Origin: an uncultured Erythrobacter sp.
GTDB lineage: Bacteria > Pseudomonadota > Alphaproteobacteria > Sphingomonadales > Sphingomonadaceae
Assembly (NCBI GenBank): GCA_937899785.1
Contig: CALCCG010000183.1
Span: forward strand, 1-64,000
Reading direction: 5' to 3'
DNA: 64,000 nt
A model generated the notes under the pieces. The model saw only the letters and a list, made by a program, of their open reading frames with translations. It made no database searches and had not been told where the DNA came from. Made by a program: the position numbers and the translations under genes. Shown here one piece after another: positions 1-64,000 of this stretch (the stretch's first letter is position 1; each line of letters starts with the position of its first letter).

Positions 1-158
1 GCGTTGCTTTGTTCGTTGGTGGGGCTGGCCCCTGTGGGGGTTTGGTTAGGGTAATGAATTACGCTACCGCTTTCGGCCTGGATGGCTTTGCACTCGGCGC
101 GGCCAATACCGCGCGCGCCACCGGTTACAACGCATTGCGCGCCATCAAGTCTAGACAT
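1..158 (-). CDS. Partial N-terminus of a short-chain dehydrogenase/reductase-like protein, running off the left edge
   Basis: Reverse-strand reading from ATG at 158 gives MSRLDGAQCVVTGGARGIGRAECKAIQ..., containing the TGxxxGIG dinucleotide-binding motif; frame is open to the window edge. Confidence 0.4.
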   Translation of the reverse strand, partial: MSRLDGAQCVVTGGARGIGRAECKAIQAESGSVIHYPNQTPTGASPTNEQSN

Positions 159-286
159 GGGGATTCCTCGAAAAGTCGGATGAAGGGTCAGCGCTCAGCG
201 ATCGCGCGCTGTTGCGGGGCTGTGGTTTAGCGCGCGCTGATGTTCATCGGACCAACTCCTCGAGTAAGGCCGCCCACCTGCAGCGC

Positions 287-1708
287 TCAGGCCGCGTTGT
301 CAATTCCCAGGTCTGAAAGCTTGCGATAGAGCGTCGAGCGACCAATCCCGAGGCGCCGGGCCACTTCGGTCATCCGACCGCGATAATGGCCGATCGCGAG
401 GCGGATGACGTCGGCCTCGATCTCTTCGAGCGGGCGCAGATTGCCATCCTCGGTATAGAGCATCACGCCCGCCCCTTCGTGCATGTGCGAACCATCAACC
501 ACGTCTTGCTCGCCAAGCATTTCGGAAAGCTGCGGGAAGCTTTGCGCGGTCAGTGTGTTGCCCTCGCAATAAACGGCTGCGCGGAACAGCACCGACTGAA
601 GCTGGCGAACATTGCCCGGCCAGTCATAGGCTCCCAGCAACGCCAGCGCGCTTTCGCTGGCGGTGAGGTGGCGAAGCCCCGGCTGCTCTCCGATGCGGCT
701 GAGGAAGTGGCGGGCCAATGCCGGTATATCTCCGGTCCGCTCACGCAAGGGCGGCAAAGCGATCCGTGTTGTCCCGAGCTTCTCAGCAAGCGCCTTATCA
801 AACTGGCCCGCTTCCACCAACGCCTCAAGCGAGCGATTGTTGGCCGAAAGGATACGAACATCGACGCGAAATCCATGCGCGGCTCCGACGGGGCGGATAA
901 TCGCGGTCTCCAAGGCCTCTGCCAACCGGGCTTGGAGCGGCCGCGCGATCCGATCAACCTCGTCGAGAACCAGCGTGCCGCCATCGCAATGCTGCATGGC
1001 GCCGATCTGGCGATCAAAGGCACCGGGAAAGGCGTTGGGTTCATGCCCGAACAACACCGATTCCAGAGAATTCTGAGGCACGCTGGCGACGTTGATAATG
1101 CGCAATGGGGCCTTGGAGCGTGGGGAGGCAGCGTGCATCGCGCGCATGAGCATTTCTTTGCCCGTGCCGCTTTCGCCTTCGATCAACGAATGGGTGTGGC
1201 CGCGCGCCGCCTTGGCCGCTTGCGCCAGCGCGGTCCGGAAGGTTGGTGCGGTGCCGATCATGGCGTCGAAATCGAGGCTTGCCGACATTTTTTCGGTGAG
1301 CGGCGCAAGCTCATCGCGCGGCGCCTCGCGGCGAGTGACGGCGCGCAAGGCTTCCATCAACCGATCGGGCGAGACGGGCTTGACGAGATAGTCGCTTGCG
1401 CCGGCGCGCATCGCCTCAACGGCGAGCAGCGGCGATGCGCTAGCGGTCAGCATAAGGATCGGCAAGGCCGGGCGGCGCTCCTTGAGTTCCTGGATAAGCT
1501 CGCAGGCGTCATCACCGGGCACCCACTGATCAAGGAGGATCGCTGAAAGCTGCATGCCTTCGCGCGTGCCAAGCGTGGCGATCGCCGTCTCTGCGTCGCC
1601 TGCCACTACGGTACGCCATCCATCGCGCGCAGCGATGGCGGAGATCAGCCGACTTTGCGCAGGCTCATCGTCGATCAGCATAACAAGGCGTGGTTCAGCG
1701 TCGGACAT
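287..1708 (-). CDS. Sigma-54-type (NtrC-like) response regulator: receiver, AAA+, Fis-type HTH
   Basis: Receiver (MLIDDEP...ILLDQWVPGD...LVKPVSP), Walker A GESGTGKE, Walker B GGTLVLDEVD, C-terminal Fis HTH (VARRLGIGRSTLYRKL). Likely start MSDAEPRL inside the longer ORF. Confidence 0.9.
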   Translation of the reverse strand: MSDAEPRLVMLIDDEPAQSRLISAIAARDGWRTVVAGDAETAIATLGTREGMQLSAILLDQWVPGDDACELIQELKERRPALPILMLTASASPLLAVEAMRAGASDYLVKPVSPDRLMEALRAVTRREAPRDELAPLTEKMSASLDFDAMIGTAPTFRTALAQAAKAARGHTHSLIEGESGTGKEMLMRAMHAASPRSKAPLRIINVASVPQNSLESVLFGHEPNAFPGAFDRQIGAMQHCDGGTLVLDEVDRIARPLQARLAEALETAIIRPVGAAHGFRVDVRILSANNRSLEALVEAGQFDKALAEKLGTTRIALPPLRERTGDIPALARHFLSRIGEQPGLRHLTASESALALLGAYDWPGNVRQLQSVLFRAAVYCEGNTLTAQSFPQLSEMLGEQDVVDGSHMHEGAGVMLYTEDGNLRPLEEIEADVIRLAIGHYRGRMTEVARRLGIGRSTLYRKLSDLGIDNAA

Positions 1709-1960
1709 CGCGCGCAGCTCAGGCTCCCGTAGATGCCCCGGCCTCTGCGTCCCGGGGCGAAACGTGGACAAGGGCATAGGCAAGACGAGTAAAGACGGGA
1801 TTAAGCGTGTTCGACCGACCCAAGACGATATACCTCCATTCTGGAGGGCTTGAGCTATCGGCAAGGCTCCGATACGGGCTATCCCGAAGCGGCATAGCAA
1901 GAAATCGGCAACCTTTTGCCGCTTGCTCCGTTAGGGATCATCAAGAGGGAACAAAAAGGC

Positions 1961-2083
1961 ATGGCAAGCCAGGATCTGGACCAGAAAGACAAACTCTACG
2001 GCGGCTTCATGAGCACGCTGAAATGGGTCATCCCGCTCATCGCGATTATTGTCTTTCTGGTGGTCGCGCTGATCGCTGGATAA
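1961..2083 (+). CDS. Small single-TM protein, aa3-type cytochrome c oxidase subunit IV-like
   Basis: 40-aa ORF below the track cutoff: MASQDLDQKDKLYGGFMSTLKWVIPLIAIIVFLVVALIAG; short amphipathic N-terminus plus one TM helix, just upstream of pntAa. Confidence 0.65.
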   Translation: MASQDLDQKDKLYGGFMSTLKWVIPLIAIIVFLVVALIAG

Positions 2084-2110
2084 TCCGGCTGCAAAAGGGG
2101 CAAAGCTTAC

Positions 2111-3232
2111 GTGAAGATTGCGGTTCTGAAAGAACGCGCACCCGGTGAAACCCGGGTCGCGGCAACCCCTGAGACTATCAAGAAGTTTGCGGGACTTGGC
2201 AGCGAGCTGGCGGTGGAGACCGGGGCCGGCGCAAGCGCCGCTATCCCTGATGCAGCTTACGCCGATGCTGGCGCGAGCGTAGGCAGCGCGTCCGATGTCA
2301 TGAAGGACGCCGATATTGTCCTTGCAATACAGGCGCCCGATGTGACCTTGCTCAAAGGGGCAAAGGACGGCGCGATGGTCGCGGCTTTGTTTGATCCCTT
2401 CAACAACGGCGATCTGTTGGCGTCTTATGCAAAAGCCGGGCTTGAAGCGCTGTCGATGGAATTCATGCCGCGCATCACCCGCGCGCAAGGGATGGACGTG
2501 CTTTCGAGCCAGTCGAACCTTTCCGGGTACAAGGCGGTTTTGGCGGCGGCGGACACCTATGGTCGCGCCTTCCCGATGATGATGACGGCGGCAGGCACCG
2601 TGCAGGCGGCCAAGTGCTTCATCATGGGTGTGGGCGTTGCGGGCCTCCAGGCGATCGCAACCGCGCGGCGTCTGGGCGCGCAGGTTTCCGCGACCGATGT
2701 GCGCTCGGCCACCAAAGAGCAGATCGAAAGCCTCGGCGCCAAAGCGATCTTTGTGCAGGACGTCGAAGGCATCGAAGGCGAAGGCTCGGGCGGCTACGCG
2801 ACCGAGATGAGCGACGAGTACAAGGCCGCGCAAGCCAAGCTCGTCAGCGAGCACATCGCCAAGCAGGACATCGTGATAACCACCGCGCTGATTCCAGGGC
2901 GCGCGGCGCCTGTGCTGATCACCGATGAACAGATCGCGACGATGAAGCCGGGCAGTGTCATTTTTGACCTCGCTGTGGCTCAGGGCGGCAATGTCGAAGG
3001 TTCGGTTGCCGATGAAATGGTTGACAAGCACGGTGTCAAAATCATCGGCTATTCGAACACGCCTGCGTCGCTTCCTGCTGACGCCTCGGCGCTGTTTGCG
3101 CGCAACCATTTCACCATGTTTCAGGCCTTCTGGGACAAGGAAGCGGGCAAGCCGGAATTTGACGAGGAAATCGGCGACGCCATCCGCCTGACGAAGGGTG
3201 GGGAAGTGGTCAATGAGAGGCTGAAGGGGTGA
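2111..3232 (+). CDS. pntAa: NAD(P) transhydrogenase subunit alpha part 1
   Basis: MKIAVLKERAPGETRVAATPETIKKF..., GVGVAGLQAIATARRLGAQVSATDVR; followed by pntAb/pntB. Confidence 0.93.
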   Translation: MKIAVLKERAPGETRVAATPETIKKFAGLGSELAVETGAGASAAIPDAAYADAGASVGSASDVMKDADIVLAIQAPDVTLLKGAKDGAMVAALFDPFNNGDLLASYAKAGLEALSMEFMPRITRAQGMDVLSSQSNLSGYKAVLAAADTYGRAFPMMMTAAGTVQAAKCFIMGVGVAGLQAIATARRLGAQVSATDVRSATKEQIESLGAKAIFVQDVEGIEGEGSGGYATEMSDEYKAAQAKLVSEHIAKQDIVITTALIPGRAAPVLITDEQIATMKPGSVIFDLAVAQGGNVEGSVADEMVDKHGVKIIGYSNTPASLPADASALFARNHFTMFQAFWDKEAGKPEFDEEIGDAIRLTKGGEVVNERLKG

Positions 3233-4221
3233 GTTCGGTTGTCGATCTGGGGCGACTTGAACCTGTCGAGTTGCGGCAAGCTTGGCCGGATGAGGCTAAG
3301 AACTTCACGCCTTGGCTCGCCGAAGAGGATAATCTGGCTCTGCTTGGCAGTATTCTCGGACTGCAACTTGAGCTTGAAGCGGTTGAGAAGCAGGTTGGGC
3401 CCTTCGCGGCCGATATTCTTGCCAAAGAATGCTCTGGTGGTGGATGGGTTCTTATAGAGAACCAGATCGAAGTTACCGATCACTCTCACCTTGGGCAGAT
3501 TTTGACCTACGCAGCTGGGCTTGATGTCTCGGTCATAATCTGGATAGCGCGCGATTTTCGAGAGCAGCACCGTGCGGCGCTCGATTTCTTGAACCGCGTG
3601 ACTGACGAAGATCACCTCTTCTTCGGTGTGAGAGTTGAACTGTTAAAGATTGGAGAGAGCTCTTTCGCCCCAAATTTTCCGGTCGTAGCGAAACCAAATG
3701 ACTGGTCCAAACAAACTGCTGCTGCCAAGTTTGCTGCGGAAGAAAGCTTGAGTCCGACCCAAGCGCTCTATCGAGAGTTTTGGACTCAGCTCATTTCCAA
3801 AGCCAGTGGCGTTTACCCTGCCCTTGCGGCCCGGAAACCGTACAAGGGGAACTGGCAAACCGCCGAACGTGTTGGGTCTGGGCCAGGGTTTGCGGTTGAC
3901 TCAAACGCCTGCTTTGTGAGCGGCAACAAACTGCGAATAGAGGCGTACATCAGCGGTACAGCGGCGCCTTTGGCGTTCGATCAGTTGCTGGCCTTCAAGC
4001 ACGAGATCGAAAGCGAAATCGATCATGGATTGTCGTGGGCGACTCTGCAGGGGCACGAGAAACGCATCGCGCTTTACATGCCAGGTATCCAGAAGAAAGC
4101 CGACAAGGCGCAGTGGGGCGAACAGCAAGCTTGGTTGTTGGCCAATTGGCGGAAAATGGCCGATGCGTTCGGTGCTTATGTGACAAAGATCAAAATCAAA
4201 AATGATGGGGTGGACGCGTAA
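3229..4221 (+). CDS. DUF4268 domain protein with PD-(D/E)XK nuclease-like N-terminal region
   Basis: FAADILAKE...GGWVLIENQIEVTDHSHLGQILTYAAGLDVSVIIWIA motif set and DUF4268-like C-terminus; GTG start overlaps pntAa stop (GTGA). Confidence 0.75.
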   Translation: MSSVVDLGRLEPVELRQAWPDEAKNFTPWLAEEDNLALLGSILGLQLELEAVEKQVGPFAADILAKECSGGGWVLIENQIEVTDHSHLGQILTYAAGLDVSVIIWIARDFREQHRAALDFLNRVTDEDHLFFGVRVELLKIGESSFAPNFPVVAKPNDWSKQTAAAKFAAEESLSPTQALYREFWTQLISKASGVYPALAARKPYKGNWQTAERVGSGPGFAVDSNACFVSGNKLRIEAYISGTAAPLAFDQLLAFKHEIESEIDHGLSWATLQGHEKRIALYMPGIQKKADKAQWGEQQAWLLANWRKMADAFGAYVTKIKIKNDGVDA

Positions 4222-4224
4222 ATA

Positions 4225-4506
4225 ATGGACTTTATCTCAATCCTCTCGATCTTCGTGCTGGCGTGTTTCGTCGGCTATTACGTGGTCTGGTCGGTCACCC
4301 CGGCGCTGCACACGCCGCTTATGGCAGTGACCAACGCTATTTCCTCGGTGATTATCGTCGGTGCGCTGATTGCGGCGGCTGAGGCGGGTAGCCCGGCGGC
4401 CAAGTATCTGGGCCTGTTCGGTGTGGTGCTTGCGAGCGTCAACATCTTCGGCGGCTTTGCCGTGACCGAGCGCATGCTCGCCATGTACAAAAAGAAGGAG
4501 AAGTGA
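4225..4506 (+). CDS. pntAb: NAD(P) transhydrogenase subunit alpha part 2 (membrane)
   Basis: MDFISILSIFVLACFVGYYVVWSVTPALHTPLMAVTNAISSVIIVGAL, classic PntAb TM segment. Confidence 0.92.
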   Translation: MDFISILSIFVLACFVGYYVVWSVTPALHTPLMAVTNAISSVIIVGALIAAAEAGSPAAKYLGLFGVVLASVNIFGGFAVTERMLAMYKKKEK

Positions 4507-6008
4507 CTATGAGCCGCTTCCCTTCCGTACTCGCGACCGCGGCCATCGCCGCGATATCAACCACTCCCGCCCACGCTGCTGGCGGCGGTGAGGTCAACGA
4601 ATGGGCGATGCTAGCCTATCTTGTCTCGGGCGTGTTCTTTATCCTCGCGCTGCGCGGTCTTTCGAGCCCCGCCACGAGCCGCGCGGGCAACCGCAACGGC
4701 ATTATCGGCATGGTGATCGCGGTGGCGACAACACTGGTCACCCACAGCCTCGCCACCATCCCTGAGATCGGTATTGCGATCTTCCTTGGCGGCGTCATCG
4801 GCGTGACCATTGCGCGCAAGATCGCGATGACCTCCATGCCCGAACTGGTAGCGGGATTTCACAGCCTTGTGGGCCTGGCCGCAGTCGTTGTGGGCCTGGC
4901 GGCATGGCTGGATCCGGCCAGCTTTGGCATTCTGGAGCCTGGTACGGATCAGATCCAGATGGTCAGTCGGATCGAACTGGGTCTGGGGATCGCGATTGGC
5001 GCGATCACCTTTTCCGGCTCGGTCATCGCGTTTCTCAAGCTTTCCGGCCGGATGAGTGGATCGCCGATCCTTTTGCCCGCCCGCCACATTATCAATCTGG
5101 GTACTCTCGTCGCGATCCTGGGCATTATCGGATTCTACGCGGTCTCGCCCGAAGGCGCGGCGGGGCAGGGTTGGATGGTCCCCGCGGTCGCTGCGCTGGC
5201 CTTCATCATCGGCTTTTTGCTGATCATCCCGATTGGCGGCGCGGACATGCCGGTGGTCGTCTCGATGCTCAACAGTTATTCCGGCTGGGCTGCGGCGGCG
5301 ATGGGCTTCACGCTCGGCAACACCGCGATGATCATCACCGGCGCGCTGGTTGGATCATCGGGCGCGATCCTTAGCTACATTATGTGCCGCGCGATGAATC
5401 GCAGCTTCATTAGCGTGATAGCTGGGGGCTTTGGCGCGGAGGACGGCGCGGGCGGCGACGGCGCGCCGCGTGAGCAGCGCCCTTACAAGCAAGGCAGCGC
5501 CGACGATGCGGCCTTCATGCTGGAACAGGCCGAAAAGGTTATCATCATTCCGGGTTACGGCATGGCTGTTGCGCAGGCGCAGCACATTCTGCGCGAAATG
5601 GCGGACGCGCTTAAGGAAAAGGGCGTTGACGTCAAATACGCGATCCACCCGGTTGCGGGTCGTATGCCAGGGCACATGAACGTGCTGCTCGCCGAAGCGA
5701 ATGTGCCCTATGACGAGGTGTTCGAGCTCGAAGATATCAACTCCGACTTCGCGCAGGCCGATGTTGCTTTCATCATCGGGGCAAACGACGTTGTGAACCC
5801 GGCGGCCAAGACCGACAAAGCCTCGCCCATTTACGGCATGCCCGTCTTCGATGTCGACAAGGCCAAGCAGGTCTTTTTCATCAAGCGCTCAATGGGCGGC
5901 GTCGGCTATGCCGGCGTTGACAACGACGTGTTTTATATGCCGCAGACCGTAATGCTGCTCTCCGATGCCAAAAAGATGGTTGAAGAGATCGTGAAGGCGC
6001 TCGATTAA
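4503..6008 (+). CDS. pntB: NAD(P) transhydrogenase subunit beta
   Basis: 501 aa; GYGMAVAQAQHILREMADALKEKGVDVKYAIHPVAGRMPGHMNVLLAEANVPYDEVFELEDINSDF. Confidence 0.94.
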   Translation: MTMSRFPSVLATAAIAAISTTPAHAAGGGEVNEWAMLAYLVSGVFFILALRGLSSPATSRAGNRNGIIGMVIAVATTLVTHSLATIPEIGIAIFLGGVIGVTIARKIAMTSMPELVAGFHSLVGLAAVVVGLAAWLDPASFGILEPGTDQIQMVSRIELGLGIAIGAITFSGSVIAFLKLSGRMSGSPILLPARHIINLGTLVAILGIIGFYAVSPEGAAGQGWMVPAVAALAFIIGFLLIIPIGGADMPVVVSMLNSYSGWAAAAMGFTLGNTAMIITGALVGSSGAILSYIMCRAMNRSFISVIAGGFGAEDGAGGDGAPREQRPYKQGSADDAAFMLEQAEKVIIIPGYGMAVAQAQHILREMADALKEKGVDVKYAIHPVAGRMPGHMNVLLAEANVPYDEVFELEDINSDFAQADVAFIIGANDVVNPAAKTDKASPIYGMPVFDVDKAKQVFFIKRSMGGVGYAGVDNDVFYMPQTVMLLSDAKKMVEEIVKALD

Positions 6009-6085
6009 GTGGGCGTTGCGAGACAATAGCGAGCGCGTCAGCAATGCGTTTGGCACCAGGGGGCTCGGTTTAAGGATCGAATACT

Positions 6086-6484
6086 ATGGCGAGACGCAAG
6101 GCACGCACAGCGAATAATGGCAACACCGCACAGCTGGTTCTGATCATGGCCGCTGTTTTTGTTGCCGGGGTTTTCGCTGCCTGGCTGTTTCTTCGCGATG
6201 ATGGCATTCTGGAGCAAGTCACAGCCGCTCGGGTCGAGCAAGTCATGCTCGACAATAGAGTACCTCCAACAAAGGCCGAGTGTATGGCGACGGCGCTGGC
6301 GGATCGGCTGAACTGGGAGCAGCTTCAGAAGCTCAAGCGGATTGCGCCACGCGATGGCGAGTTCGCTGTTCCGCTTTCCACGGGTGAGGCGATAAGACGC
6401 TTGCGCCGGGTTGAAGACCGCCACGCAGTCGAACAGTTAGCCCGAGTGTCGGGGAAATGCGGTCTTGAGGCGCTGATCGGCTGA
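6086..6484 (+). CDS. Hypothetical membrane-anchored protein
   Basis: 132 aa ORF with one N-terminal TM segment (LVLIMAAVFVAGVFAAWLFL) and two Cys in the C-terminal part. Confidence 0.6.
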   Translation: MARRKARTANNGNTAQLVLIMAAVFVAGVFAAWLFLRDDGILEQVTAARVEQVMLDNRVPPTKAECMATALADRLNWEQLQKLKRIAPRDGEFAVPLSTGEAIRRLRRVEDRHAVEQLARVSGKCGLEALIG

Positions 6485-6549
6485 AATTTAGCGCTCTTGC
6501 AATCCTCGCTCCTCGCGCCACTATGCGGGTATCTGAGGGGGATATAATC

Positions 6550-8172
6550 ATGAACGCAGCCATTGCCCGCGCTTCGACAATCCTGGTGGCGTGCGCGCTG
6601 GCCTTTGCGCCTCCGATCCACGCGCAGCGCCACGATGAACACACCGCCAAATCCAACTTTGCGCCTGAGCGCGTGGGCGCGGAATATATGGTGATGGAAA
6701 CCACCGCGAACGAGGAGGCCAAGGGGTCTTTCCTGCGCGGGCTCGCCCTTTTGCACAACTTTGAATACGCCTTCGCCGCCAAGGAATTTCGCAAAGCCCA
6801 GGAGGCCGATCCCGATTTCGTTATGGCCTATTGGGGCGAAGCGATGACGCACAATCATCCGCTGTGGGCCGAACAGGATCGTGACGCAGCGCAAGAGATC
6901 CTTGGCCGACTCGGCGCCGATCCGGCGGCTCGCGCGGCGAAAGCGCGCAGCGACAAAGAGCGCCAATGGCTCGCGGCCGTGGAGACGCTGTACGCTGTTG
7001 AGGGGACAAAGATTGAGCGTGATCTGGCCTACCTTGCCGTGATGCAAACCATGTTGGCGGCGGACCCAGAGGATATCGATGCGCGCGCCTTCGCCGGTCT
7101 GGCGACGCTCGGCTCTTCGCACGGAGGACGGCAGATCGCGATCTATATGGAGGCCGCCGGGATCCTTGAGCCGGGTTTTATGACGCATTCGATGCACCCG
7201 GGCATCCTGCATTATCTGATCCACTCTTACGACGATCCCACCCACGCCCCTTTGGGCGAGCGCATGGCCAAGCGTTACGCCGTGGTCGCGCCCGATGCGG
7301 GCCATGCGCAGCATATGGTCAGCCATATCTATCTCGCGCTCGCCGACTGGGAGGCGACGGAGAAAGCCAATGTCAACGCCGCTAAGGTGGTCAACCTCCA
7401 GCGCGCAGCGCAGGGGCGTTTTGAGCTCTTTTGCGGCCACTACAACGAGTGGCTCGCTTACGCGCAACTGCAACAAGGCAAGCAGGCCGGCGCCGAGCTG
7501 ACCCGCAAATGCGTCGATCAGGTTCGAGGCATGGTCGCCAAGGCGGAGGGCACGGAATATCTGCGCGGCGCTTGGAGTGCGGCGGGCATGGCGCTGTTCC
7601 TCGGGGTGGACGAGGGCGAGTGGCTCGAACCGATCGACCTTCCAAAGACCCCCGAGACCGCCCGGGCGCGCTTCACGCAGGCGCATGCGGAAATTCTGCG
7701 GTATCACGACAGCGACCTGCCTAAAGCCAAAGCGGGGCTGGCGCAGATGAAGGCGCTCTACGCTCAGTTCAACGCGATGATGGATGAAGAAACCCGATCG
7801 GCTTATGGCGTCTGGCTTGAACGCGCGATCGAACGCGGTGATGCAATCGTGGAGATGTCTGAAGGCGACCGCGAAGCGGGGCTGGCGGCGCTCGAAAGAG
7901 CGGCAGCGGCTGAGCTTGCTTTGCCGATCGTCTTTGGCCCGCCCGTCATCTTCAAACCAAGCTACGAAATCCTGGGCGAGATACACTTGGCCGAAGGCCG
8001 CCAGGCCGAGGCCGCCGAGGCGTTTGCCAAGTCGCTAAAACTGGCGCCGGGACGCAGGCTGTCGCTTGCCGGTCTGGATGCTGCTAAACTCCTCGGCGAT
8101 CAGGCTATTGTGAACGAGCCCGGTATCAGCGAAGATGTAGCGACACTAATCTTGGGAGGGATTAAGCCATGA
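6550..8172 (+). CDS. Secreted tetratricopeptide-repeat protein
   Basis: Signal-like N-terminus MNAAIARASTILVACALAFAPPIHAQ; TPR-like helices (LAEGRQAEAAEAFAKSLKLAPGR); internal Met of the 6523 ORF preferred; overlaps the next CDS. Confidence 0.7.
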   Translation: MNAAIARASTILVACALAFAPPIHAQRHDEHTAKSNFAPERVGAEYMVMETTANEEAKGSFLRGLALLHNFEYAFAAKEFRKAQEADPDFVMAYWGEAMTHNHPLWAEQDRDAAQEILGRLGADPAARAAKARSDKERQWLAAVETLYAVEGTKIERDLAYLAVMQTMLAADPEDIDARAFAGLATLGSSHGGRQIAIYMEAAGILEPGFMTHSMHPGILHYLIHSYDDPTHAPLGERMAKRYAVVAPDAGHAQHMVSHIYLALADWEATEKANVNAAKVVNLQRAAQGRFELFCGHYNEWLAYAQLQQGKQAGAELTRKCVDQVRGMVAKAEGTEYLRGAWSAAGMALFLGVDEGEWLEPIDLPKTPETARARFTQAHAEILRYHDSDLPKAKAGLAQMKALYAQFNAMMDEETRSAYGVWLERAIERGDAIVEMSEGDREAGLAALERAAAAELALPIVFGPPVIFKPSYEILGEIHLAEGRQAEAAEAFAKSLKLAPGRRLSLAGLDAAKLLGDQAIVNEPGISEDVATLILGGIKP

Positions 8173-9368
8173 CCAGAACCCTATTCGCCGCCGCGCTGCT
8201 CGCGTCAGCCGCGCCCGTTCTTGCCGACAATCACACGATTGCACCTGGCGATGGTGCTGCTGAGCGCCTGCAGGAAGCGCTCATCCTGGCCGAGCCGGGT
8301 GACACTATCATGCTCGAAGCGGGGCGGTACGCGCTCACCGAAGGGCTCAGTCTCGACGTCGAAGGCGTCACGATCAGGGGCGCTGGCATGGAGGGCGATA
8401 CGCAGTCCATCTTGGACTTCACCAACCAGCAGGGCGCGGGCGAGGGGCTCCTCGTCACCTCGGACAACGTCACCTTGCGCGATTTTGCGGTCGAGAACGC
8501 CAAAGGCGACGGTATCAAGTCCAAAGGCGCCGACAACATCATCTATCACGGCCTGCGGATTGAGTGGACGGCGGGGCCCAAGGCCTCGAACGGCGCTTAC
8601 GGCATCTATCCGGTCGAAAGCTCGAACGTCCTGGTACAGGACAACTATGTGCGCGGCGCTTCAGACGCTGGCATTTACGTGGGCCAGTCGGAAAACATCA
8701 TCGTGCGCCGTAACCGAGTGGTTGAGAACGTGGCGGGCATCGAGATTGAGAACTCGAACTACGCTGAAGTTACTGAAAACCTGACCACAAAGAACACTGG
8801 CGGCATCCTCGTGTTTGACCTGCCGGGCTTGCCGAAAGTAGGCGGCGGCAGCGTGCTGGTCGCGCGCAACGCGGTGATCGACAACAACACCGATAACTTT
8901 GCCCCTGAAGGCAACATCGTCGCCAGCGTGCCCGCGGGCACCGGCGTGATGATTATGGCCAACACTAACGTGCAGGTGCGCGAAAACGCGCTGATCAACA
9001 ACAACACCAGTCATGTGATGCTGATCGCTTACACGCAGGACTACAACGACGATCGCTATCAACCGCGCGCGGTGGACGTCGCGATCAGCGGCAATGTCTA
9101 TTCGAGCGGTGGCACCGCGCCCGATTTTCCGGGCGGGGACATGTTGGCTGCGGCCGTGGGCGGCGCGCTTCCTCCCATCCTTGTCGATGGCCTGCAGCAG
9201 GGCCTGACAGTGACGGATGAGGTGCCGGTCCTGTCGCTCGGCCTTACCAAAGTGGGCCAGCAATTGGCGGAGGCCTCGCCGCAGCCTTGGAGTCAGGCGG
9301 ATGAAGTGCCGTCCAAGCGGCTAGCTGCGGTTGTTCTGCCGGAAGGAATGGAGGCGCGATTGCAGTGA
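8169..9368 (+). CDS. Secreted right-handed parallel beta-helix repeat protein (TIGR03805-like)
   Basis: Signal peptide then repeated beta-helix turns (DNVTLRDFAVENAKGDGIKSKGADNIIYHGLRIEW..., NYVRGASDAGIYVGQSENIIVRRNRVVENVAGIEIENS). Confidence 0.85.
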   Translation: MTRTLFAAALLASAAPVLADNHTIAPGDGAAERLQEALILAEPGDTIMLEAGRYALTEGLSLDVEGVTIRGAGMEGDTQSILDFTNQQGAGEGLLVTSDNVTLRDFAVENAKGDGIKSKGADNIIYHGLRIEWTAGPKASNGAYGIYPVESSNVLVQDNYVRGASDAGIYVGQSENIIVRRNRVVENVAGIEIENSNYAEVTENLTTKNTGGILVFDLPGLPKVGGGSVLVARNAVIDNNTDNFAPEGNIVASVPAGTGVMIMANTNVQVRENALINNNTSHVMLIAYTQDYNDDRYQPRAVDVAISGNVYSSGGTAPDFPGGDMLAAAVGGALPPILVDGLQQGLTVTDEVPVLSLGLTKVGQQLAEASPQPWSQADEVPSKRLAAVVLPEGMEARLQ

Positions 9369-10429
9369 AGCTTGCCAATGGGATCTTCCTAGGCGCGCTT
9401 GCCGTGTGCGCCATCGCGATTGGAGCGCGCTCGCTGCCGGCCAGCGCGCTTCCCACGCATCGCGTCAATGTGGAAGCTGTCTTGGGCGTCGAGCAGCTTG
9501 ATGGGAAAGTCAGCAAGTATCCACGCAGCTTGAGCGAATACGGCTTTTTCCTCGACGCCGCTGGGCGCGAGCCCGATGCGCGGGTGATCCCATACGAGCT
9601 CAACACGCCCCTTTATTCCGACGGAGCCGACAAGCTGCGATATATCTTTCTGCCCGAAGGCGCGACAATGACGGATACGGGCGAGGGCGGGTTGCTCGAC
9701 CTCCCTGTGGGCTCTGCGATCATCAAAACCTTTGCTTTCGGCGGGGGAGAGGATCAACACTATATCGAGACGCGCCTGCTGCTGCACCGCGCCGATGGCT
9801 GGCTGGCGCTGCCGTACAAGTGGAATGAGGAACAGACCGAGGCGAAGCTCGCTCTGGTGGGTGCACGGATGGAACTGACCCGGCCTGACGGAGAAACGAT
9901 CAGCTATCAGGTCCCCAACAAGAACCAGTGTAAACAATGCCATGTGAAGCACGATGTGGTGACGCCCATCGGACCCAAGTCGCGCAACCTGTCGCGGGGC
10001 TGGCTTGCCGCGCAGGCGAGCGCGGGCCGGATCGAAGCCTTGCCAGCGATCCATGACACGGTGCCGCAGTGGGAGGGGCGAGCGCATAACTCGGACAAAG
10101 AGGCGCTCGCTCGAGGTTATCTCGATGTGAACTGCGCGCATTGCCACCAGCCCGGAGGCAGCGCGTCGAACAGCGGGCTGGACCTGCGCTGGGAGCAGAA
10201 AGACACCTACGCGGTTGGCATTCGCAAGCCGCCGGTCGCTGCCGGGCGCGGAGCGGGCGGTCACAAAGTCTCGATCGCGCCGGGTGATCCCGATGCCTCT
10301 ATCCTGCTCTACCGCATGAGTTCCACCGAACCGGGCGTCGCCATGCCTGAGCTGGGCCGCTCGACCAATGATGACGACGGCATCGCGGCCATCCGCGCCT
10401 GGATTGAAAGTATGGAGGCGTCCTCTTGA
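9365..10429 (+). CDS. Diheme c-type cytochrome, SO2930/HNE_0200 (TIGR03806-like) family
   Basis: Two CxxCH motifs: CKQCH and CAHCH; signal-like N-terminus; immediately downstream of the beta-helix gene. Confidence 0.85.
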   Translation: MKLANGIFLGALAVCAIAIGARSLPASALPTHRVNVEAVLGVEQLDGKVSKYPRSLSEYGFFLDAAGREPDARVIPYELNTPLYSDGADKLRYIFLPEGATMTDTGEGGLLDLPVGSAIIKTFAFGGGEDQHYIETRLLLHRADGWLALPYKWNEEQTEAKLALVGARMELTRPDGETISYQVPNKNQCKQCHVKHDVVTPIGPKSRNLSRGWLAAQASAGRIEALPAIHDTVPQWEGRAHNSDKEALARGYLDVNCAHCHQPGGSASNSGLDLRWEQKDTYAVGIRKPPVAAGRGAGGHKVSIAPGDPDASILLYRMSSTEPGVAMPELGRSTNDDDGIAAIRAWIESMEASS

Positions 10430-11406
10430 AGTGGTTTGTGCGTGTTCTTGGCGTTTTGATCGCCTTGCTGGTCGTCCTGTTTGTCATCTTCCGCACCCCT
10501 GACACCGACCCAGACGCCATGCGCGCCAAGTATGGCGGTGCGCCTTCGCAATTTGTCGAGCTGCCGTCAGGTCAGACGATCCATGTGCGCGATGAGGGTG
10601 CGGGTGACGGGCCGCCGATCATTCTGATCCACGGCGCCAATTCGAGCCTGCACACCTGGGACCAATGGGCAAAGGAGCTCACACCCAATCACCGCGTTAT
10701 TCGATTTGATACGGTTGGCCACGGCCTCACCGGCGCGGCCGAGGATGGCGATTATTCGAAGGAGCGCTACGTCGCGGATCTGGACGCTTTGGCCGAGCAC
10801 TTTGAGCTTGAGACCTTTGTGGTGGCGGGCAGTTCGATGGGGTGATGGATTTCCACCGCTTACGCGATTGCGCACCCCGATCGTGTCGCAGGTCTTGCGC
10901 TGCTCAACGCTAGCGGCGCGCCGCGCAAGCCCGACGAGGGACGCTTGTATTTGGGCGCGACTATCGCGCAAACACCGGTGCTCAATTCGATCATGACGAT
11001 GATCACACCGCGTGATCTGGTGCGCTCCAGCCTAGAGGACGCGGTCGCCGATCCCTCGGGGATCACCGAAGAGACGGTTGATCGCTATTGGGAATTGCTG
11101 CGCTATCCCGGCAACCGCCAGGCGGCGGTGGACCGCGCCAACACCCCGCGCGGCGGTCCGTTTGCGCCCGAGGATGTGGCGGGTCTTACCATGCCTTCTC
11201 TGGTCATGTGGGGCGCGCTTGATCAGGTCACACCGCCCAGCGGCGCGGAGTTTTACGCTGAGCACCTGCCTAATGACACCGCCATCACTTATGACGCGGT
11301 GGGTCACGTCCCCATGGAAGAGGCTCCCGAAACCTCGGTTTCGGACTTTGAGAAGTGGCTGCTTAACCTTGCGGAAACCATACAAGAGCCCGAAGCGGCA
11401 GAATAA
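10426..11406 (+). pseudogene. Alpha/beta hydrolase interrupted by an in-frame TGA (10843-10845)
   Basis: Same reading frame on both sides: ...IILIHGANSSLHTWDQW...FVVAGSSMG-TGA-WISTAYAIAHPDRVAGLALLNASG...VMWGALDQVTPPSGA...VGHVPMEEAP. Confidence 0.85.
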
Positions 11407-11483
11407 TTCCTACCCTATGGACGCTGGCGCGCGTTCATCGCTACACCTTAAAGCAGGGCTAACCGGATTCGAGGGACTGGGCG

Positions 11484-12188
11484 TTGCGCAAACTGGGCAT
11501 GATTGGCGGAATGAGCTGGGTCTCGACCGGTATTTATTACGATAGAATCAATCGGATAGTGCAGCGTCGTGCGGCTCCCATGGCGAGCGCACCGCTTCTG
11601 ATCGAAAGCCTCGATTTTGCTCAAATGTACGCCATCCGCGATGACAAGGATTGGAAGAGGGCTGCCGACGTCCTCGCTGAAAGCGCCAAACGTCTAGAAG
11701 GCGCTGGGGCCGAGGCGCTGATCATCGGCGCGAACTCCATGCACAAGCTCTATGACGATGTGGCCGAGGCCGTCGAGATACCCATTTTGCACATCGCTGA
11801 CTATATAGGCGCTGCGCTCAAGTCGTCGGGCCACAAGAGTGCGGCTTTGTTCGGTACACGCAACGTCATGACGGAAAGCTTCTACCGAAAACGATTGGTG
11901 GCTCAGGGCATTGATCTCCTCCCGCCGGATATGGCCAATGTCGAGGCGCTTGATAGGATAATCTATGACGAACTCATGGTGGGTAAGGTGACCCGTGACG
12001 CGCAGCGCTCGCTCAAGACCATGTTCACCAACAAGGCGCAGGAAGGCGCGGATGCGATTGTGCTCGCTTGCACCGAGTTGGACCTTGTGGTGGATGTTGA
12101 TGCCAATGTGCTTCCCGTGTTCGATTCCACTCGAATTCACTGCGACGCGGCTGCGGATTGGATCTTGGGGCAAGAACCCGCGCAGTAG
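11484..12188 (+). CDS. Aspartate/glutamate racemase family protein (YgeA-like)
   Basis: RKLGMIGGMSWVSTGIYYDRIN..., GANSMHK, LACTELDLV; non-ATG (TTG) start in the track. Confidence 0.85.
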   Translation: MRKLGMIGGMSWVSTGIYYDRINRIVQRRAAPMASAPLLIESLDFAQMYAIRDDKDWKRAADVLAESAKRLEGAGAEALIIGANSMHKLYDDVAEAVEIPILHIADYIGAALKSSGHKSAALFGTRNVMTESFYRKRLVAQGIDLLPPDMANVEALDRIIYDELMVGKVTRDAQRSLKTMFTNKAQEGADAIVLACTELDLVVDVDANVLPVFDSTRIHCDAAADWILGQEPAQ

Positions 12189-12342
12189 TCTGCCGTTGGT
12201 CGCGGATAGAAAACCGTTGATCGAATGATACAATTGCAAAGGGTGCAAGTTCGTCGCGTGGCCCCTAGATGCCCGCCGCAAGCTGTAACTGAATTGTAAC
12301 AGTCAGCTTAACGGGTCCTCGGGTCGCAATCCGAAGATCCGT

Positions 12343-12384
12343 GGGGCCACTCACCACCCCCCAAAGCACCCGGTGGGTGGCCCC
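12343..12384 (+). other. Long stem-loop (13-bp stem, one G-U) upstream of dgt
   Basis: ggggccactcacc (12343-12355) pairs with ggtgggtggcccc (12372-12384); no T-tract follows. Confidence 0.55.
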
Positions 12385-12524
12385 CTACGCTTTCTCAGTG
12401 TGGCGCCGTGATTGGTCCAAAGGGACCAGTGACCTTGGCTTTCCACTCTTATCGGCCTCAGGCTGGCGCAGTTTACGATCTGTTCCCGTTGAGCGCGTCC
12501 GCACAGGTGACTAATTGCAGTGGT

Positions 12525-13718
12525 GTGACACCTCGCGCCCCCTTTGCCGCTGATCCCGCCGCGCATGGCGGCCGCGAGTTTGCACGTATCGCGAGCCCGC
12601 GGCCTCAAGCCTTGGCTGCCCAGATGGAGGTGAGAGGCCCCCGGACCGACTTTCAGCGCGACCGCGACCGCATCATCCATTCGATGAGCTTTCGGCGTTT
12701 GAAGTCGAAGACCCAGGTCTTCATCGCGCCAGAGGGCGACCACTATCGCACCCGTCTTACGCATAGTCTTGAAGTGGCGCAGATCGGACGCGTTATCGCG
12801 CGCGCTTTGGGAGTGGACGAAGACCTGACCGAAGCGATTTGCTTGGCCCACGATCTGGGACACCCGCCCTTCGGTCACGCCGGGGAAGACGCGCTCAGCG
12901 ACGCGATGGTGCGCTTTGGTGGTTTTTGTCACAACGCGCAGGCGCTGCGCACGGTCATGCGGCTCGAAAGCCCCTACCCCGAGCATGATGGGCTTAACCT
13001 GACATGGGACCTTCTTGAGGGACTCGCTAAGCACAACGGCCCGGTCGCTCAGCCAAACTGGGCGCTGGCCGAACTCGACGCAGACTTTCCGCTGGCGCTT
13101 CGCACCTGGCCCTCGCTCGAGGCACAGATTGCGGCGTTGTCGGATGATATCGCGTACGACAATCACGACATAGATGATGGACTGCGCGCCGGATTTCTGG
13201 ATCTCGATGATCTGCTCGAGCTTGAGTTCCTTGCCGATCAGTGGCGCGCTGTTGAGCGGCGGTTTCCTCGCGCGCCTCGCGATCGGCAATTGCGCGAACT
13301 TGTGCGTGATCAGATCGGTGTGATGGTCAACGATGCGCTGGAGCACACGCGCGAAGCCGTGGCGGGTATGGAATCGGTGGCGGATGTTCGCGCCAGCGGT
13401 CGTCGGCTCGCCGGTTTTTCGCCTATGATGGGAGATTATGAGCGCACTCTGAAGGCTTTCATGTACGAAAAGCTCTACTACCATCCTGATCAGGTCGCAG
13501 CGGCGGAGCGCGCGCGCGACGTTGTGGCGCGTCTTTTTGCGGCCTACTCGCAGGACAGTTCCTTGATGCCCGATCGTTGGCGGGCTGTGCTTCCCCAAGA
13601 AGAGCCGCATCGTTCGCGAATGATTGCGGACTTTGTCGCTGGAATGAGCGATCGGTTTGCGATGGATTCCTGCGCTGCGATCTACGGCACACAGCCCAAA
13701 GGTCTGGTCAATGTCTGA
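12525..13718 (+). CDS. dgt: Deoxyguanosinetriphosphate triphosphohydrolase-like protein
   Basis: HD motif AICLAHDLGHPPFGHAGEDAL, RRLKSKTQVFIAPEGDHYRTRLTHSLEVAQIGR; start uncertain (GTG 12525 suggested, ORF open from 12408). Confidence 0.88.
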   Translation: MTPRAPFAADPAAHGGREFARIASPRPQALAAQMEVRGPRTDFQRDRDRIIHSMSFRRLKSKTQVFIAPEGDHYRTRLTHSLEVAQIGRVIARALGVDEDLTEAICLAHDLGHPPFGHAGEDALSDAMVRFGGFCHNAQALRTVMRLESPYPEHDGLNLTWDLLEGLAKHNGPVAQPNWALAELDADFPLALRTWPSLEAQIAALSDDIAYDNHDIDDGLRAGFLDLDDLLELEFLADQWRAVERRFPRAPRDRQLRELVRDQIGVMVNDALEHTREAVAGMESVADVRASGRRLAGFSPMMGDYERTLKAFMYEKLYYHPDQVAAAERARDVVARLFAAYSQDSSLMPDRWRAVLPQEEPHRSRMIADFVAGMSDRFAMDSCAAIYGTQPKGLVNV

Positions 13719-14475
13719 AGGCTGGCGAGAAGGGGGCTTTCGGGCTAGTCGTGCGCCGCAAGGAAGGGACGCTCAGCGCCAATCCGAACAGCCCGAGCGC
13801 GTGGGGCTGGTCGGGGCAACCGGCCTAATCGGCAGCACCTTAATCCAGATATCGAGCGCAAGCGACGTCGCCCGCATGGTTGGCATTGCTCGGCGCGAAA
13901 TCGAAATGCCACAAGGCGCCCGTATGGAGCTGTTTGTCGCCGATCCCGAAAAGTGGGGCGAGGTGCTTGCCGCTGTGCGACCGCACGCTCTCATTTGTGC
14001 GCTCGGCACGACCTGGCGCAAGGCGGGCAGGACGGAAGAGGGTTTTCGCGCCGTTGACCAGGATCTGATTGTTGAGACCGCGCGCTCTGCAAAGGAAGCG
14101 GGGGTCTCAAACCTGGTTTTGATCAGCGCGGCGGGCGCGGATCCGCGTTCAAAGAATCTCTACCTAAGGGTAAAGGGCGAAACGGAAATTTTGGTGGCGG
14201 CTCAAAAGTTTAAACGGCTTGATATCCTGCGGCCAGGTCTTCTTCGTGGGCAGCGCGTGGGCGACTTTCGGTTTCTTGAACGGCTCGCCTTGGCTATGAG
14301 CCCGGTGATCGAACCGCTTTTGCCCCAGAGATACGCCGCCTTTCGCTCAGTTGGCTCGCAATTGGTGGCCGAGGCGGCGTTGGGCCTTGCCATGCGCCGG
14401 GCCGCAGGGCGCTTTATTCACGACAACGAAGCGATGCGGCGAGCCGCCCGCGAATGGCGGACACGATCGGAGTAG
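13711..14475 (+). CDS. NAD(P)H-binding (atypical SDR, NmrA/Htatip2-like) protein
   Basis: GLVGATGLIGSTLIQ Rossmann motif; LRPGLLRGQR; overlaps end of dgt. Confidence 0.8.
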   Translation: MSEGWREGGFRASRAPQGRDAQRQSEQPERVGLVGATGLIGSTLIQISSASDVARMVGIARREIEMPQGARMELFVADPEKWGEVLAAVRPHALICALGTTWRKAGRTEEGFRAVDQDLIVETARSAKEAGVSNLVLISAAGADPRSKNLYLRVKGETEILVAAQKFKRLDILRPGLLRGQRVGDFRFLERLALAMSPVIEPLLPQRYAAFRSVGSQLVAEAALGLAMRRAAGRFIHDNEAMRRAAREWRTRSE

Positions 14476-14481
14476 ACCCGG

Positions 14482-14928
14482 ATGGACTGGAGCGTTGTCT
14501 TCAATGGCGTCAATCTCGTTGCTTTGGTCGCCTGGCTATTGTTGATCGGTGCACCGCGTTGGCCCGCTTTGCTCTCCGGAATCCTCTATCTCGCGATCGG
14601 TGGGCTTTGCGCGCTCTACGCGAGCATGGTGATCAGTGTTTTGAGCGGCTTCATCCCTGCGGGAAATGGGGGCGCGGATTTCACCACAATCGAGGGCATC
14701 CGCGCGATTTTCGCTAGCGACGTTGGAGTGGTGATCGGCTGGACCCATTACCTCGCCTTTGATCTGTTTGTTGGCCTTTGGATTGCCCGCGACGCTGACG
14801 CGAAGTTCTTTTCGCGCTGGGTGCAGGCGCCGATCCTGCTGGCGACTTTTCTGGCCGGTCCGCTTGGGCTGATTATCTGGCTTGTCATCCGCGAGCCGCG
14901 CGCGCGGGCAAGGGGACGCTTTCACTGA
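14482..14928 (+). CDS. ABA4-like family membrane protein
   Basis: 148 aa, 4 TM; HYLAFDLFVGLWIARDA...GPLGLIIWLVIR. Confidence 0.75.
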   Translation: MDWSVVFNGVNLVALVAWLLLIGAPRWPALLSGILYLAIGGLCALYASMVISVLSGFIPAGNGGADFTTIEGIRAIFASDVGVVIGWTHYLAFDLFVGLWIARDADAKFFSRWVQAPILLATFLAGPLGLIIWLVIREPRARARGRFH

Positions 14929-15000
14929 CGGCAAAACGGCTGGACGGCTGGTCCGGCGCTGCTAAGCTTTGGCAAAGCGTTCCGTAAGGGAGAGACGTAC

Positions 15001-16563
15001 ATGGCTAAGAGCGCGAAAGCAGACTATACCTCTTTAGACGAATTCCTGACCTATTGGGCCCGTGAGCGTCCCGATGGCGTTGCGCTTGAAGAGGGTGAGC
15101 GGCGTACAACCTACGGCGAGGCCGAGGCTTTGACCCGCCAGCTTATGGCGTTCCTTGCGGCGCACGGTGTGACCAAAGGAGATCGTTTCGCCTATTTGGG
15201 TAAGAATTCAGACCGCTATTTTCTTCTGCTTTACGCCGCTGGGCGAATGGGGGCGGTGATTGCGCCAATCGGTTGGCGCCTCGCCCCGCGCGAAATCGGC
15301 TATATCCTTGGCGATACGGGGTCAAAGCTGCTGCTTGCCGAAGCCGAATTCCTCGATACGGCGAAGGCGGTTTGTGGCAGCATGGAAGGCGGCCCTGCGG
15401 TGTTTGATGCGGTTGAGGCGTTTACGGCCGCTAGAGACATGGTGCTGACCGCCGTGACGCCGCCGCATCCGGATGAGCCGGTGTTGCAGCTTTACACGTC
15501 CGGCACCACGGGCAATCCGAAGGGCGCGCAGCTTTCGAACCGGAACCTCTTTTCGCTGCGCAAGCCGAGCGTCGAAGCCGATTTGCCGTGGCAGAAGTTC
15601 GAGGCAACGGATTGCGTCCTAGGCGCCATGCCGATTGCTCATATTGGTGGAACGGGCTCCGGGCCGATTGCGGTTGGCAATGGGATTCGCATTCACATTC
15701 TCCCTGAATTCACGCCACTTGGTGCGCTTGAGGCGATTGAGGGCGGGGCGACTTTGCTGTTCCTTGTTCCGGCGGCGATCCAGATGATGATCCAACACCC
15801 CAGAGCAGCCGAAACTGACTTTTCCGGTTTGCGTTACCTCATGTATGGCGCTGCGCCTATGCCACTGGAATTGCTCAAGGAAGCCGTTCGCACCATGCCC
15901 GACACCGGCTTCATGCAGGTCTATGGTATGACTGAGACGACCGGCACGATTTCGATGCTGCCGCCGGAGGATCACGACCTTGCCGGCAATCAGAGGATGC
16001 GGTCAGCGGGCAAGGCGGTCCCAGGGGTCCAGATCGAGGTGCGGGGGGGCAACAACAAAGAGCTGCCGCGCGGCGAGATTGGCGAGGTGTGCATCCTCTC
16101 ACCATCAAACACAGCCGGGTACTGGAAGCTGCCGGAAGCGACCGCCAAGACGATTGATCCAGATGGCTGGCTGCACACCGGCGATGCGGGGATCATGGAC
16201 GACGACGGATATGTCTACATCCAGGATCGGATCAAGGACATGATCATTTCGGGCGGCGAAAACGTCTACCCCGCCGAAGTCGAAAGCGCGATCTACGGCC
16301 ACCCGGCGATTGCCGAGGTCGCGGTGATCGGCATACCGAGTGAGAAATGGGGTGAGGAGGTCAAGGCCTGCATCGTCGCCAAGCCCGGCATGGAAATCGA
16401 CTGCAACGATGTGATCGCCTATACGCGCGAACGAATTGCGGCCTTTAAGGCGCCGAAAAGCGTTGATGTCATTCCCGAAATGCCACGCAACGCTTCGGGT
16501 AAGATCCTGCGCCGCCAATTGCGCGCGCCCTATTGGGAGGGACAAGAGCGGCAGGTCAACTGA
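15001..16563 (+). CDS. AMP-dependent acyl-CoA synthetase/ligase
   Basis: LYTSGTTGNPKGAQLS, YGMTETTG, GWLHTGDAGIMDDDGYVYIQDRIKDMIISGGENVYPAEVE, ASGKILRRQLR. Confidence 0.93.
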   Translation: MAKSAKADYTSLDEFLTYWARERPDGVALEEGERRTTYGEAEALTRQLMAFLAAHGVTKGDRFAYLGKNSDRYFLLLYAAGRMGAVIAPIGWRLAPREIGYILGDTGSKLLLAEAEFLDTAKAVCGSMEGGPAVFDAVEAFTAARDMVLTAVTPPHPDEPVLQLYTSGTTGNPKGAQLSNRNLFSLRKPSVEADLPWQKFEATDCVLGAMPIAHIGGTGSGPIAVGNGIRIHILPEFTPLGALEAIEGGATLLFLVPAAIQMMIQHPRAAETDFSGLRYLMYGAAPMPLELLKEAVRTMPDTGFMQVYGMTETTGTISMLPPEDHDLAGNQRMRSAGKAVPGVQIEVRGGNNKELPRGEIGEVCILSPSNTAGYWKLPEATAKTIDPDGWLHTGDAGIMDDDGYVYIQDRIKDMIISGGENVYPAEVESAIYGHPAIAEVAVIGIPSEKWGEEVKACIVAKPGMEIDCNDVIAYTRERIAAFKAPKSVDVIPEMPRNASGKILRRQLRAPYWEGQERQVN

Positions 16564-16575
16564 ACGCTTGTCGCC

Positions 16576-17172
16576 GTGAAAAAGCACGCGCCCGCCACTC
16601 TTCGCAACCGCGACGCGATCTTGTCGGTTTTGCGCGAGGAATTGCCGGTGACAGGCCGTGTACTCGAAATCGCGGCGGGTTCGGGCGAGCATGCGGTGTT
16701 CTTTGCCCGATGGCTGGCCCCTCGCAAATGGGTGCCCACGGATCCATCGCCCGACGCGCTCGCCAGTATCGCTGCCTACGCGCGCGAGGCCAAACTGCCT
16801 AATCTTGAGGCACCCCTGGAACTCGACGCCAGTGTTCCAGACTGGCCAGTTGCGAAGGCTGATGCAATTGTGTGCATCAATATGGTCCATATCAGTCCGT
16901 GGACTGCGACGCAGGGGCTGTTTGCCGGCGCTGCCCAAATTCTAAGCAACTCCCGGTCACCCTTGATCCTCTATGGACCCTATTTCGAGTCCGGTATTCC
17001 ACCAGCGGTGTCCAACCTCCAGTTTGACGCCGGGTTGAAAGAGCGTAATCCGAACTGGGGCATCCGCAATGTGGATGATGTGGACGCTGTGGCCAGCGAT
17101 CACGGCTTTGCGCGTCGCTCTCGGCATACAATGCCCGCGAACAACCTGACGCTGGTCTACCGCAGGATGTGA
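16576..17172 (+). CDS. DUF938 family protein (SAM methyltransferase-like)
   Basis: LEIAAGSGEHAVFFARWLAPRKWVPTDPSPDALASI..., INMVHISPW, YGPYFESG; GTG start. Confidence 0.85.
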   Translation: MKKHAPATLRNRDAILSVLREELPVTGRVLEIAAGSGEHAVFFARWLAPRKWVPTDPSPDALASIAAYAREAKLPNLEAPLELDASVPDWPVAKADAIVCINMVHISPWTATQGLFAGAAQILSNSRSPLILYGPYFESGIPPAVSNLQFDAGLKERNPNWGIRNVDDVDAVASDHGFARRSRHTMPANNLTLVYRRM

Positions 17173-17173
17173 C

Positions 17174-17329
17174 TTAGTCGTCGTCGTTGATGACGTCTTC
17201 GCCGGCCTCGCCAACCGAGGTTATGTCTTCCCCCAACCCCTTGACTGTGTTGCAGGCCGCCGCGCTAAGCGAAAGAGCGGCCAAAGTCAGGAACGCGAAA
17301 CCGCGGTGGGTGCTTGTCTGTCTCTTCAT
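17174..17329 (-). CDS. Entericidin A/B-like small lipoprotein
   Basis: 51 aa reverse-strand ORF MKRQTSTHRGFAFLTLAALSLSAAACNTVKGLGEDITSVGEAGEDVINDDD; lipobox then CNTVKGLGEDI signature; below track cutoff. Confidence 0.85.
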   Translation of the reverse strand: MKRQTSTHRGFAFLTLAALSLSAAACNTVKGLGEDITSVGEAGEDVINDDD

Positions 17330-17338
17330 GGTCCTACG

Positions 17339-18253
17339 CTAGCCCGCTTCGGGCCCGGCCTGCCGCTTTTGTGCGAGCAGCCGTTCTCGGTATGCGATGA
17401 GCGCCCCGGCTCCGATGATCAAAGGCGCTCCAAGAGCCAGCGTGGCCGGTGCGGCGCGATCAAACACGGCGTAGCCATACCACGTCGCCCACAGCAAAGC
17501 GGTGTAGTCCATCAACAAGATCACCGCGGCCGAGCCGAACCGCAGGGAGGTTGTCAGCAGGATCTGTACGATGCCGCCCATGATCGCGGTTGCGAAGATC
17601 AGCGTCCAAGACCACGGGCTGTGCGTTGCCCAAAAAAAGGGCAGGGCAACCAGGAGAACCGGCAAACTCAAGGCGGTGAACCAGAAGACAATCGCCCACG
17701 GGTTTTCGGTCTTGTTGAGATCCTGGATCTGGAAACTGATAAGCGCGACCATCAGGGCCGCGATCAGAGCGACCGTTACACCCCAGACCGAGACCCCGTC
17801 GGTCAAGCTGCCCGGCTGCATTACGATCAAGACACCCCCAAAACCCAGAACCACTGCTAGCGATCGGTATTTGCCCACACGTTCGCCAAACAGAACAACG
17901 GCGATCAGGACTGCAAAGAATGGGGCGGTAAATCCTAGCGTCGTCGCTTCGGCAAGCGGCAAGAGCAGCACCGCGCCATAGGTGAAGAGCATGCCAACTA
18001 GCCCCATCGCAGCGCGCAGCGCGTGGGACTTCATCCGTTCGGATTTCAACAGCGCGGTTTGGCGCAGCGCGAGTAGGCCTGCGCCGATCAGTGCAAAGGT
18101 GACCGCCTGACGCCAGAATATGAGCTCCACCAGGTGCGCGCCGTGCTCTCCGGCCAGTTTCACGAGCATTCCCATGGTTGCTAGCGCAAAGGCGGTCAGG
18201 AGCCGCAATCCAAGCGCGAGAAAGGGGCGGGGGCGAGCGATTGTTCCATCCAT
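17339..18253 (-). CDS. EamA/DMT-family transporter
   Basis: About 10 TM segments with two EamA halves; LGAPLIIGAGALIAYRE at C-terminus; start MDGTIARPRP within the longer ORF. Confidence 0.85.
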   Translation of the reverse strand: MDGTIARPRPFLALGLRLLTAFALATMGMLVKLAGEHGAHLVELIFWRQAVTFALIGAGLLALRQTALLKSERMKSHALRAAMGLVGMLFTYGAVLLLPLAEATTLGFTAPFFAVLIAVVLFGERVGKYRSLAVVLGFGGVLIVMQPGSLTDGVSVWGVTVALIAALMVALISFQIQDLNKTENPWAIVFWFTALSLPVLLVALPFFWATHSPWSWTLIFATAIMGGIVQILLTTSLRFGSAAVILLMDYTALLWATWYGYAVFDRAAPATLALGAPLIIGAGALIAYRERLLAQKRQAGPEAG

Positions 18254-18309
18254 TGCAACCGAGCGCTTGGGGCAGCGAAGCGTGTTGCGCAAGCGCGGCG
18301 AAGCCCTAC

Positions 18310-18567
18310 ATGCATCGGATGATGCCGGATCCTCTTACCCAATGGGCGCTGGCCAGCGATGCGATGCGGCTCGCTTCCACGGGATGCGCGCTTTGGCTGA
18401 TCGCCGGTGGCGCAGCGGCCATGGAGTGGCGGCGCAATCGCCTGCGCTCTCTCGAACGGTTGGAGAGGGTCGGCTGGGTCCCATGGACGCCGATTTTTCT
18501 TATGTGTGCGATGGTTGGTGGCGGGTGCCTGATGATGGGTGTTCCCGCCGTCCTGGGCGAGCTTTAG
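18310..18567 (+). CDS. Small membrane protein of unknown function
   Basis: MHRMMPDPLTQWALASDAMRLASTGCALWLIAGGAAAMEWRRNRL...TPIFLMCAMVGGGCLMMGVPAVLGEL; two TM; ends over the 3' end of cpaF. Confidence 0.45.
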   Translation: MHRMMPDPLTQWALASDAMRLASTGCALWLIAGGAAAMEWRRNRLRSLERLERVGWVPWTPIFLMCAMVGGGCLMMGVPAVLGEL

Positions 18568-20117
18568 AGGCAGGCTTCCAGATACGCTTGGTCAAAGCCG
18601 AACTGGCGCGCCTTCTCAAGCGTGTAAGGGCGCAAACCCGATGAGCGGAATTCGCCTAGAATCTTTCCGTCCTCGCTCTCGTCCAAGTACTCGAACTTGA
18701 ACAATTCCTGCGTGACGATGACTTCGCCCTCCATCCCGATCACTTCGGTGATGTTGGTGGTGCGACGAGACCCGTCGCGCAGACGCTTCACCTGAACGAT
18801 CAGGTCGACCGATTCGGCAATCTGACGGGAGATCGCCTCTTTCGGGATTTTGATGTCGCCCATCAGGATCATGTTTTCCATACGGCCCAGACACTCACGC
18901 GGCGAGTTGGCGTGGAGCGTACACATCGAGCCATCGTGGCCCGTGTTCATCGCCGCGAGAAGGTCGAAACATTCGGCGCCGCGAATCTCACCCAGGATGA
19001 TCCGGTCCGGACGCATACGCAGGGCGTTCTTGACAAGGTCACCGATCGTGATCGCACCCTGACCTTCAAGGTTGGGCGGACGCGTTTCGAGGGGCAGCCA
19101 GTGCGGCTGTTGCAGACGAAGTTCGGCGGCGTCCTCGATCGTCAGCACGCGCTCGCCCGGGTCGATCATCTTCGACAGGGCGTTGAGCATGGTCGTTTTA
19201 CCCGAACCGGTACCGCCCGAGATGACGACGTTCATCCGGCATGCGCCCGCGATCTTCAGCGCGGTGCACATCTTATCGGACATCGAGCCGAATTCCTTGA
19301 GCATGTCCAAGGTGATCGGTTTCTCGGAGAACTTACGAATGGAGATCGCGGTGCCACGCAGCGACAGCGGCGGAACGATGACGTTCACACGAGAGCCGTC
19401 TTTCAAACGGGCATCAGCCAGCGGCGTCGTCTGGTCAACTCGGCGGCCGACCTGGTTCACGATACGCTGGGCGATCTGGAAAAGGTGCTGTTCGTCGCGG
19501 AACCGGATGGGCGCGATGATGAGCTTACCCTTCTTTTCAATGTAAGTCTGATCCGGGCCATTGACCATGATGTCAGACACGTCCGGATCGTTTAGCAGCT
19601 CTTCGAGCGGTCCGAAACCGAGCAGTTCATCGATGAGAACTTTCTCAAGCGCAAATTGCTCGCGGCGGTTCAGCGTGACCTTCAGCTCGGCCAGCACTTC
19701 CATGATGATCGGGCGGAATTCTTCGCTCAGCTCTTCCTTCGAAAGCGTCGCGGCGGCTTCCGGGTCAACGCGTTCGAGCAGGCGCGGGAGCACCTGCTCC
19801 TTGATCTTGTGGACGCTCGCTTCAAAGCCTTCTGGCTGGCCGGAAGCGTTCTGAACCGCGGCGGCGCGTTCGGCAAGGCGATCCATGGCCTCCGCGGTGC
19901 TGCCCTTTGCCGGACCGGATTGCGAAGGCTCGGGCGCGGGTGTCGGTTTCGCCGGTGCCGCTTCTTCTGCGTCGTTGGGCAACGGGGGGAACTGCTCTCC
20001 ACCATTGGGCTGCTCTGGGGCGCGGGCGCCGGTTTTCATGGGTCGAGCCACGCCGAAGGCAGGCCGACCGCCCGGCTTCATGTTGCCGGCGTTGCCCTTT
20101 TTCCCGAATGCACTCAT
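18564..20117 (-). CDS. cpaF: CpaF/TadA-family secretion ATPase
   Basis: NVVISGGTGSGKTTMLNALSKMI, EDAAELRLQQPHWLPLETRPPN, RPDRIILGEIRGAECFDLLAAMNTGHDGSMCTLHANSPRECLGRMENM. Confidence 0.93.
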   Translation of the reverse strand: MSAFGKKGNAGNMKPGGRPAFGVARPMKTGARAPEQPNGGEQFPPLPNDAEEAAPAKPTPAPEPSQSGPAKGSTAEAMDRLAERAAAVQNASGQPEGFEASVHKIKEQVLPRLLERVDPEAAATLSKEELSEEFRPIIMEVLAELKVTLNRREQFALEKVLIDELLGFGPLEELLNDPDVSDIMVNGPDQTYIEKKGKLIIAPIRFRDEQHLFQIAQRIVNQVGRRVDQTTPLADARLKDGSRVNVIVPPLSLRGTAISIRKFSEKPITLDMLKEFGSMSDKMCTALKIAGACRMNVVISGGTGSGKTTMLNALSKMIDPGERVLTIEDAAELRLQQPHWLPLETRPPNLEGQGAITIGDLVKNALRMRPDRIILGEIRGAECFDLLAAMNTGHDGSMCTLHANSPRECLGRMENMILMGDIKIPKEAISRQIAESVDLIVQVKRLRDGSRRTTNITEVIGMEGEVIVTQELFKFEYLDESEDGKILGEFRSSGLRPYTLEKARQFGFDQAYLEACL

Positions 20118-20439
20118 TCCAAGCCCCCAAGGCTCCAAAAACGTCCGCAGCACCTCAAGCGCACAGTGGCAAAAGGTCCCTGTCGAAATTTGGTGAATAG
20201 ACTGGAAAGCTTATTTTTTCCCTAAGGCGGGCGACCTTGCTATGTGCAATCCGAGCCAAGACCAAAGTCAGCGACCCCACAGAAATTGGCGCACCTTTTG
20301 GCGGCCACACCTTCATTTCGGTCGAAATCCTGCCGCACAGCCAACTTCAGAAATGGTCAGCGAAAATGGCGACAGAGCGCGTTGATCATCATCGCGGCGA
20401 CGAGATGAGACGATCCTTTCGCTGTCCGGATACATGTTC

Positions 20440-21804
20440 TCAATTGCGCCACTTCAATAAGAGCCACGGGACCCGATCAGCTGCAAACTGGGTGCGATTG
20501 TGGCGATCAAAGTATGGCGGCATATGGTCGCCGACGATGAGGATGTCCGTCGGAGGAAAATCATCTTGGACGATCTGCGCCACCAAGGCCTCGTCGATCG
20601 CGTCCCAAATGGCGAATTGTCGGCAAATCATAGGATAATCACGGGCAAGCTTGTCGGAGACACGCTCGCAGTTTTCGACTTCAAGATTGCCGCCAATTGG
20701 TACGGGCAGATGCGAATTGAGGGTAAGCCAATAGAGAAACTGCGGCTTTTCGGCTCGCTTCAGGTGTTCGGCAATCTGTGCGGGCACGTCCCGATCGCAC
20801 GCGCCCGGAAAGACCCCGCCGCATCTTGCAGCGCCTTGCTCTACCAAGTCTTCTCGAAACGAGGTTTTTTGGAAACCGATGTTGGGATACCACAAATGCC
20901 GATCAAAGAATGTCGCTTTGAAGCTGTGATAGGCTGTGGTTTCGACCCCCACTCTGGCCAACCTTGCTGGAAGACACGTCTCATCACGCTTGGTTGTGAG
21001 TTCGAAGTATTCGCCCCAACGCCCGCACAATTCACGGATCTCGCCAGAGGTCGTTGAGCTGTAATAGGTCGTTGTCCCACGTTCTATGTCAAAGCGAGAC
21101 GAGATGTCGTCAGCGTCGTAGCGCGCAAACAGGAGGCTGTTCATTTCCTCGTTGTCTTCTGGCACTCCCAGCGATTCCACCATGACAACAACCAGATGCC
21201 GGTCGATCGGTCCGGAAAGAGGGGCAGCACCTGACTGGCTGATCGCCGAGGCGAAGGGAGTGTCCTCGTTCGCAACACGGTTGTAATGCCCTCTCATTCC
21301 CATGCCCATGTAAAGGTCAAAGACCGCCAGGGCCAGGACAGCGGACGCGGCCAGGATCGTCATCGCGTTGCTTTGAAACGCCGTTGGACGCCGCATAGCG
21401 ATGCAGGCTCCTGCCATCAGGCCCGTCAGGACGATCCCGCCAAGGATGTATTCGAGGGACTGACCCACATCGAGTTCGGCAAAGAACACAAGCGAATGGG
21501 CGAGGGAGACAATCGCGAGGTTGAAAAGCCCCGCAATGAACGAAAGGACCGAATAGCCCATAACAGCGATGAAAGCGCAGCACTGCAGAAGATAGGCTCG
21601 GTTGCGCACAAGCAGGCCGACGACGCCGAAGATCAAGATTTCGGGGTATCGCGGGGGTGAACCGAATAGATATGTCAGAGCAAAGCCCGCGTTTGCGAAA
21701 ACCACCCAAACCAGAAGCCAGTTTTGCAGCGCGCTCCATTCGCGCGGCTTTGCTATACGCCAGCGCGTGTCGGTCATCGTCGCTTGAGCTAAGGCATCGG
21801 CCAT
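20440..21804 (-). CDS. Sulfatase-fold membrane protein, LTA synthase/phosphoglycerol-transferase-like
   Basis: N-terminal TM segments, then HLVVVMVESLGVP...TTYYSSTTSGEIRELCG...FLYWLTLNSHLPVP...TDILIVGDHMPPYF. Confidence 0.75.
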   Translation of the reverse strand: MADALAQATMTDTRWRIAKPREWSALQNWLLVWVVFANAGFALTYLFGSPPRYPEILIFGVVGLLVRNRAYLLQCCAFIAVMGYSVLSFIAGLFNLAIVSLAHSLVFFAELDVGQSLEYILGGIVLTGLMAGACIAMRRPTAFQSNAMTILAASAVLALAVFDLYMGMGMRGHYNRVANEDTPFASAISQSGAAPLSGPIDRHLVVVMVESLGVPEDNEEMNSLLFARYDADDISSRFDIERGTTTYYSSTTSGEIRELCGRWGEYFELTTKRDETCLPARLARVGVETTAYHSFKATFFDRHLWYPNIGFQKTSFREDLVEQGAARCGGVFPGACDRDVPAQIAEHLKRAEKPQFLYWLTLNSHLPVPIGGNLEVENCERVSDKLARDYPMICRQFAIWDAIDEALVAQIVQDDFPPTDILIVGDHMPPYFDRHNRTQFAADRVPWLLLKWRN

Positions 21805-22052
21805 GGCTTCGTGTTTCCCCTGCTCGGGCGATTGAATCCCAAGGTCTGGCCAAATCGGATATGAAGAGGAAAGGTTAGCGCGGTGTTAATTTGTAGGCCT
21901 GTGCCCTGTCTGCCTTTAAGAAGTTGCGGTTGCTATGAACACGGCGGTCGGATCCCAGGGTTGTCGAGCCGGGCAATCGCGGCTCTCAGGAAATCTCAGC
22001 GTTAACCAACTTATCAGTTCCTTCCATTACTCGAGCGCAATCACATGTACCA

Positions 22053-23660
22053 TTGCGGTTTTACGAAATGACCAATGCAGCGATGATTCCAAGGACCGCG
22101 AAGAACAGTTCTGATCAAGGGCAAGGGGCCGTTCGGCAAACTGGTGAAACAGGGCCAATATCAGCCGCGACCCTCTCACTTCTCGCGGTTTCGATCATCG
22201 CTTTGCTGGGCGGGGTTCTGGCGTTCTACGCGAGTGTCTACTCACTCCATCAGGATTTGGCTGGCTCAGCGCTTTCGGCGCGGCTAGCCAAGTCCTTGGG
22301 AAGCGCTTTTGAGGAGTATAGCCTTTACTTCCCACCGGTTGAGCACGCGTGGTTCGGTGTTGCGGTTTCACTCAGCGATCTGACGGGCCTTCGGCTCGAT
22401 CTTTGTGTGATGGCGATGACCAACCTTGCGGTCCTGTTTTCCTCCTGGCTCGCCTATCATATTCGCCGAACGGCGACCGGCACATCACCCGTTTTCTTGC
22501 TTGTGTCGCTTGCGCTGCTGACGGTGCTTCCGGTTCTGTTCAAGAATGTGTTCGGCTTGCGGGAGCATATGGTGGTGCTTGGGCTTTGGCCCTATCTTGT
22601 TCTGCGCCTGTCGGATCCTGACGAGACCAAGATCGACCGGAAAACTCGGTTTTTCGTCAGCGTCTGGCTCGGCGTCAGCTTGCTGTTCAAATACATTTAC
22701 GCCTTGGTTGTGCTCTTAGTGGAGGTCGTCGATGCGCTCGTTCAGCGGCGCCTTCTTGTCCTCTTTCGGATAGAGAACCTGATTTCAGCCAGTGTCGTCG
22801 CGCTCTATCTGTTCTTGTGGCTAGGGGTAGATCCCGCGCAGAGAGAAGCCATGGGCGCGATCGTAAGCGCCATCGATGGCAACCTCGCTGATTTTGAGAC
22901 CAATGTCGCACAGGCGGTCATGAACGTGGCCCTGTCGGTTGTCTTCCTCATCGTGGGTCTGGTTTTCAAGGTGCCAGTGCGGATCAGCGCCATGGGGATA
23001 GCCCTTGTTGTCGCTGCCGTCTTGGCCTCGTGGGTTCAGGGCCGCTGGTACAGCCACCACCTGTTTCCGATCACTATGGCGTACTTTGCATGGATTTGGA
23101 TGCTGCGCGGCCACCTTAGGCCGCTTTGGCAGTGGGCGTTCTTGCTGCTGGCTTTCGGGCCAGTCGTCGGCGAGTTTCGCAACACCGCCATCTACCAAAG
23201 GTCTACGAGCGAGCTCTACGTCACAATGGCCAACGCTGGTCTTTCGGTGGAAGGCAAGCGCGTTGGTCTCCTTACGATGCACCCGTCGCCCTTCAACGAG
23301 TTCCTAGCGACCCACGGCGCCGTTCGATGGAACACCAGCATGAACAACGCGTATGTTGCGGCCGAGCTGAAAAATTTCGACCGCCCGGAAAACCAAGATG
23401 TCACGCCTCCTGCGGTGCTCCTTGAGGATCCGGGTCGCCAATTGTTGCACGACAATATGTTGCGGCTTTGGGAAGATCAGCCGCCCGAGATCCTGATCTT
23501 GGATCACAGCCACAGCTGGCCGCTGCGTTATGTAAAGGTCCGTTGGCAAGAAGCCTTTGCGAAGGACGCGCGCTTTCAGTCCTTCTTAGACCGTTACGAG
23601 CCTGTGTTTGAACACAAAGGCGAATTGCTTGAATTCACCTATTTAGTTCGCAAGCAATAA
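22053..23660 (+). CDS. Polytopic membrane protein, GT39/ArnT-like architecture
   Basis: 535 aa, about 10 TM helices and a C-terminal soluble domain; no firm family motif recognised. Confidence 0.6.
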   Translation: MRFYEMTNAAMIPRTAKNSSDQGQGAVRQTGETGPISAATLSLLAVSIIALLGGVLAFYASVYSLHQDLAGSALSARLAKSLGSAFEEYSLYFPPVEHAWFGVAVSLSDLTGLRLDLCVMAMTNLAVLFSSWLAYHIRRTATGTSPVFLLVSLALLTVLPVLFKNVFGLREHMVVLGLWPYLVLRLSDPDETKIDRKTRFFVSVWLGVSLLFKYIYALVVLLVEVVDALVQRRLLVLFRIENLISASVVALYLFLWLGVDPAQREAMGAIVSAIDGNLADFETNVAQAVMNVALSVVFLIVGLVFKVPVRISAMGIALVVAAVLASWVQGRWYSHHLFPITMAYFAWIWMLRGHLRPLWQWAFLLLAFGPVVGEFRNTAIYQRSTSELYVTMANAGLSVEGKRVGLLTMHPSPFNEFLATHGAVRWNTSMNNAYVAAELKNFDRPENQDVTPPAVLLEDPGRQLLHDNMLRLWEDQPPEILILDHSHSWPLRYVKVRWQEAFAKDARFQSFLDRYEPVFEHKGELLEFTYLVRKQ

Positions 23661-23664
23661 GCGC

Positions 23665-24726
23665 TCAGAAGGCTTTGACCCCAGCCCAGTCCAGCGGCTC
23701 GCCGCGTTGGAGTGCGCGTGCTGCCGGGCGACCTAAAACCTCGTCCAGATGTTTTGGCGCGAGGCCGTGTCCGGGACGGATCGAGCGAACATTTTCACGC
23801 GTCAACTCTTCCCCAGCTGCGACATCACGCACCACATAGAGCGAGCGGCGGAACTGGACTGAGCCGCTTTCGCTGCCTTGCAGCTCATAGGTGGTTTCGC
23901 CGAGCGAGCGCCAGGCGCGTTTGCAATCGGCAACGAGCGCCGTGAATTCCTCGGGTTCGAGGCTGAAGGCTGCGTCCGGTCCGCCATCCGAACGGGCAAG
24001 CGTAAAGTGCTTTTCAACCACGCATCCGCCCAGCGCGATCGATGCCACCGCAACTGCCGATCCGCTGGTGTGATCGGATAGACCTGAGATCACGCCAAAC
24101 CGCTCACCCAGATCGGGCACCGTGCGCACATTGGATTGCTCATCGGGAGCGGGGTAGGAACTCACACAGTGCAGTAGGATAATATCTTCGCATCCATTTG
24201 CGCGCGCCGTGCTGACCGCTTCGCCAATTTCATCCAGATTAGCCATCCCGGTCGAGATGATCATTGGCTTTCCCTTGGAGGCGCAATAGGCAACGAGCGG
24301 GAGATCGACCGCTTCGAAAGAGGCGATCTTGTAGGCTGGCGCGCCGAGCTCATCGAGCAGGTCGACGGCGCTTTCATCAAAGGGCGAGGAAAACAGAGTA
24401 ACGCCCAGTTCCTTTGCCCGGCGAAAGAGCGGCTCGTGCCATTCGAACGGGGTCTGTGCTGCGGCGTAAAGGTCGTAGAGCGTGCGGCCATCCCACAGGC
24501 CGCCTTCGATGCAAAATTCGGGCCCCTCGTGATCGATGGTGATCGTGTCAGCGGTGTAGCTCTGCATCTTGATTGCGTCGGCTCCGGTCGCGGCGGCGGC
24601 GTCGAGCAGTTCAAGCGCGCGCTCCAGGCTACCATTGTGGTTGCCGGACATCTCACAGATCACATAGGGTTCGTGACCGGGCCCGATCGACCGACCGGCG
24701 ATCCGGATATCTTTGGCATTGGTCAT
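23665..24726 (-). CDS. pseI: Pseudaminic acid synthase
   Basis: YVICEMSGNHNGSLERALELLDAAAATGADAIKMQSYTADTIT, LWDGRTLYDLYAAAQTPFEWH, SLYVVRDVAAGEELTRENVRSIRPGHGLAPKHLDEVLG (SAF). Confidence 0.92.
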   Translation of the reverse strand: MTNAKDIRIAGRSIGPGHEPYVICEMSGNHNGSLERALELLDAAAATGADAIKMQSYTADTITIDHEGPEFCIEGGLWDGRTLYDLYAAAQTPFEWHEPLFRRAKELGVTLFSSPFDESAVDLLDELGAPAYKIASFEAVDLPLVAYCASKGKPMIISTGMANLDEIGEAVSTARANGCEDIILLHCVSSYPAPDEQSNVRTVPDLGERFGVISGLSDHTSGSAVAVASIALGGCVVEKHFTLARSDGGPDAAFSLEPEEFTALVADCKRAWRSLGETTYELQGSESGSVQFRRSLYVVRDVAAGEELTRENVRSIRPGHGLAPKHLDEVLGRPAARALQRGEPLDWAGVKAF

Positions 24727-25472
24727 GCGATCAGTTCCCTCATATCGGTGCACGATAGCATCGGCGTTCGGCCCGAGCGAATGATGTCGAGCGCCGCTTG
24801 ACTGCCGCAGCGCATAAGCAGATCCACAACGCTCATATGGCTTATGAACGGGTCGGCGCCTTGTGCGTAAACCGGATGGTCGAACCCGTGATAGCGCAGC
24901 GTGATGCCAGAGCCTCCAAACGCGCCGCCTTCGCTCTCCTGTTCGATATACGCGGCGCTTCCCTGCGCCGCCAGATAGGTATCTGCGCCGATCACACGAC
25001 AGATCGAAAGCAGCCGATCATCCTTGCGGCCCGTCACGCCCTTAAGCGTTGACGCTTCGATAAAGTGTGTGTTGATGCCGATGCGCTGCGCAGTCGCGGT
25101 AATGAACGCGATGTTGAGCGCGCCGATCGTTTCATGATCTCTCGATAGCAGCGCTTCGAGATGCGGGAACTCTTTCGCGAAAAAGGGCGCTTTGCCGTAG
25201 GCGTGGCGCAAGGTGGCCAGATGCGTCTTGCGCCACTTCGGCTCGGGTGCGAGGCGCGTGTTCACAAAGGTGCAGTTCTCTTTCTGGCTGTGACCAGAAA
25301 GCGGCACGCTCAAAAAAGCTTCGCCATTGGCTCCAGCGATACGGTTGCGCACGCCCCAGCTGCGTTTCAAGATCTGAGCGTCATCGAGAAACACGAACTG
25401 GTCCACCGTGTCGATAAGATCGAAATAGCCGATCCAGGGCAGGTAGGTGGGCTGCATGATTGCGGCAATCAT
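24723..25472 (-). CDS. WbqC-family protein
   Basis: MIAAIMQPTYLPWIGYFDLIDTVDQFVFLDDAQILKRSWGVRNRI, diagnostic WbqC-like N-terminus. Confidence 0.88.
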   Translation of the reverse strand: MIAAIMQPTYLPWIGYFDLIDTVDQFVFLDDAQILKRSWGVRNRIAGANGEAFLSVPLSGHSQKENCTFVNTRLAPEPKWRKTHLATLRHAYGKAPFFAKEFPHLEALLSRDHETIGALNIAFITATAQRIGINTHFIEASTLKGVTGRKDDRLLSICRVIGADTYLAAQGSAAYIEQESEGGAFGGSGITLRYHGFDHPVYAQGADPFISHMSVVDLLMRCGSQAALDIIRSGRTPMLSCTDMRELIA

Positions 25473-26785
25473 ATCGCCTCCAGCGCCAAGGTGATCTCAA
25501 GCGCTCTTCGCAAGTCCGCTTCCACTTCAACAAATTTGGCGCCTTTGGCGTAGGTCTCCCAGGCCCCGGCGACGAACCGGTCGCCCATGCGCGCTTTGAG
25601 CGCGCGGCGCAATTGCTCCAAGCTATCGATCGTTTCAACCGAATGATACAGCCAACGCGGTTTAATGGACTTAAATTGCAACGCCCCGATTGTAAGCGCG
25701 CCTTCGAAGTGGTCCAGCAGACGATAAATGTCCCTGACAAGCTCGTTCTCGTCGCACTTCGTGACGCATTCCGCTGTAAGCAGCGTGCTCCCTGCGCTTT
25801 CGTAGATGTAAGCACGGAAGCACGCGCCTTCAGCGGTGAAGTTGTGGAAATAGACGGGAGTTGGGCCCTTCCAGTTGACCTCGAACGTATAGGTCGCGAA
25901 TTTGGGCGCCGGGGCTCTGGGGACTGGCAGCCCCATCGCCTTGAACAAGGGGATAGGACTTGCGGCCCATACCAGTGTATCGCCCGGAGCGTCCTCTGCC
26001 AGAAGCGTCTTTGGATTGGCGAGCTTGCGGTCGTGCACGCGCACTCCGATCGCGGCGAGCGCGGCGCGGCATTGTTCGAACAGAGCGGTAAAGCCGCCAA
26101 CGGGAAGGCTCGCTTTGGCATTGGTGGTGTACCCCCAAAGACCGCGCGGAATTCCGAAGAGGTCATCGGCGAGCGGGTTTGAGCGCTTGGCCTGCCAAAG
26201 CGCGTCAAGAGAGGCTCCTTTCGGATAGACCCGGTTGATCGCCAGAGGATGCGCCGCATCGGCATGCAATTCGCTTGGCTCGCAGCCGACATGCCACCTG
26301 ACATAGCGCTCCAGTGGCGCGCGCAGCTCGTCATCGTAGCACGCTAATCGATCGCCCAGTGTCCTACCAGCGAGCGGAGCCAGCTCAATGTTCGATCCAG
26401 CAAGAGCCGGTCCACCAAAGTCCTGAGCAATTGCCGGATTATCCAAGCTTTGGCTTACTGCACCAAAGCGATTGTCAAAATCCTGAAAGCGCGCCCCATG
26501 CTCTTCCAACAGCTCGCGGATAGGATCTCCTTGCGGGCCGAAATAGTGGCAGCCGTCACGCATTTCGCGTCCATCTTGACTGTGCGGCTGCGCTACACCG
26601 CCCAGCTGGTCCAAGCGCTCGAAAAGCTCGATGTTTCGGGCGCCCAAGTGATGCGCCTGAAACGCAGCGAGGATCCCGGTGAGTCCCCCGCCAACAATGC
26701 GCACGCGCGCTGCGAAGGGGGTGGCGCCAGCCCCTCCGAACGATGTCGGAAAAGGGGCGTTACGATTGTGATCTTCGGCGCGCAT
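25469..26785 (-). CDS. Flavin/NAD-dependent oxidoreductase-like protein (UDP-galactopyranose mutase / protoporphyrinogen oxidase superfamily)
   Basis: VRIVGGGLTGILAAFQAHHLGARNIELFERLDQLGGVAQP dinucleotide-binding motif; SLPVGGFTALFEQC; N-terminus may be shorter. Confidence 0.7.
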   Translation of the reverse strand: MRAEDHNRNAPFPTSFGGAGATPFAARVRIVGGGLTGILAAFQAHHLGARNIELFERLDQLGGVAQPHSQDGREMRDGCHYFGPQGDPIRELLEEHGARFQDFDNRFGAVSQSLDNPAIAQDFGGPALAGSNIELAPLAGRTLGDRLACYDDELRAPLERYVRWHVGCEPSELHADAAHPLAINRVYPKGASLDALWQAKRSNPLADDLFGIPRGLWGYTTNAKASLPVGGFTALFEQCRAALAAIGVRVHDRKLANPKTLLAEDAPGDTLVWAASPIPLFKAMGLPVPRAPAPKFATYTFEVNWKGPTPVYFHNFTAEGACFRAYIYESAGSTLLTAECVTKCDENELVRDIYRLLDHFEGALTIGALQFKSIKPRWLYHSVETIDSLEQLRRALKARMGDRFVAGAWETYAKGAKFVEVEADLRRALEITLALEAI

Positions 26786-26850
26786 ACCAAGGCGAATACG
26801 GCGAAGGTGTAGACAATCCGTTAACTACGATTATCCGGATTTCGTTCGGA

Positions 26851-27513
26851 TTAGAGGTTGAGCGCGCGCGGCTCGATATCGCTGGAATAGACAAAGACGC
26901 TGAATTCAAACGGGATCGATCCTGAACGCACGCAGTAATCGTGGCGCAGCGTGACAAGCGGCGAGAGATGCTCCTTGCAGAACCGGAAGGCGTGCAGCGG
27001 ATCTTCATAGTAAAGCCCGTCATCGAAATAGTCGACGAAGCGGCTCAGCATGTTGAAGGCGTAACCCTTCGCGGCCATCGTCATTAGCTTTCGCGAAACC
27101 GCTTCGAAGAAGGCTCGGTTGTCAGTGATGCGGTTGTTGAAGACACCGCTCACCAGCACGTAATCAAACACCTCCTCGGCCGGTTGCGCCAAAATATCGC
27201 GCACCTCAAACCGGCCTGCGGGATGTGTTGTGCGAGCGAGCTCTATCGCTTCAGGCGCTATGTCATAGCCAACATATTCGCCCTCAAAGCCGATGGTGCG
27301 CTGCAAAAGGCTTAGCATCTGGCCCGTGCCGCATCCGAAATCGAGCACTTTGCTGTCTTTGGTGACGCCGATCTCGCACAGCACTTCCATGCGGCGCTCC
27401 TGGGTGTCGCGGTCGGCGTATTGCGCCCCTTCCGCGCTATCGCCGTGGCGCTTCACAAGCTCGCTATAATGCTTTGCGAGGGCGTCTATGTCGTTCTGAA
27501 AGGTCGCGTCCAT
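26851..27513 (-). CDS. Class I SAM-dependent methyltransferase
   Basis: KVLDFGCGTGQMLSLLQRTIGFEGEYVGYDIAPEAIELA. Confidence 0.88.
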   Translation of the reverse strand: MDATFQNDIDALAKHYSELVKRHGDSAEGAQYADRDTQERRMEVLCEIGVTKDSKVLDFGCGTGQMLSLLQRTIGFEGEYVGYDIAPEAIELARTTHPAGRFEVRDILAQPAEEVFDYVLVSGVFNNRITDNRAFFEAVSRKLMTMAAKGYAFNMLSRFVDYFDDGLYYEDPLHAFRFCKEHLSPLVTLRHDYCVRSGSIPFEFSVFVYSSDIEPRALNL

Positions 27514-27514
27514 G

Positions 27515-28534
27515 TCAGCGCTCTATGGCCTCCAAGAGGGTTTGCGCGGCGTTCGCGCTGGGATCGGCGACAAACGCGTCGCGCATGCGAGAGGCCATCG
27601 CCCTGCGCAACGAGGCATCGCCAAGAAAGCGGTCCAGTGAGGCGGTAAGATCGGCGTCTGTCACCGCATCGGCAAGGCCCAGATCATGGGCTAGGCCAGC
27701 GCGTGAGAACACACGCGTTTCACGATCTTGGCCTTCGTTCTGAGCGATCGCCGCAACCGGTACAGCCATATAGGCGCTCTCATACTTGATCAGCCCGCCG
27801 CCTGTAATGGCCACGTCGGCCCAAAGAAATTGGTCCGAGATATCGGGTTGGCGCGGCACAACCGCGCTGCCCGGTGCGAACTGGGCGATCAGGGAGTCGA
27901 TCTCGGGGCCATCCTCAGCGATAATCCGAAGGCACAAATCCTTGTGATTGGCGCTTAAGACCCGCGCAAGCCGTAAGGCTAGGTTTTTGGGGTCCGCCCC
28001 GCCGATAAGGACAAGCAGTTTGCGCGCCGCGCCCGCGCGATCGCGGGCGACGCTGAGCGCACGTTGTTCCACCAATCGCCGACGCACAAGCAGGAATTGT
28101 GGGCCCAATAGGAGCGCTGGCCCGGAGGGATAGCTCAGTTCGGGCGCTTCCCAAGTGAAGTTCAGCACCGCATCGCAGGTGTAATCAGACAAGAGCCGGA
28201 AGTCGTCGATGACCACCAAGGCTGGTTCGAGCGCGGCAAAGCTGGCGAGGTACCCGTCATCCGCGCGGTAGCTGTCGAGCACGACAAAGTCGAAGGCGTT
28301 GGCGTCCATCGTGGAGGCGATCTCGGACGACGAGGCTTTGGGGTCCAGCGGGGTATCCAGCGCGGTAAGCTCGAAGCCCGCCTCGATGATCTTCCTCTTT
28401 GCGTTCTCGTCAAACTGGCCGGCCAATCGGCACACCACACTGCTTGCCTCAAGCGCTTCCGCCAGGGCCATACAGCGGCTTAGATGACCAAAGCCGATCG
28501 CTTCTGTCGCGTCGCAGCGAAACAGCGCCTTCAC
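27515..28534 (-). CDS. pseG: UDP-2,4-diacetamido-2,4,6-trideoxy-beta-L-altropyranose hydrolase
   Basis: MKALFRCDATEAIGFGHLSRCMALAEAL; LLVLIGGADPKNLALRLARVL; ADVAITGGGLIKYESAYMAVP. Confidence 0.9.
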   Translation of the reverse strand: MKALFRCDATEAIGFGHLSRCMALAEALEASSVVCRLAGQFDENAKRKIIEAGFELTALDTPLDPKASSSEIASTMDANAFDFVVLDSYRADDGYLASFAALEPALVVIDDFRLLSDYTCDAVLNFTWEAPELSYPSGPALLLGPQFLLVRRRLVEQRALSVARDRAGAARKLLVLIGGADPKNLALRLARVLSANHKDLCLRIIAEDGPEIDSLIAQFAPGSAVVPRQPDISDQFLWADVAITGGGLIKYESAYMAVPVAAIAQNEGQDRETRVFSRAGLAHDLGLADAVTDADLTASLDRFLGDASLRRAMASRMRDAFVADPSANAAQTLLEAIER

Positions 28535-29223
28535 CCCGCATCCCCATTGATCGCAGCGAACAAGGCTTCGGCGATGGTCCAGTCTTCCTCGTTATCAATG
28601 TCCCAAGCGCGGGTGGGCGGGACTTCGACAAAACGTGTACGGCTCTCAAAGACCGGACGTTCCTCGAGCCAGGCATCGGCCTTGCCCCAATAGAACTGGC
28701 CCGCATCATGATAGACCGCTTGCAAGTCCTGTGTGCGTGTTTTCTGAAACTCGGGCTGGAGCAATTCGGGGGCGCCCTTCGGCCCCTTCAGAAAGCCGCG
28801 CTGGGGTGGGTGGCCATAGCGAAGGGCCGGGAAGACATAGTCGCAATCCGGCGCGAGAAGCTTGCGCGCTTCGATCAGGTCGCGCGGCTGCACAAAGGCG
28901 GCGGTAGCGTAGACGCAGCAGGCCGCGTCCGGTGCCCAGCCTGCTCCTTGCGCCCATTGGAGCGCGTGCACGATCACATCGTTTGTGCCGGTGTAATCAT
29001 CGGCGAGCTCAGCCGGGCGAAGGAACGGTGTCTCGGCCCCCGCCGCGCGCGCGGCACCGGCAATTTCCTCATCGTCGGTTGAGACGAGCACGTGGTCAAA
29101 CAGGTCCGAAGCTTTTGCCGCAGCAATCGGCCAAGCGATCATCGGGCGCCCGCAAAAGCTGCGGATGTTCTTGCGCGGAATGCGTTTGCTGCCGCCCCGT
29201 GCCGGGATGATGGCGATGTTCAT
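28531..29223 (-). CDS. pseF: Pseudaminic acid cytidylyltransferase
   Basis: MNIAIIPARGGSKRIPRKNIRSFCGRPMIAWPIAAAKASDLFDHVLVSTDDEEIA; AWDIDNEEDWTIAEALF. Confidence 0.92.
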   Translation of the reverse strand: MNIAIIPARGGSKRIPRKNIRSFCGRPMIAWPIAAAKASDLFDHVLVSTDDEEIAGAARAAGAETPFLRPAELADDYTGTNDVIVHALQWAQGAGWAPDAACCVYATAAFVQPRDLIEARKLLAPDCDYVFPALRYGHPPQRGFLKGPKGAPELLQPEFQKTRTQDLQAVYHDAGQFYWGKADAWLEERPVFESRTRFVEVPPTRAWDIDNEEDWTIAEALFAAINGDAG

Positions 29224-30389
29224 CGGCTGACCGCTTGGGCTAGGGCGGCGGCGACGTCGCCCTGTTGTTCATCGGTCAGGCTGGGAAACATCGGCAGGCT
29301 GATAGCCTGTGAATAATACGCCTCGGCTTCAGGGCAATGGCCCGGCGAAAAGCCCAGATCGCGATAATAGGGCTGAAGATAGACCGGGATGTAATGCAGG
29401 TTCACGCCGATCCCGCCGGCCCGCAGCTCTTCGAAAACGGCGCGGTGTGGTTTTGCAGCGCGTTCGGGATTGATCCGGACCACGTAAAGGTGCCAAGCCG
29501 AGGCCGCGTCTGGGTGTTGCCGGGGTGTTGTTACCGGCAGATCGGCGAAAGCTTCGTCATAAGCGCGCGCAATGGCGCGGCGGCGGTCAATGAACTCCGT
29601 TAGCCGGTCAAGCTGGCTGAGACCGAGCGCGGCGTTGATATCGGTCATGCGGTAATTGTAGCCGAGCGTGTGCTGCTCGTAATACCACTGGCCAGGGTCT
29701 TCCAGTTGCACAAACTCCGGATCGCGTGTCACGCCATGGCTTCGACCAGACGCCATGCGCCGCGCCAGTTCGCCGTCGTTTGTCATCGCCATGCCGCCTT
29801 CGCCGGTCGTGACGATTTTGACCGGGTGAAAGCTGAAGACTGCGATATCGCTGAACTCACACGCGCCCACGAAGCGGGACTTGTAGCTCGCGCCAATAGC
29901 GTGCGAGGCGTCTTCGATAATCCGGATGCCGTAGCGGCTGGCCGCCTGATGGATCGCGACCATATCGCAAGATTGCCCGGTCAAATGAACCGGGATGATG
30001 ACTTTGGGCAAAGTGCCGGACGCTGCGGCGACCTCCAGCTTTTCAGCCAGTTTGGCAGGGCACATATTGTAACTGCTCGGATCCACATCGACAAAGTCGA
30101 CCTCTGCCCCGCAGTAAAGCGCCGCATTTGAGCTAGCCACGAAGGTCAAAGGGCTGGTCCACACCCGATCACCCGGCCCGACATCAAGGGCCATGCAGGC
30201 GATGTGAAGCGCGCTGGTCGCGCTGTTGGCAGCCACCCCATGCATTGCGCCGCAATAAGAGGCGACCGCCTCCTCAAAGGCGGGAACGACCGGGCCCTGG
30301 GTCAGAAAATCGGATTTGAGGACATCGACGACCGCGGCGATATCCTGATCGCTGACCGATTGCCGTCCATAGGGTATGAATTGAGCCAT
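29220..30389 (-). CDS. pseC: UDP-4-amino-4,6-dideoxy-N-acetyl-beta-L-altrosamine transaminase
   Basis: MAQFIPYGRQSVSDQDIAAVVDVLKSDFLTQGPVVPAFE...FSFHPVKIVTTGEGGMAMTND (DegT/AHBA Lys motif). Confidence 0.92.
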   Translation of the reverse strand: MAQFIPYGRQSVSDQDIAAVVDVLKSDFLTQGPVVPAFEEAVASYCGAMHGVAANSATSALHIACMALDVGPGDRVWTSPLTFVASSNAALYCGAEVDFVDVDPSSYNMCPAKLAEKLEVAAASGTLPKVIIPVHLTGQSCDMVAIHQAASRYGIRIIEDASHAIGASYKSRFVGACEFSDIAVFSFHPVKIVTTGEGGMAMTNDGELARRMASGRSHGVTRDPEFVQLEDPGQWYYEQHTLGYNYRMTDINAALGLSQLDRLTEFIDRRRAIARAYDEAFADLPVTTPRQHPDAASAWHLYVVRINPERAAKPHRAVFEELRAGGIGVNLHYIPVYLQPYYRDLGFSPGHCPEAEAYYSQAISLPMFPSLTDEQQGDVAAALAQAVSR

Positions 30390-30399
30390 GGTGCCCCCA

Positions 30400-31410
30400 T
30401 CACACCGTGTGCGCAGGATCAACGTGCTTGCGAATAAGAGCGCGCAGCTCCTCAACACTTAGAAAGTCGGGATTGCTTCCGCTGTCATAGGCAAATCCAG
30501 GCTCAACCGGACTGCCGCCTCGCTTGGCCAAGTAGTCTTCCGTCAGATAGTCGCTCGCGCTTGGTAGGATAGCGTAATACGGTCCCAGATCGACTGTGTT
30601 GAGGCTGTCGCTTGAGGTGATCATCTCTTCGTGGATTTTTTCACCCGGGCGGATTCCCACCATTTTGAGCTCGCACTCTGGCGCCACCGCCTCAGCCACA
30701 TCAGTGATGCGGTAGCTGGGGATTTTGGGCACAAAGATCTCGCCGCCATGGGCGTTTTCGAGCGCCCAGAGCACCATATCAACGCCCTCTTCAAGCGAGA
30801 TGTTGAACCGCGTCATGGCTGGGTCGGTGATCGGAATGACCCCGCTCGCGCGCTGCGCTAAGAAGAAGGGGACGACCGAACCTCGACTTCCAATGACATT
30901 GCCGTACCGAACCACCGACAAACGCAAGTCGCGCGAACCACGAACATTGTTCGCGGCTGTAAAAATCTTGTCGGAACACAGTTTGGTGGCGCCGTAAAGG
31001 TTGATGGGTGCCGCGGCCTTGTCTGTGGACAGGGCCACCACGTTGCTGACGCCTGTATCAAAGCAGCTTTCGATCACATTCTGAGCGCCAAGAACGTTGG
31101 TCTTGATGCATTCGAACGGGTTGTACTCGGCCGCCGGCACTTGCTTCAGCGCGGCGGCGTGCACGACGATGTCGATCCCTTCTAGCGCGCGCCGAAGACG
31201 GTCCTGGTCGCGGATGTCGCCGATAAAGTAGCGCAGTTGAGGATAGTCTCGTGGCGAGAATTCCTGGCTCATCTCGTACTGCTTCAGCTCGTCGCGCGAA
31301 TAGATCACGAGACGCCGCACGCCGGGGTGCTTCTTAAGGACGGTGCGGACAAAGGCTCGTCCAAACGAACCTGTCCCTCCAGTCACCAGGATGCTCTTGT
31401 TATCCAGCAA
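30400..31410 (-). CDS. pseB: UDP-N-acetylglucosamine 4,6-dehydratase (inverting)
   Basis: LLDNKSILVTGGTGSFGRAFVRTVL...RDQDRLRRALEGIDIVVHAAALKQVPAAEYNPFECIKTNVLGAQNVIE; probable TTG start at 31410 gives the canonical MLDNKSI N-terminus. Confidence 0.92.
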   Translation of the reverse strand: MLDNKSILVTGGTGSFGRAFVRTVLKKHPGVRRLVIYSRDELKQYEMSQEFSPRDYPQLRYFIGDIRDQDRLRRALEGIDIVVHAAALKQVPAAEYNPFECIKTNVLGAQNVIESCFDTGVSNVVALSTDKAAAPINLYGATKLCSDKIFTAANNVRGSRDLRLSVVRYGNVIGSRGSVVPFFLAQRASGVIPITDPAMTRFNISLEEGVDMVLWALENAHGGEIFVPKIPSYRITDVAEAVAPECELKMVGIRPGEKIHEEMITSSDSLNTVDLGPYYAILPSASDYLTEDYLAKRGGSPVEPGFAYDSGSNPDFLSVEELRALIRKHVDPAHTV

Positions 31411-32758
31411 GGGGCTTGGCTCCTTTTCGGGTGTTCGTGTAGCGGGCAATCACCAGCCCTGAGCTGATAAGGAATGCCACACCGAATGAAACCGCCGTTG
31501 CGAGCAGGATCCCGGCTATCCCCAGTTCTGCGACCCACAGCGCGCTGAGGCCGTAGTTTAAAACGATCGTGAGCACGCTGAAGGCCGACATCATCTCGAT
31601 GCTCTTGTCGAAGTGCAGGAACTTCATGTTGTGCATGAAGTAACCCTGCATCACGATCGCCAGCATCGCATAGCGCAGCAGATCGATCGCGCTATGAAAG
31701 GCCTCCCCAAGCATGATCGGTGCGACCAAAAGGGCAAAGAAGTAGAACGCCGCCGCCGCCAACGCGGCAAGAACAAAGTACAGCGCGGAGACCGAAAGGA
31801 CTTCGTTCAGATCGCCGGGTGTCGCCGATTTAAGCTTCCGGAACAGCCAGGGCGTCCACGCCATGACAAAGCTGTAATTGACCATCCAGAAGGCCGAGGC
31901 AAACAGCCAGGCGACGCCGAGCATCGCGCTTGCTTCGACCCCAAGGGAATGCGCGGCCATCACTTTGTCGGTGGTCGCCACCACCATGACCACCGCGCCC
32001 GCCGGCCAATACATCACGCCAAAGGAGGCGATGTTGCGGTAAAAGGAGCGCTCGGGGATGCGAATCAGCGAGGACAACGTGAAGCCGAGCGAGCGCAGCG
32101 AGAAGAACGAGGCGATCGCCATGCCCAGCATGCGTCCAATGACCACACCGCGCCAATCCCAGCCGGCCATCAGGAAACCGACGATAAAGCCCATGCTCAA
32201 AACAGCCTGCGCGACCTGGGTTGCGAGGAACGCCTTGCGCCGATTGTGGAACTGTTGAAGCGCGAGGACGGTGTAGAACACTTCGTAAAGCAAAGCGGCG
32301 ACAACCACGCTTACCAGCCACGCTTCGGGGAACTTGGTGGCGTCAGAAAGCAATCCGCTGAACACCATCGTGACAGCCGACACAAACACGGCCAAGATCA
32401 GCATTACAAACAAGATCGTATGTGTGAACCGCTTGAGTTGGGCCTCGTCAAAATCGTAAAAGCGCATCCGGATTGCGTCTTGGGAGGTCAGACCAACAAT
32501 AGGGCGCATAAACGTGGCGTAGGTCACGAACAGGACCCAAATCCCATATCCGGTCGGGTCAAGCATGCGTGTGAGGATCGGTGCCAACAAAATTGGGACC
32601 AGAGCCTCGATGCCGTTGGCAAAGGCGTAGAACAGGGATTGGAGCGCCAAAAACTTCTTGGCGTTCAGTGTGAATGCTTTGCGTATCATCAACCGCTCTT
32701 GTGCGTTGGCCCCTGTCGCACTCGCCATCGCCAGTGCTTGAGAATTGTTAAACCGCAA
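31400..32758 (-). CDS. Polysaccharide/oligosaccharide flippase (Wzx/MATE-like)
   Basis: About 12-14 TM segments (YAFANGIEALVPILLAPILTRMLDPTGYGIWVLFVTYATF...); abuts pseB; start may be downstream (MASATG or MIRKAF). Confidence 0.85.
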   Translation of the reverse strand: MRFNNSQALAMASATGANAQERLMIRKAFTLNAKKFLALQSLFYAFANGIEALVPILLAPILTRMLDPTGYGIWVLFVTYATFMRPIVGLTSQDAIRMRFYDFDEAQLKRFTHTILFVMLILAVFVSAVTMVFSGLLSDATKFPEAWLVSVVVAALLYEVFYTVLALQQFHNRRKAFLATQVAQAVLSMGFIVGFLMAGWDWRGVVIGRMLGMAIASFFSLRSLGFTLSSLIRIPERSFYRNIASFGVMYWPAGAVVMVVATTDKVMAAHSLGVEASAMLGVAWLFASAFWMVNYSFVMAWTPWLFRKLKSATPGDLNEVLSVSALYFVLAALAAAAFYFFALLVAPIMLGEAFHSAIDLLRYAMLAIVMQGYFMHNMKFLHFDKSIEMMSAFSVLTIVLNYGLSALWVAELGIAGILLATAVSFGVAFLISSGLVIARYTNTRKGAKPLAG

Positions 32759-32957
32759 TAGTTAACGAATGCCTGCGACGATCTGCTTAACCTACCTTGT
32801 CCGCGGTCTCCGCAGCGGCCAGGCGGACACCCCCATCTGTGCTCATGTCTCGCAATCCCGCTCTAACCCGGCACGGAGTGTGCGGACGCCAATTTCGGAG
32901 TCACTGAGGTCCTCGTCGGTTGGAGCGTTTGCCGACGTGATTGAACCCGCTGAACGA

Positions 32958-34364
32958 CTAACCGACCGAGAGGTAGTTCAGAAAGCGCTGGGCGTCACGA
33001 TTGAAGATATTGGGTTGGCGCCGAGTTTCGAACTGCGAACCAACCTCAGCGTTGTTCCAGTGATAGATGTTGGTCAGCAGCCCGAAAAGGTAGCGAGCGT
33101 CAATCTCCAGAAGCGAGCGTGGTTCGGGCAAGTCGGACTGTGCGTTTGCGAAGGAGATCGACGGGTTGGATTTGTTGATGTTCAGGACGGCGAACTGGTC
33201 ATTGCCCACCGGGATGACGTAGAAATAGTCGATGTCGCATTCGGATCGCTCAAACGCTCGTTTCGAAGCGATGCCAAGCAGGCGGCGAATGGGCAATTGC
33301 CCAGCTTCCGCCAAGTCCATCAACCTCTCGTAGTCCATCGGCTTGTCGGCAAGCTCGGAAATACGTTTCGCGACCATTTCCTGATCATATCGCTGGGTTC
33401 GCACAGCGCTGGGATTGAGGGAGGTGGTATCAATCGATCCGCCGTTATCGGCCAGGATCACGGCGTTTGGATCAATCTCAAGGATTTCCACGGGGTCCGC
33501 TACACCGCGAAATGCGTTCATGGGCGCGAGCTTTCCACCCAGCAGATACTTGCCAGCAAAGGGCAGGTTCTTCTTTGCTCCCACTGCTTCCACCAATTTG
33601 ATGTAGCGCTCAAAAAACTGACGCTTCTTGCGTTCGGCGACTTCGGGCAAATCCGGGTCATCAAGATCGAAATAGGTCTGCGGAAATGGACCTGCACCGG
33701 TGTAGCCGCAACACAAGATGTCGACCTCGCCCGTGCGCTCGACAAAAGTCTCAATCATGGCATCGTCGAAAATCACATCGTTCGAATTGGCGACGCAATG
33801 TAGCCTTTCGCCCTGATATTTGACGATTAGAGCGCTATCAATGTCCGATGCACTACCGGTCTTATGCGGCAAAATCTCAAGCGACGTTGCATTGGTCTGC
33901 CAGGGTGTGGTGAGGACCGTCGCGTCTAAGCCATCGGCCCGCATTTTAAACAAAAGATGGTTCGGAGAGTGATCCGCAATAACCACCTCTTTCTGGCCAT
34001 AACGTTCAAAATAGGCCTTCAGAAACTCCGCATCGTAGTGATCGGGGTGGATATGCGAGACGTATATGAGATCCACATCGCCGACCGATGCAAGAGGATC
34101 TGTGACTTCGGGGAAGTGATACCAAGAACCGTCATAGACGCCCTCGGTAAACCAGGGGTCGCAGAGAATTTTAAGATCAGGGGTCTCGATGACTATGCAA
34201 GCCGAGTAGATGTATCTCACGGAAATGGACATGGTCTGACCTGTTCGTTGGCTCGATAGCGAAAAAGCAACCTCTAGGTGCATCGAAACAGGCCGGTTGG
34301 CAAACCTTTGAGGCTGCTTGTTCCGCAGATAATTGCGCAGCGTTGCGCGTGCTTGGCGAAACAT
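32958..34364 (-). CDS. MBL-fold metallohydrolase (UlaG/CMAH-like) with C-terminal extension
   Basis: IYVSHIHPDHYDAEFL (HxHxDH), LCDPWFTEGVYDGSWYHFPEV; C-terminus LTNIYHWNNAEVGSQFETRRQPNIFNRDAQRFLNYLSVG; start probably MSISVRYIYSA. Confidence 0.8.
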   Translation of the reverse strand: MFRQARATLRNYLRNKQPQRFANRPVSMHLEVAFSLSSQRTGQTMSISVRYIYSACIVIETPDLKILCDPWFTEGVYDGSWYHFPEVTDPLASVGDVDLIYVSHIHPDHYDAEFLKAYFERYGQKEVVIADHSPNHLLFKMRADGLDATVLTTPWQTNATSLEILPHKTGSASDIDSALIVKYQGERLHCVANSNDVIFDDAMIETFVERTGEVDILCCGYTGAGPFPQTYFDLDDPDLPEVAERKKRQFFERYIKLVEAVGAKKNLPFAGKYLLGGKLAPMNAFRGVADPVEILEIDPNAVILADNGGSIDTTSLNPSAVRTQRYDQEMVAKRISELADKPMDYERLMDLAEAGQLPIRRLLGIASKRAFERSECDIDYFYVIPVGNDQFAVLNINKSNPSISFANAQSDLPEPRSLLEIDARYLFGLLTNIYHWNNAEVGSQFETRRQPNIFNRDAQRFLNYLSVG

Positions 34365-34527
34365 CGCAAGACGATCTCATGGACGACCGTGTTCCATGAC
34401 GATCGCCACCGGACTTAAAGAGATTGTAAACGGGAAATCTTAAGGTTTGGCTGCGATAGCTCGCGGGCTCAGAGCTGCAATTTGGTGGTTCGATTAAGGC
34501 ATTGCCTTGTCCAGGGGTTAGGTCAGC

Positions 34528-36018
34528 GTGACGTTCAAACCGATAGAAAATCCATCCATTCAGCCGCCACGCCCAGTGGAGGCTGGACCCTTCGAGCTAG
34601 AAGCTCAAATCCCCCCGGCAGTTTCGTCGTTGGATCCCGGTGTCGCAGGCTACAGTCTGGCGATTGCGCTGCGAGTGGTGCAGCGGGTAGAATCGTCTTT
34701 GGGTCGCGGCGCGGTCTATCAGGAAATTCTGAGCAAAAACGCGATCTACCGCCTCGTTGATGCGCTGTATTCACGAGCCGACAGACGCTTCCTTCAGCCG
34801 CTCCTTCTGTTCATCTACATGCTGAAGAGCGTGGTTTCACTGGGGCCCTTCAACCAGAAGAACGCCGAAGCTGTGGCGATCTCAAATTTCCCCAACGAGC
34901 ATAAGACGATAGACCGTGTCGTTGCGCTCATCCCGGACGTTCCCGTGCTCCGGGTCACCGTCGGTCGCAAGCACATCTTTGGTCTCGGTCAGCTCGCTAC
35001 AATCCTCAAAATGCTTGGAGCCGCTCCACGCTTGTGGTCCTTTCTGCGCTTTTTGACGCGGACACACAGCTTCATGCCCTCAGCTCGCATTGCAAGCGCG
35101 CTCGCCTTTTACATTCGTTTCTCTCAGCTGCTGCGGGAGCGTTCCGCGCTCCAGGCCTGTGTCGTCGCCAGCAATTACAGCCCCGAGGCGATCGGCCTGG
35201 CGGCCGCGGCGCACCAGAACGGTCGACGAGTGGTCTACGCCAACCACGCACCGGTCCCTGCCAACATCGAGGTTGTGCCACCCGTGCTCGCCGATTGCGG
35301 GCTCTTCTACGGCGATAGAACGACAAGCGTCTATAAGGCGCGCGCTGCATGCACCGCTGAGGTCGCGCTGATCGGACAGCCGGGCGATTCCAAGCCGATG
35401 CAGTGGCGCGATGAGGTGAACACCGTTGGCATCTTCCTCACATCGGGGACGAAGGTTGAAGCGTTGCAAAGCTTGATCGCCACCATACGGCTTAGCCTGC
35501 CGATGGCGCGTGTTCTGATCCGCCAACACCCTGTGACGCTTCTGAAGACCGACTTCTCCGGCCTCAGCACCGACGATCCCAAAGTCGAGCTCACCATCGG
35601 CAACCCGCTCGATGAAGAGATTGCAGCGTGCGACATGGTCATTTGTGGCAATAGCGGTGTCGCCATGAATGTCCTGAGCGGCGGGCGACCGGTTGCCTAT
35701 CTTTCAAGCCTCGATGGCATTTTGTTCGATGCCAACGGGTTTGTGGCAAGCCGTTTGGCGTGTTCGATCCCGTGGTGGAGCGACGATGTCTACGATCGGC
35801 TCAAATCCTTCTATCAGATGGAGGGCTGGGTCGACGTGATGCGCTCTTATGATGCCTCTTATGAAGTGGATACAGACGCACTGCAACGCGAAGCCGCGCG
35901 CGTTCTTCTGAGCTATATCCGGCCGGATACAGGCACCCAGCGCGGCAAGAAAGACGCCGCGAACCGCGCCGCGGTGGCGCGCGCCGTTTTGACGGAAGCC
36001 GATCGGTCCGCCGCTTAG
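34528..36018 (+). CDS. Candidate GT-B-type glycosyltransferase (possible CMP-nonulosonate or Kdo transferase)
   Basis: VLIRQHPVTLL (HP motif) and MVICGNSGVAMNVLSGGRPVAYLS (Ser motif) in a GT-B-like C-terminal half; GTG start. Confidence 0.55.
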   Translation: MTFKPIENPSIQPPRPVEAGPFELEAQIPPAVSSLDPGVAGYSLAIALRVVQRVESSLGRGAVYQEILSKNAIYRLVDALYSRADRRFLQPLLLFIYMLKSVVSLGPFNQKNAEAVAISNFPNEHKTIDRVVALIPDVPVLRVTVGRKHIFGLGQLATILKMLGAAPRLWSFLRFLTRTHSFMPSARIASALAFYIRFSQLLRERSALQACVVASNYSPEAIGLAAAAHQNGRRVVYANHAPVPANIEVVPPVLADCGLFYGDRTTSVYKARAACTAEVALIGQPGDSKPMQWRDEVNTVGIFLTSGTKVEALQSLIATIRLSLPMARVLIRQHPVTLLKTDFSGLSTDDPKVELTIGNPLDEEIAACDMVICGNSGVAMNVLSGGRPVAYLSSLDGILFDANGFVASRLACSIPWWSDDVYDRLKSFYQMEGWVDVMRSYDASYEVDTDALQREAARVLLSYIRPDTGTQRGKKDAANRAAVARAVLTEADRSAA

Positions 36019-36149
36019 CGTCAGGCCTCTGGCCGAGCGTTGCGCCTGGCGCTCTCAAGCGGGTTTATCACCCCATCGCGATAGACGTTGAATTTTGCCA
36101 GCAAGGCTCCCACAGGGCCGAGGCAACAACGCCTTTTCGTGAAAAAGCC

Positions 36150-37097
36150 ATGACCACCACAAATCCTCTGCCTTCTCCATCTTCTGCTTCCCGCTCAGCG
36201 GGTTTTGCCTACGCGGTAGCGGGTTTTGCGGTATTGTCTTGCGGCGATGCGGTGGTGAAGAGCATGGCGGGTGACTGGCCTCCTTACGCTGTGGCGGCCT
36301 TGCGCTTTTCGATCGGCGCGCTGGGACTTTCGGCGTTGCTCTGGCGGGCGCAGGGGCCGACCGCCTTTGTTCCGGTTAATCCATGGTTGCAGATGGCAAG
36401 AGGTCTGTGCCTTGCGATGGCGTCTCTGTGCGTCTTCTCAGAGAGCTTCGTGATGCCGCTGGCCGAGGCGATGGCGAGAGGCTTTCTGGCGCCCATTCTG
36501 CTGCAGGTCTTCGCCGGTGTTCTGCTTGGCGAGCGCGTCGCACCCAAGGTTTATGCCGTTTCGCTCGTGGCTTTGGCGGGCGTGGCGATCATCTTGCGGC
36601 CCAGTCTTGCGGTGCTGGGTTGGGCCGCTTTGCTCCCGCTTGTGTCCGCGGTGTTCTTTGCTCTTCTGATGGTCGCCAACCGCGCCAGCGCCGGGCGAAG
36701 CAGCGCGCTCGCAGCGCAGGTCTTCGTGGCCGGAGCGTGCGCGCCGATCCTTATCCTGGCCAGCCTTTTCGCCAAGATCTCCGGCGTTCCCGAGCTCGCC
36801 TTCACCTGGCCAAGCTGGGACGTCGTTGCGCGCTGCGCCGTGGTTGCCGTGACAGCGAGCACGGCGCATTGGCTTGTGTATCTCGGCACCGCCAAGGCGG
36901 GCGCGGCGGAAGTGGCCCCGGCGATCTATGTGCAAATGGTCGTCGCGGTTACTTTGGGCTGGGTGTTCTTCGACGAAACGCCGGATGAGTGGACGTTGGT
37001 CGGAGCCGCTATGATCATCGCCGCTGGCCTGTATCTATGGCAAGACGGGCAGCGCTTGGTTCGCCAAGTGGAAAAATCCTTGCAAAATCGGCGCTAA
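36150..37097 (+). CDS. EamA/DMT-family transporter
   Basis: About 10 TM; VLLGERVAPKVYAVSLVALAGVAIILRP. Confidence 0.87.
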   Translation: MTTTNPLPSPSSASRSAGFAYAVAGFAVLSCGDAVVKSMAGDWPPYAVAALRFSIGALGLSALLWRAQGPTAFVPVNPWLQMARGLCLAMASLCVFSESFVMPLAEAMARGFLAPILLQVFAGVLLGERVAPKVYAVSLVALAGVAIILRPSLAVLGWAALLPLVSAVFFALLMVANRASAGRSSALAAQVFVAGACAPILILASLFAKISGVPELAFTWPSWDVVARCAVVAVTASTAHWLVYLGTAKAGAAEVAPAIYVQMVVAVTLGWVFFDETPDEWTLVGAAMIIAAGLYLWQDGQRLVRQVEKSLQNRR

Positions 37098-37191
37098 GGC
37101 ACGCAATGCGAGCGAGTTTTCAAGCCTGTGTTCATCGCTCGGTGCGTAAGCCGCCGCCGCAGCCAAAGACTAAGGGGGAACAAGATACACA

Positions 37192-39015
37192 ATGTGCGGC
37201 ATTATCGGGATCGTAAGCGGAACAAGAGTGGCGGAGCGGCTGGTCGATAGCCTGCAGCGAATGGAATATCGGGGTTACGATTCCGCCGGAATTTGCGTCA
37301 TCAACGAAGGCCAGCTTGCGCGCCGCCGAGCGGAAGGCAAGCTCAGCAACCTGCTTGATGTTCTGGGGCGCGAACCCGTCGATGGCGTGACCGGTATTGC
37401 CCACACGCGTTGGGCCACGCACGGCGCGCCGACCGAGGCTAACGCCCACCCGCACGCGACCCAGGACGTCGCGATCGTCCACAATGGGATCATTGAGAAT
37501 TTCAAGGAATTGCGCGCTGAGGTCGCGGCGGCCGGCCGGACCTTCCAGAGCGAGACCGACAGCGAGGTTGTGGCGCATCTGATCTCGATGCGGATCGCAG
37601 CCGGTGACAGCCCTGAAGACGCCGCACGCGCCGTGTTCCCACGTTTGCGAGGCGCCTTTGCGTTGGCGATTACTTTTCGCGATTACCCGGATCTGCTGCT
37701 CGGCGCGCGGCTCGGTTCTCCGCTTGTACTGGGCCATGGCGAAGGTGAGATGTTTCTGGGCTCGGACGCGCTTGCCCTGGCTGCGCTTACCCAGCAGATA
37801 ACCTATCTCGAAGAAGGTGACTGGGCCGTGGTGCGGCGTGACCGCGCGCAGGTGTTTGACGCGGATGGACGCGAAACCATCCGTCCTATGCAGGCCTCAG
37901 GCGCGTCGGCTGCGGCGGTGGAAAAGGGCAATTACCGGCACTTTATGCAAAAGGAGATTTTCGAGCAGCCCACCGTGGTCGCCCAGACACTCTCCTCCTA
38001 TCTCCGGCGCGAGGACAACTCTGTGGCGCTGCCGCAGCTCGATTTCGATATCTCGGGGGTGAAGCGCCTTACGATTGTCGCTTGCGGGACTTCATTTTAC
38101 GCCGGAATGGTCGCCAAATACTGGTTTGAGCAATTCGCCCGGGTCCCCGTCGATATCGATGTGGCGAGCGAGTTTCGCTACCGCGAGCCAGTGCTGGAAG
38201 ACGGTGGGCTGGCGCTCTTCATTTCGCAATCCGGGGAGACGGCGGACACTTTGGCGGCGCTGCGCCATTGCAAGGCGGAGGGCCAGGTCATCGGGGTGGT
38301 CGTCAACGTGCCCACCAGCACCATGGCGCGCGAGGCGGACCTGTTGCTGCCCACGCACGCCGGGCCGGAGATCGGTGTGGCTTCAACGAAGGCTTTCACC
38401 TGCCAGCTGGCCGTTCTCGCCGCGCTTGCGGCCCATATGGCGGTGAAAAAGGGGCTGCTTGATCGCGAAGCGGAGGTCGAAATCGTGACGCACCTTTTGG
38501 AAGCGCCCGCCGCGCTCAACGCCGCACTGGATCACGACGACGATATCGCCGCGATGGCGCCTCTTATCGCGCCCGCGCGCGACGTGCTTTATCTGGGGCG
38601 TGGGCAGGACTTTCCGCTCGCGCTTGAGGGCGCACTAAAACTGAAGGAAATCAGTTATATCCACGCGGAAGGTTACGCCAGTGGAGAGATGAAGCACGGG
38701 CCCATTGCGCTGATTGATGATGATGTGCCGGTGGTCGTCATCGCGCCTTCCGGGCCGCTTTTTGAAAAGACGGTCTCCAATATGGAGGAGGTCCGTGCGC
38801 GTGGCGGGCAGGTTGTGCTAATCTCTGATCCCGATGGATTGGCGCAAGCGGGTGAGGGGTGCCTTGCGACGATCGAGATGCCGGTCGTTCACCCGCTGAT
38901 CGCGCCGCTTGTTTACGCGATCCCAGTGCAACTGCTCGCGTATCACGTGGCGGTGGTGAAAGGCACCGATGTCGATCAGCCGCGTAATCTGGCGAAATCG
39001 GTGACGGTAGAATGA
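37192..39015 (+). CDS. glmS: Glutamine--fructose-6-phosphate aminotransferase (isomerizing)
   Basis: MCGIIGIVSGTRVAERLVDSLQRMEYRGYDSAGI...; SIS: FISQSGETADTLAALR; C-terminal DQPRNLAKSVTVE. Confidence 0.97.
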   Translation: MCGIIGIVSGTRVAERLVDSLQRMEYRGYDSAGICVINEGQLARRRAEGKLSNLLDVLGREPVDGVTGIAHTRWATHGAPTEANAHPHATQDVAIVHNGIIENFKELRAEVAAAGRTFQSETDSEVVAHLISMRIAAGDSPEDAARAVFPRLRGAFALAITFRDYPDLLLGARLGSPLVLGHGEGEMFLGSDALALAALTQQITYLEEGDWAVVRRDRAQVFDADGRETIRPMQASGASAAAVEKGNYRHFMQKEIFEQPTVVAQTLSSYLRREDNSVALPQLDFDISGVKRLTIVACGTSFYAGMVAKYWFEQFARVPVDIDVASEFRYREPVLEDGGLALFISQSGETADTLAALRHCKAEGQVIGVVVNVPTSTMAREADLLLPTHAGPEIGVASTKAFTCQLAVLAALAAHMAVKKGLLDREAEVEIVTHLLEAPAALNAALDHDDDIAAMAPLIAPARDVLYLGRGQDFPLALEGALKLKEISYIHAEGYASGEMKHGPIALIDDDVPVVVIAPSGPLFEKTVSNMEEVRARGGQVVLISDPDGLAQAGEGCLATIEMPVVHPLIAPLVYAIPVQLLAYHVAVVKGTDVDQPRNLAKSVTVE

Positions 39016-39534
39016 CGGGTTCTTCGCCCGCGCTGCTCCACGATGATAGGGTCTTTGAAATCGGCGCACCACGCTGGTTTACGCGCCTGTCCATTGTTTT
39101 TCTGCCATTTGCCCTCCTGGCCGGCGCCTTTGCGATGACCTGGGCGTTGGGCTGGATCGGTGCCATCGCGGCCGGTGTCCTATCGACTTATGTCCTCATT
39201 AAGTGGTCGCCAACACGAAAGCGCTGGAACTTGACAGAGCAAGGTGTGGACTTTGACAAAACTTATCATGGCCGGATCGGTTGGGCGTCCATAAACCGGA
39301 TTAAGCTTAGTCATGCTCGCGTGCAATTTGACTACATATAGCTTCTCAGATGAGCAGACGCGCTACATGGAGGAGAAGCGGAAAGAGGGCCTTTGCATCA
39401 CGCCGATTGTCCACTTCAGTGAGGAGATCCCTCTGCGCTGGACCGGAGTAAAGGCCGATGATGTTGAAAAGGCAATCGCCCGGTTTTGGCCCGACGAAAT
39501 GCGGAACCTCGATTCCGTGCTGGTGCGCGACTGA
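39012..39534 (+). pseudogene. Small membrane-anchored protein, apparently frameshifted near 39333-39340
   Basis: Frame 39012 ends ...INRIKLSHARVQFDYI*; frame 39313 continues YSFSDEQTRYMEEKRKEGLCITPIVHFSEEIPLRWTGVKADDVEKAIARFWPDE. Removing one base gives VQFDYYSFSDEQ. Confidence 0.5.
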
Positions 39535-39742
39535 GCCGGCCTTGATAATGCTCGTCTTCTGGACCCGGTATAACCGCGTTAGAGGGGCGCAATTGGGATC
39601 AGGCCGCGGCGGCGAAAGTGCTGCGCTAAGCCTTTCTGAGTGAAGCCTAATTCCCACCAAGAGAAGTTGTGGTCTTTGGTTAAAAGACGCCGTCATTGCG
39701 GCCTTTTACTTTACCGGCCTCTAACCTTTTACGCTTACCTGC

Positions 39743-42100
39743 TTGGGGGTGAACCAGCCGATCACTCCTTTGCAGGAAGCGCCTGCCCAAGTGTCCTACG
39801 CGGCCGTACTCGGTCTGACCGGCGCGCGCGGCAACGAGGGGGCGAGGCTGCGTGGGGTGCTATATTCGGCGCTTTCGAACGTTACCTTTCTGCGCGTCTT
39901 CGGCCACGCGATCCTCGCCGTGTTTGTTGCGCAGATCTACCTCAAGACGGTTCCCACCCTTTGGCTGGGCGGGTGGGTGGTGGTCTTGGTGGGTCTCCAC
40001 TTTCTGGGCGCTCGATTTGACCGGGCTTTGGCCGATGCGGACCGGCGCAAGATCAGCCGTTTTGAGTTCTACCGCCAGTCGATGACGTCGGTGTTCTCGG
40101 GCGTGCTGTGGGGCGGGGCGGTGCTGGTCTTTGGCCCTCTGGGATCATTGGAAGACTTGCTGGCTCTGCTGGCGGTCATTGCGATCATTTCGTCGGGCGC
40201 GATCTACTTTCGCACTTCAGCGCCGCTTGGCGCGGTGCTTTTCGCGCTGGTTTCCGGCGTTGCGATCAGCGCGTATCTGGCGCTCAACGGCTTGTGGTTT
40301 GCGATGGCCGGCGGCTGCGTATTCACGATCTGCACCATCCTGGGCGCGATGCAGGCCGGACAAACCTTCTTGAAGGTCCGGCTTTCCCAAGACGCGATCG
40401 CGGAGAAGGAAGAGGTTGTCTCGCTGCTGCTGCGAGAGTTTGAGGAGAACGAGGCCGATTGGCTGTGGGAGGTCGACACGGCGCGGCGTCTGCGCGCAGT
40501 CAGCCCGCGCTTTGCCTTTGCGCTCGGCCGAGGCCAGGCCGAAGCGGAGGGCAAACCCTTTCTCGATTGTGTGACCGCTCGCGCATGGAGCGAAGGACAG
40601 TTTCCGCAAAGCCTCCACCAGCTTGCCGACAAGCTCAAGAACCGTGAGAACTTTTCCAACCTGATTGTGCAGGTCTCGATCCACGGAGAGATGCGTTGGT
40701 GGGAATTGTCGGGCACGCCGATGCGCGATGAGAGGGGAAAGTTCTGTGGCTTTCGCGGCGTGGGTTCGGATGTAACCGAGCAGCGCGAATCCGATGAAAA
40801 GATCGCGTATCTGGCGCGGTTCGACACATTGACCTCTTTGCCCAACCGTTTGCAGTTGACCGAAGCGTTGGGCGAGGCGCTGCGTTACGCGGAGCAATGG
40901 CGCACGCGGTGCGCGTTGCTGATGGTGGATCTCGATCGGTTTAAGTCAGTGAACGATTCGCTGGGCCACATGACGGGGGACAAACTGCTGGCGCAGGTAT
41001 CCTCTCGGCTGCAGGCGCTAATGGGCGACAATGCGATCTGCGGGCGCCTGGGCGGCGATGAATTTGCGATCGTGATCCGCGATGCCAGCGATGGCAACCA
41101 TGTGCGCGCGATGGCACGCCGCGTTATCGACGCGCTATCCGAACCCTACCAGGTTGAGCAGCACACGCTCTATGTTGGCGCGAGCGTTGGCTCAGCCTTT
41201 GGCCCGCGCGATGGGGCCAGCGTCGAGGAGTTGATGCGCAACGCCGACCTCGCGCTTTACCGTGCAAAGGATGTCGGCGGGGGCGACCATTACCGCTTTG
41301 AACCGATGCTGCACGCCTCCGCTGAGGAACGGCGCAAGCTTGAGGTCTCTTTGCGAAAAGCGCTGGGGCGTGATGAGATGGTGCTGCATTACCAGCCGGT
41401 CGTCGACGCGCGCAGCGAGAACATCGTTAGTTTTGAAGCGCTGGTGCGTTGGGACAGCGCGGATCACGGTTTCGTCAGCCCTGGAAAGTTCATTCCGCTC
41501 GCAGAAGAGACGCGGCTGATTGTGCCAATCGGCAAATGGGTTCTGCGTCAGGCGTGCTTGGAGGCGCGCTCCTGGCCTGAAGAGATCAAGGTCAACGTCA
41601 ACGTGTCGCCGGAGCAATTGCTCGAGCCGGACTTTCACCAAGAGGTGGTCGACGTTCTTTCTTCGACCGGCCTTCGCCCCGAGCGGCTGGAGATCGAGGT
41701 GACTGAAAGCATCTTCCTGCGCGACGCGACCGTGGCGCGCAACGCGCTGGAGCAAGCGATGGCGCTGGGCTGCTCGGTGGCGCTTGATGACTTTGGGACC
41801 GGCTATTCCTCGCTCGGTTATCTGCGCAAATTGCGCTTCTCGACGATCAAGGTGGATCGCACCTTTGTTCAGGGAGCTTCGCAGGGCAGCAACGAAAGCC
41901 TTGCTATCATCAACGCCGTGGTCGCGATGGCCAAGAGCCTCGACATGACCACAACCGCCGAAGGGGTGGAAAGCGTTGAAGAGGCTGAACTGATCCGCAA
42001 TCTGGGTTGCGACAAGATCCAGGGCTTCTATTTTGGACGACCGATGTCCAACGAAGACGCCCGGCGGCTGTTTAAGGCGCCGCGCTCAAAACGCGCTTAG
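39743..42100 (+). CDS. MASE-like/PAS/GGDEF/EAL diguanylate cyclase/phosphodiesterase
   Basis: N-terminal TM segments; PAS-like region; [48 protein letters not shown]. Confidence 0.93.
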
Positions 42101-42786
42101 GCGCTCACCAGGCTTGCGATTACGCTTTCAAAAACGCGACGGCCATCCGCGCCGCCAAGGCTCGCATGCGCAACCTCGGCCATCGCGCGCTCAGGGTGCG
42201 GCATCATGCCAAGAACCCGTCCGTTTGCGCTCAGCACGCCGGCGATATCGCGCTGCGATCCGTTGCACGGCGCGGCGTAGCGAAAGGCGATACGGTCCTC
42301 CGCTTCAAGCGAGTCCAGCGTGGGCGTGTCGGCAAAATAATTGCCATCGTGATGCGCGACCGGCACGCGAATGACCTCGCCCTTGGCGAAACCTGCGGTG
42401 AAAGGCGAAGCAGTGTTGATCACTTCGAGCCCAACCGTCCGGCAAACAAAGCGCTGCGTTGCGTTGCGCATAAGCACACCCGGCAACAAGCCGCTTTCGC
42501 AGAGGATTTGAAACCCGTTGCAGATGCCCAACACCGGCACGCCGCGCTCAGCCGCTGCGACAACAGCGTGCATGATCGGGCTCTTCGCGGCCATGGCTCC
42601 CACCCGCAGGTAATCACCATAGGAGAAGCCTCCCGGCAGCGCGATGAAATCCAGGCCGCTGGGCAGATCAGCGTCGCCATGCCAGATCCGCCGCGGCGCC
42701 GCGCCCGTCACCGCTTCGAGAGCGACGGCAATGTCGCGATCACAATTGGAGCCGGGAAAGGTGATGACAGCGGCGGTGAAAGCCAT
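42097..42786 (-). CDS. purQ: Phosphoribosylformylglycinamidine synthase subunit PurQ
   Basis: [18 protein letters not shown]...[17 protein letters not shown]...[19 protein letters not shown]...MMPHPERA. Confidence 0.95.
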
Positions 42787-43031
42787 CAGGCGCTCTCCGG
42801 CTCAAGCTTTTCGATCACGAAGTCTTCGATCACGGTGTTCGCGAGCAAGCCGCTGCACATCGAATGGAGCGTCGAATCCGACGTGCCGTCGGCGACATCC
42901 ATCTCAATCAGGCGACCTATCCGCACATCGGTCACGGCGTCGAAGCCCATGCCTTCCAGCGAGTGATGCACAGCGCGGCCCTGTGGATCGAGCACACCGG
43001 GCTTGAGACGAACAAGGATACGGACTTTCAT
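42786..43031 (-). CDS. purS: Phosphoribosylformylglycinamidine synthase subunit PurS
   Basis: [46 protein letters not shown]. Confidence 0.94.
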
Positions 43032-43342
43032 GGCTGGCCCTTTCCAAAGGGAAATCGTGAGGAGAGTCTTGCGTGAGAACAGCGTTTCATCCGCTAAGCG
43101 CTTTAACGTCAATGCTGTAACGGTGCACCCCGCAAAGACCCAGTTTTGCGCAACCGCCTGCTTCGTCTTGCTGCAACAGCGATGCGAATCTGTCGCCGCG
43201 CTGCAACAATCACCCGAAGAAAGATATCCAATCGCCGCGTTCTGCGGGTAATTTCGCCTGAAAACCTCGATTCATGCGCGCAAATCTGTCAGCGGCTTCC
43301 TCGCAAGATGCATTGTTGCAACCGAAAATGGGGGGCCGACTC

Positions 43343-45550
43343 ATGTCAAACCGTATTCCCGCCGCGCGCGCTTTGTGGGCCAGCACCACCGCTATGACCG
43401 CCGCTGTCTTCGCCTTTGCCGCTCCTGCAGCGGCGCAAGCTGGCGACGCTTCTGAGGCAGAGGAAGGCCAGTTGCCTTCGATTATTGTGACTGCAAACCG
43501 CCGCGAAGAAAGCCTTCAGGACGTCCCAATTTCGGCCGAAATCCTCGATCAGGGCCGCATCGGAGCGATTTTTTCGGCCGCCGCGGACACCACCGCGCTC
43601 GCCGGAGCGGTTCCCGGGCTCAACATTGAAAGCTCAAACGGCCGCGTGGCGCCGCGCTTTTACATTCGCGGGCTTGGCAACACCGACTTTGACCTGGCCG
43701 CATCACAGCCCGTTTCGGTGATCCTGGACGATGTTGTTATGGAAAACGTGACACTGAAATCCTTTCCGATCTTTGATGTCCAGCGCGTGGAAGTTCTGCG
43801 CGGGCCGCAAGGCACTCTGTTCGGCCGCAACACGCCGGCCGGCATCGTCAAAATCGACACGATCAAGCCCGGCTTTGAAGACGATATTCAGGTTGGGCTG
43901 AGCGTCGGTTCGTTTGGCACCGTGTCCGCCAACGCGGCGTGGGGTGGGGGAATTGTCGAGGACAAGCTGGCCTTCCGCGTTTCGACCCAGTTTCAGCGCC
44001 GCAGCGATTGGATCGATAACGGGTTTACCGGTGAAGAGGACGCGCTGGGCGCCTACACCGACTTCGCCATTCGTGGCCAAATGCTTCTGGTGCCCGATGA
44101 AGAGCGGCGCTTTTCGATGCTGGCGTCGGTGAACTTTCGCGACCTTAGCGGCAGCTCAACCTTTTTCCGCGCCAATGTGCTGGGTCCGGGCAACAACGAA
44201 CTGAACGCGAACTACGACCGCGACACGGTGTTCTATGATGCGGGAGGCGGCAACCCGGCCGAGTACCAGCAGTTCGGCGCCACGCTGAAGATGGACTATG
44301 AGTTTGACTTCGCGACGATTACGCAGATTTCCAGTTACTGGGAGAGTGAAGGCTTCTCGCGCGGGGACGTCGATGGCGGCAATCTGGTAACCGGTCCGGG
44401 TTTCATCCCGTTCCCATCGGACACGCAGGACTCGATCGATCTGCAGCAATTCACGAGCGAAACCCGTTTGGCCTCAAACGGTGATGGACCGCTGAGCTGG
44501 CAGGTCGGCGCGTTTATCTTCACCAGTGATTTCGACGTGTCGACGGTGGGCTTCACCTTTCCGCCGCCCGTCACGGTTAACCACACGAACGACGCTTGGG
44601 CCGTGTTTGGCCAGCTTTCGTATGACCTGAACGATATGTTCCGCGTTACCGGCGGGCTGCGCTACTCCGACGATGAGAAGGACTTTGTGGTCGTCGAAGG
44701 CGCCGCGCCGCAGCCGGTTTCGGTGCAGGATGACAACATCGATTGGGATGTCAGCCTGTTCGCTGATATTGACGACGAGACAAGCCTCTACGCTCGGGTT
44801 GCTAACGCGTTCCGCGCGCCGACCATCCAGGGCCGCGACGTGGCTTTTTTCGGCGCACCGAGCGTCGCGCAGTCGGAAAACATCACCAGCTGGGAGCTTG
44901 GCTTTAAGAGCGAGTTCATCGATCGGCGGCTGCGCCTGAACGGTTCGGTCTTTTACTACACCGTGGAAGACCCGCAATTCACTGCGGTCGGTGGTACGGG
45001 CAACCTGGTGCAGCTGATCAACGCCAACGAGGGCGAGGCCTATGGCTACGAGCTTGACGCTGCGTTCCAGGCATCGCCGCAAATCCTGCTGACGCTGGGC
45101 ATCGCCTACAACAACACGCAGATCAACGATGACGATCTCGCCGTGGGTGTGTGCGCCCAATGCACCGTGACCGATCCGTTTAACCAGAACGGCTTTGCGC
45201 TGGTCGATGGCAACCCATTCCCCAACGCACCCGAGGTAAGCGGCGATTTCACCTTCAGCTACACCGTTCCGGTGGGCGACAACGATGAAGTCTTCCTCTT
45301 CACTGACTGGGTGTATCTGGGTGAAACCAACTTCCTGCTCTATGAAAGCCTTGAAAACAATGCCGACAGCCGCATCGAGGGCGGTCTGCGAATGGGCTAT
45401 CGCGGCAACAATGGGCAGTACGAACTGGCTCTGTTTGCCCGCAACATCACCAACGCTGACAACGTGCAAGGCGTCGTTGATTTCAACAACAACACCGCCT
45501 TCGTAAACGAGCCGCGCGTGATCGGCGTCTCGGTGGGCTTTAGCCTTTAG
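43343..45550 (+). CDS. TonB-dependent receptor
   Basis: Signal peptide; plug IIVTANRREESLQDVPISAEIL...VEVLRGPQGTLFGRNTPAGIVKI; C-terminal IGVSVGFSL. Confidence 0.93.
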   Translation: MSNRIPAARALWASTTAMTAAVFAFAAPAAAQAGDASEAEEGQLPSIIVTANRREESLQDVPISAEILDQGRIGAIFSAAADTTALAGAVPGLNIESSNGRVAPRFYIRGLGNTDFDLAASQPVSVILDDVVMENVTLKSFPIFDVQRVEVLRGPQGTLFGRNTPAGIVKIDTIKPGFEDDIQVGLSVGSFGTVSANAAWGGGIVEDKLAFRVSTQFQRRSDWIDNGFTGEEDALGAYTDFAIRGQMLLVPDEERRFSMLASVNFRDLSGSSTFFRANVLGPGNNELNANYDRDTVFYDAGGGNPAEYQQFGATLKMDYEFDFATITQISSYWESEGFSRGDVDGGNLVTGPGFIPFPSDTQDSIDLQQFTSETRLASNGDGPLSWQVGAFIFTSDFDVSTVGFTFPPPVTVNHTNDAWAVFGQLSYDLNDMFRVTGGLRYSDDEKDFVVVEGAAPQPVSVQDDNIDWDVSLFADIDDETSLYARVANAFRAPTIQGRDVAFFGAPSVAQSENITSWELGFKSEFIDRRLRLNGSVFYYTVEDPQFTAVGGTGNLVQLINANEGEAYGYELDAAFQASPQILLTLGIAYNNTQINDDDLAVGVCAQCTVTDPFNQNGFALVDGNPFPNAPEVSGDFTFSYTVPVGDNDEVFLFTDWVYLGETNFLLYESLENNADSRIEGGLRMGYRGNNGQYELALFARNITNADNVQGVVDFNNNTAFVNEPRVIGVSVGFSL

Positions 45551-45616
45551 AGCGGCCAACGGCTTTCGCGTTGCTCCCGGACGCTGGTGTGTAAGCGAAG
45601 GCGCGCGCGATACAGG

Positions 45617-45653
45617 AAAGGGCTGGCGGGAGGCGACCCGTCAGCCCTTTTTT
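45617..45653 (+). terminator. Rho-independent terminator downstream of the TonB receptor
   Basis: aaagggctggcgggaggcgacccgtcagccctttttt: 10-bp stem (one G-U) followed by T6. Confidence 0.9.
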
Positions 45654-45700
45654 CTCCTCGGCATCAGATCGGCTGGTGAGCCTTTTCCGGCAAGCTATCG

Positions 45701-48613
45701 CTAGTTGGCGTTTGCCATTTCGGCGACCGCTTTGGACTTTGCCAACGCGCTTGGCAGCACGACAAACGTCGCGGCCTCAGCGGGCTGGACATAGACCTGA
45801 GCGGCGGCCTTCAAGTCACCTACCGAAACCGCTTTGAGCACATCGGGATAGGCAAAGAAGCGATCGATACGCTCTGGGTCGCTTTGCGCGCGCTGGGTTA
45901 GCACGGTGTAGACACCCAGATCCTTGAGCGCGTTTTCGTGCCGTTCGAGGAGCGGTTTGCGTGCGCGTTCAACCAGGTCCTGCGAGATGCCATCATCGGT
46001 CACAAGCTCGCGCAACATGGTATCAATGGCGGCGCGCGCCGCGTCGACCTGACTGTCTTCGAGCGACACGCTGATCGTGATCGTTCCGTAATCTCGGTAG
46101 TGGCGGCTGTTGCTCACATTGGCGCGCGGCGAATACGCCTGGCCCAGCTCTTCGCGGATCGTATCTGTCAGTTCCAGTTGAAGCACGCGGCCGAGCATTT
46201 GCAGTTTGACAGCCTCGTCATAGTCGCGGTTGTCCGGCGCGGGCCAGATCATACGCAACAAGGCCTGATCGGGCTCGCCATCGTGCTCGATAACGCGGGT
46301 GGAGCGATCCTGAGTGAAAGTCCGCAAGCGGGCCTCCTCGCGCACACGGAACTGGTCTTCGCGCTCTGTCAGCGCACCAAAGGTGGACGCGACCGCGGCG
46401 ATCGCGGCGTCTTCATCAAGGTCTCCAACAAGGCCAATCTCAATCGCGCCCCGGCTTAACCGGTCCTCGATCACGCTTTGTAGCCCGTCAAAGTCGAGCG
46501 CTTCGAAGGCTTCCTTGGGTTGCAAGGTGAAGCGCGGGTCGCCATCGGACAGGTCTCCCCCGACGACTGCGCCAAGCGCCCGGCCTGGCGTCGAGGTGAG
46601 AGTCTCAAAGAAATTGTCGATGCCCTTGCGAAACCGTTCCACGCCTTCGGGTCGATAGCCCGGATCGGTGATCAACGCCGCCATGAGCTGCAATTGCAGT
46701 TCCAGATCGCGCGGCGTCGTTGTCGAACCCATGCCGAAGCTGTCGACGCCCGCGTCAAACCCAAGGCCAACGCTGCGCCCGGCTAGGATTGTAGAAAGCT
46801 CATCCTGGCTGTGTTCGCCCAGCCCACCCGCGGACAAAGAGCCCGAGAGGTAGACGGCGAGCGGGTCGTCCTTGGTGGTCATCAACGTGCCGCCATCGAC
46901 GGCCAGGCGGACGTTCACCCGGTCCTCTTGCACATCGGTCTGCTTAATGTTGAGTTTGACGCCGTTGTCGAACTCGATCTGACGTATGCCGAGCTGGGTC
47001 TCCATCGTGTCCGAAACAATCGTGCCCGATGCGCCGAATTCGGTGTAGGCGAAAGCGGTGGCGCCCGTGTCGAGCGGGGCCGCGATGGGCAGGGCCATGC
47101 CTTCTTCAAAAGCGAGCCTCAGCGCTTCCTTGCCGCCTTCGGGCGCCTTGCGGCCCTGGAACCGGATCAGAGGGTCCTCAAGCGCGATCACGTGGCTCTT
47201 GAACGCGGCGAAGACGCTGTCCGACGTGATGTTGGGAGCCATCTCTTCGAACAGAGCTAGCCGGTACTCCGGTGTTGTCGGGATAGCGTCGTTGGACACC
47301 AGCGACAAAGCCGCGCCGACAAAGGCGCCGTTGGGGCGCGTGTCCTTGGCTTTGACCGCGTTTTCAAGCGCGGTCCTCCTGCGTGCCAATTGTTCGTCCA
47401 CTTCGGCCTGGGTAAAGCCAAAGGCCAGCGCCTGGTTGTATTCGCGCACAGCCGCCAGCAGACCCTTGCGCCATTCGCCGTCGACGCTGCCAATATTGAC
47501 GCCCGTGTTGCGCCCATCTTCGAAGAAATTGCCTTGCGTGAAGCTGGCTCCGCGGAAGGGGGCATCGGCCTTTCGCGCCAGCCGCGCGAGGCGGCGGTTG
47601 ACGATGGCGTAACCGAGCGACCGCAGCGCCGCCGCCTTGCGATTGGCGAGCGTGTCCGGCTCATCAATCCAAGCGTCGAATTGGACGATTGCAACGCTCT
47701 CAGACAGCGAAGGATCGGTGTAGATATCGGTCTTGCCGCCTTGCGTGACATCGAGCGGTCCGGTCACTGGATCCTTTGGCGCCGGGCCGCCTGACCAGTC
47801 CGCAAACCTGGCGCGCAAAGCCGCCTCCATAACGTCGACCGGGTAATCGCCGACGATCACCAAGACCGTGTTGCGCGGCGTGTAGGTCCGCTCATACAAA
47901 GTGCGCATCTGTTCCGACGTGGCGCCCTCGATCACTTCCAGCGTCCCGATCGGCAAGCGGTCGCCGAACCGCGCATCGGGCGCGTAGAATTCGAAGCCGT
48001 CTTCCTGCGCGCGCTGGGCAAAGCTGCGCCGATCGCGCCGTTCAGCCAGGATGATGCCCCGCTCGCGCTCGACCGCCTCCGGCGCGATCAGGAGCTCGCT
48101 CGCGGTCTCGCGCATCAACATTAAAGCGGTGTCAAGCAGATCCGCGTCGTTGCGCGGTAAGTTGAGCATATAGGTCACCGCTTCAAGCCCGGTCGAAGCG
48201 TTGGTGTCCGCGCCAAAGGCAAGCCCTTCGCGTTCGAGGAGCTTGATCATCTCGCCTTCGGGGATCCCTTTGGACCCATTAAAGGCCATGTGTTCAAGAT
48301 AGTGTGACAGGCCGCGCTCGCTGTCGGTTTCTTCAAGCGATCCGCTGCCGATGCGCATCCGGACCATGGCGGTGCCTTCGGGTGTCGCGTTTTGGCGCAG
48401 GATAAAGCGCAGGCCGTTTTCAAGCTCGCCAAAGACATAGCCCGGATCGACTTCGACGTCGCTGTTCTCAAACGCCCACCTGGGTTCGGGGTCCGCTTGC
48501 TCTTGCGTTGTGGTCGCGCTGGTCTGGGTTTGCGCTGCCAGAGACTGGACAAGCACAAGGTTCGGAAGAGCGAGCGCAAGGCTTGCGGCGAACAGTGTCG
48601 GGCGAATGATCAT
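45701..48613 (-). CDS. M16-family metallopeptidase
   Basis: HxxEH zinc motif in GLSHYLEHMAFNGSKGIPEGEM; two M16 halves; signal peptide. Confidence 0.94.
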   Translation of the reverse strand: MIIRPTLFAASLALALPNLVLVQSLAAQTQTSATTTQEQADPEPRWAFENSDVEVDPGYVFGELENGLRFILRQNATPEGTAMVRMRIGSGSLEETDSERGLSHYLEHMAFNGSKGIPEGEMIKLLEREGLAFGADTNASTGLEAVTYMLNLPRNDADLLDTALMLMRETASELLIAPEAVERERGIILAERRDRRSFAQRAQEDGFEFYAPDARFGDRLPIGTLEVIEGATSEQMRTLYERTYTPRNTVLVIVGDYPVDVMEAALRARFADWSGGPAPKDPVTGPLDVTQGGKTDIYTDPSLSESVAIVQFDAWIDEPDTLANRKAAALRSLGYAIVNRRLARLARKADAPFRGASFTQGNFFEDGRNTGVNIGSVDGEWRKGLLAAVREYNQALAFGFTQAEVDEQLARRRTALENAVKAKDTRPNGAFVGAALSLVSNDAIPTTPEYRLALFEEMAPNITSDSVFAAFKSHVIALEDPLIRFQGRKAPEGGKEALRLAFEEGMALPIAAPLDTGATAFAYTEFGASGTIVSDTMETQLGIRQIEFDNGVKLNIKQTDVQEDRVNVRLAVDGGTLMTTKDDPLAVYLSGSLSAGGLGEHSQDELSTILAGRSVGLGFDAGVDSFGMGSTTTPRDLELQLQLMAALITDPGYRPEGVERFRKGIDNFFETLTSTPGRALGAVVGGDLSDGDPRFTLQPKEAFEALDFDGLQSVIEDRLSRGAIEIGLVGDLDEDAAIAAVASTFGALTEREDQFRVREEARLRTFTQDRSTRVIEHDGEPDQALLRMIWPAPDNRDYDEAVKLQMLGRVLQLELTDTIREELGQAYSPRANVSNSRHYRDYGTITISVSLEDSQVDAARAAIDTMLRELVTDDGISQDLVERARKPLLERHENALKDLGVYTVLTQRAQSDPERIDRFFAYPDVLKAVSVGDLKAAAQVYVQPAEAATFVVLPSALAKSKAVAEMANAN

Positions 48614-48745
48614 GGGGGGCGCAGTCTCTCCAGCGGTTGTTTTGTCCTTATCTGATGAGCTTAGCCGATTTACACAGCCTGAAAAGGGGCTCTGCGCGCG
48701 GGCTGCGCGCGCATTTTTCCAATTGTTCCGGCCGCGAGGCCTATG

Positions 48746-49546
48746 TCACTTCTTGGGAGGCTGCCCGCGCAGGCGTGAGCGATGGGTCGACAGGTCGAGC
48801 ACTTCACCCGGCTGGTTGTCCTCACCTTGCAGCAGGCCCAGGCGCCGCGCGACTTCGCGGTAGGCTTCTTCTTCGCCGCCCATGTCCCGGCGGAAGCGGT
48901 CTTTGTCGAGCTTTTCGCCGGTCGCCATGTCCCACAGCCGACAGCCATCCGGACTGATCTCGTCGGCCAGGATCACGCGGCTGTAGTCCCCATCATAAAG
49001 CCGGCCAAACTCGAGCTTGAAATCAACCAGGCGGATGTCAATCGCGGCGAACATACCGCACAGGAAATCGTTGATCCGGATCGCCATTGACGAGATGTCG
49101 TGCATCTCCTCCTGGCTGGCCCAATTGAAACAGGCGATGTGCTCTTCCGCGATCAGCGGATCGCCAAGCGAATCATCCTTGAAGTAATATTCGATCAACG
49201 TGTGCGGCAGCGGTTCGCCTTCTTCGATGCCCAGCCGCTTGGAAAGCGAGCCGGCGGCCACGTTGCGCAGCACCACTTCGATTGGGATGATCTCAACCTG
49301 GCGCACCAATTGCTCGCGCATGTTCAGACGGCGGATGAAGTGGGTCGGGATGCCGATATGCGAAAGACGGCTGAAGACGTGCTCGCTGATGCGGTTGTTG
49401 ATCACGCCCTTGCCGTTGATCGTGCCCTGCTTTTCCGCGTTGAAGGCGGTGGCGTCGTCTTTGAAATATTGGATCAGCGTACCGGGTTCGGGACCCTCAT
49501 AGAGAATCTTGGCCTTGCCTTCGTAAATCTGACGACGACGGGACAT
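48746..49546 (-). CDS. purC: Phosphoribosylaminoimidazole-succinocarboxamide synthase
   Basis: [37 protein letters not shown]...[11 protein letters not shown]...[14 protein letters not shown]. Confidence 0.96.
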
Positions 49547-49586
49547 GAACGTGCACCCTCCTGGCAGCGGCCCACCTTGCTGCGAA

Positions 49587-49661
49587 TGGTGCCCGGGGGC
49601 GGAATCGAACCACCGACACGCGGATTTTCAATCCGCTGCTCTACCCCTGAGCTACCCGGGC
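49587..49661 (-). tRNA. tRNA-Phe (anticodon GAA), CCA encoded
   Basis: GCCCGGGTAGCTCAGGGGTAGAGCAGCGGATTGAAAATCCGCGTGTCGGTGGTTCGATTCCGCCCCCGGGCACCA; all four stems pair, loop TTGAAAA. Confidence 0.96.
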
Positions 49662-49753
49662 ATTCGCTGCGGCGACGGTGGTCTTCAAAGGCCACCGGCG
49701 AGCAAATGAGTGCGCGCCTATGCCGAGGCCACGCGCGATTGGCAAGCGCAAAA

Positions 49754-49942
49754 TCACTCTTGTTCGGGCCAGTTCGCGCTGGCGATCTCTTCGGGGCTCG
49801 CCGAGCGACCGGGAACCGCATAGCCATCGCCGAACCACTGCGCCAGATCGCGATCTTTGCATCGTTGTGAACAGAATGGGGCGAAGTCCGCCACGCGCGG
49901 TTTGCCACACATTGGGCAGGATTTTGCGGCGGTGTTCGTCAT
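49754..49942 (-). CDS. yacG: DNA gyrase inhibitor YacG family zinc protein
   Basis: KSCPMCGKPRVADFAPFCSQRCKDRDLAQWFGDGYAVPG. Confidence 0.92.
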   Translation of the reverse strand: MTNTAAKSCPMCGKPRVADFAPFCSQRCKDRDLAQWFGDGYAVPGRSASPEEIASANWPEQE

Positions 49943-50913
49943 GAAGCGGCAATTTGGGCCCGGGGCGCCTCAAGCGCAAGACCGGGATCGGTTTCAATTC
50001 GAACAACGCGTCCTGTGCGCTGCGCAAGGTCTCCTATCCACTGCGGTTTGAGCTTTGCCTTGAGCGCGGGGTGAACGCCTAACAGCAGCACCGGGCCCGT
50101 TCCTTGCGCGCGCTCGGCCACACGCAAAGCGTACCGGGCGCACAGCGCAACGCGCGATGTCGCGAAGCGCTGGAGCAGCGATGGGCCCTCCAACCGCGCA
50201 ACCAGCTGGACAAAGCCAAACCCGTTGATCGCGGTGCGTTCATGCGGCCACCCGTTCAGCTCGGCTGCAAGCGCTTCGTCGAGCGCGCGGCGATCGGCCT
50301 TGGCCTCCATCGTTGGAAAATCGATCCCGATATTGCCGCCCACTCCAAACCAGCGCAGCGCTCGGGCGATTGCCGGGATCGCGGCGAGCGCGACCTCACG
50401 CGGGCTGCCCTGGCCATCAACATCACTCACCGTCATGGCCGGAGTGGCGCTGCACACGATCTCTCCACCCGAAAACGCCAGCGATCCGGATGACGCCGCG
50501 TGCCAGACCTCCTCCCAGAGCCCTGCCTCAAAAGCGGGCATATATGCGCCCATCGGAAAGGCGGGGCCTGGCTGTGCCGCTTCCTTGGGCAGCGTGTCGG
50601 CGAGGTAGCGCCCGTGGGCCTGTTTGAAGCGCCCCCGTTCAGCAACAGGCGCGCGTGTGATGGACAACGCGAAACGCGCGCCTTGGGTTATCTCTTGTGG
50701 GAGATGATCGACCAGCACGTTTGCGCCATTCTCCAGAGTTGCAAGGCCGCGGCGGGCGCCCGCCGGCTTGGTGGAAAGCTGCGCCATGCGCGCCTCGCCT
50801 GCCCGTAGCTCGCCCGGCCAGGAAAGCGCAGCGGCGCGGACTGCATCACCTTCGATCAGCAGCGCGCGGGTCTCACCGATCCCTTCCTCGATCCGCCATT
50901 CAGCCAAGGGCAA
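49939..50913 (-). CDS. RNase E/G-family-like protein, short form
   Basis: RWFGVGGNIGIDFPTMEAKADRRALDEALAAEL resembles the RNase E/G core; much shorter than canonical RNase E/G. Confidence 0.7.
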   Translation of the reverse strand: MPLAEWRIEEGIGETRALLIEGDAVRAAALSWPGELRAGEARMAQLSTKPAGARRGLATLENGANVLVDHLPQEITQGARFALSITRAPVAERGRFKQAHGRYLADTLPKEAAQPGPAFPMGAYMPAFEAGLWEEVWHAASSGSLAFSGGEIVCSATPAMTVSDVDGQGSPREVALAAIPAIARALRWFGVGGNIGIDFPTMEAKADRRALDEALAAELNGWPHERTAINGFGFVQLVARLEGPSLLQRFATSRVALCARYALRVAERAQGTGPVLLLGVHPALKAKLKPQWIGDLAQRTGRVVRIETDPGLALEAPRAQIAAS

Positions 50914-51472
50914 AGCCAGCCGATTTGAGTAATGCGCGCGCTTCGAAGAGCGGCAGACCCATGACGCTCGAATGGCTGCCGCGGATCCACTGGATCAGCC
51001 CCTCTGCCGCGCCCTGGATTGCATAGCCGCCCGCTTTGCCGCGCCATTCATCGCCGGCGATGTAGGCGTCAATCTCATCCCGGCTGAGCGACTTGAAGCG
51101 TACAATGTTCTCGCTCAGTCGCGATTTGATCGAACCATCGGGCGCGCGCAGAACGACACTGGAAAGGACAATATGACGGCGTCCCGACAGCAATTCCAGA
51201 CATTCGCGCGCTTCGCCTTCCTCTTCGGTTTTGGGCAGGATGCGCCGCCCAGCCGCCACCACCGTATCACCGGCAAGAACAAAGCCTCTGGCCTCAATCG
51301 CGCGCGCCTTTTGTTCGCCCATCCGCAGCGCATAGTCGCGTGGACGCTCGCTTGAAAGCGGCGTTTCGTCGATATTGGCGGGCTCGATCGCGTCGGGCAC
51401 AACGCCGAGCCGCGCCAACAGATCGCGCCGACGAGGGGACGCGGAGGCAAGAGTGAGATGCGGCGCGCTCAT
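50900..51472 (-). CDS. maf: Maf-family nucleotide pyrophosphatase
   Basis: LTLASASPRRRDLLARLGVVPDAIEPANIDE...LAGDTVVAAGRRILPK...GYAIQGAAEGLIQWIRGSHSSVMGLPL. Confidence 0.94.
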   Translation of the reverse strand: MSAPHLTLASASPRRRDLLARLGVVPDAIEPANIDETPLSSERPRDYALRMGEQKARAIEARGFVLAGDTVVAAGRRILPKTEEEGEARECLELLSGRRHIVLSSVVLRAPDGSIKSRLSENIVRFKSLSRDEIDAYIAGDEWRGKAGGYAIQGAAEGLIQWIRGSHSSVMGLPLFEARALLKSAGFALG

Positions 51473-51486
51473 GAGCGCGGGCGGCG

Positions 51487-51732
51487 TTACTGCGGTCCGG
51501 GACCGCCGCGGCCCGGCATGAAGCGATAGGTGATGCGCGCCTTGGTCAGATCATACGGGGTGAGTTCGCACAGCACTTCGTCACCAACGAGCACGCGGAT
51601 TCGGTTTTTGCGCATCTTGCCCGCTGTGTGGCCGAGCACTTCATGACCGTTTTCAAGCTCCACTCTAAACATCGCGTTGGGCAACAATTCCACCACGCGC
51701 CCACGCATTTCGAGGAGTTCTTCTTTGGCCAT
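51487..51732 (-). CDS. infA: Translation initiation factor IF-1
   Basis: [81 protein letters not shown]. Confidence 0.95.
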
Positions 51733-51943
51733 GTAATTCCTTAAGTCGGTTGCTCGGAGAAACGTTCCGTCGGTCTGGGCCGGGCGTTTAGCGATGAAGA
51801 GAACAAAATGGAAGCCTCGTGCGTTAGGGCTTGCAAACCCCTCCACCAGGCGCGTCTCCTCCCGCGCTTCCGTCGTTCTCACGGTGCAAACTGATACACG
51901 CTGTTGCTTGTCTGCTCGCGCGCATTGCTGAAAAGGCCCCCGC

Positions 51944-54900
51944 ATGACCTTGATCCCCCAAACGCGCGTTTGCCTGCTGGCTGGCGTTTGCCTTGCCACG
52001 TTAAGCGGTTTGGGCAGCGCCGCGCCGCTTTTCGCTCAGGGGTCGCAAGCCGGCGCGCTTGCGGGTGACGGGGTTGGATACGCTGCGCAGCGCGCTCGCG
52101 ATGAGGGCCTAAGCGCGCAGCAAGGCGCTCAAGAGGCGGACGAAACCGAATTTGGGGCGGATAGCGGCGGCGGCCCCGGCAATGAGTTGCAAGAAGGACC
52201 CGACGGCACCGAGATTGTCGTTGAGGGCGTGCGCCTGCGCGGGCAGTTAGACGTGGAACAGGAGCCGATCCTGGAGCTGGGCGAAGCGGATATCGCGGCG
52301 GAGGGCGTCGCGTCTATCGCCGATCTCGTGACGCAGATTCAGAATCAAACCGGTTCCGCGCGCGGACGCGGCGGAGGCGGGCGTCCGGTTATCCTCGTCA
52401 ATGGCATTCGTCCGGGAAGCTTTCGAGAACTGTTCCAATACCCACCCGAAGCGTTGGCCAAGGTCGAGGTTTTCCCCGAAGAAGTCGCCCAGCGGTTCGG
52501 TTTCCCGCCGGATCGCCGCGTGATCAATCTAATCCTCAAAGAGAACTATTCCAGCCGCGAGATCGAGCTCGAGTTTGAAGGCCCCGCGCGCGGCGGCAAT
52601 CTCACCACCGAGCAAGAGTTTGGCTATCTCAAGATCGCCGATGGCGGCCGGTTCAACATCAACTTCACCGCGCAAGATGTCTCCTTACTGACCGAGGATG
52701 AGCGCAACATCATCCAGCCGCCGGGTTCGACATCGGACCTGGCGACTGATCCCAGCCAGGCGGAATTCCGAAGCCTCATCCCCGACAGCCGTGTCCTCGA
52801 CGCCAATATCAGCTGGGCCAAGGCCTATCTGGAGAGCGGTCTCTCGCTTTCGGCCAACGCCAATTACGAACGCCGCGACAGCCGCAGTCTCGACGGTCTC
52901 AACCTCGTAACCCTGACCAATCCGGACGGCGAAAGCCTGACGCGCACCTTTGGCGAGGACGACCCGCTCGAGCGGCGCAGCGCCACCGATACGGGCGCCG
53001 TGGCTGGTTCGCTCACTTTGCCGGTCAACGCTTTCCGCCTGACCAGCACCTTTGATGCCAGCCTCACCGAAAACACCACCGAGATAGACAATCCGTTTGA
53101 CACAAGCGCTCTGCAACTGGCGGCGCTTGACGGATCGCTTGCGATTGACGGCGAGCTGCCGACCAGCGCGGATGCTGGGTTCGAGACCGCCTTTTCGCGC
53201 ACTTGGCTTGCGTCGACGCTTACCACCGTGCGCGGCCCCTTGGCGAACTTGCCGGGGGGTGAGCTGCTCACAACCTTTGATATCGGATACAATTGGAACC
53301 GGCTGGAAAGCGCTGACACGCGGACGCAAGAGGACGTGCAGCTGACGCGCGGCAATCTTTCAACCGGGGCCAATTTTGTGATCCCGATCACCAGCCGCCG
53401 CAACGGTTTTGCCGACGCGTTGGGCAGTTTCACGCTGAACGCGCAGATCGGGGTCGAAGAGCTCTCCGATTTCGGAACTCTCGGCGACTACAACACCTCG
53501 CTCAATTGGTCGCCTGTGGACGGGCTCGATTTGTCAGCGACCTACATTTATCGTGAGGTCGCCCCGAGCCTTGGCGATCTCGGCAACCCTCCGGTCACCA
53601 ATTTCAACGTCCCGGTCTTCGATTTCGTGAACGGGGAAACCGTGCTGGCCACCGTCACCACGGGCGGCAATCCGCAATTGCCAGCGGAAACCCAGCGAGA
53701 CTGGAAGTTCGCCGTCAATTGGGAGCTGCCCTTTGTCGACGGAGTGCGCTTCACGGTCGAATATATTCGCAACCGCTCTGATGATGTGACCAGCGCGTTT
53801 CCGCAGGTGACTGACGAGATCGAGGGAGCCTTCCCAGACCGGATTACACGCGATGCGTCCGGCACGCTGATCGCTCTTGATCGGCGTCCGGTCAGCTTTT
53901 CCGAGACCCGCTCGGACCGCTTGCAGTTCCGCCTCTCGGCGCGCGGCGGGTTTGGCGGCGCGGGTGGTGGCCCTCGTGGAGGAGGAGGGGGTCGAGGCGG
54001 GCCGCCTTTTGGCGCCTCAGCGCGCGGTGGACCGCCCGCTTCGTCAAGCGGATCGAGCACCCCTCCATCCGGTGCCGGCGGGCCACCGCGTTTTGGCACA
54101 GCACCTGGTGCACCGGCGCAAGCAGGCGGCCTGCCGGGCGGTGGCGGTCCGGGTGGCGGCTTTATGGCGTTTCGCGAGCGGATCTGCGCCGATGACGGCC
54201 TTGACCTTTTGAAGCGGATCGTCGCTGCGGCTCAAAATGGCGAGGATGTTTCTGCGCTGGCTCCGGGCCTTCCACCCCAAGCCATAGAGCGCATTGTCGC
54301 GCGTTTGGGCGGCGGCGGGGAGAATGTAAGCGACGAACAGCTTGAGATGGCGCGCTCGCGCATTTGTTCGCTGGACCCGGCTCGCCTGTCGGGTCGCGGT
54401 GGGCCGCCTCGTGGACCCGGTGCGCCCGGTCAGCCGCAAGGCCCGGGAGTGCCAGGCGGACCGGGGCCGCAATCGGACGCGATGGCGAGTGCGCAGGCGC
54501 GGCTGTGCGGTGAGAACGGTCTGGCCACAATGCGCGAGCTTGTGGCCAAAATTGAGCGCGGCGAGGACGTCTCGGACATTCTGCCGGGAATGGATCCGCA
54601 ATTCCTCAAATTCGGGCTCGATCGGATGCGTTCTGACGATGGCAGTGTCCCGGATGCCGCGCTGGACCGGATGCGCAGTCGGATTTGCTCGACCATGCCG
54701 CAGTCCGGCCAGGGTGGCCCGCCGAGCGCTGGCGGTGCCCCCGCACAAGGGGCCGGCGGCCCCGCGTTCAATCCGTTAGCAGCGGGAGGACGGCGCGGTT
54801 GGCGCTATTTCGTCAACCTCACGCACACACTTGAGTTGCAGAGCGAGATTCTCATCGCGCCCGGTGTCGAGGTGCTCGACCAGCTTGATGGCGATGCGAC

Positions 54901-55273
54901 CGGTGCGTTTGGCTTCCCGCGCCATTCCTCCCGATTGGAAGCCGGGCTGTTTGGCAACGGTGTCGGCTTCCGTTTGTCGGGGCGCTACACCGGCGAAACG
55001 CGGCTGGATGGCTCGGATACGGGCGGCAGCGGCGATCTGTTCTTCAACGATCTCGCTACGTTCGACCTGCGCGTCTTTGGCAATGTGGACCAGATCACAG
55101 GCAGCCGGAGCCCGGCGCTCAAAAACCTGCGCGTTTCCTTGAGAATGGACAACATTTTCGACGCCCAGCGCGCGGTGCGGGACGAAAACGGGGACACACC
55201 GATCAATTACCAACCGTTCGTGATCGATCCGGTTGGTCGCTTTATCGGGATCGATATCCGCAAGCTGTTCTGA
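51944..55273 (+). CDS. TonB-dependent receptor-like outer-membrane protein with large Gly/Pro-rich insertion
   Basis: Plug-like region [77 protein letters not shown]; beta-barrel-like segments either side of a low-complexity insertion. Confidence 0.85.
54170..54378 (+). repeat. Intragenic Cys-paired repeat unit 1 inside the outer-membrane protein
   Basis: [70 protein letters not shown]. Confidence 0.75.
54490..54705 (+). repeat. Intragenic Cys-paired repeat unit 2 inside the outer-membrane protein
   Basis: [71 protein letters not shown]; shares C-x3-GL...GEDVS-[AD]-[IL]-xPG...MRSRICS pattern with unit 1. Confidence 0.75.
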
Positions 55274-55285
55274 GGCGAGCCGCGC

Positions 55286-56134
55286 TTACAGGCTCAGCTT
55301 GGGGAACAACCAGCTTTGGCCTTGGCTCGCTTCAAACGGGGCCCATTCCCCTTCTGGTTGCGCCAACCGATCGGCAATGGCGATCATAACAGAAGGATTG
55401 ACGCCAAGGCCGCAATGGCTGGCGTAGACTAGGATGTTCTCGCTCGGCGCTCCGGTCGCCTTGGCCGGGTCCTGAACGCTGCCGCGCCAGTGGACGACGC
55501 CATCCGTCTTGGTCAGCACCGAAGTGGTCGGCACCGGCGGAGCAATGTCGAGGCCACGGAACTGGCCGTCGCGAATGCGTTCAGGTTCGTCGCCGTTGAA
55601 AAACTTGAACAGGCGCGCGGCGTTGGTGTGGTTGCGATCATCGGTGATGGGGCTGCCAAGGCTCATCACCAACCGCACTTTATCCGGGTGCAGTTTGGCA
55701 AGCTCGCGTGCGAGCACACCGCCCAAACTCCAGCCGATCAGCGAAACTTTGCCGCCGCTGTCCTGGAACAGCCGCTCCAATTGGTCTTCCAGTTTCCGGA
55801 TAAGCTCTTCGTTGACGCGCACGTTGCGGCCCGAATCCCAGCCATGCGCGTCATAGCCAAGGCTTCTGAGCAGACCGCGCATCGGGATAGTCGAACTGTT
55901 GGTGGCCATAAATCCTGGCAGCGTCATCACGGCATGGCCGTCGCCTTGTGGGAGGCTCGTCATCCAGGCCCGCGAGGCGTAAAACGCGGCGAATTCCAGC
56001 ATCGCGCGGCCTTCGGAAAGCGTCCAAATGCGGTGCGGCGGTCTGGGAAGCTCGGTCGGCATTTCGCGCTCAAGCTTGCCGTCATTGACGATGATGCTGC
56101 CGGGCAGGGGCTGCATGGGTGCCATAGAGGCCAT
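55286..56134 (-). CDS. Alpha/beta hydrolase
   Basis: VSLIGWSLGGVLARELAKLHPDKVRLVMSLGSPI (GxSxG); overlaps the upstream acyltransferase gene. Confidence 0.85.
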   Translation of the reverse strand: MASMAPMQPLPGSIIVNDGKLEREMPTELPRPPHRIWTLSEGRAMLEFAAFYASRAWMTSLPQGDGHAVMTLPGFMATNSSTIPMRGLLRSLGYDAHGWDSGRNVRVNEELIRKLEDQLERLFQDSGGKVSLIGWSLGGVLARELAKLHPDKVRLVMSLGSPITDDRNHTNAARLFKFFNGDEPERIRDGQFRGLDIAPPVPTTSVLTKTDGVVHWRGSVQDPAKATGAPSENILVYASHCGLGVNPSVMIAIADRLAQPEGEWAPFEASQGQSWLFPKLSL

Positions 56135-57750
56135 TACTTGCTCTCCTCGGTGATGCGCGCGGCCGACGCTGATGTCGGTTTGCGCTTGGCCGTGGATCCC
56201 TTCCTAGCCGGTTTGCGTGTCGTCCTCTTTGACACAGGTTTTGTCTTTGGTGCGGGCTTGCCCGCCGGTTTTCTACCGCGCGGGTTAGCACGTACGGTCT
56301 TAACCGTCGATTGAGGAGCGCCTTTCGCATCCACAGCCTTGGCGGCGGCCAGCAGATCGTCAAAGCTTTCCTGCAGGCATTCGGAATAGAATTCCGGGTC
56401 CGGCATGATGTCGCGGCACGCGGTGAAGCTGATATAGGCCTCATCGACATAGGATTGGACGACGTGTGCCAGGCCCAACCCATCGGTAAGGCAAATGAGC
56501 GAGAGCGCCATGCTCTCAAGCCGCGCGCTGGATGAATAGATGTGCACCGGCGGGCCGGGCACATTGGTCACCACGGTGTTGAACGGCATCGCCCGGTGCG
56601 CAAGGCTGACGCGGCTGAACAATTGCGCCCCCAGCGCCATGTAGAGCAGCGGGTTGACCTTGCTCACCTCGGTCATGGTGCGCGCGCCGATGGCGTTGGT
56701 CATCGCCTTGGAATTGCTCGTTTGGCTGTAGACGTATTCGAGGCGCTCTTTGGGATCGGCGAGATGCGTGCCCAGCGGGGCGACCATGGCGGAGACCTGG
56801 TTGCCCATATCGCCCTTTTCCCCGTCGGATCGCACTGAGATCGGGGCCATCGCGGTCATCGTCGATTTGGGCAGATCATCCTTGGCAGTGAGATATTTGT
56901 TCAGCGCCCCGCCGATCACAGCGATGGCCACATCGTTGACCTTCGCCTCGGGTAACAGCGCGCGGATCGACTTGAACGCTTTGAGATCAAAGCTTCGCCC
57001 TTCGACCACGCGGTGCGGCGAGATCGTCTTGTTAAAGCGCGTGCGCGGCGGAATTATGTCGCTGGTGATCTTGAAATCGCGCGCGATCAGCCCCTTGATC
57101 GCGCTCGCGACGCCGGGAATGCTTTGCGCCGCAACTTGCGCCTGACGCAGCGGATTGATCAGTGAATTGACGTAGGACTTGCCCAAAAGCTCGACCGGGC
57201 CAGGGATTTTCTCCGGCTTCCAGGTGTCGGGTTCGTTCGGGGGAGGCGTGTTGGGCGCGAGCGTGTGCAGCGCCTCCATCAAATCAATCCCGCTCATCCC
57301 GTCAATCGCGGAGTGATGAACCTTGGTCACGAAGGCAAAACACCCCGGGGGATAGCCCTCAACCGCATCGAGACCTTCGACCACGGTGAACTCCCAGGGC
57401 GGGCGGTTGAGATCAAGCGGGCGCGCGTGAATGCGCGCGGCCTGGATGCACAATTGCCGCCAATCGCCGGGCCTGGGCAAAGCGACATGGCGCACGTGGT
57501 ATTCAAGATCGAAATCGGGGTCTTCTATCCAGTAGGGATAGTCGAGATCAAACGGAACGCGGACCAGCCGCTGACGCATGGTGCGCGAGAGCTGCATGCG
57601 CGATCCAATGAACGCCAGAATATCCTTAAACCGGACAAAGCCACCCGGAGCGGTTTCCGGATTGTAGATCAGGACGCTGCCGATATGCATCGGCGAATTG
57701 GGCGATTCCATCGCCACAAACGAGGAATCCATGCCTTGCAGTTGCCGCAA
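56134..57750 (-). CDS. Wax ester synthase/diacylglycerol acyltransferase (WS/DGAT) family
   Basis: MRQLQGMDSSFVAMESPNSPMHIGSVLIY; HHxxxD motif in VTKVHHSAIDGMSGIDLMEAL; TNVPGPPVHIY. Confidence 0.94.
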   Translation of the reverse strand: MRQLQGMDSSFVAMESPNSPMHIGSVLIYNPETAPGGFVRFKDILAFIGSRMQLSRTMRQRLVRVPFDLDYPYWIEDPDFDLEYHVRHVALPRPGDWRQLCIQAARIHARPLDLNRPPWEFTVVEGLDAVEGYPPGCFAFVTKVHHSAIDGMSGIDLMEALHTLAPNTPPPNEPDTWKPEKIPGPVELLGKSYVNSLINPLRQAQVAAQSIPGVASAIKGLIARDFKITSDIIPPRTRFNKTISPHRVVEGRSFDLKAFKSIRALLPEAKVNDVAIAVIGGALNKYLTAKDDLPKSTMTAMAPISVRSDGEKGDMGNQVSAMVAPLGTHLADPKERLEYVYSQTSNSKAMTNAIGARTMTEVSKVNPLLYMALGAQLFSRVSLAHRAMPFNTVVTNVPGPPVHIYSSSARLESMALSLICLTDGLGLAHVVQSYVDEAYISFTACRDIMPDPEFYSECLQESFDDLLAAAKAVDAKGAPQSTVKTVRANPRGRKPAGKPAPKTKPVSKRTTRKPARKGSTAKRKPTSASAARITEESK

Positions 57751-57900
57751 GTCGCTCTCCTATCCCGGTTTCGCGCTGCTGTTTTCGCGCGTTTAACCCG
57801 GGGTAAGGGCGTTTGTGTTGCGAGACAAGTTGACGCGGGCGGCAGGTTGAAAGGCGGTCATGCGCGTGGAGGCAAGAAAGTTACGCTGGCCCAGACGCGC

Positions 57901-58320
57901 TCATGGGGCCGCGGCGCGATCGCTGCGCCACCAGTCGCCAGCGCCTAGGCTGCGCAGCGGCGCAAATCCGGCCAACACCATCAGGCCTGCCAAGATCGCC
58001 AAGTTCTTGATGAAATTCTGGGTTTCGCGTTCCACCATCGCCTCAGCCACATTCCAGAAGTCGTGGAGCATGACGTTGACCAGCAAGACGTAGATCACAA
58101 AGCCATAGGCGACGAGCTTTACGTGACGCCCGCTGATAAGCAGCAGGCCGCCAACGATGTTGGTGACGGTGGCTATCCACATCAACGGGGTCGCAAAGGC
58201 GATATTGTGGCTCTCCATATAGGCGATGGTCTGATCCGGCGCGGCAGCCTTCATCAGGCCGGGCAGGAGGAAATACAGCCCCAATAGGACCCGACCGATT
58301 GTTACGCTCGCTTGCGACAT
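57901..58320 (-). CDS. DoxX-family membrane protein
   Basis: MSQASVTIGRVLLGLYFLLPGLMKAAAPDQTIAYMESHNIAFATPLMWIATVTNIVGGLLLISG. Confidence 0.85.
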   Translation of the reverse strand: MSQASVTIGRVLLGLYFLLPGLMKAAAPDQTIAYMESHNIAFATPLMWIATVTNIVGGLLLISGRHVKLVAYGFVIYVLLVNVMLHDFWNVAEAMVERETQNFIKNLAILAGLMVLAGFAPLRSLGAGDWWRSDRAAAP

Positions 58321-58348
58321 GGCTTGGCTCTCCCTGTTTGGCCCTTGA

Positions 58349-59560
58349 TCACACGGCCAGCGCCTCACCGCAAGCCACCCCGCTCGCCCAGGCCCATTGG
58401 AAGTTGTATCCACCCAGCCAGCCCGTGACGTCGACCGCTTCGCCAATGGCGTAAAGGCCGGGCACGCGATTGGCTTGCATGGTCTGCGAAGAAAGTTCCG
58501 AGGTTGCGATGCCGCCTATGGTGACTTCGGCCTTCGCAAAGCCCTCGGTGCCGTTGGGGGTAAAGCGCCACTTGGCCAGCCGCTCCATCGCCGCGCGCAG
58601 CGCCTTGTCGGAGGTGTTGGCGAGCTCGCTTTCGATGCTGATCTTATCGGCCAGCGCGTCGGCCAGCCGGTCGGGCAGGTGCTCGCGCAGCGCCGATCTG
58701 AGAGTGGCGCGCGGCCGGTCGCGCTTGGCGGACAGCAACCATCCGATCTCAGCCGCTGGCAGAAAGGCGATCGCGATATCCTCGCCATGGCGCCAATAGG
58801 ATGAGATTTGCAGGATCGCCGGGCCGGACAGCCCCTTATGCGTAAACAGCGCGGCTTCCTCAAAGCTGGCCTTGCCGGTCGAGGCGCGCACCGGAGCCGA
58901 TACGCCCGAAAGCTCGCGAAAAAGAACATCCTCGCCCCCTAGGGTCAGCGGGACAAGCGCCGGGCGCGGTTCGACCACTTTGAGCCCGAATTGTCGCGCC
59001 AGATCATAGGCAAAGCCGCTCGCGCCCATCTTCGGGATCGACGGGCCACCGGTGGCGATCACGAGGGACGGGGCGGAGTAGGTTTCACCGGAGGCCGAAA
59101 CTCCGAAGACACCGTCTTCGTGTACCACGGTTGTGACGGCGGCGTCGCAAATGACGTCCACGCTTTGGGTGCATTCGTTCAAGAGCATCTGGACAATCTG
59201 CTTGGCCGATCCGTCACAGAACAGCTGGCCCAACGTCTTTTCGTGCCAAGCGATGCCGTGCCTATCGACCAATTCGATAAAGTCAGCCGGCGTGTACCGC
59301 GCCAGCGCCGATTTGGCGAAATGCGGGTTGGCGGACAGGAAGTTGGCGGGGCCTGCGCCCAGATTGGTGAAATTGCAGCGGCCACCGCCCGAAATCAGGA
59401 TTTTCTTGCCGGGCCTTTCGGCTTTTTCGAGCACCGCGACGCGGAGGCCCCGCTGGCTCGCCGCGCCCGCGCACATCAAGCCTGCGGCACCCGCGCCGAG
59501 GATAATCACGTCATATGTCTGCACGCGCCTGCCGATAGTCCGGTGCGAACGGATTGCCAA
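58349..59560 (-). CDS. NAD(P)/FAD-dependent oxidoreductase, YhiN/HI0933-like family
   Basis: YDVIILGAGAAGLMCAGAASQRGLRVAVLEKAERPGKKILISGGGRCNFTNLGA; PGLYAIGEAVDVTGWLGGYNFQWAWASG. Confidence 0.93.
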   Translation of the reverse strand: MAIRSHRTIGRRVQTYDVIILGAGAAGLMCAGAASQRGLRVAVLEKAERPGKKILISGGGRCNFTNLGAGPANFLSANPHFAKSALARYTPADFIELVDRHGIAWHEKTLGQLFCDGSAKQIVQMLLNECTQSVDVICDAAVTTVVHEDGVFGVSASGETYSAPSLVIATGGPSIPKMGASGFAYDLARQFGLKVVEPRPALVPLTLGGEDVLFRELSGVSAPVRASTGKASFEEAALFTHKGLSGPAILQISSYWRHGEDIAIAFLPAAEIGWLLSAKRDRPRATLRSALREHLPDRLADALADKISIESELANTSDKALRAAMERLAKWRFTPNGTEGFAKAEVTIGGIATSELSSQTMQANRVPGLYAIGEAVDVTGWLGGYNFQWAWASGVACGEALAV

Positions 59561-59590
59561 CGCCCCCTTGCAATCCCTATTTCATAGGTC

Positions 59591-61555
59591 ATGGCCAAGG
59601 CTGAGGCAGGCAGTCCCCACGACCCAAGAGGCGCTGAACGGTTTAATGAGAGCCGCGCGGCGCAGACCGTTGCGTCCGCTCAACCCAATCTCGAAGCGGG
59701 GGTGGAGGCGATCCGCAACACGGTTGCAACCCTGAAGCCCGTTCCCGGCGTTTACCGGATGCTCGATACGCGCGGAGACGTCCTTTACGTCGGCAAAGCG
59801 CGCTCGCTCAAAGCGCGGGTGGCGAACTACGCCGCTGTCAACCAGCTGACTACGCGGCTGATGCGGATGGTCTCGCAGTGCCGTTCGATGGAGATCGTCA
59901 CAACCAATTCCGAAGCCGAGGCGTTGCTGCTCGAAGCGCAGCTGATCAAGCGTTTCCGCCCGCCTTTCAATGTCTTGCTGCGCGACGACAAGAGCTTTCC
60001 CTTCATCCTGCTGCGCGCCGATCACGAGTTTCCGCGCATCCACAAACATCGCGGCGCGCGCCGGGCGAAGGGCAGTTATTACGGGCCGTTTGCAAGCGCC
60101 GGAAGCGTCAACACCACCTTGAACGCGCTGCAAAAGCTGTTCCTTCTGCGAAGCTGCACCGACGGTTTCTTCAACAACCGCGATCGGCCCTGCCTGCTCT
60201 ACCAGATCAAGCGCTGCTCGGCGCCTTGCGTCGGGCGGATCGACGAAGACGGCTACGACGCGTTGGTCAAACAGGCGAAGGACTTTCTCGCCGGCAAATC
60301 GAGCCAGGTGCAGGCAGATCTGGAAAGGCAGATGGCCAAGGCGGCAGACGAGCTGGACTTCGAAACCGCCGCGATCTTACGCGATCGTCTGCGCGCCGCG
60401 ACCTTCATTCAGGGCAGCCAGGCGATCAACGCGCGCACGTTGGGCGACGCGGATGTTTTTGCGCTCGCCAGCAAAGGCGGGCATGTCGGCGTGCAAGCCT
60501 TCTTCATCCGCGGCGGACAAAATTGGGGGCATCGCGCGTTCTTTCCTAGCCATACCAAGGATGTGGAGGAGGCGCAGGTTCTCGCCGACGTTATGCTGCA
60601 GTTTTATGAGGAAGTTCCCCCGCCGCCCAACGTGCTGGTCGATCGCGAACTGCCCGAGAGAGAGCTGATGGAAGCGGCTTTGTCCGAGGTGGCGGGCAAG
60701 AAGGTGACCATCGCGATCCCCCAGCGCGGCGACCGGCGCAAACTGCTCAGCCAGGCGCAGCGCAACGCGGTCGAAGCGTTGGAGCGGCGGCTGGCGGAAA
60801 AAGGCACTAAGGCCAAGGTTCACAGAGAGCTTGCCGAATTCCTCGAAATGGGCGAGCCGCCCGAGCGCATCGAGGTCTACGACAACAGCCACATTCAGGG
60901 CACCAAGGCCGTCGGCGCGATGGTGGTGGCCAGCCCTGAGGGTTTTGAAAAATCGCAATATCGCAAGTTCAACATCCGCGAAGCGCAGTCCAATGACGAC
61001 TTTGGCATGATGCGCGAGGTGATGGAGCGTCGGTTCCGCAAATTCGCCGAAGGGACCGAGCCCGACGCGAAACCCGGCAAGAAAGGCCACGAAACTGTGC
61101 TTCCCGATCTGCTGTTGGTCGATGGCGGCAAGGGACAGGTTTCCAGCGTCATGAGCGTGCTCGAGGAATACGGCCTGGCGGACGAATTCACCGTGATCGG
61201 CATCGCAAAGGGCCCGCATCACGGGCGCGAGGGGCGCGAAGTGTTCCACTTTCCCGACGGGCGCGAAAAGACGCTGCCCACCAATTCGCCCGTCCTGTTC
61301 TACGCCCAGCGCTTGCGCGATGAAGTCCACCGCTATGTCATCGGCGCGCACCGGGCCAAACGCTCCAAGGCGATCACGGCAAGCCCGCTTGACGAGATCC
61401 CCGGTATCGGGCCGGCGAGGAAGCGCGCTTTGCTCTTGCATTTCGGCACCGCCAGCAAGGTTCGCGCCGCCGCGCTTGAAGACCTCCAGCGCGCGCCGGG
61501 TGTTAGCGCCAAGGTTGCGCAGCAAATCTACGATTTCTACCATGCGGGAGGTTAG
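59591..61555 (+). CDS. uvrC: Excinuclease ABC subunit UvrC
   Basis: GVYRMLDTRGDVLYVGKARSLKARV (GIY-YIG); UVR motif; RIEVYDNSHIQGTKAVGAMVV; HhH IPGIGPARKRALLLHFG. Confidence 0.97.
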   Translation: MAKAEAGSPHDPRGAERFNESRAAQTVASAQPNLEAGVEAIRNTVATLKPVPGVYRMLDTRGDVLYVGKARSLKARVANYAAVNQLTTRLMRMVSQCRSMEIVTTNSEAEALLLEAQLIKRFRPPFNVLLRDDKSFPFILLRADHEFPRIHKHRGARRAKGSYYGPFASAGSVNTTLNALQKLFLLRSCTDGFFNNRDRPCLLYQIKRCSAPCVGRIDEDGYDALVKQAKDFLAGKSSQVQADLERQMAKAADELDFETAAILRDRLRAATFIQGSQAINARTLGDADVFALASKGGHVGVQAFFIRGGQNWGHRAFFPSHTKDVEEAQVLADVMLQFYEEVPPPPNVLVDRELPERELMEAALSEVAGKKVTIAIPQRGDRRKLLSQAQRNAVEALERRLAEKGTKAKVHRELAEFLEMGEPPERIEVYDNSHIQGTKAVGAMVVASPEGFEKSQYRKFNIREAQSNDDFGMMREVMERRFRKFAEGTEPDAKPGKKGHETVLPDLLLVDGGKGQVSSVMSVLEEYGLADEFTVIGIAKGPHHGREGREVFHFPDGREKTLPTNSPVLFYAQRLRDEVHRYVIGAHRAKRSKAITASPLDEIPGIGPARKRALLLHFGTASKVRAAALEDLQRAPGVSAKVAQQIYDFYHAGG

Positions 61556-61671
61556 GCAAACCCTCTGAGAAACCGCGATTTTCGAGAAAGTCGAACGTTT
61601 TGAGGGGCCTGCTTCCACACCCGATCTTTACCTTAGTCGCCTAACACACAAAGCCTGTTGAGGAACGGGTA

Positions 61672-63990
61672 GTGTTGGAACCAGTCAGAAAGCTTTTGGC
61701 GACGCCGCGCGTAAGGCATTGCGCGATCGCGATCGCGCTCGCGACACTGACCGCGTTCCTGACGCTTTTGCGCCCACTCGACATCACCGCCTGGTCGCTC
61801 CAGGCCAAGCTTTTCACCCATCCGCCCAGCGGTTCGATCGTGCTGGTGACCGACGATCAGGGCGCCGCGCGCAATTCCTTGCCTGCGGCGAACACGCTGA
61901 TCCTCGCCGCGCTTGAAAACCTGGATGAGGCGGGCGCAAGCCGGGTCGTGATCGACACACCGCTAAGGGCCAGCACCAATCCCGAGCTGGATCAAAGGCT
62001 GCGCGACGCCATCGTCGCAATGGACGACCGCGCCGTCATCGCCGCGCCGCTTGATCCCGCAATCACCGAAGGCCGGTTGCGCCACCCCAACGCAAGCCTG
62101 TTCAAGAACGCCGCTCCGCTGGCGAGCAGCGACCTGTTGACCGACTTTCTCGACTTTGTCTGGGCGATAGAGCCCGCGCACAAGGTTGGCCCAGACCGCT
62201 ACCCCGCGCTCTGGACTGTCCTTGCGCCAGCCGAGGCTGGGAACACCCCGATTTATCCCGCTTATTCGCTCAAGTCCCGCGACATCCCTGCGGTCGACAT
62301 CTCCGATCTGGCATCGGGCGATCCCGAGGCGCTGCAACGCGTGCGCGCCAAGCAGGTGGTGTTCGCCGCGCTCGATGGCGATGAGCGCGTCTTCCAGGCG
62401 CCCGACAGCGTCAAACTCAACATTTCCTCTGCGCATCTTCACATCATCGCGGCGGAGACCGCGCTTCGCGCAAGCGGCAAATTCTATCCCGCCTGGTTGA
62501 CCAATCTCGCCTTTGGATTTGTCCTGCTCGCGATCGTCTGCCTGCCCTTTACCAAGCGCGAACGTCGGATCGCCTACGCCTTCTGGAGCGCGCTCTTCGT
62601 TGTGGCGTTCATCCTCGCGGCCTCGTCAGGACACCGGGTGATGTTGGCCGATCCGATTTTGATTGCGTTCGCTTATGGCACGATGCGCATGATCGCCAAT
62701 TATCGCCGGCGGCACCTCTATGTTGATGCGCAAAGCCGTCTGCCCAACTTCACCGCGTTTCGCCGCCACCTCGAAGCGCAAGGCGCTCTTGGTGAGCATG
62801 TGATGGTGATCATCAAAGTCGCGCGGCTCGACGCCATATTCGCAACCCTTAAGGGAAGCGAGCAAGGCGAATATCTGCGCCAGGTCGCCAGCCGTCTGGC
62901 GCTGGGCGAAGCGGGTGCGAACGTGTTCCATGACGGCGGCAAGTATCTGGGGATGGCCTTTCGCCGCTCCGACTACGTCGATTTGCAAGGGCACCTCGAG
63001 GGCTTGCGCGCCGTTGCCTCGCAAGCGGTGATGGTGGGCGATACCCCGATTGATGTGGCGATCACGATCGGTGTTGACCAGTCCAAAGAAGGCGATGTGT
63101 CCAACCGCATCAGTTCCGCCATCGCCGCCGCCGATCAGGCGCGTGAGGCCTATCGGCCGGTCTTCATCATCTCCGACTTCCAGGCCGACAGCGAGGAATG
63201 GGACCATTCGCTGCAATCCCGGCTCGAGCACGCTTTGTCCGAAAACCGTATTTCGGTGAAACTTCAACCTAAGGTCGACATGCAGTCGGGCCTGTTTGTC
63301 GGAGCCGAGGCGCTGGCGCGCTGGACTGACCAGAAACGCGGCGAGATCCCGCCAGTGCGTTTCATCCTCCAATGCGAGCGTGCAGGGCGGCTGGACGATC
63401 TGACCAAGCGCGTCATGGAAAAGAGCATGTACGCCTCGATGGACCTCCAGGCGAAGGGCCTTCCATCGAAGGTTTCGGTCAACGTGTCGGCGATCCAGTT
63501 CGTCGACAGCCGGATTGTTGATCTGGTTGAGATAGCGCTGAGCGCGACCGGCGCCGATCCGAGCAATATGATGATCGAGATCACGGAAACCGCGCGGGTT
63601 GAGAACATTGTGCGCGCGCGGTCGATCGTGGAGGAGATCAAAGGTCTCGGGATTGAGTTCTCCATCGACGATTTCGGTGTTGGCAGCGGCAATTTCGACG
63701 CGCTTTACGGGCTTCCCTTTGATGAAATGAAGATCGACCGCATGTTTGCCAACGAAGCGGCGCGTTGCCCCAGAGCGCGCGCCGTCGTGGCCTCAATGCT
63801 CGACCTTTCGCGATCCTTTGGCATCCGCAGCGTGGTCGAAGGGATCGATCACCTCGCCACGTTTGAGGTGCTGCGCGATATGGGCGGCGATCTGGCGCAA
63901 GGCTTTTGCATCGCGCGGCCGCAGACATTGCCCTTACTGTGCGAGACTTTGAAGCTTCAGGCGACGACCCAGTTACGGAGAACGCCTTAA
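61672..63990 (+). CDS. CHASE2-like / degenerate GGDEF / EAL protein
   Basis: N-terminal periplasmic CHASE2-like region then TM helices; DGGKYLGMAF in place of GGDEF; GAEALARWTD, SIDDFGVGSGNFDALYGLPFDEMKID; GTG start. Confidence 0.85.
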   Translation: MLEPVRKLLATPRVRHCAIAIALATLTAFLTLLRPLDITAWSLQAKLFTHPPSGSIVLVTDDQGAARNSLPAANTLILAALENLDEAGASRVVIDTPLRASTNPELDQRLRDAIVAMDDRAVIAAPLDPAITEGRLRHPNASLFKNAAPLASSDLLTDFLDFVWAIEPAHKVGPDRYPALWTVLAPAEAGNTPIYPAYSLKSRDIPAVDISDLASGDPEALQRVRAKQVVFAALDGDERVFQAPDSVKLNISSAHLHIIAAETALRASGKFYPAWLTNLAFGFVLLAIVCLPFTKRERRIAYAFWSALFVVAFILAASSGHRVMLADPILIAFAYGTMRMIANYRRRHLYVDAQSRLPNFTAFRRHLEAQGALGEHVMVIIKVARLDAIFATLKGSEQGEYLRQVASRLALGEAGANVFHDGGKYLGMAFRRSDYVDLQGHLEGLRAVASQAVMVGDTPIDVAITIGVDQSKEGDVSNRISSAIAAADQAREAYRPVFIISDFQADSEEWDHSLQSRLEHALSENRISVKLQPKVDMQSGLFVGAEALARWTDQKRGEIPPVRFILQCERAGRLDDLTKRVMEKSMYASMDLQAKGLPSKVSVNVSAIQFVDSRIVDLVEIALSATGADPSNMMIEITETARVENIVRARSIVEEIKGLGIEFSIDDFGVGSGNFDALYGLPFDEMKIDRMFANEAARCPRARAVVASMLDLSRSFGIRSVVEGIDHLATFEVLRDMGGDLAQGFCIARPQTLPLLCETLKLQATTQLRRTP

Positions 63991-64000
63991 GGGTTAATAC

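Follow-up and report, generated by a model that had tools for sequence, protein, structure and literature searches.

A divergent TonB-dependent transporter of an uncultured Erythrobacter sp. with a predicted periplasmic arm of two cysteine-paired helical modules

The usual picture of TonB-dependent transporters (TBDTs) is one of short periplasmic turns and coupling at one point, the TonB box, and large insertions in these proteins are mostly expected in surface loops. FecA, FpvA, and FoxA have an additional flexible periplasmic domain, which is N-terminal and precedes the TonB box (PMC11658791). Here, we describe a TBDT-like gene in a 64,000-nucleotide stretch of DNA from an uncultured Erythrobacter sp. 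of the family Sphingomonadaceae (contig CALCCG010000183.1, positions 1 to 64,000; hereafter, the window). Its product has in common with FepA/PfeA/PirA, BtuB, and FhuA a predicted 22-strand barrel and an N-terminal plug, and carries a stretch that resembles a TonB box, but differs from them in a predicted periplasmic turn T8 of 282 residues that contains folded modules. As in FecA, FpvA, and FoxA, the extra domain appears to be flexible and on the periplasmic side, whereas here it lies within the barrel sequence, is helical and Cys-paired, and has no matching family in the searches below. A literature search found no paper on this insert.

The gene product is best read, from its model, as a divergent TBDT, because AlphaFold2 (57-row alignment) yields a 22-strand barrel, mostly at pLDDT >90, with an N-terminal plug, and because a Foldseek search with this model returns PirA, FepA, and PfeA (E 4e-20 to 4e-19) together with Cir and BtuB (whole match range 4e-20 to about 1e-15), the best structural matches sharing only 8–12% identity. 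The TonB-receptor-like barrel described by the initial annotation was thus borne out. In a Pfam scan the transporter reached an E value of 0.026 for Plug (PF07715), which is below the cut-off (the homologue L081 scores 6.7e-5), and matched no barrel family (PF00593). The C-terminal K and F are conserved in the homologue alignment, and the stretch TEIVVEG is presumably comparable to known TonB boxes (Table 1). Barrel relatives in Sphingomonas plasmid records are annotated as “TonB-dependent receptor.” The barrel family (L075-L099) was found in almost all genera sampled from the family, in many cases together with paralogues, and among the proteins scanned it evades the Pfam barrel model and stays under the cut-off for Plug. 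The window also encodes a second, canonical TonB-dependent receptor (43274..45550, +; PF00593 E 1.4e-29, Plug 4.9e-16), which is adjoined by an M16 peptidase gene (45701..48613, −), and an EAL-domain protein with a weak CHASE2 match (61672..63990, +).

Table 1. Features of the predicted TBDT gene and its insert (window coordinates)
Feature	Coordinates (nt)	Strand	Basis
Predicted TonB-dependent transporter ORF, 1109 aa (P0001)	51944..55273	+	ORF call, AlphaFold2, Foldseek
Apparent N-terminal signal peptide, hydrophobic	start of ORF 51944..55273	+	sequence reading, no prediction tool
TonB-box-like stretch TEIVVEG, aa 89-95	52208..52228	+	by eye; just ahead of plug
Plug domain, about aa 89-198	52208..52537	+	weak Pfam Plug match, model
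Barrel strands 1-16, aa 202-670	52547..53953	+	AlphaFold2 DSSP
Whole insert, 282 residues, aa 671-952, between strands 16 and 17	53954..54799	+	AlphaFold2
Linker 1, Gly 42% Pro 19%, no acidic residues	53954..54154	+	pLDDT mostly <50
Module U1, aa 738-811, four helices, C748/C808	54155..54376	+	model, alignment, profile
Linker 2, Gly 35% Pro 32%	54377..54469	+	model, composition
Module U2, aa 843-917, four helices, C855/C915	54470..54694	+	model, alignment, profile
Linker 3	54695..54799	+	model, composition
Barrel strands 17-22 + C-terminal Phe, aa 953-1109	54800..55270	+	model, alignment

The insert had initially been placed at 53938-54790 with about 280 residues, within 16 bases of the limits given here. 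In the AlphaFold2 model, 16 barrel strands precede it and six follow; the gaps after odd strands measure 3–42 residues and those after even strands 2–14, the insert excepted, so that it follows an even strand and every other periplasmic turn has 2–14 residues. In TBDT topology the plug and the C-terminus are on the periplasmic side, and this, taken with the strand parity, predicts that the insert is a periplasmic turn, T8, rather than a surface loop. Of the two locations originally offered, exposed or periplasmic, the second therefore stands and the surface loop does not, and we infer that the insert faces the periplasm in cells. Periplasmic turns are named T1-T10 in PfeA (PMC6694100), and in the FhuA-TonB crystal structure, according to a figure legend, T8 and T9 are labelled beside docked TonB (PMC11658791, figure 3 legend). 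By homology, T8 may lie near TonB in this transporter as well.

Within the insert, two modules of four helices each (U1 and U2) were modelled at pLDDT about 90, and U2 modelled alone adopted the same four helices (pLDDT 89.7), which agrees with the earlier reading of two paralogous helical units. The model does not fix where the modules sit relative to the barrel. They share 39% identity over 67 aa (pairwise E 1e-15), and an HMM of 23 units from other genomes, with the window and its nearest relative left out, matched U1 at 2.3e-26 and U2 at 9.6e-22 and gave no match to a control with a shuffled insert. The motifs reported at their ends, RIC...MARSRICS and RLC...RMRSRICS, are present, and the two Cys are 60 residues apart in both modules. 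Across 38 units from the transporter’s own genus the alignment is gap-free, both Cys are kept, and the spacing is exactly 60 in 38/38, with invariant positions that include both Cys, two Gly, and one Pro. Modules of other genera are shorter or longer (Cys spacing 37–63 overall) around a common core, roughly F-x-x-x-R-x-x-x-C ... L-P-x-x-M-x-x-R-L-x-x-x-D-G-x-[IV]-D-P-x-R-[LIV]-x-x-x-R-x-R-x-C.

The Cys pair that had been proposed to close each unit is supported by several observations. In every homologue the number of Cys in the insert is even (0, 2, or 4), counted over loci some of which share one genome; the homologous barrels have no Cys; L006 and L028, orthologues that have no module, lack both Cys; and DsbA and DsbB are present in the genome. 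In addition, periplasmic proteomics of the related Novosphingobium aromaticivorans found even Cys numbers in 53 of 55 proteins and an oxidised state for most proteins with two Cys (PMC3608174). From these observations, we infer that a disulfide between the first and the last helix closes each module.

The quoted Gly/Pro-rich linker strings are likewise present in the insert, where three linkers of 31–42% Gly and 17–32% Pro, free of acidic residues and of Cys, separate and flank the modules. They are disordered in the model (pLDDT mostly <50, about 24–36) and vary widely among homologues in length and sequence. Calling them “collagen-like” was not upheld: the longest Gly-X-Y run is four triplets, at least 68% of shuffles reach the observed run for each linker, and no Collagen family matched in the Pfam scan of the transporter; the term fits the linker composition alone.

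Searches for known relatives of the module returned nothing significant in Pfam (25 modules), NCBIfam, or PDB sequences, and Foldseek found no match to PDB (best E 0.49) or to viral models (none <0.4 in either), in keeping with the initial statement that the unit is not a named domain. A new fold is not proven by this, because Foldseek performs poorly on small helical domains and the comparison covered PDB and viral models. The module shows some resemblance to the EF-hand, since the module’s helix 3-loop-helix 4 falls in an EF-like register, with D/N at position 5, G at 6, I/V at 8, and the next helix from position 10. Unlike in an EF-hand, position 1 is mostly hydrophobic or Ser and position 12 mostly Arg/Lys/Ala, with no Glu. 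A calmodulin match (E 0.35) was at chance level, EF-hand families were absent from the Pfam matches of the 25 modules, and a PF13202 search of the transporter’s own genome did not list its gene. A calcium-binding EF-hand was rejected on these grounds, and calcium binding appears unlikely from the residues, because no acidic residue occupies position 1 and no Glu position 12.

Homologues collected from GTDB-type genomes gave 97 distinct rows, of which 53 have two modules (inserts of 176–303 residues), 25 have one (132–194), and 19 have none (51–112). The zero-module orthologues, e.g., L006 of Novosphingobium lentum, L081, and L083, share the barrel, and in these three also the infA neighbour, and carry a Cys-less, Gly-rich linker where the modules sit here. 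Because they retain barrel and linker, the units are not part of a known plug or barrel element, and because they keep the same locus, the transporter does not require the modules. On a barrel tree (quick tree, insert columns removed, midpoint root), at least 14 changes in module number are required, and most zero-module proteins fall outside the module-bearing group. L006/L081 and L028, nested within that group, look like module losses, or possibly, for L006/L081, the others gained the module later. Apparently, the Gly-rich, Cys-less linker is older than the modules, which were gained and lost on it repeatedly, and a module tree of few columns suggests that the second units within the own genus have more than one origin. 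In the drafts L023 and L025, the orthologue ends within a Gly-rich stretch at 662–669 aa, seemingly because the contig breaks off in repetitive GC-rich DNA and not because the gene is short.

Selection on the modules appears to be purifying, with dN/dS (Nei-Gojobori) of 0.05–0.20 over four pairs, values that are rough because synonymous divergence is high, and a fifth pair that is saturated. The module value is below that of the barrel in three of the four pairs, the reverse holding for the window versus L004 (0.20 vs 0.08). Together with the HMM matches and the shuffled-insert control, these ratios rule out the alternative, raised at the outset, that the repeats are low-complexity artefacts. 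Overall, the original observation was confirmed and its interpretation partly supported.

Taxonomically, the module profile matched 62 of the 201 family genomes, in 28 of 96 genera, and no genome gave more than two matches. A class-wide sample of 289 genomes contained three with a match, all from this genome or its family, and the sampled alphaproteobacterial genomes outside the family gave none. Matches from the order (201 genomes), class (289), and family (201) samples lie almost all in ORFs of ~800–1200 aa, with a few in shorter ORFs cut by contig ends, and all 35 loci fetched from the class and family searches are homologues of the transporter gene. One profile match was weak (G591, 22 bits). 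No stand-alone relative of the module was found among the matches fetched and checked, a subset of those listed, and as far as matches were inspected the module seems restricted to the transporter gene.

The gene order in the window is purC, RNase E/G-like, maf, and infA (−), transporter (+), hydrolase, WS/DGAT, and HI0933-like (−), and uvrC (+). From purC to uvrC it is retained in L002-L005 as far as the flanks reach, infA and uvrC still flank the gene in L006, and most relatives with sufficient flank, several zero-module ones included, have infA as the divergent neighbour. The transporter is a core gene common to many genera of the family. The alpha/beta (lipase-like) hydrolase and the WS/DGAT wax-ester synthase (55286..57750, −) are neighbours conserved in many relatives and hint at a possible lipid-type substrate of the transporter. 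Presence of this pair showed no consistent correlation with the modules.

We regard the anatomy of the arm and its modules as very probably correct. The explanation that we favor overall, with doubt still slightly outweighing belief, is that the T8 arm with its disulfide-closed modules is a tethered periplasmic docking element. T8 would be enlarged to a flexible arm of ~280 residues, with three disordered linkers and two four-helix modules, each pinned shut by a disulfide that links its first helix to its last. The linkers, which are Cys-free and acid-free and so fit a tether, would allow the modules to sweep the space below the barrel mouth, where they could bind a partner in the periplasm, be it TonB as it reaches the plug or some protein that carries the substrate onward. 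Such binding would raise the local concentration of the partner, and module number, one or two, might tune avidity. From position, TonB is the obvious candidate; the conserved neighbours (infA, lipase-like hydrolase, WS/DGAT, and uvrC) do not name a docking partner. Docking as the role of the arm is a tentative proposal about which we are more doubtful than about its anatomy, and the fuller claim of a new, small, family-specific, disulfide-closed domain in T8 that recruits TonB or a hand-over protein at variable copy number seems somewhat unlikely.

Several other readings bear on the same evidence. The arm might instead be a steric or regulatory lid that folds back under the plug and gates access of TonB to the TonB box with no third protein, an effect comparable to that of the N-terminal signalling domain of FecA/FpvA; T8 is on the TonB-facing side, and in unliganded FecA the signalling domain reportedly blocks the TonB box (PMC11658791). 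However, no FecR/FecI-type gene was present among the neighbours scanned, and the docking arm is preferred over a fitted lid because long disordered tethers and compact, conserved modules free to vary between 0 and 2 suit avidity for a mobile partner better, which leaves the lid unlikely. An arm of this length could also reach the peptidoglycan, and modules bound there would tether the outer-membrane barrel or act as its spacer; Arg at −21, −4, and −2 from the second Cys is kept in nearly all modules. We consider this reading improbable, as none of the peptidoglycan-binding families, OmpA and LysM included, gave a match, close orthologues do without modules, and universal peptidoglycan leaves the restriction to one gene family unexplained.

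Neutral expansion, in which a Gly/Pro low-complexity linker grew and acquired a module without a specific role, would account for the module-free linkers in 19 rows and for the great variability of linker length and sequence, yet the low dN/dS of the modules, the Cys that are never unpaired, and the 38 gap-free units of the own genus make it improbable to much the same degree. Still further down we would place a redox switch, in which the arm opens or closes as its Cys pairs sense redox conditions in the periplasm: the pairs are invariant, but their spacing of 37–63 with no CXXC-type motif is explained by ordinary structural disulfides. A surface-loop domain for ligand capture outside the cell would fit the usual expectation for large TBDT insertions, but strand count and loop alternation point to the periplasm, and this we hold to be the least probable reading of all.

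Together, these analyses describe modules that are predicted to be folded, appear to be under selection, and vary in copy number, in a turn that by structural homology would sit beside the TonB docking site. Orthologues that lack modules or carry one or two of them amount to a natural deletion series in which the function of the arm can be tested directly. If the docking reading is true, these transporters would be coupled to the periplasm by a route other than the TonB box or an N-terminal signalling domain.
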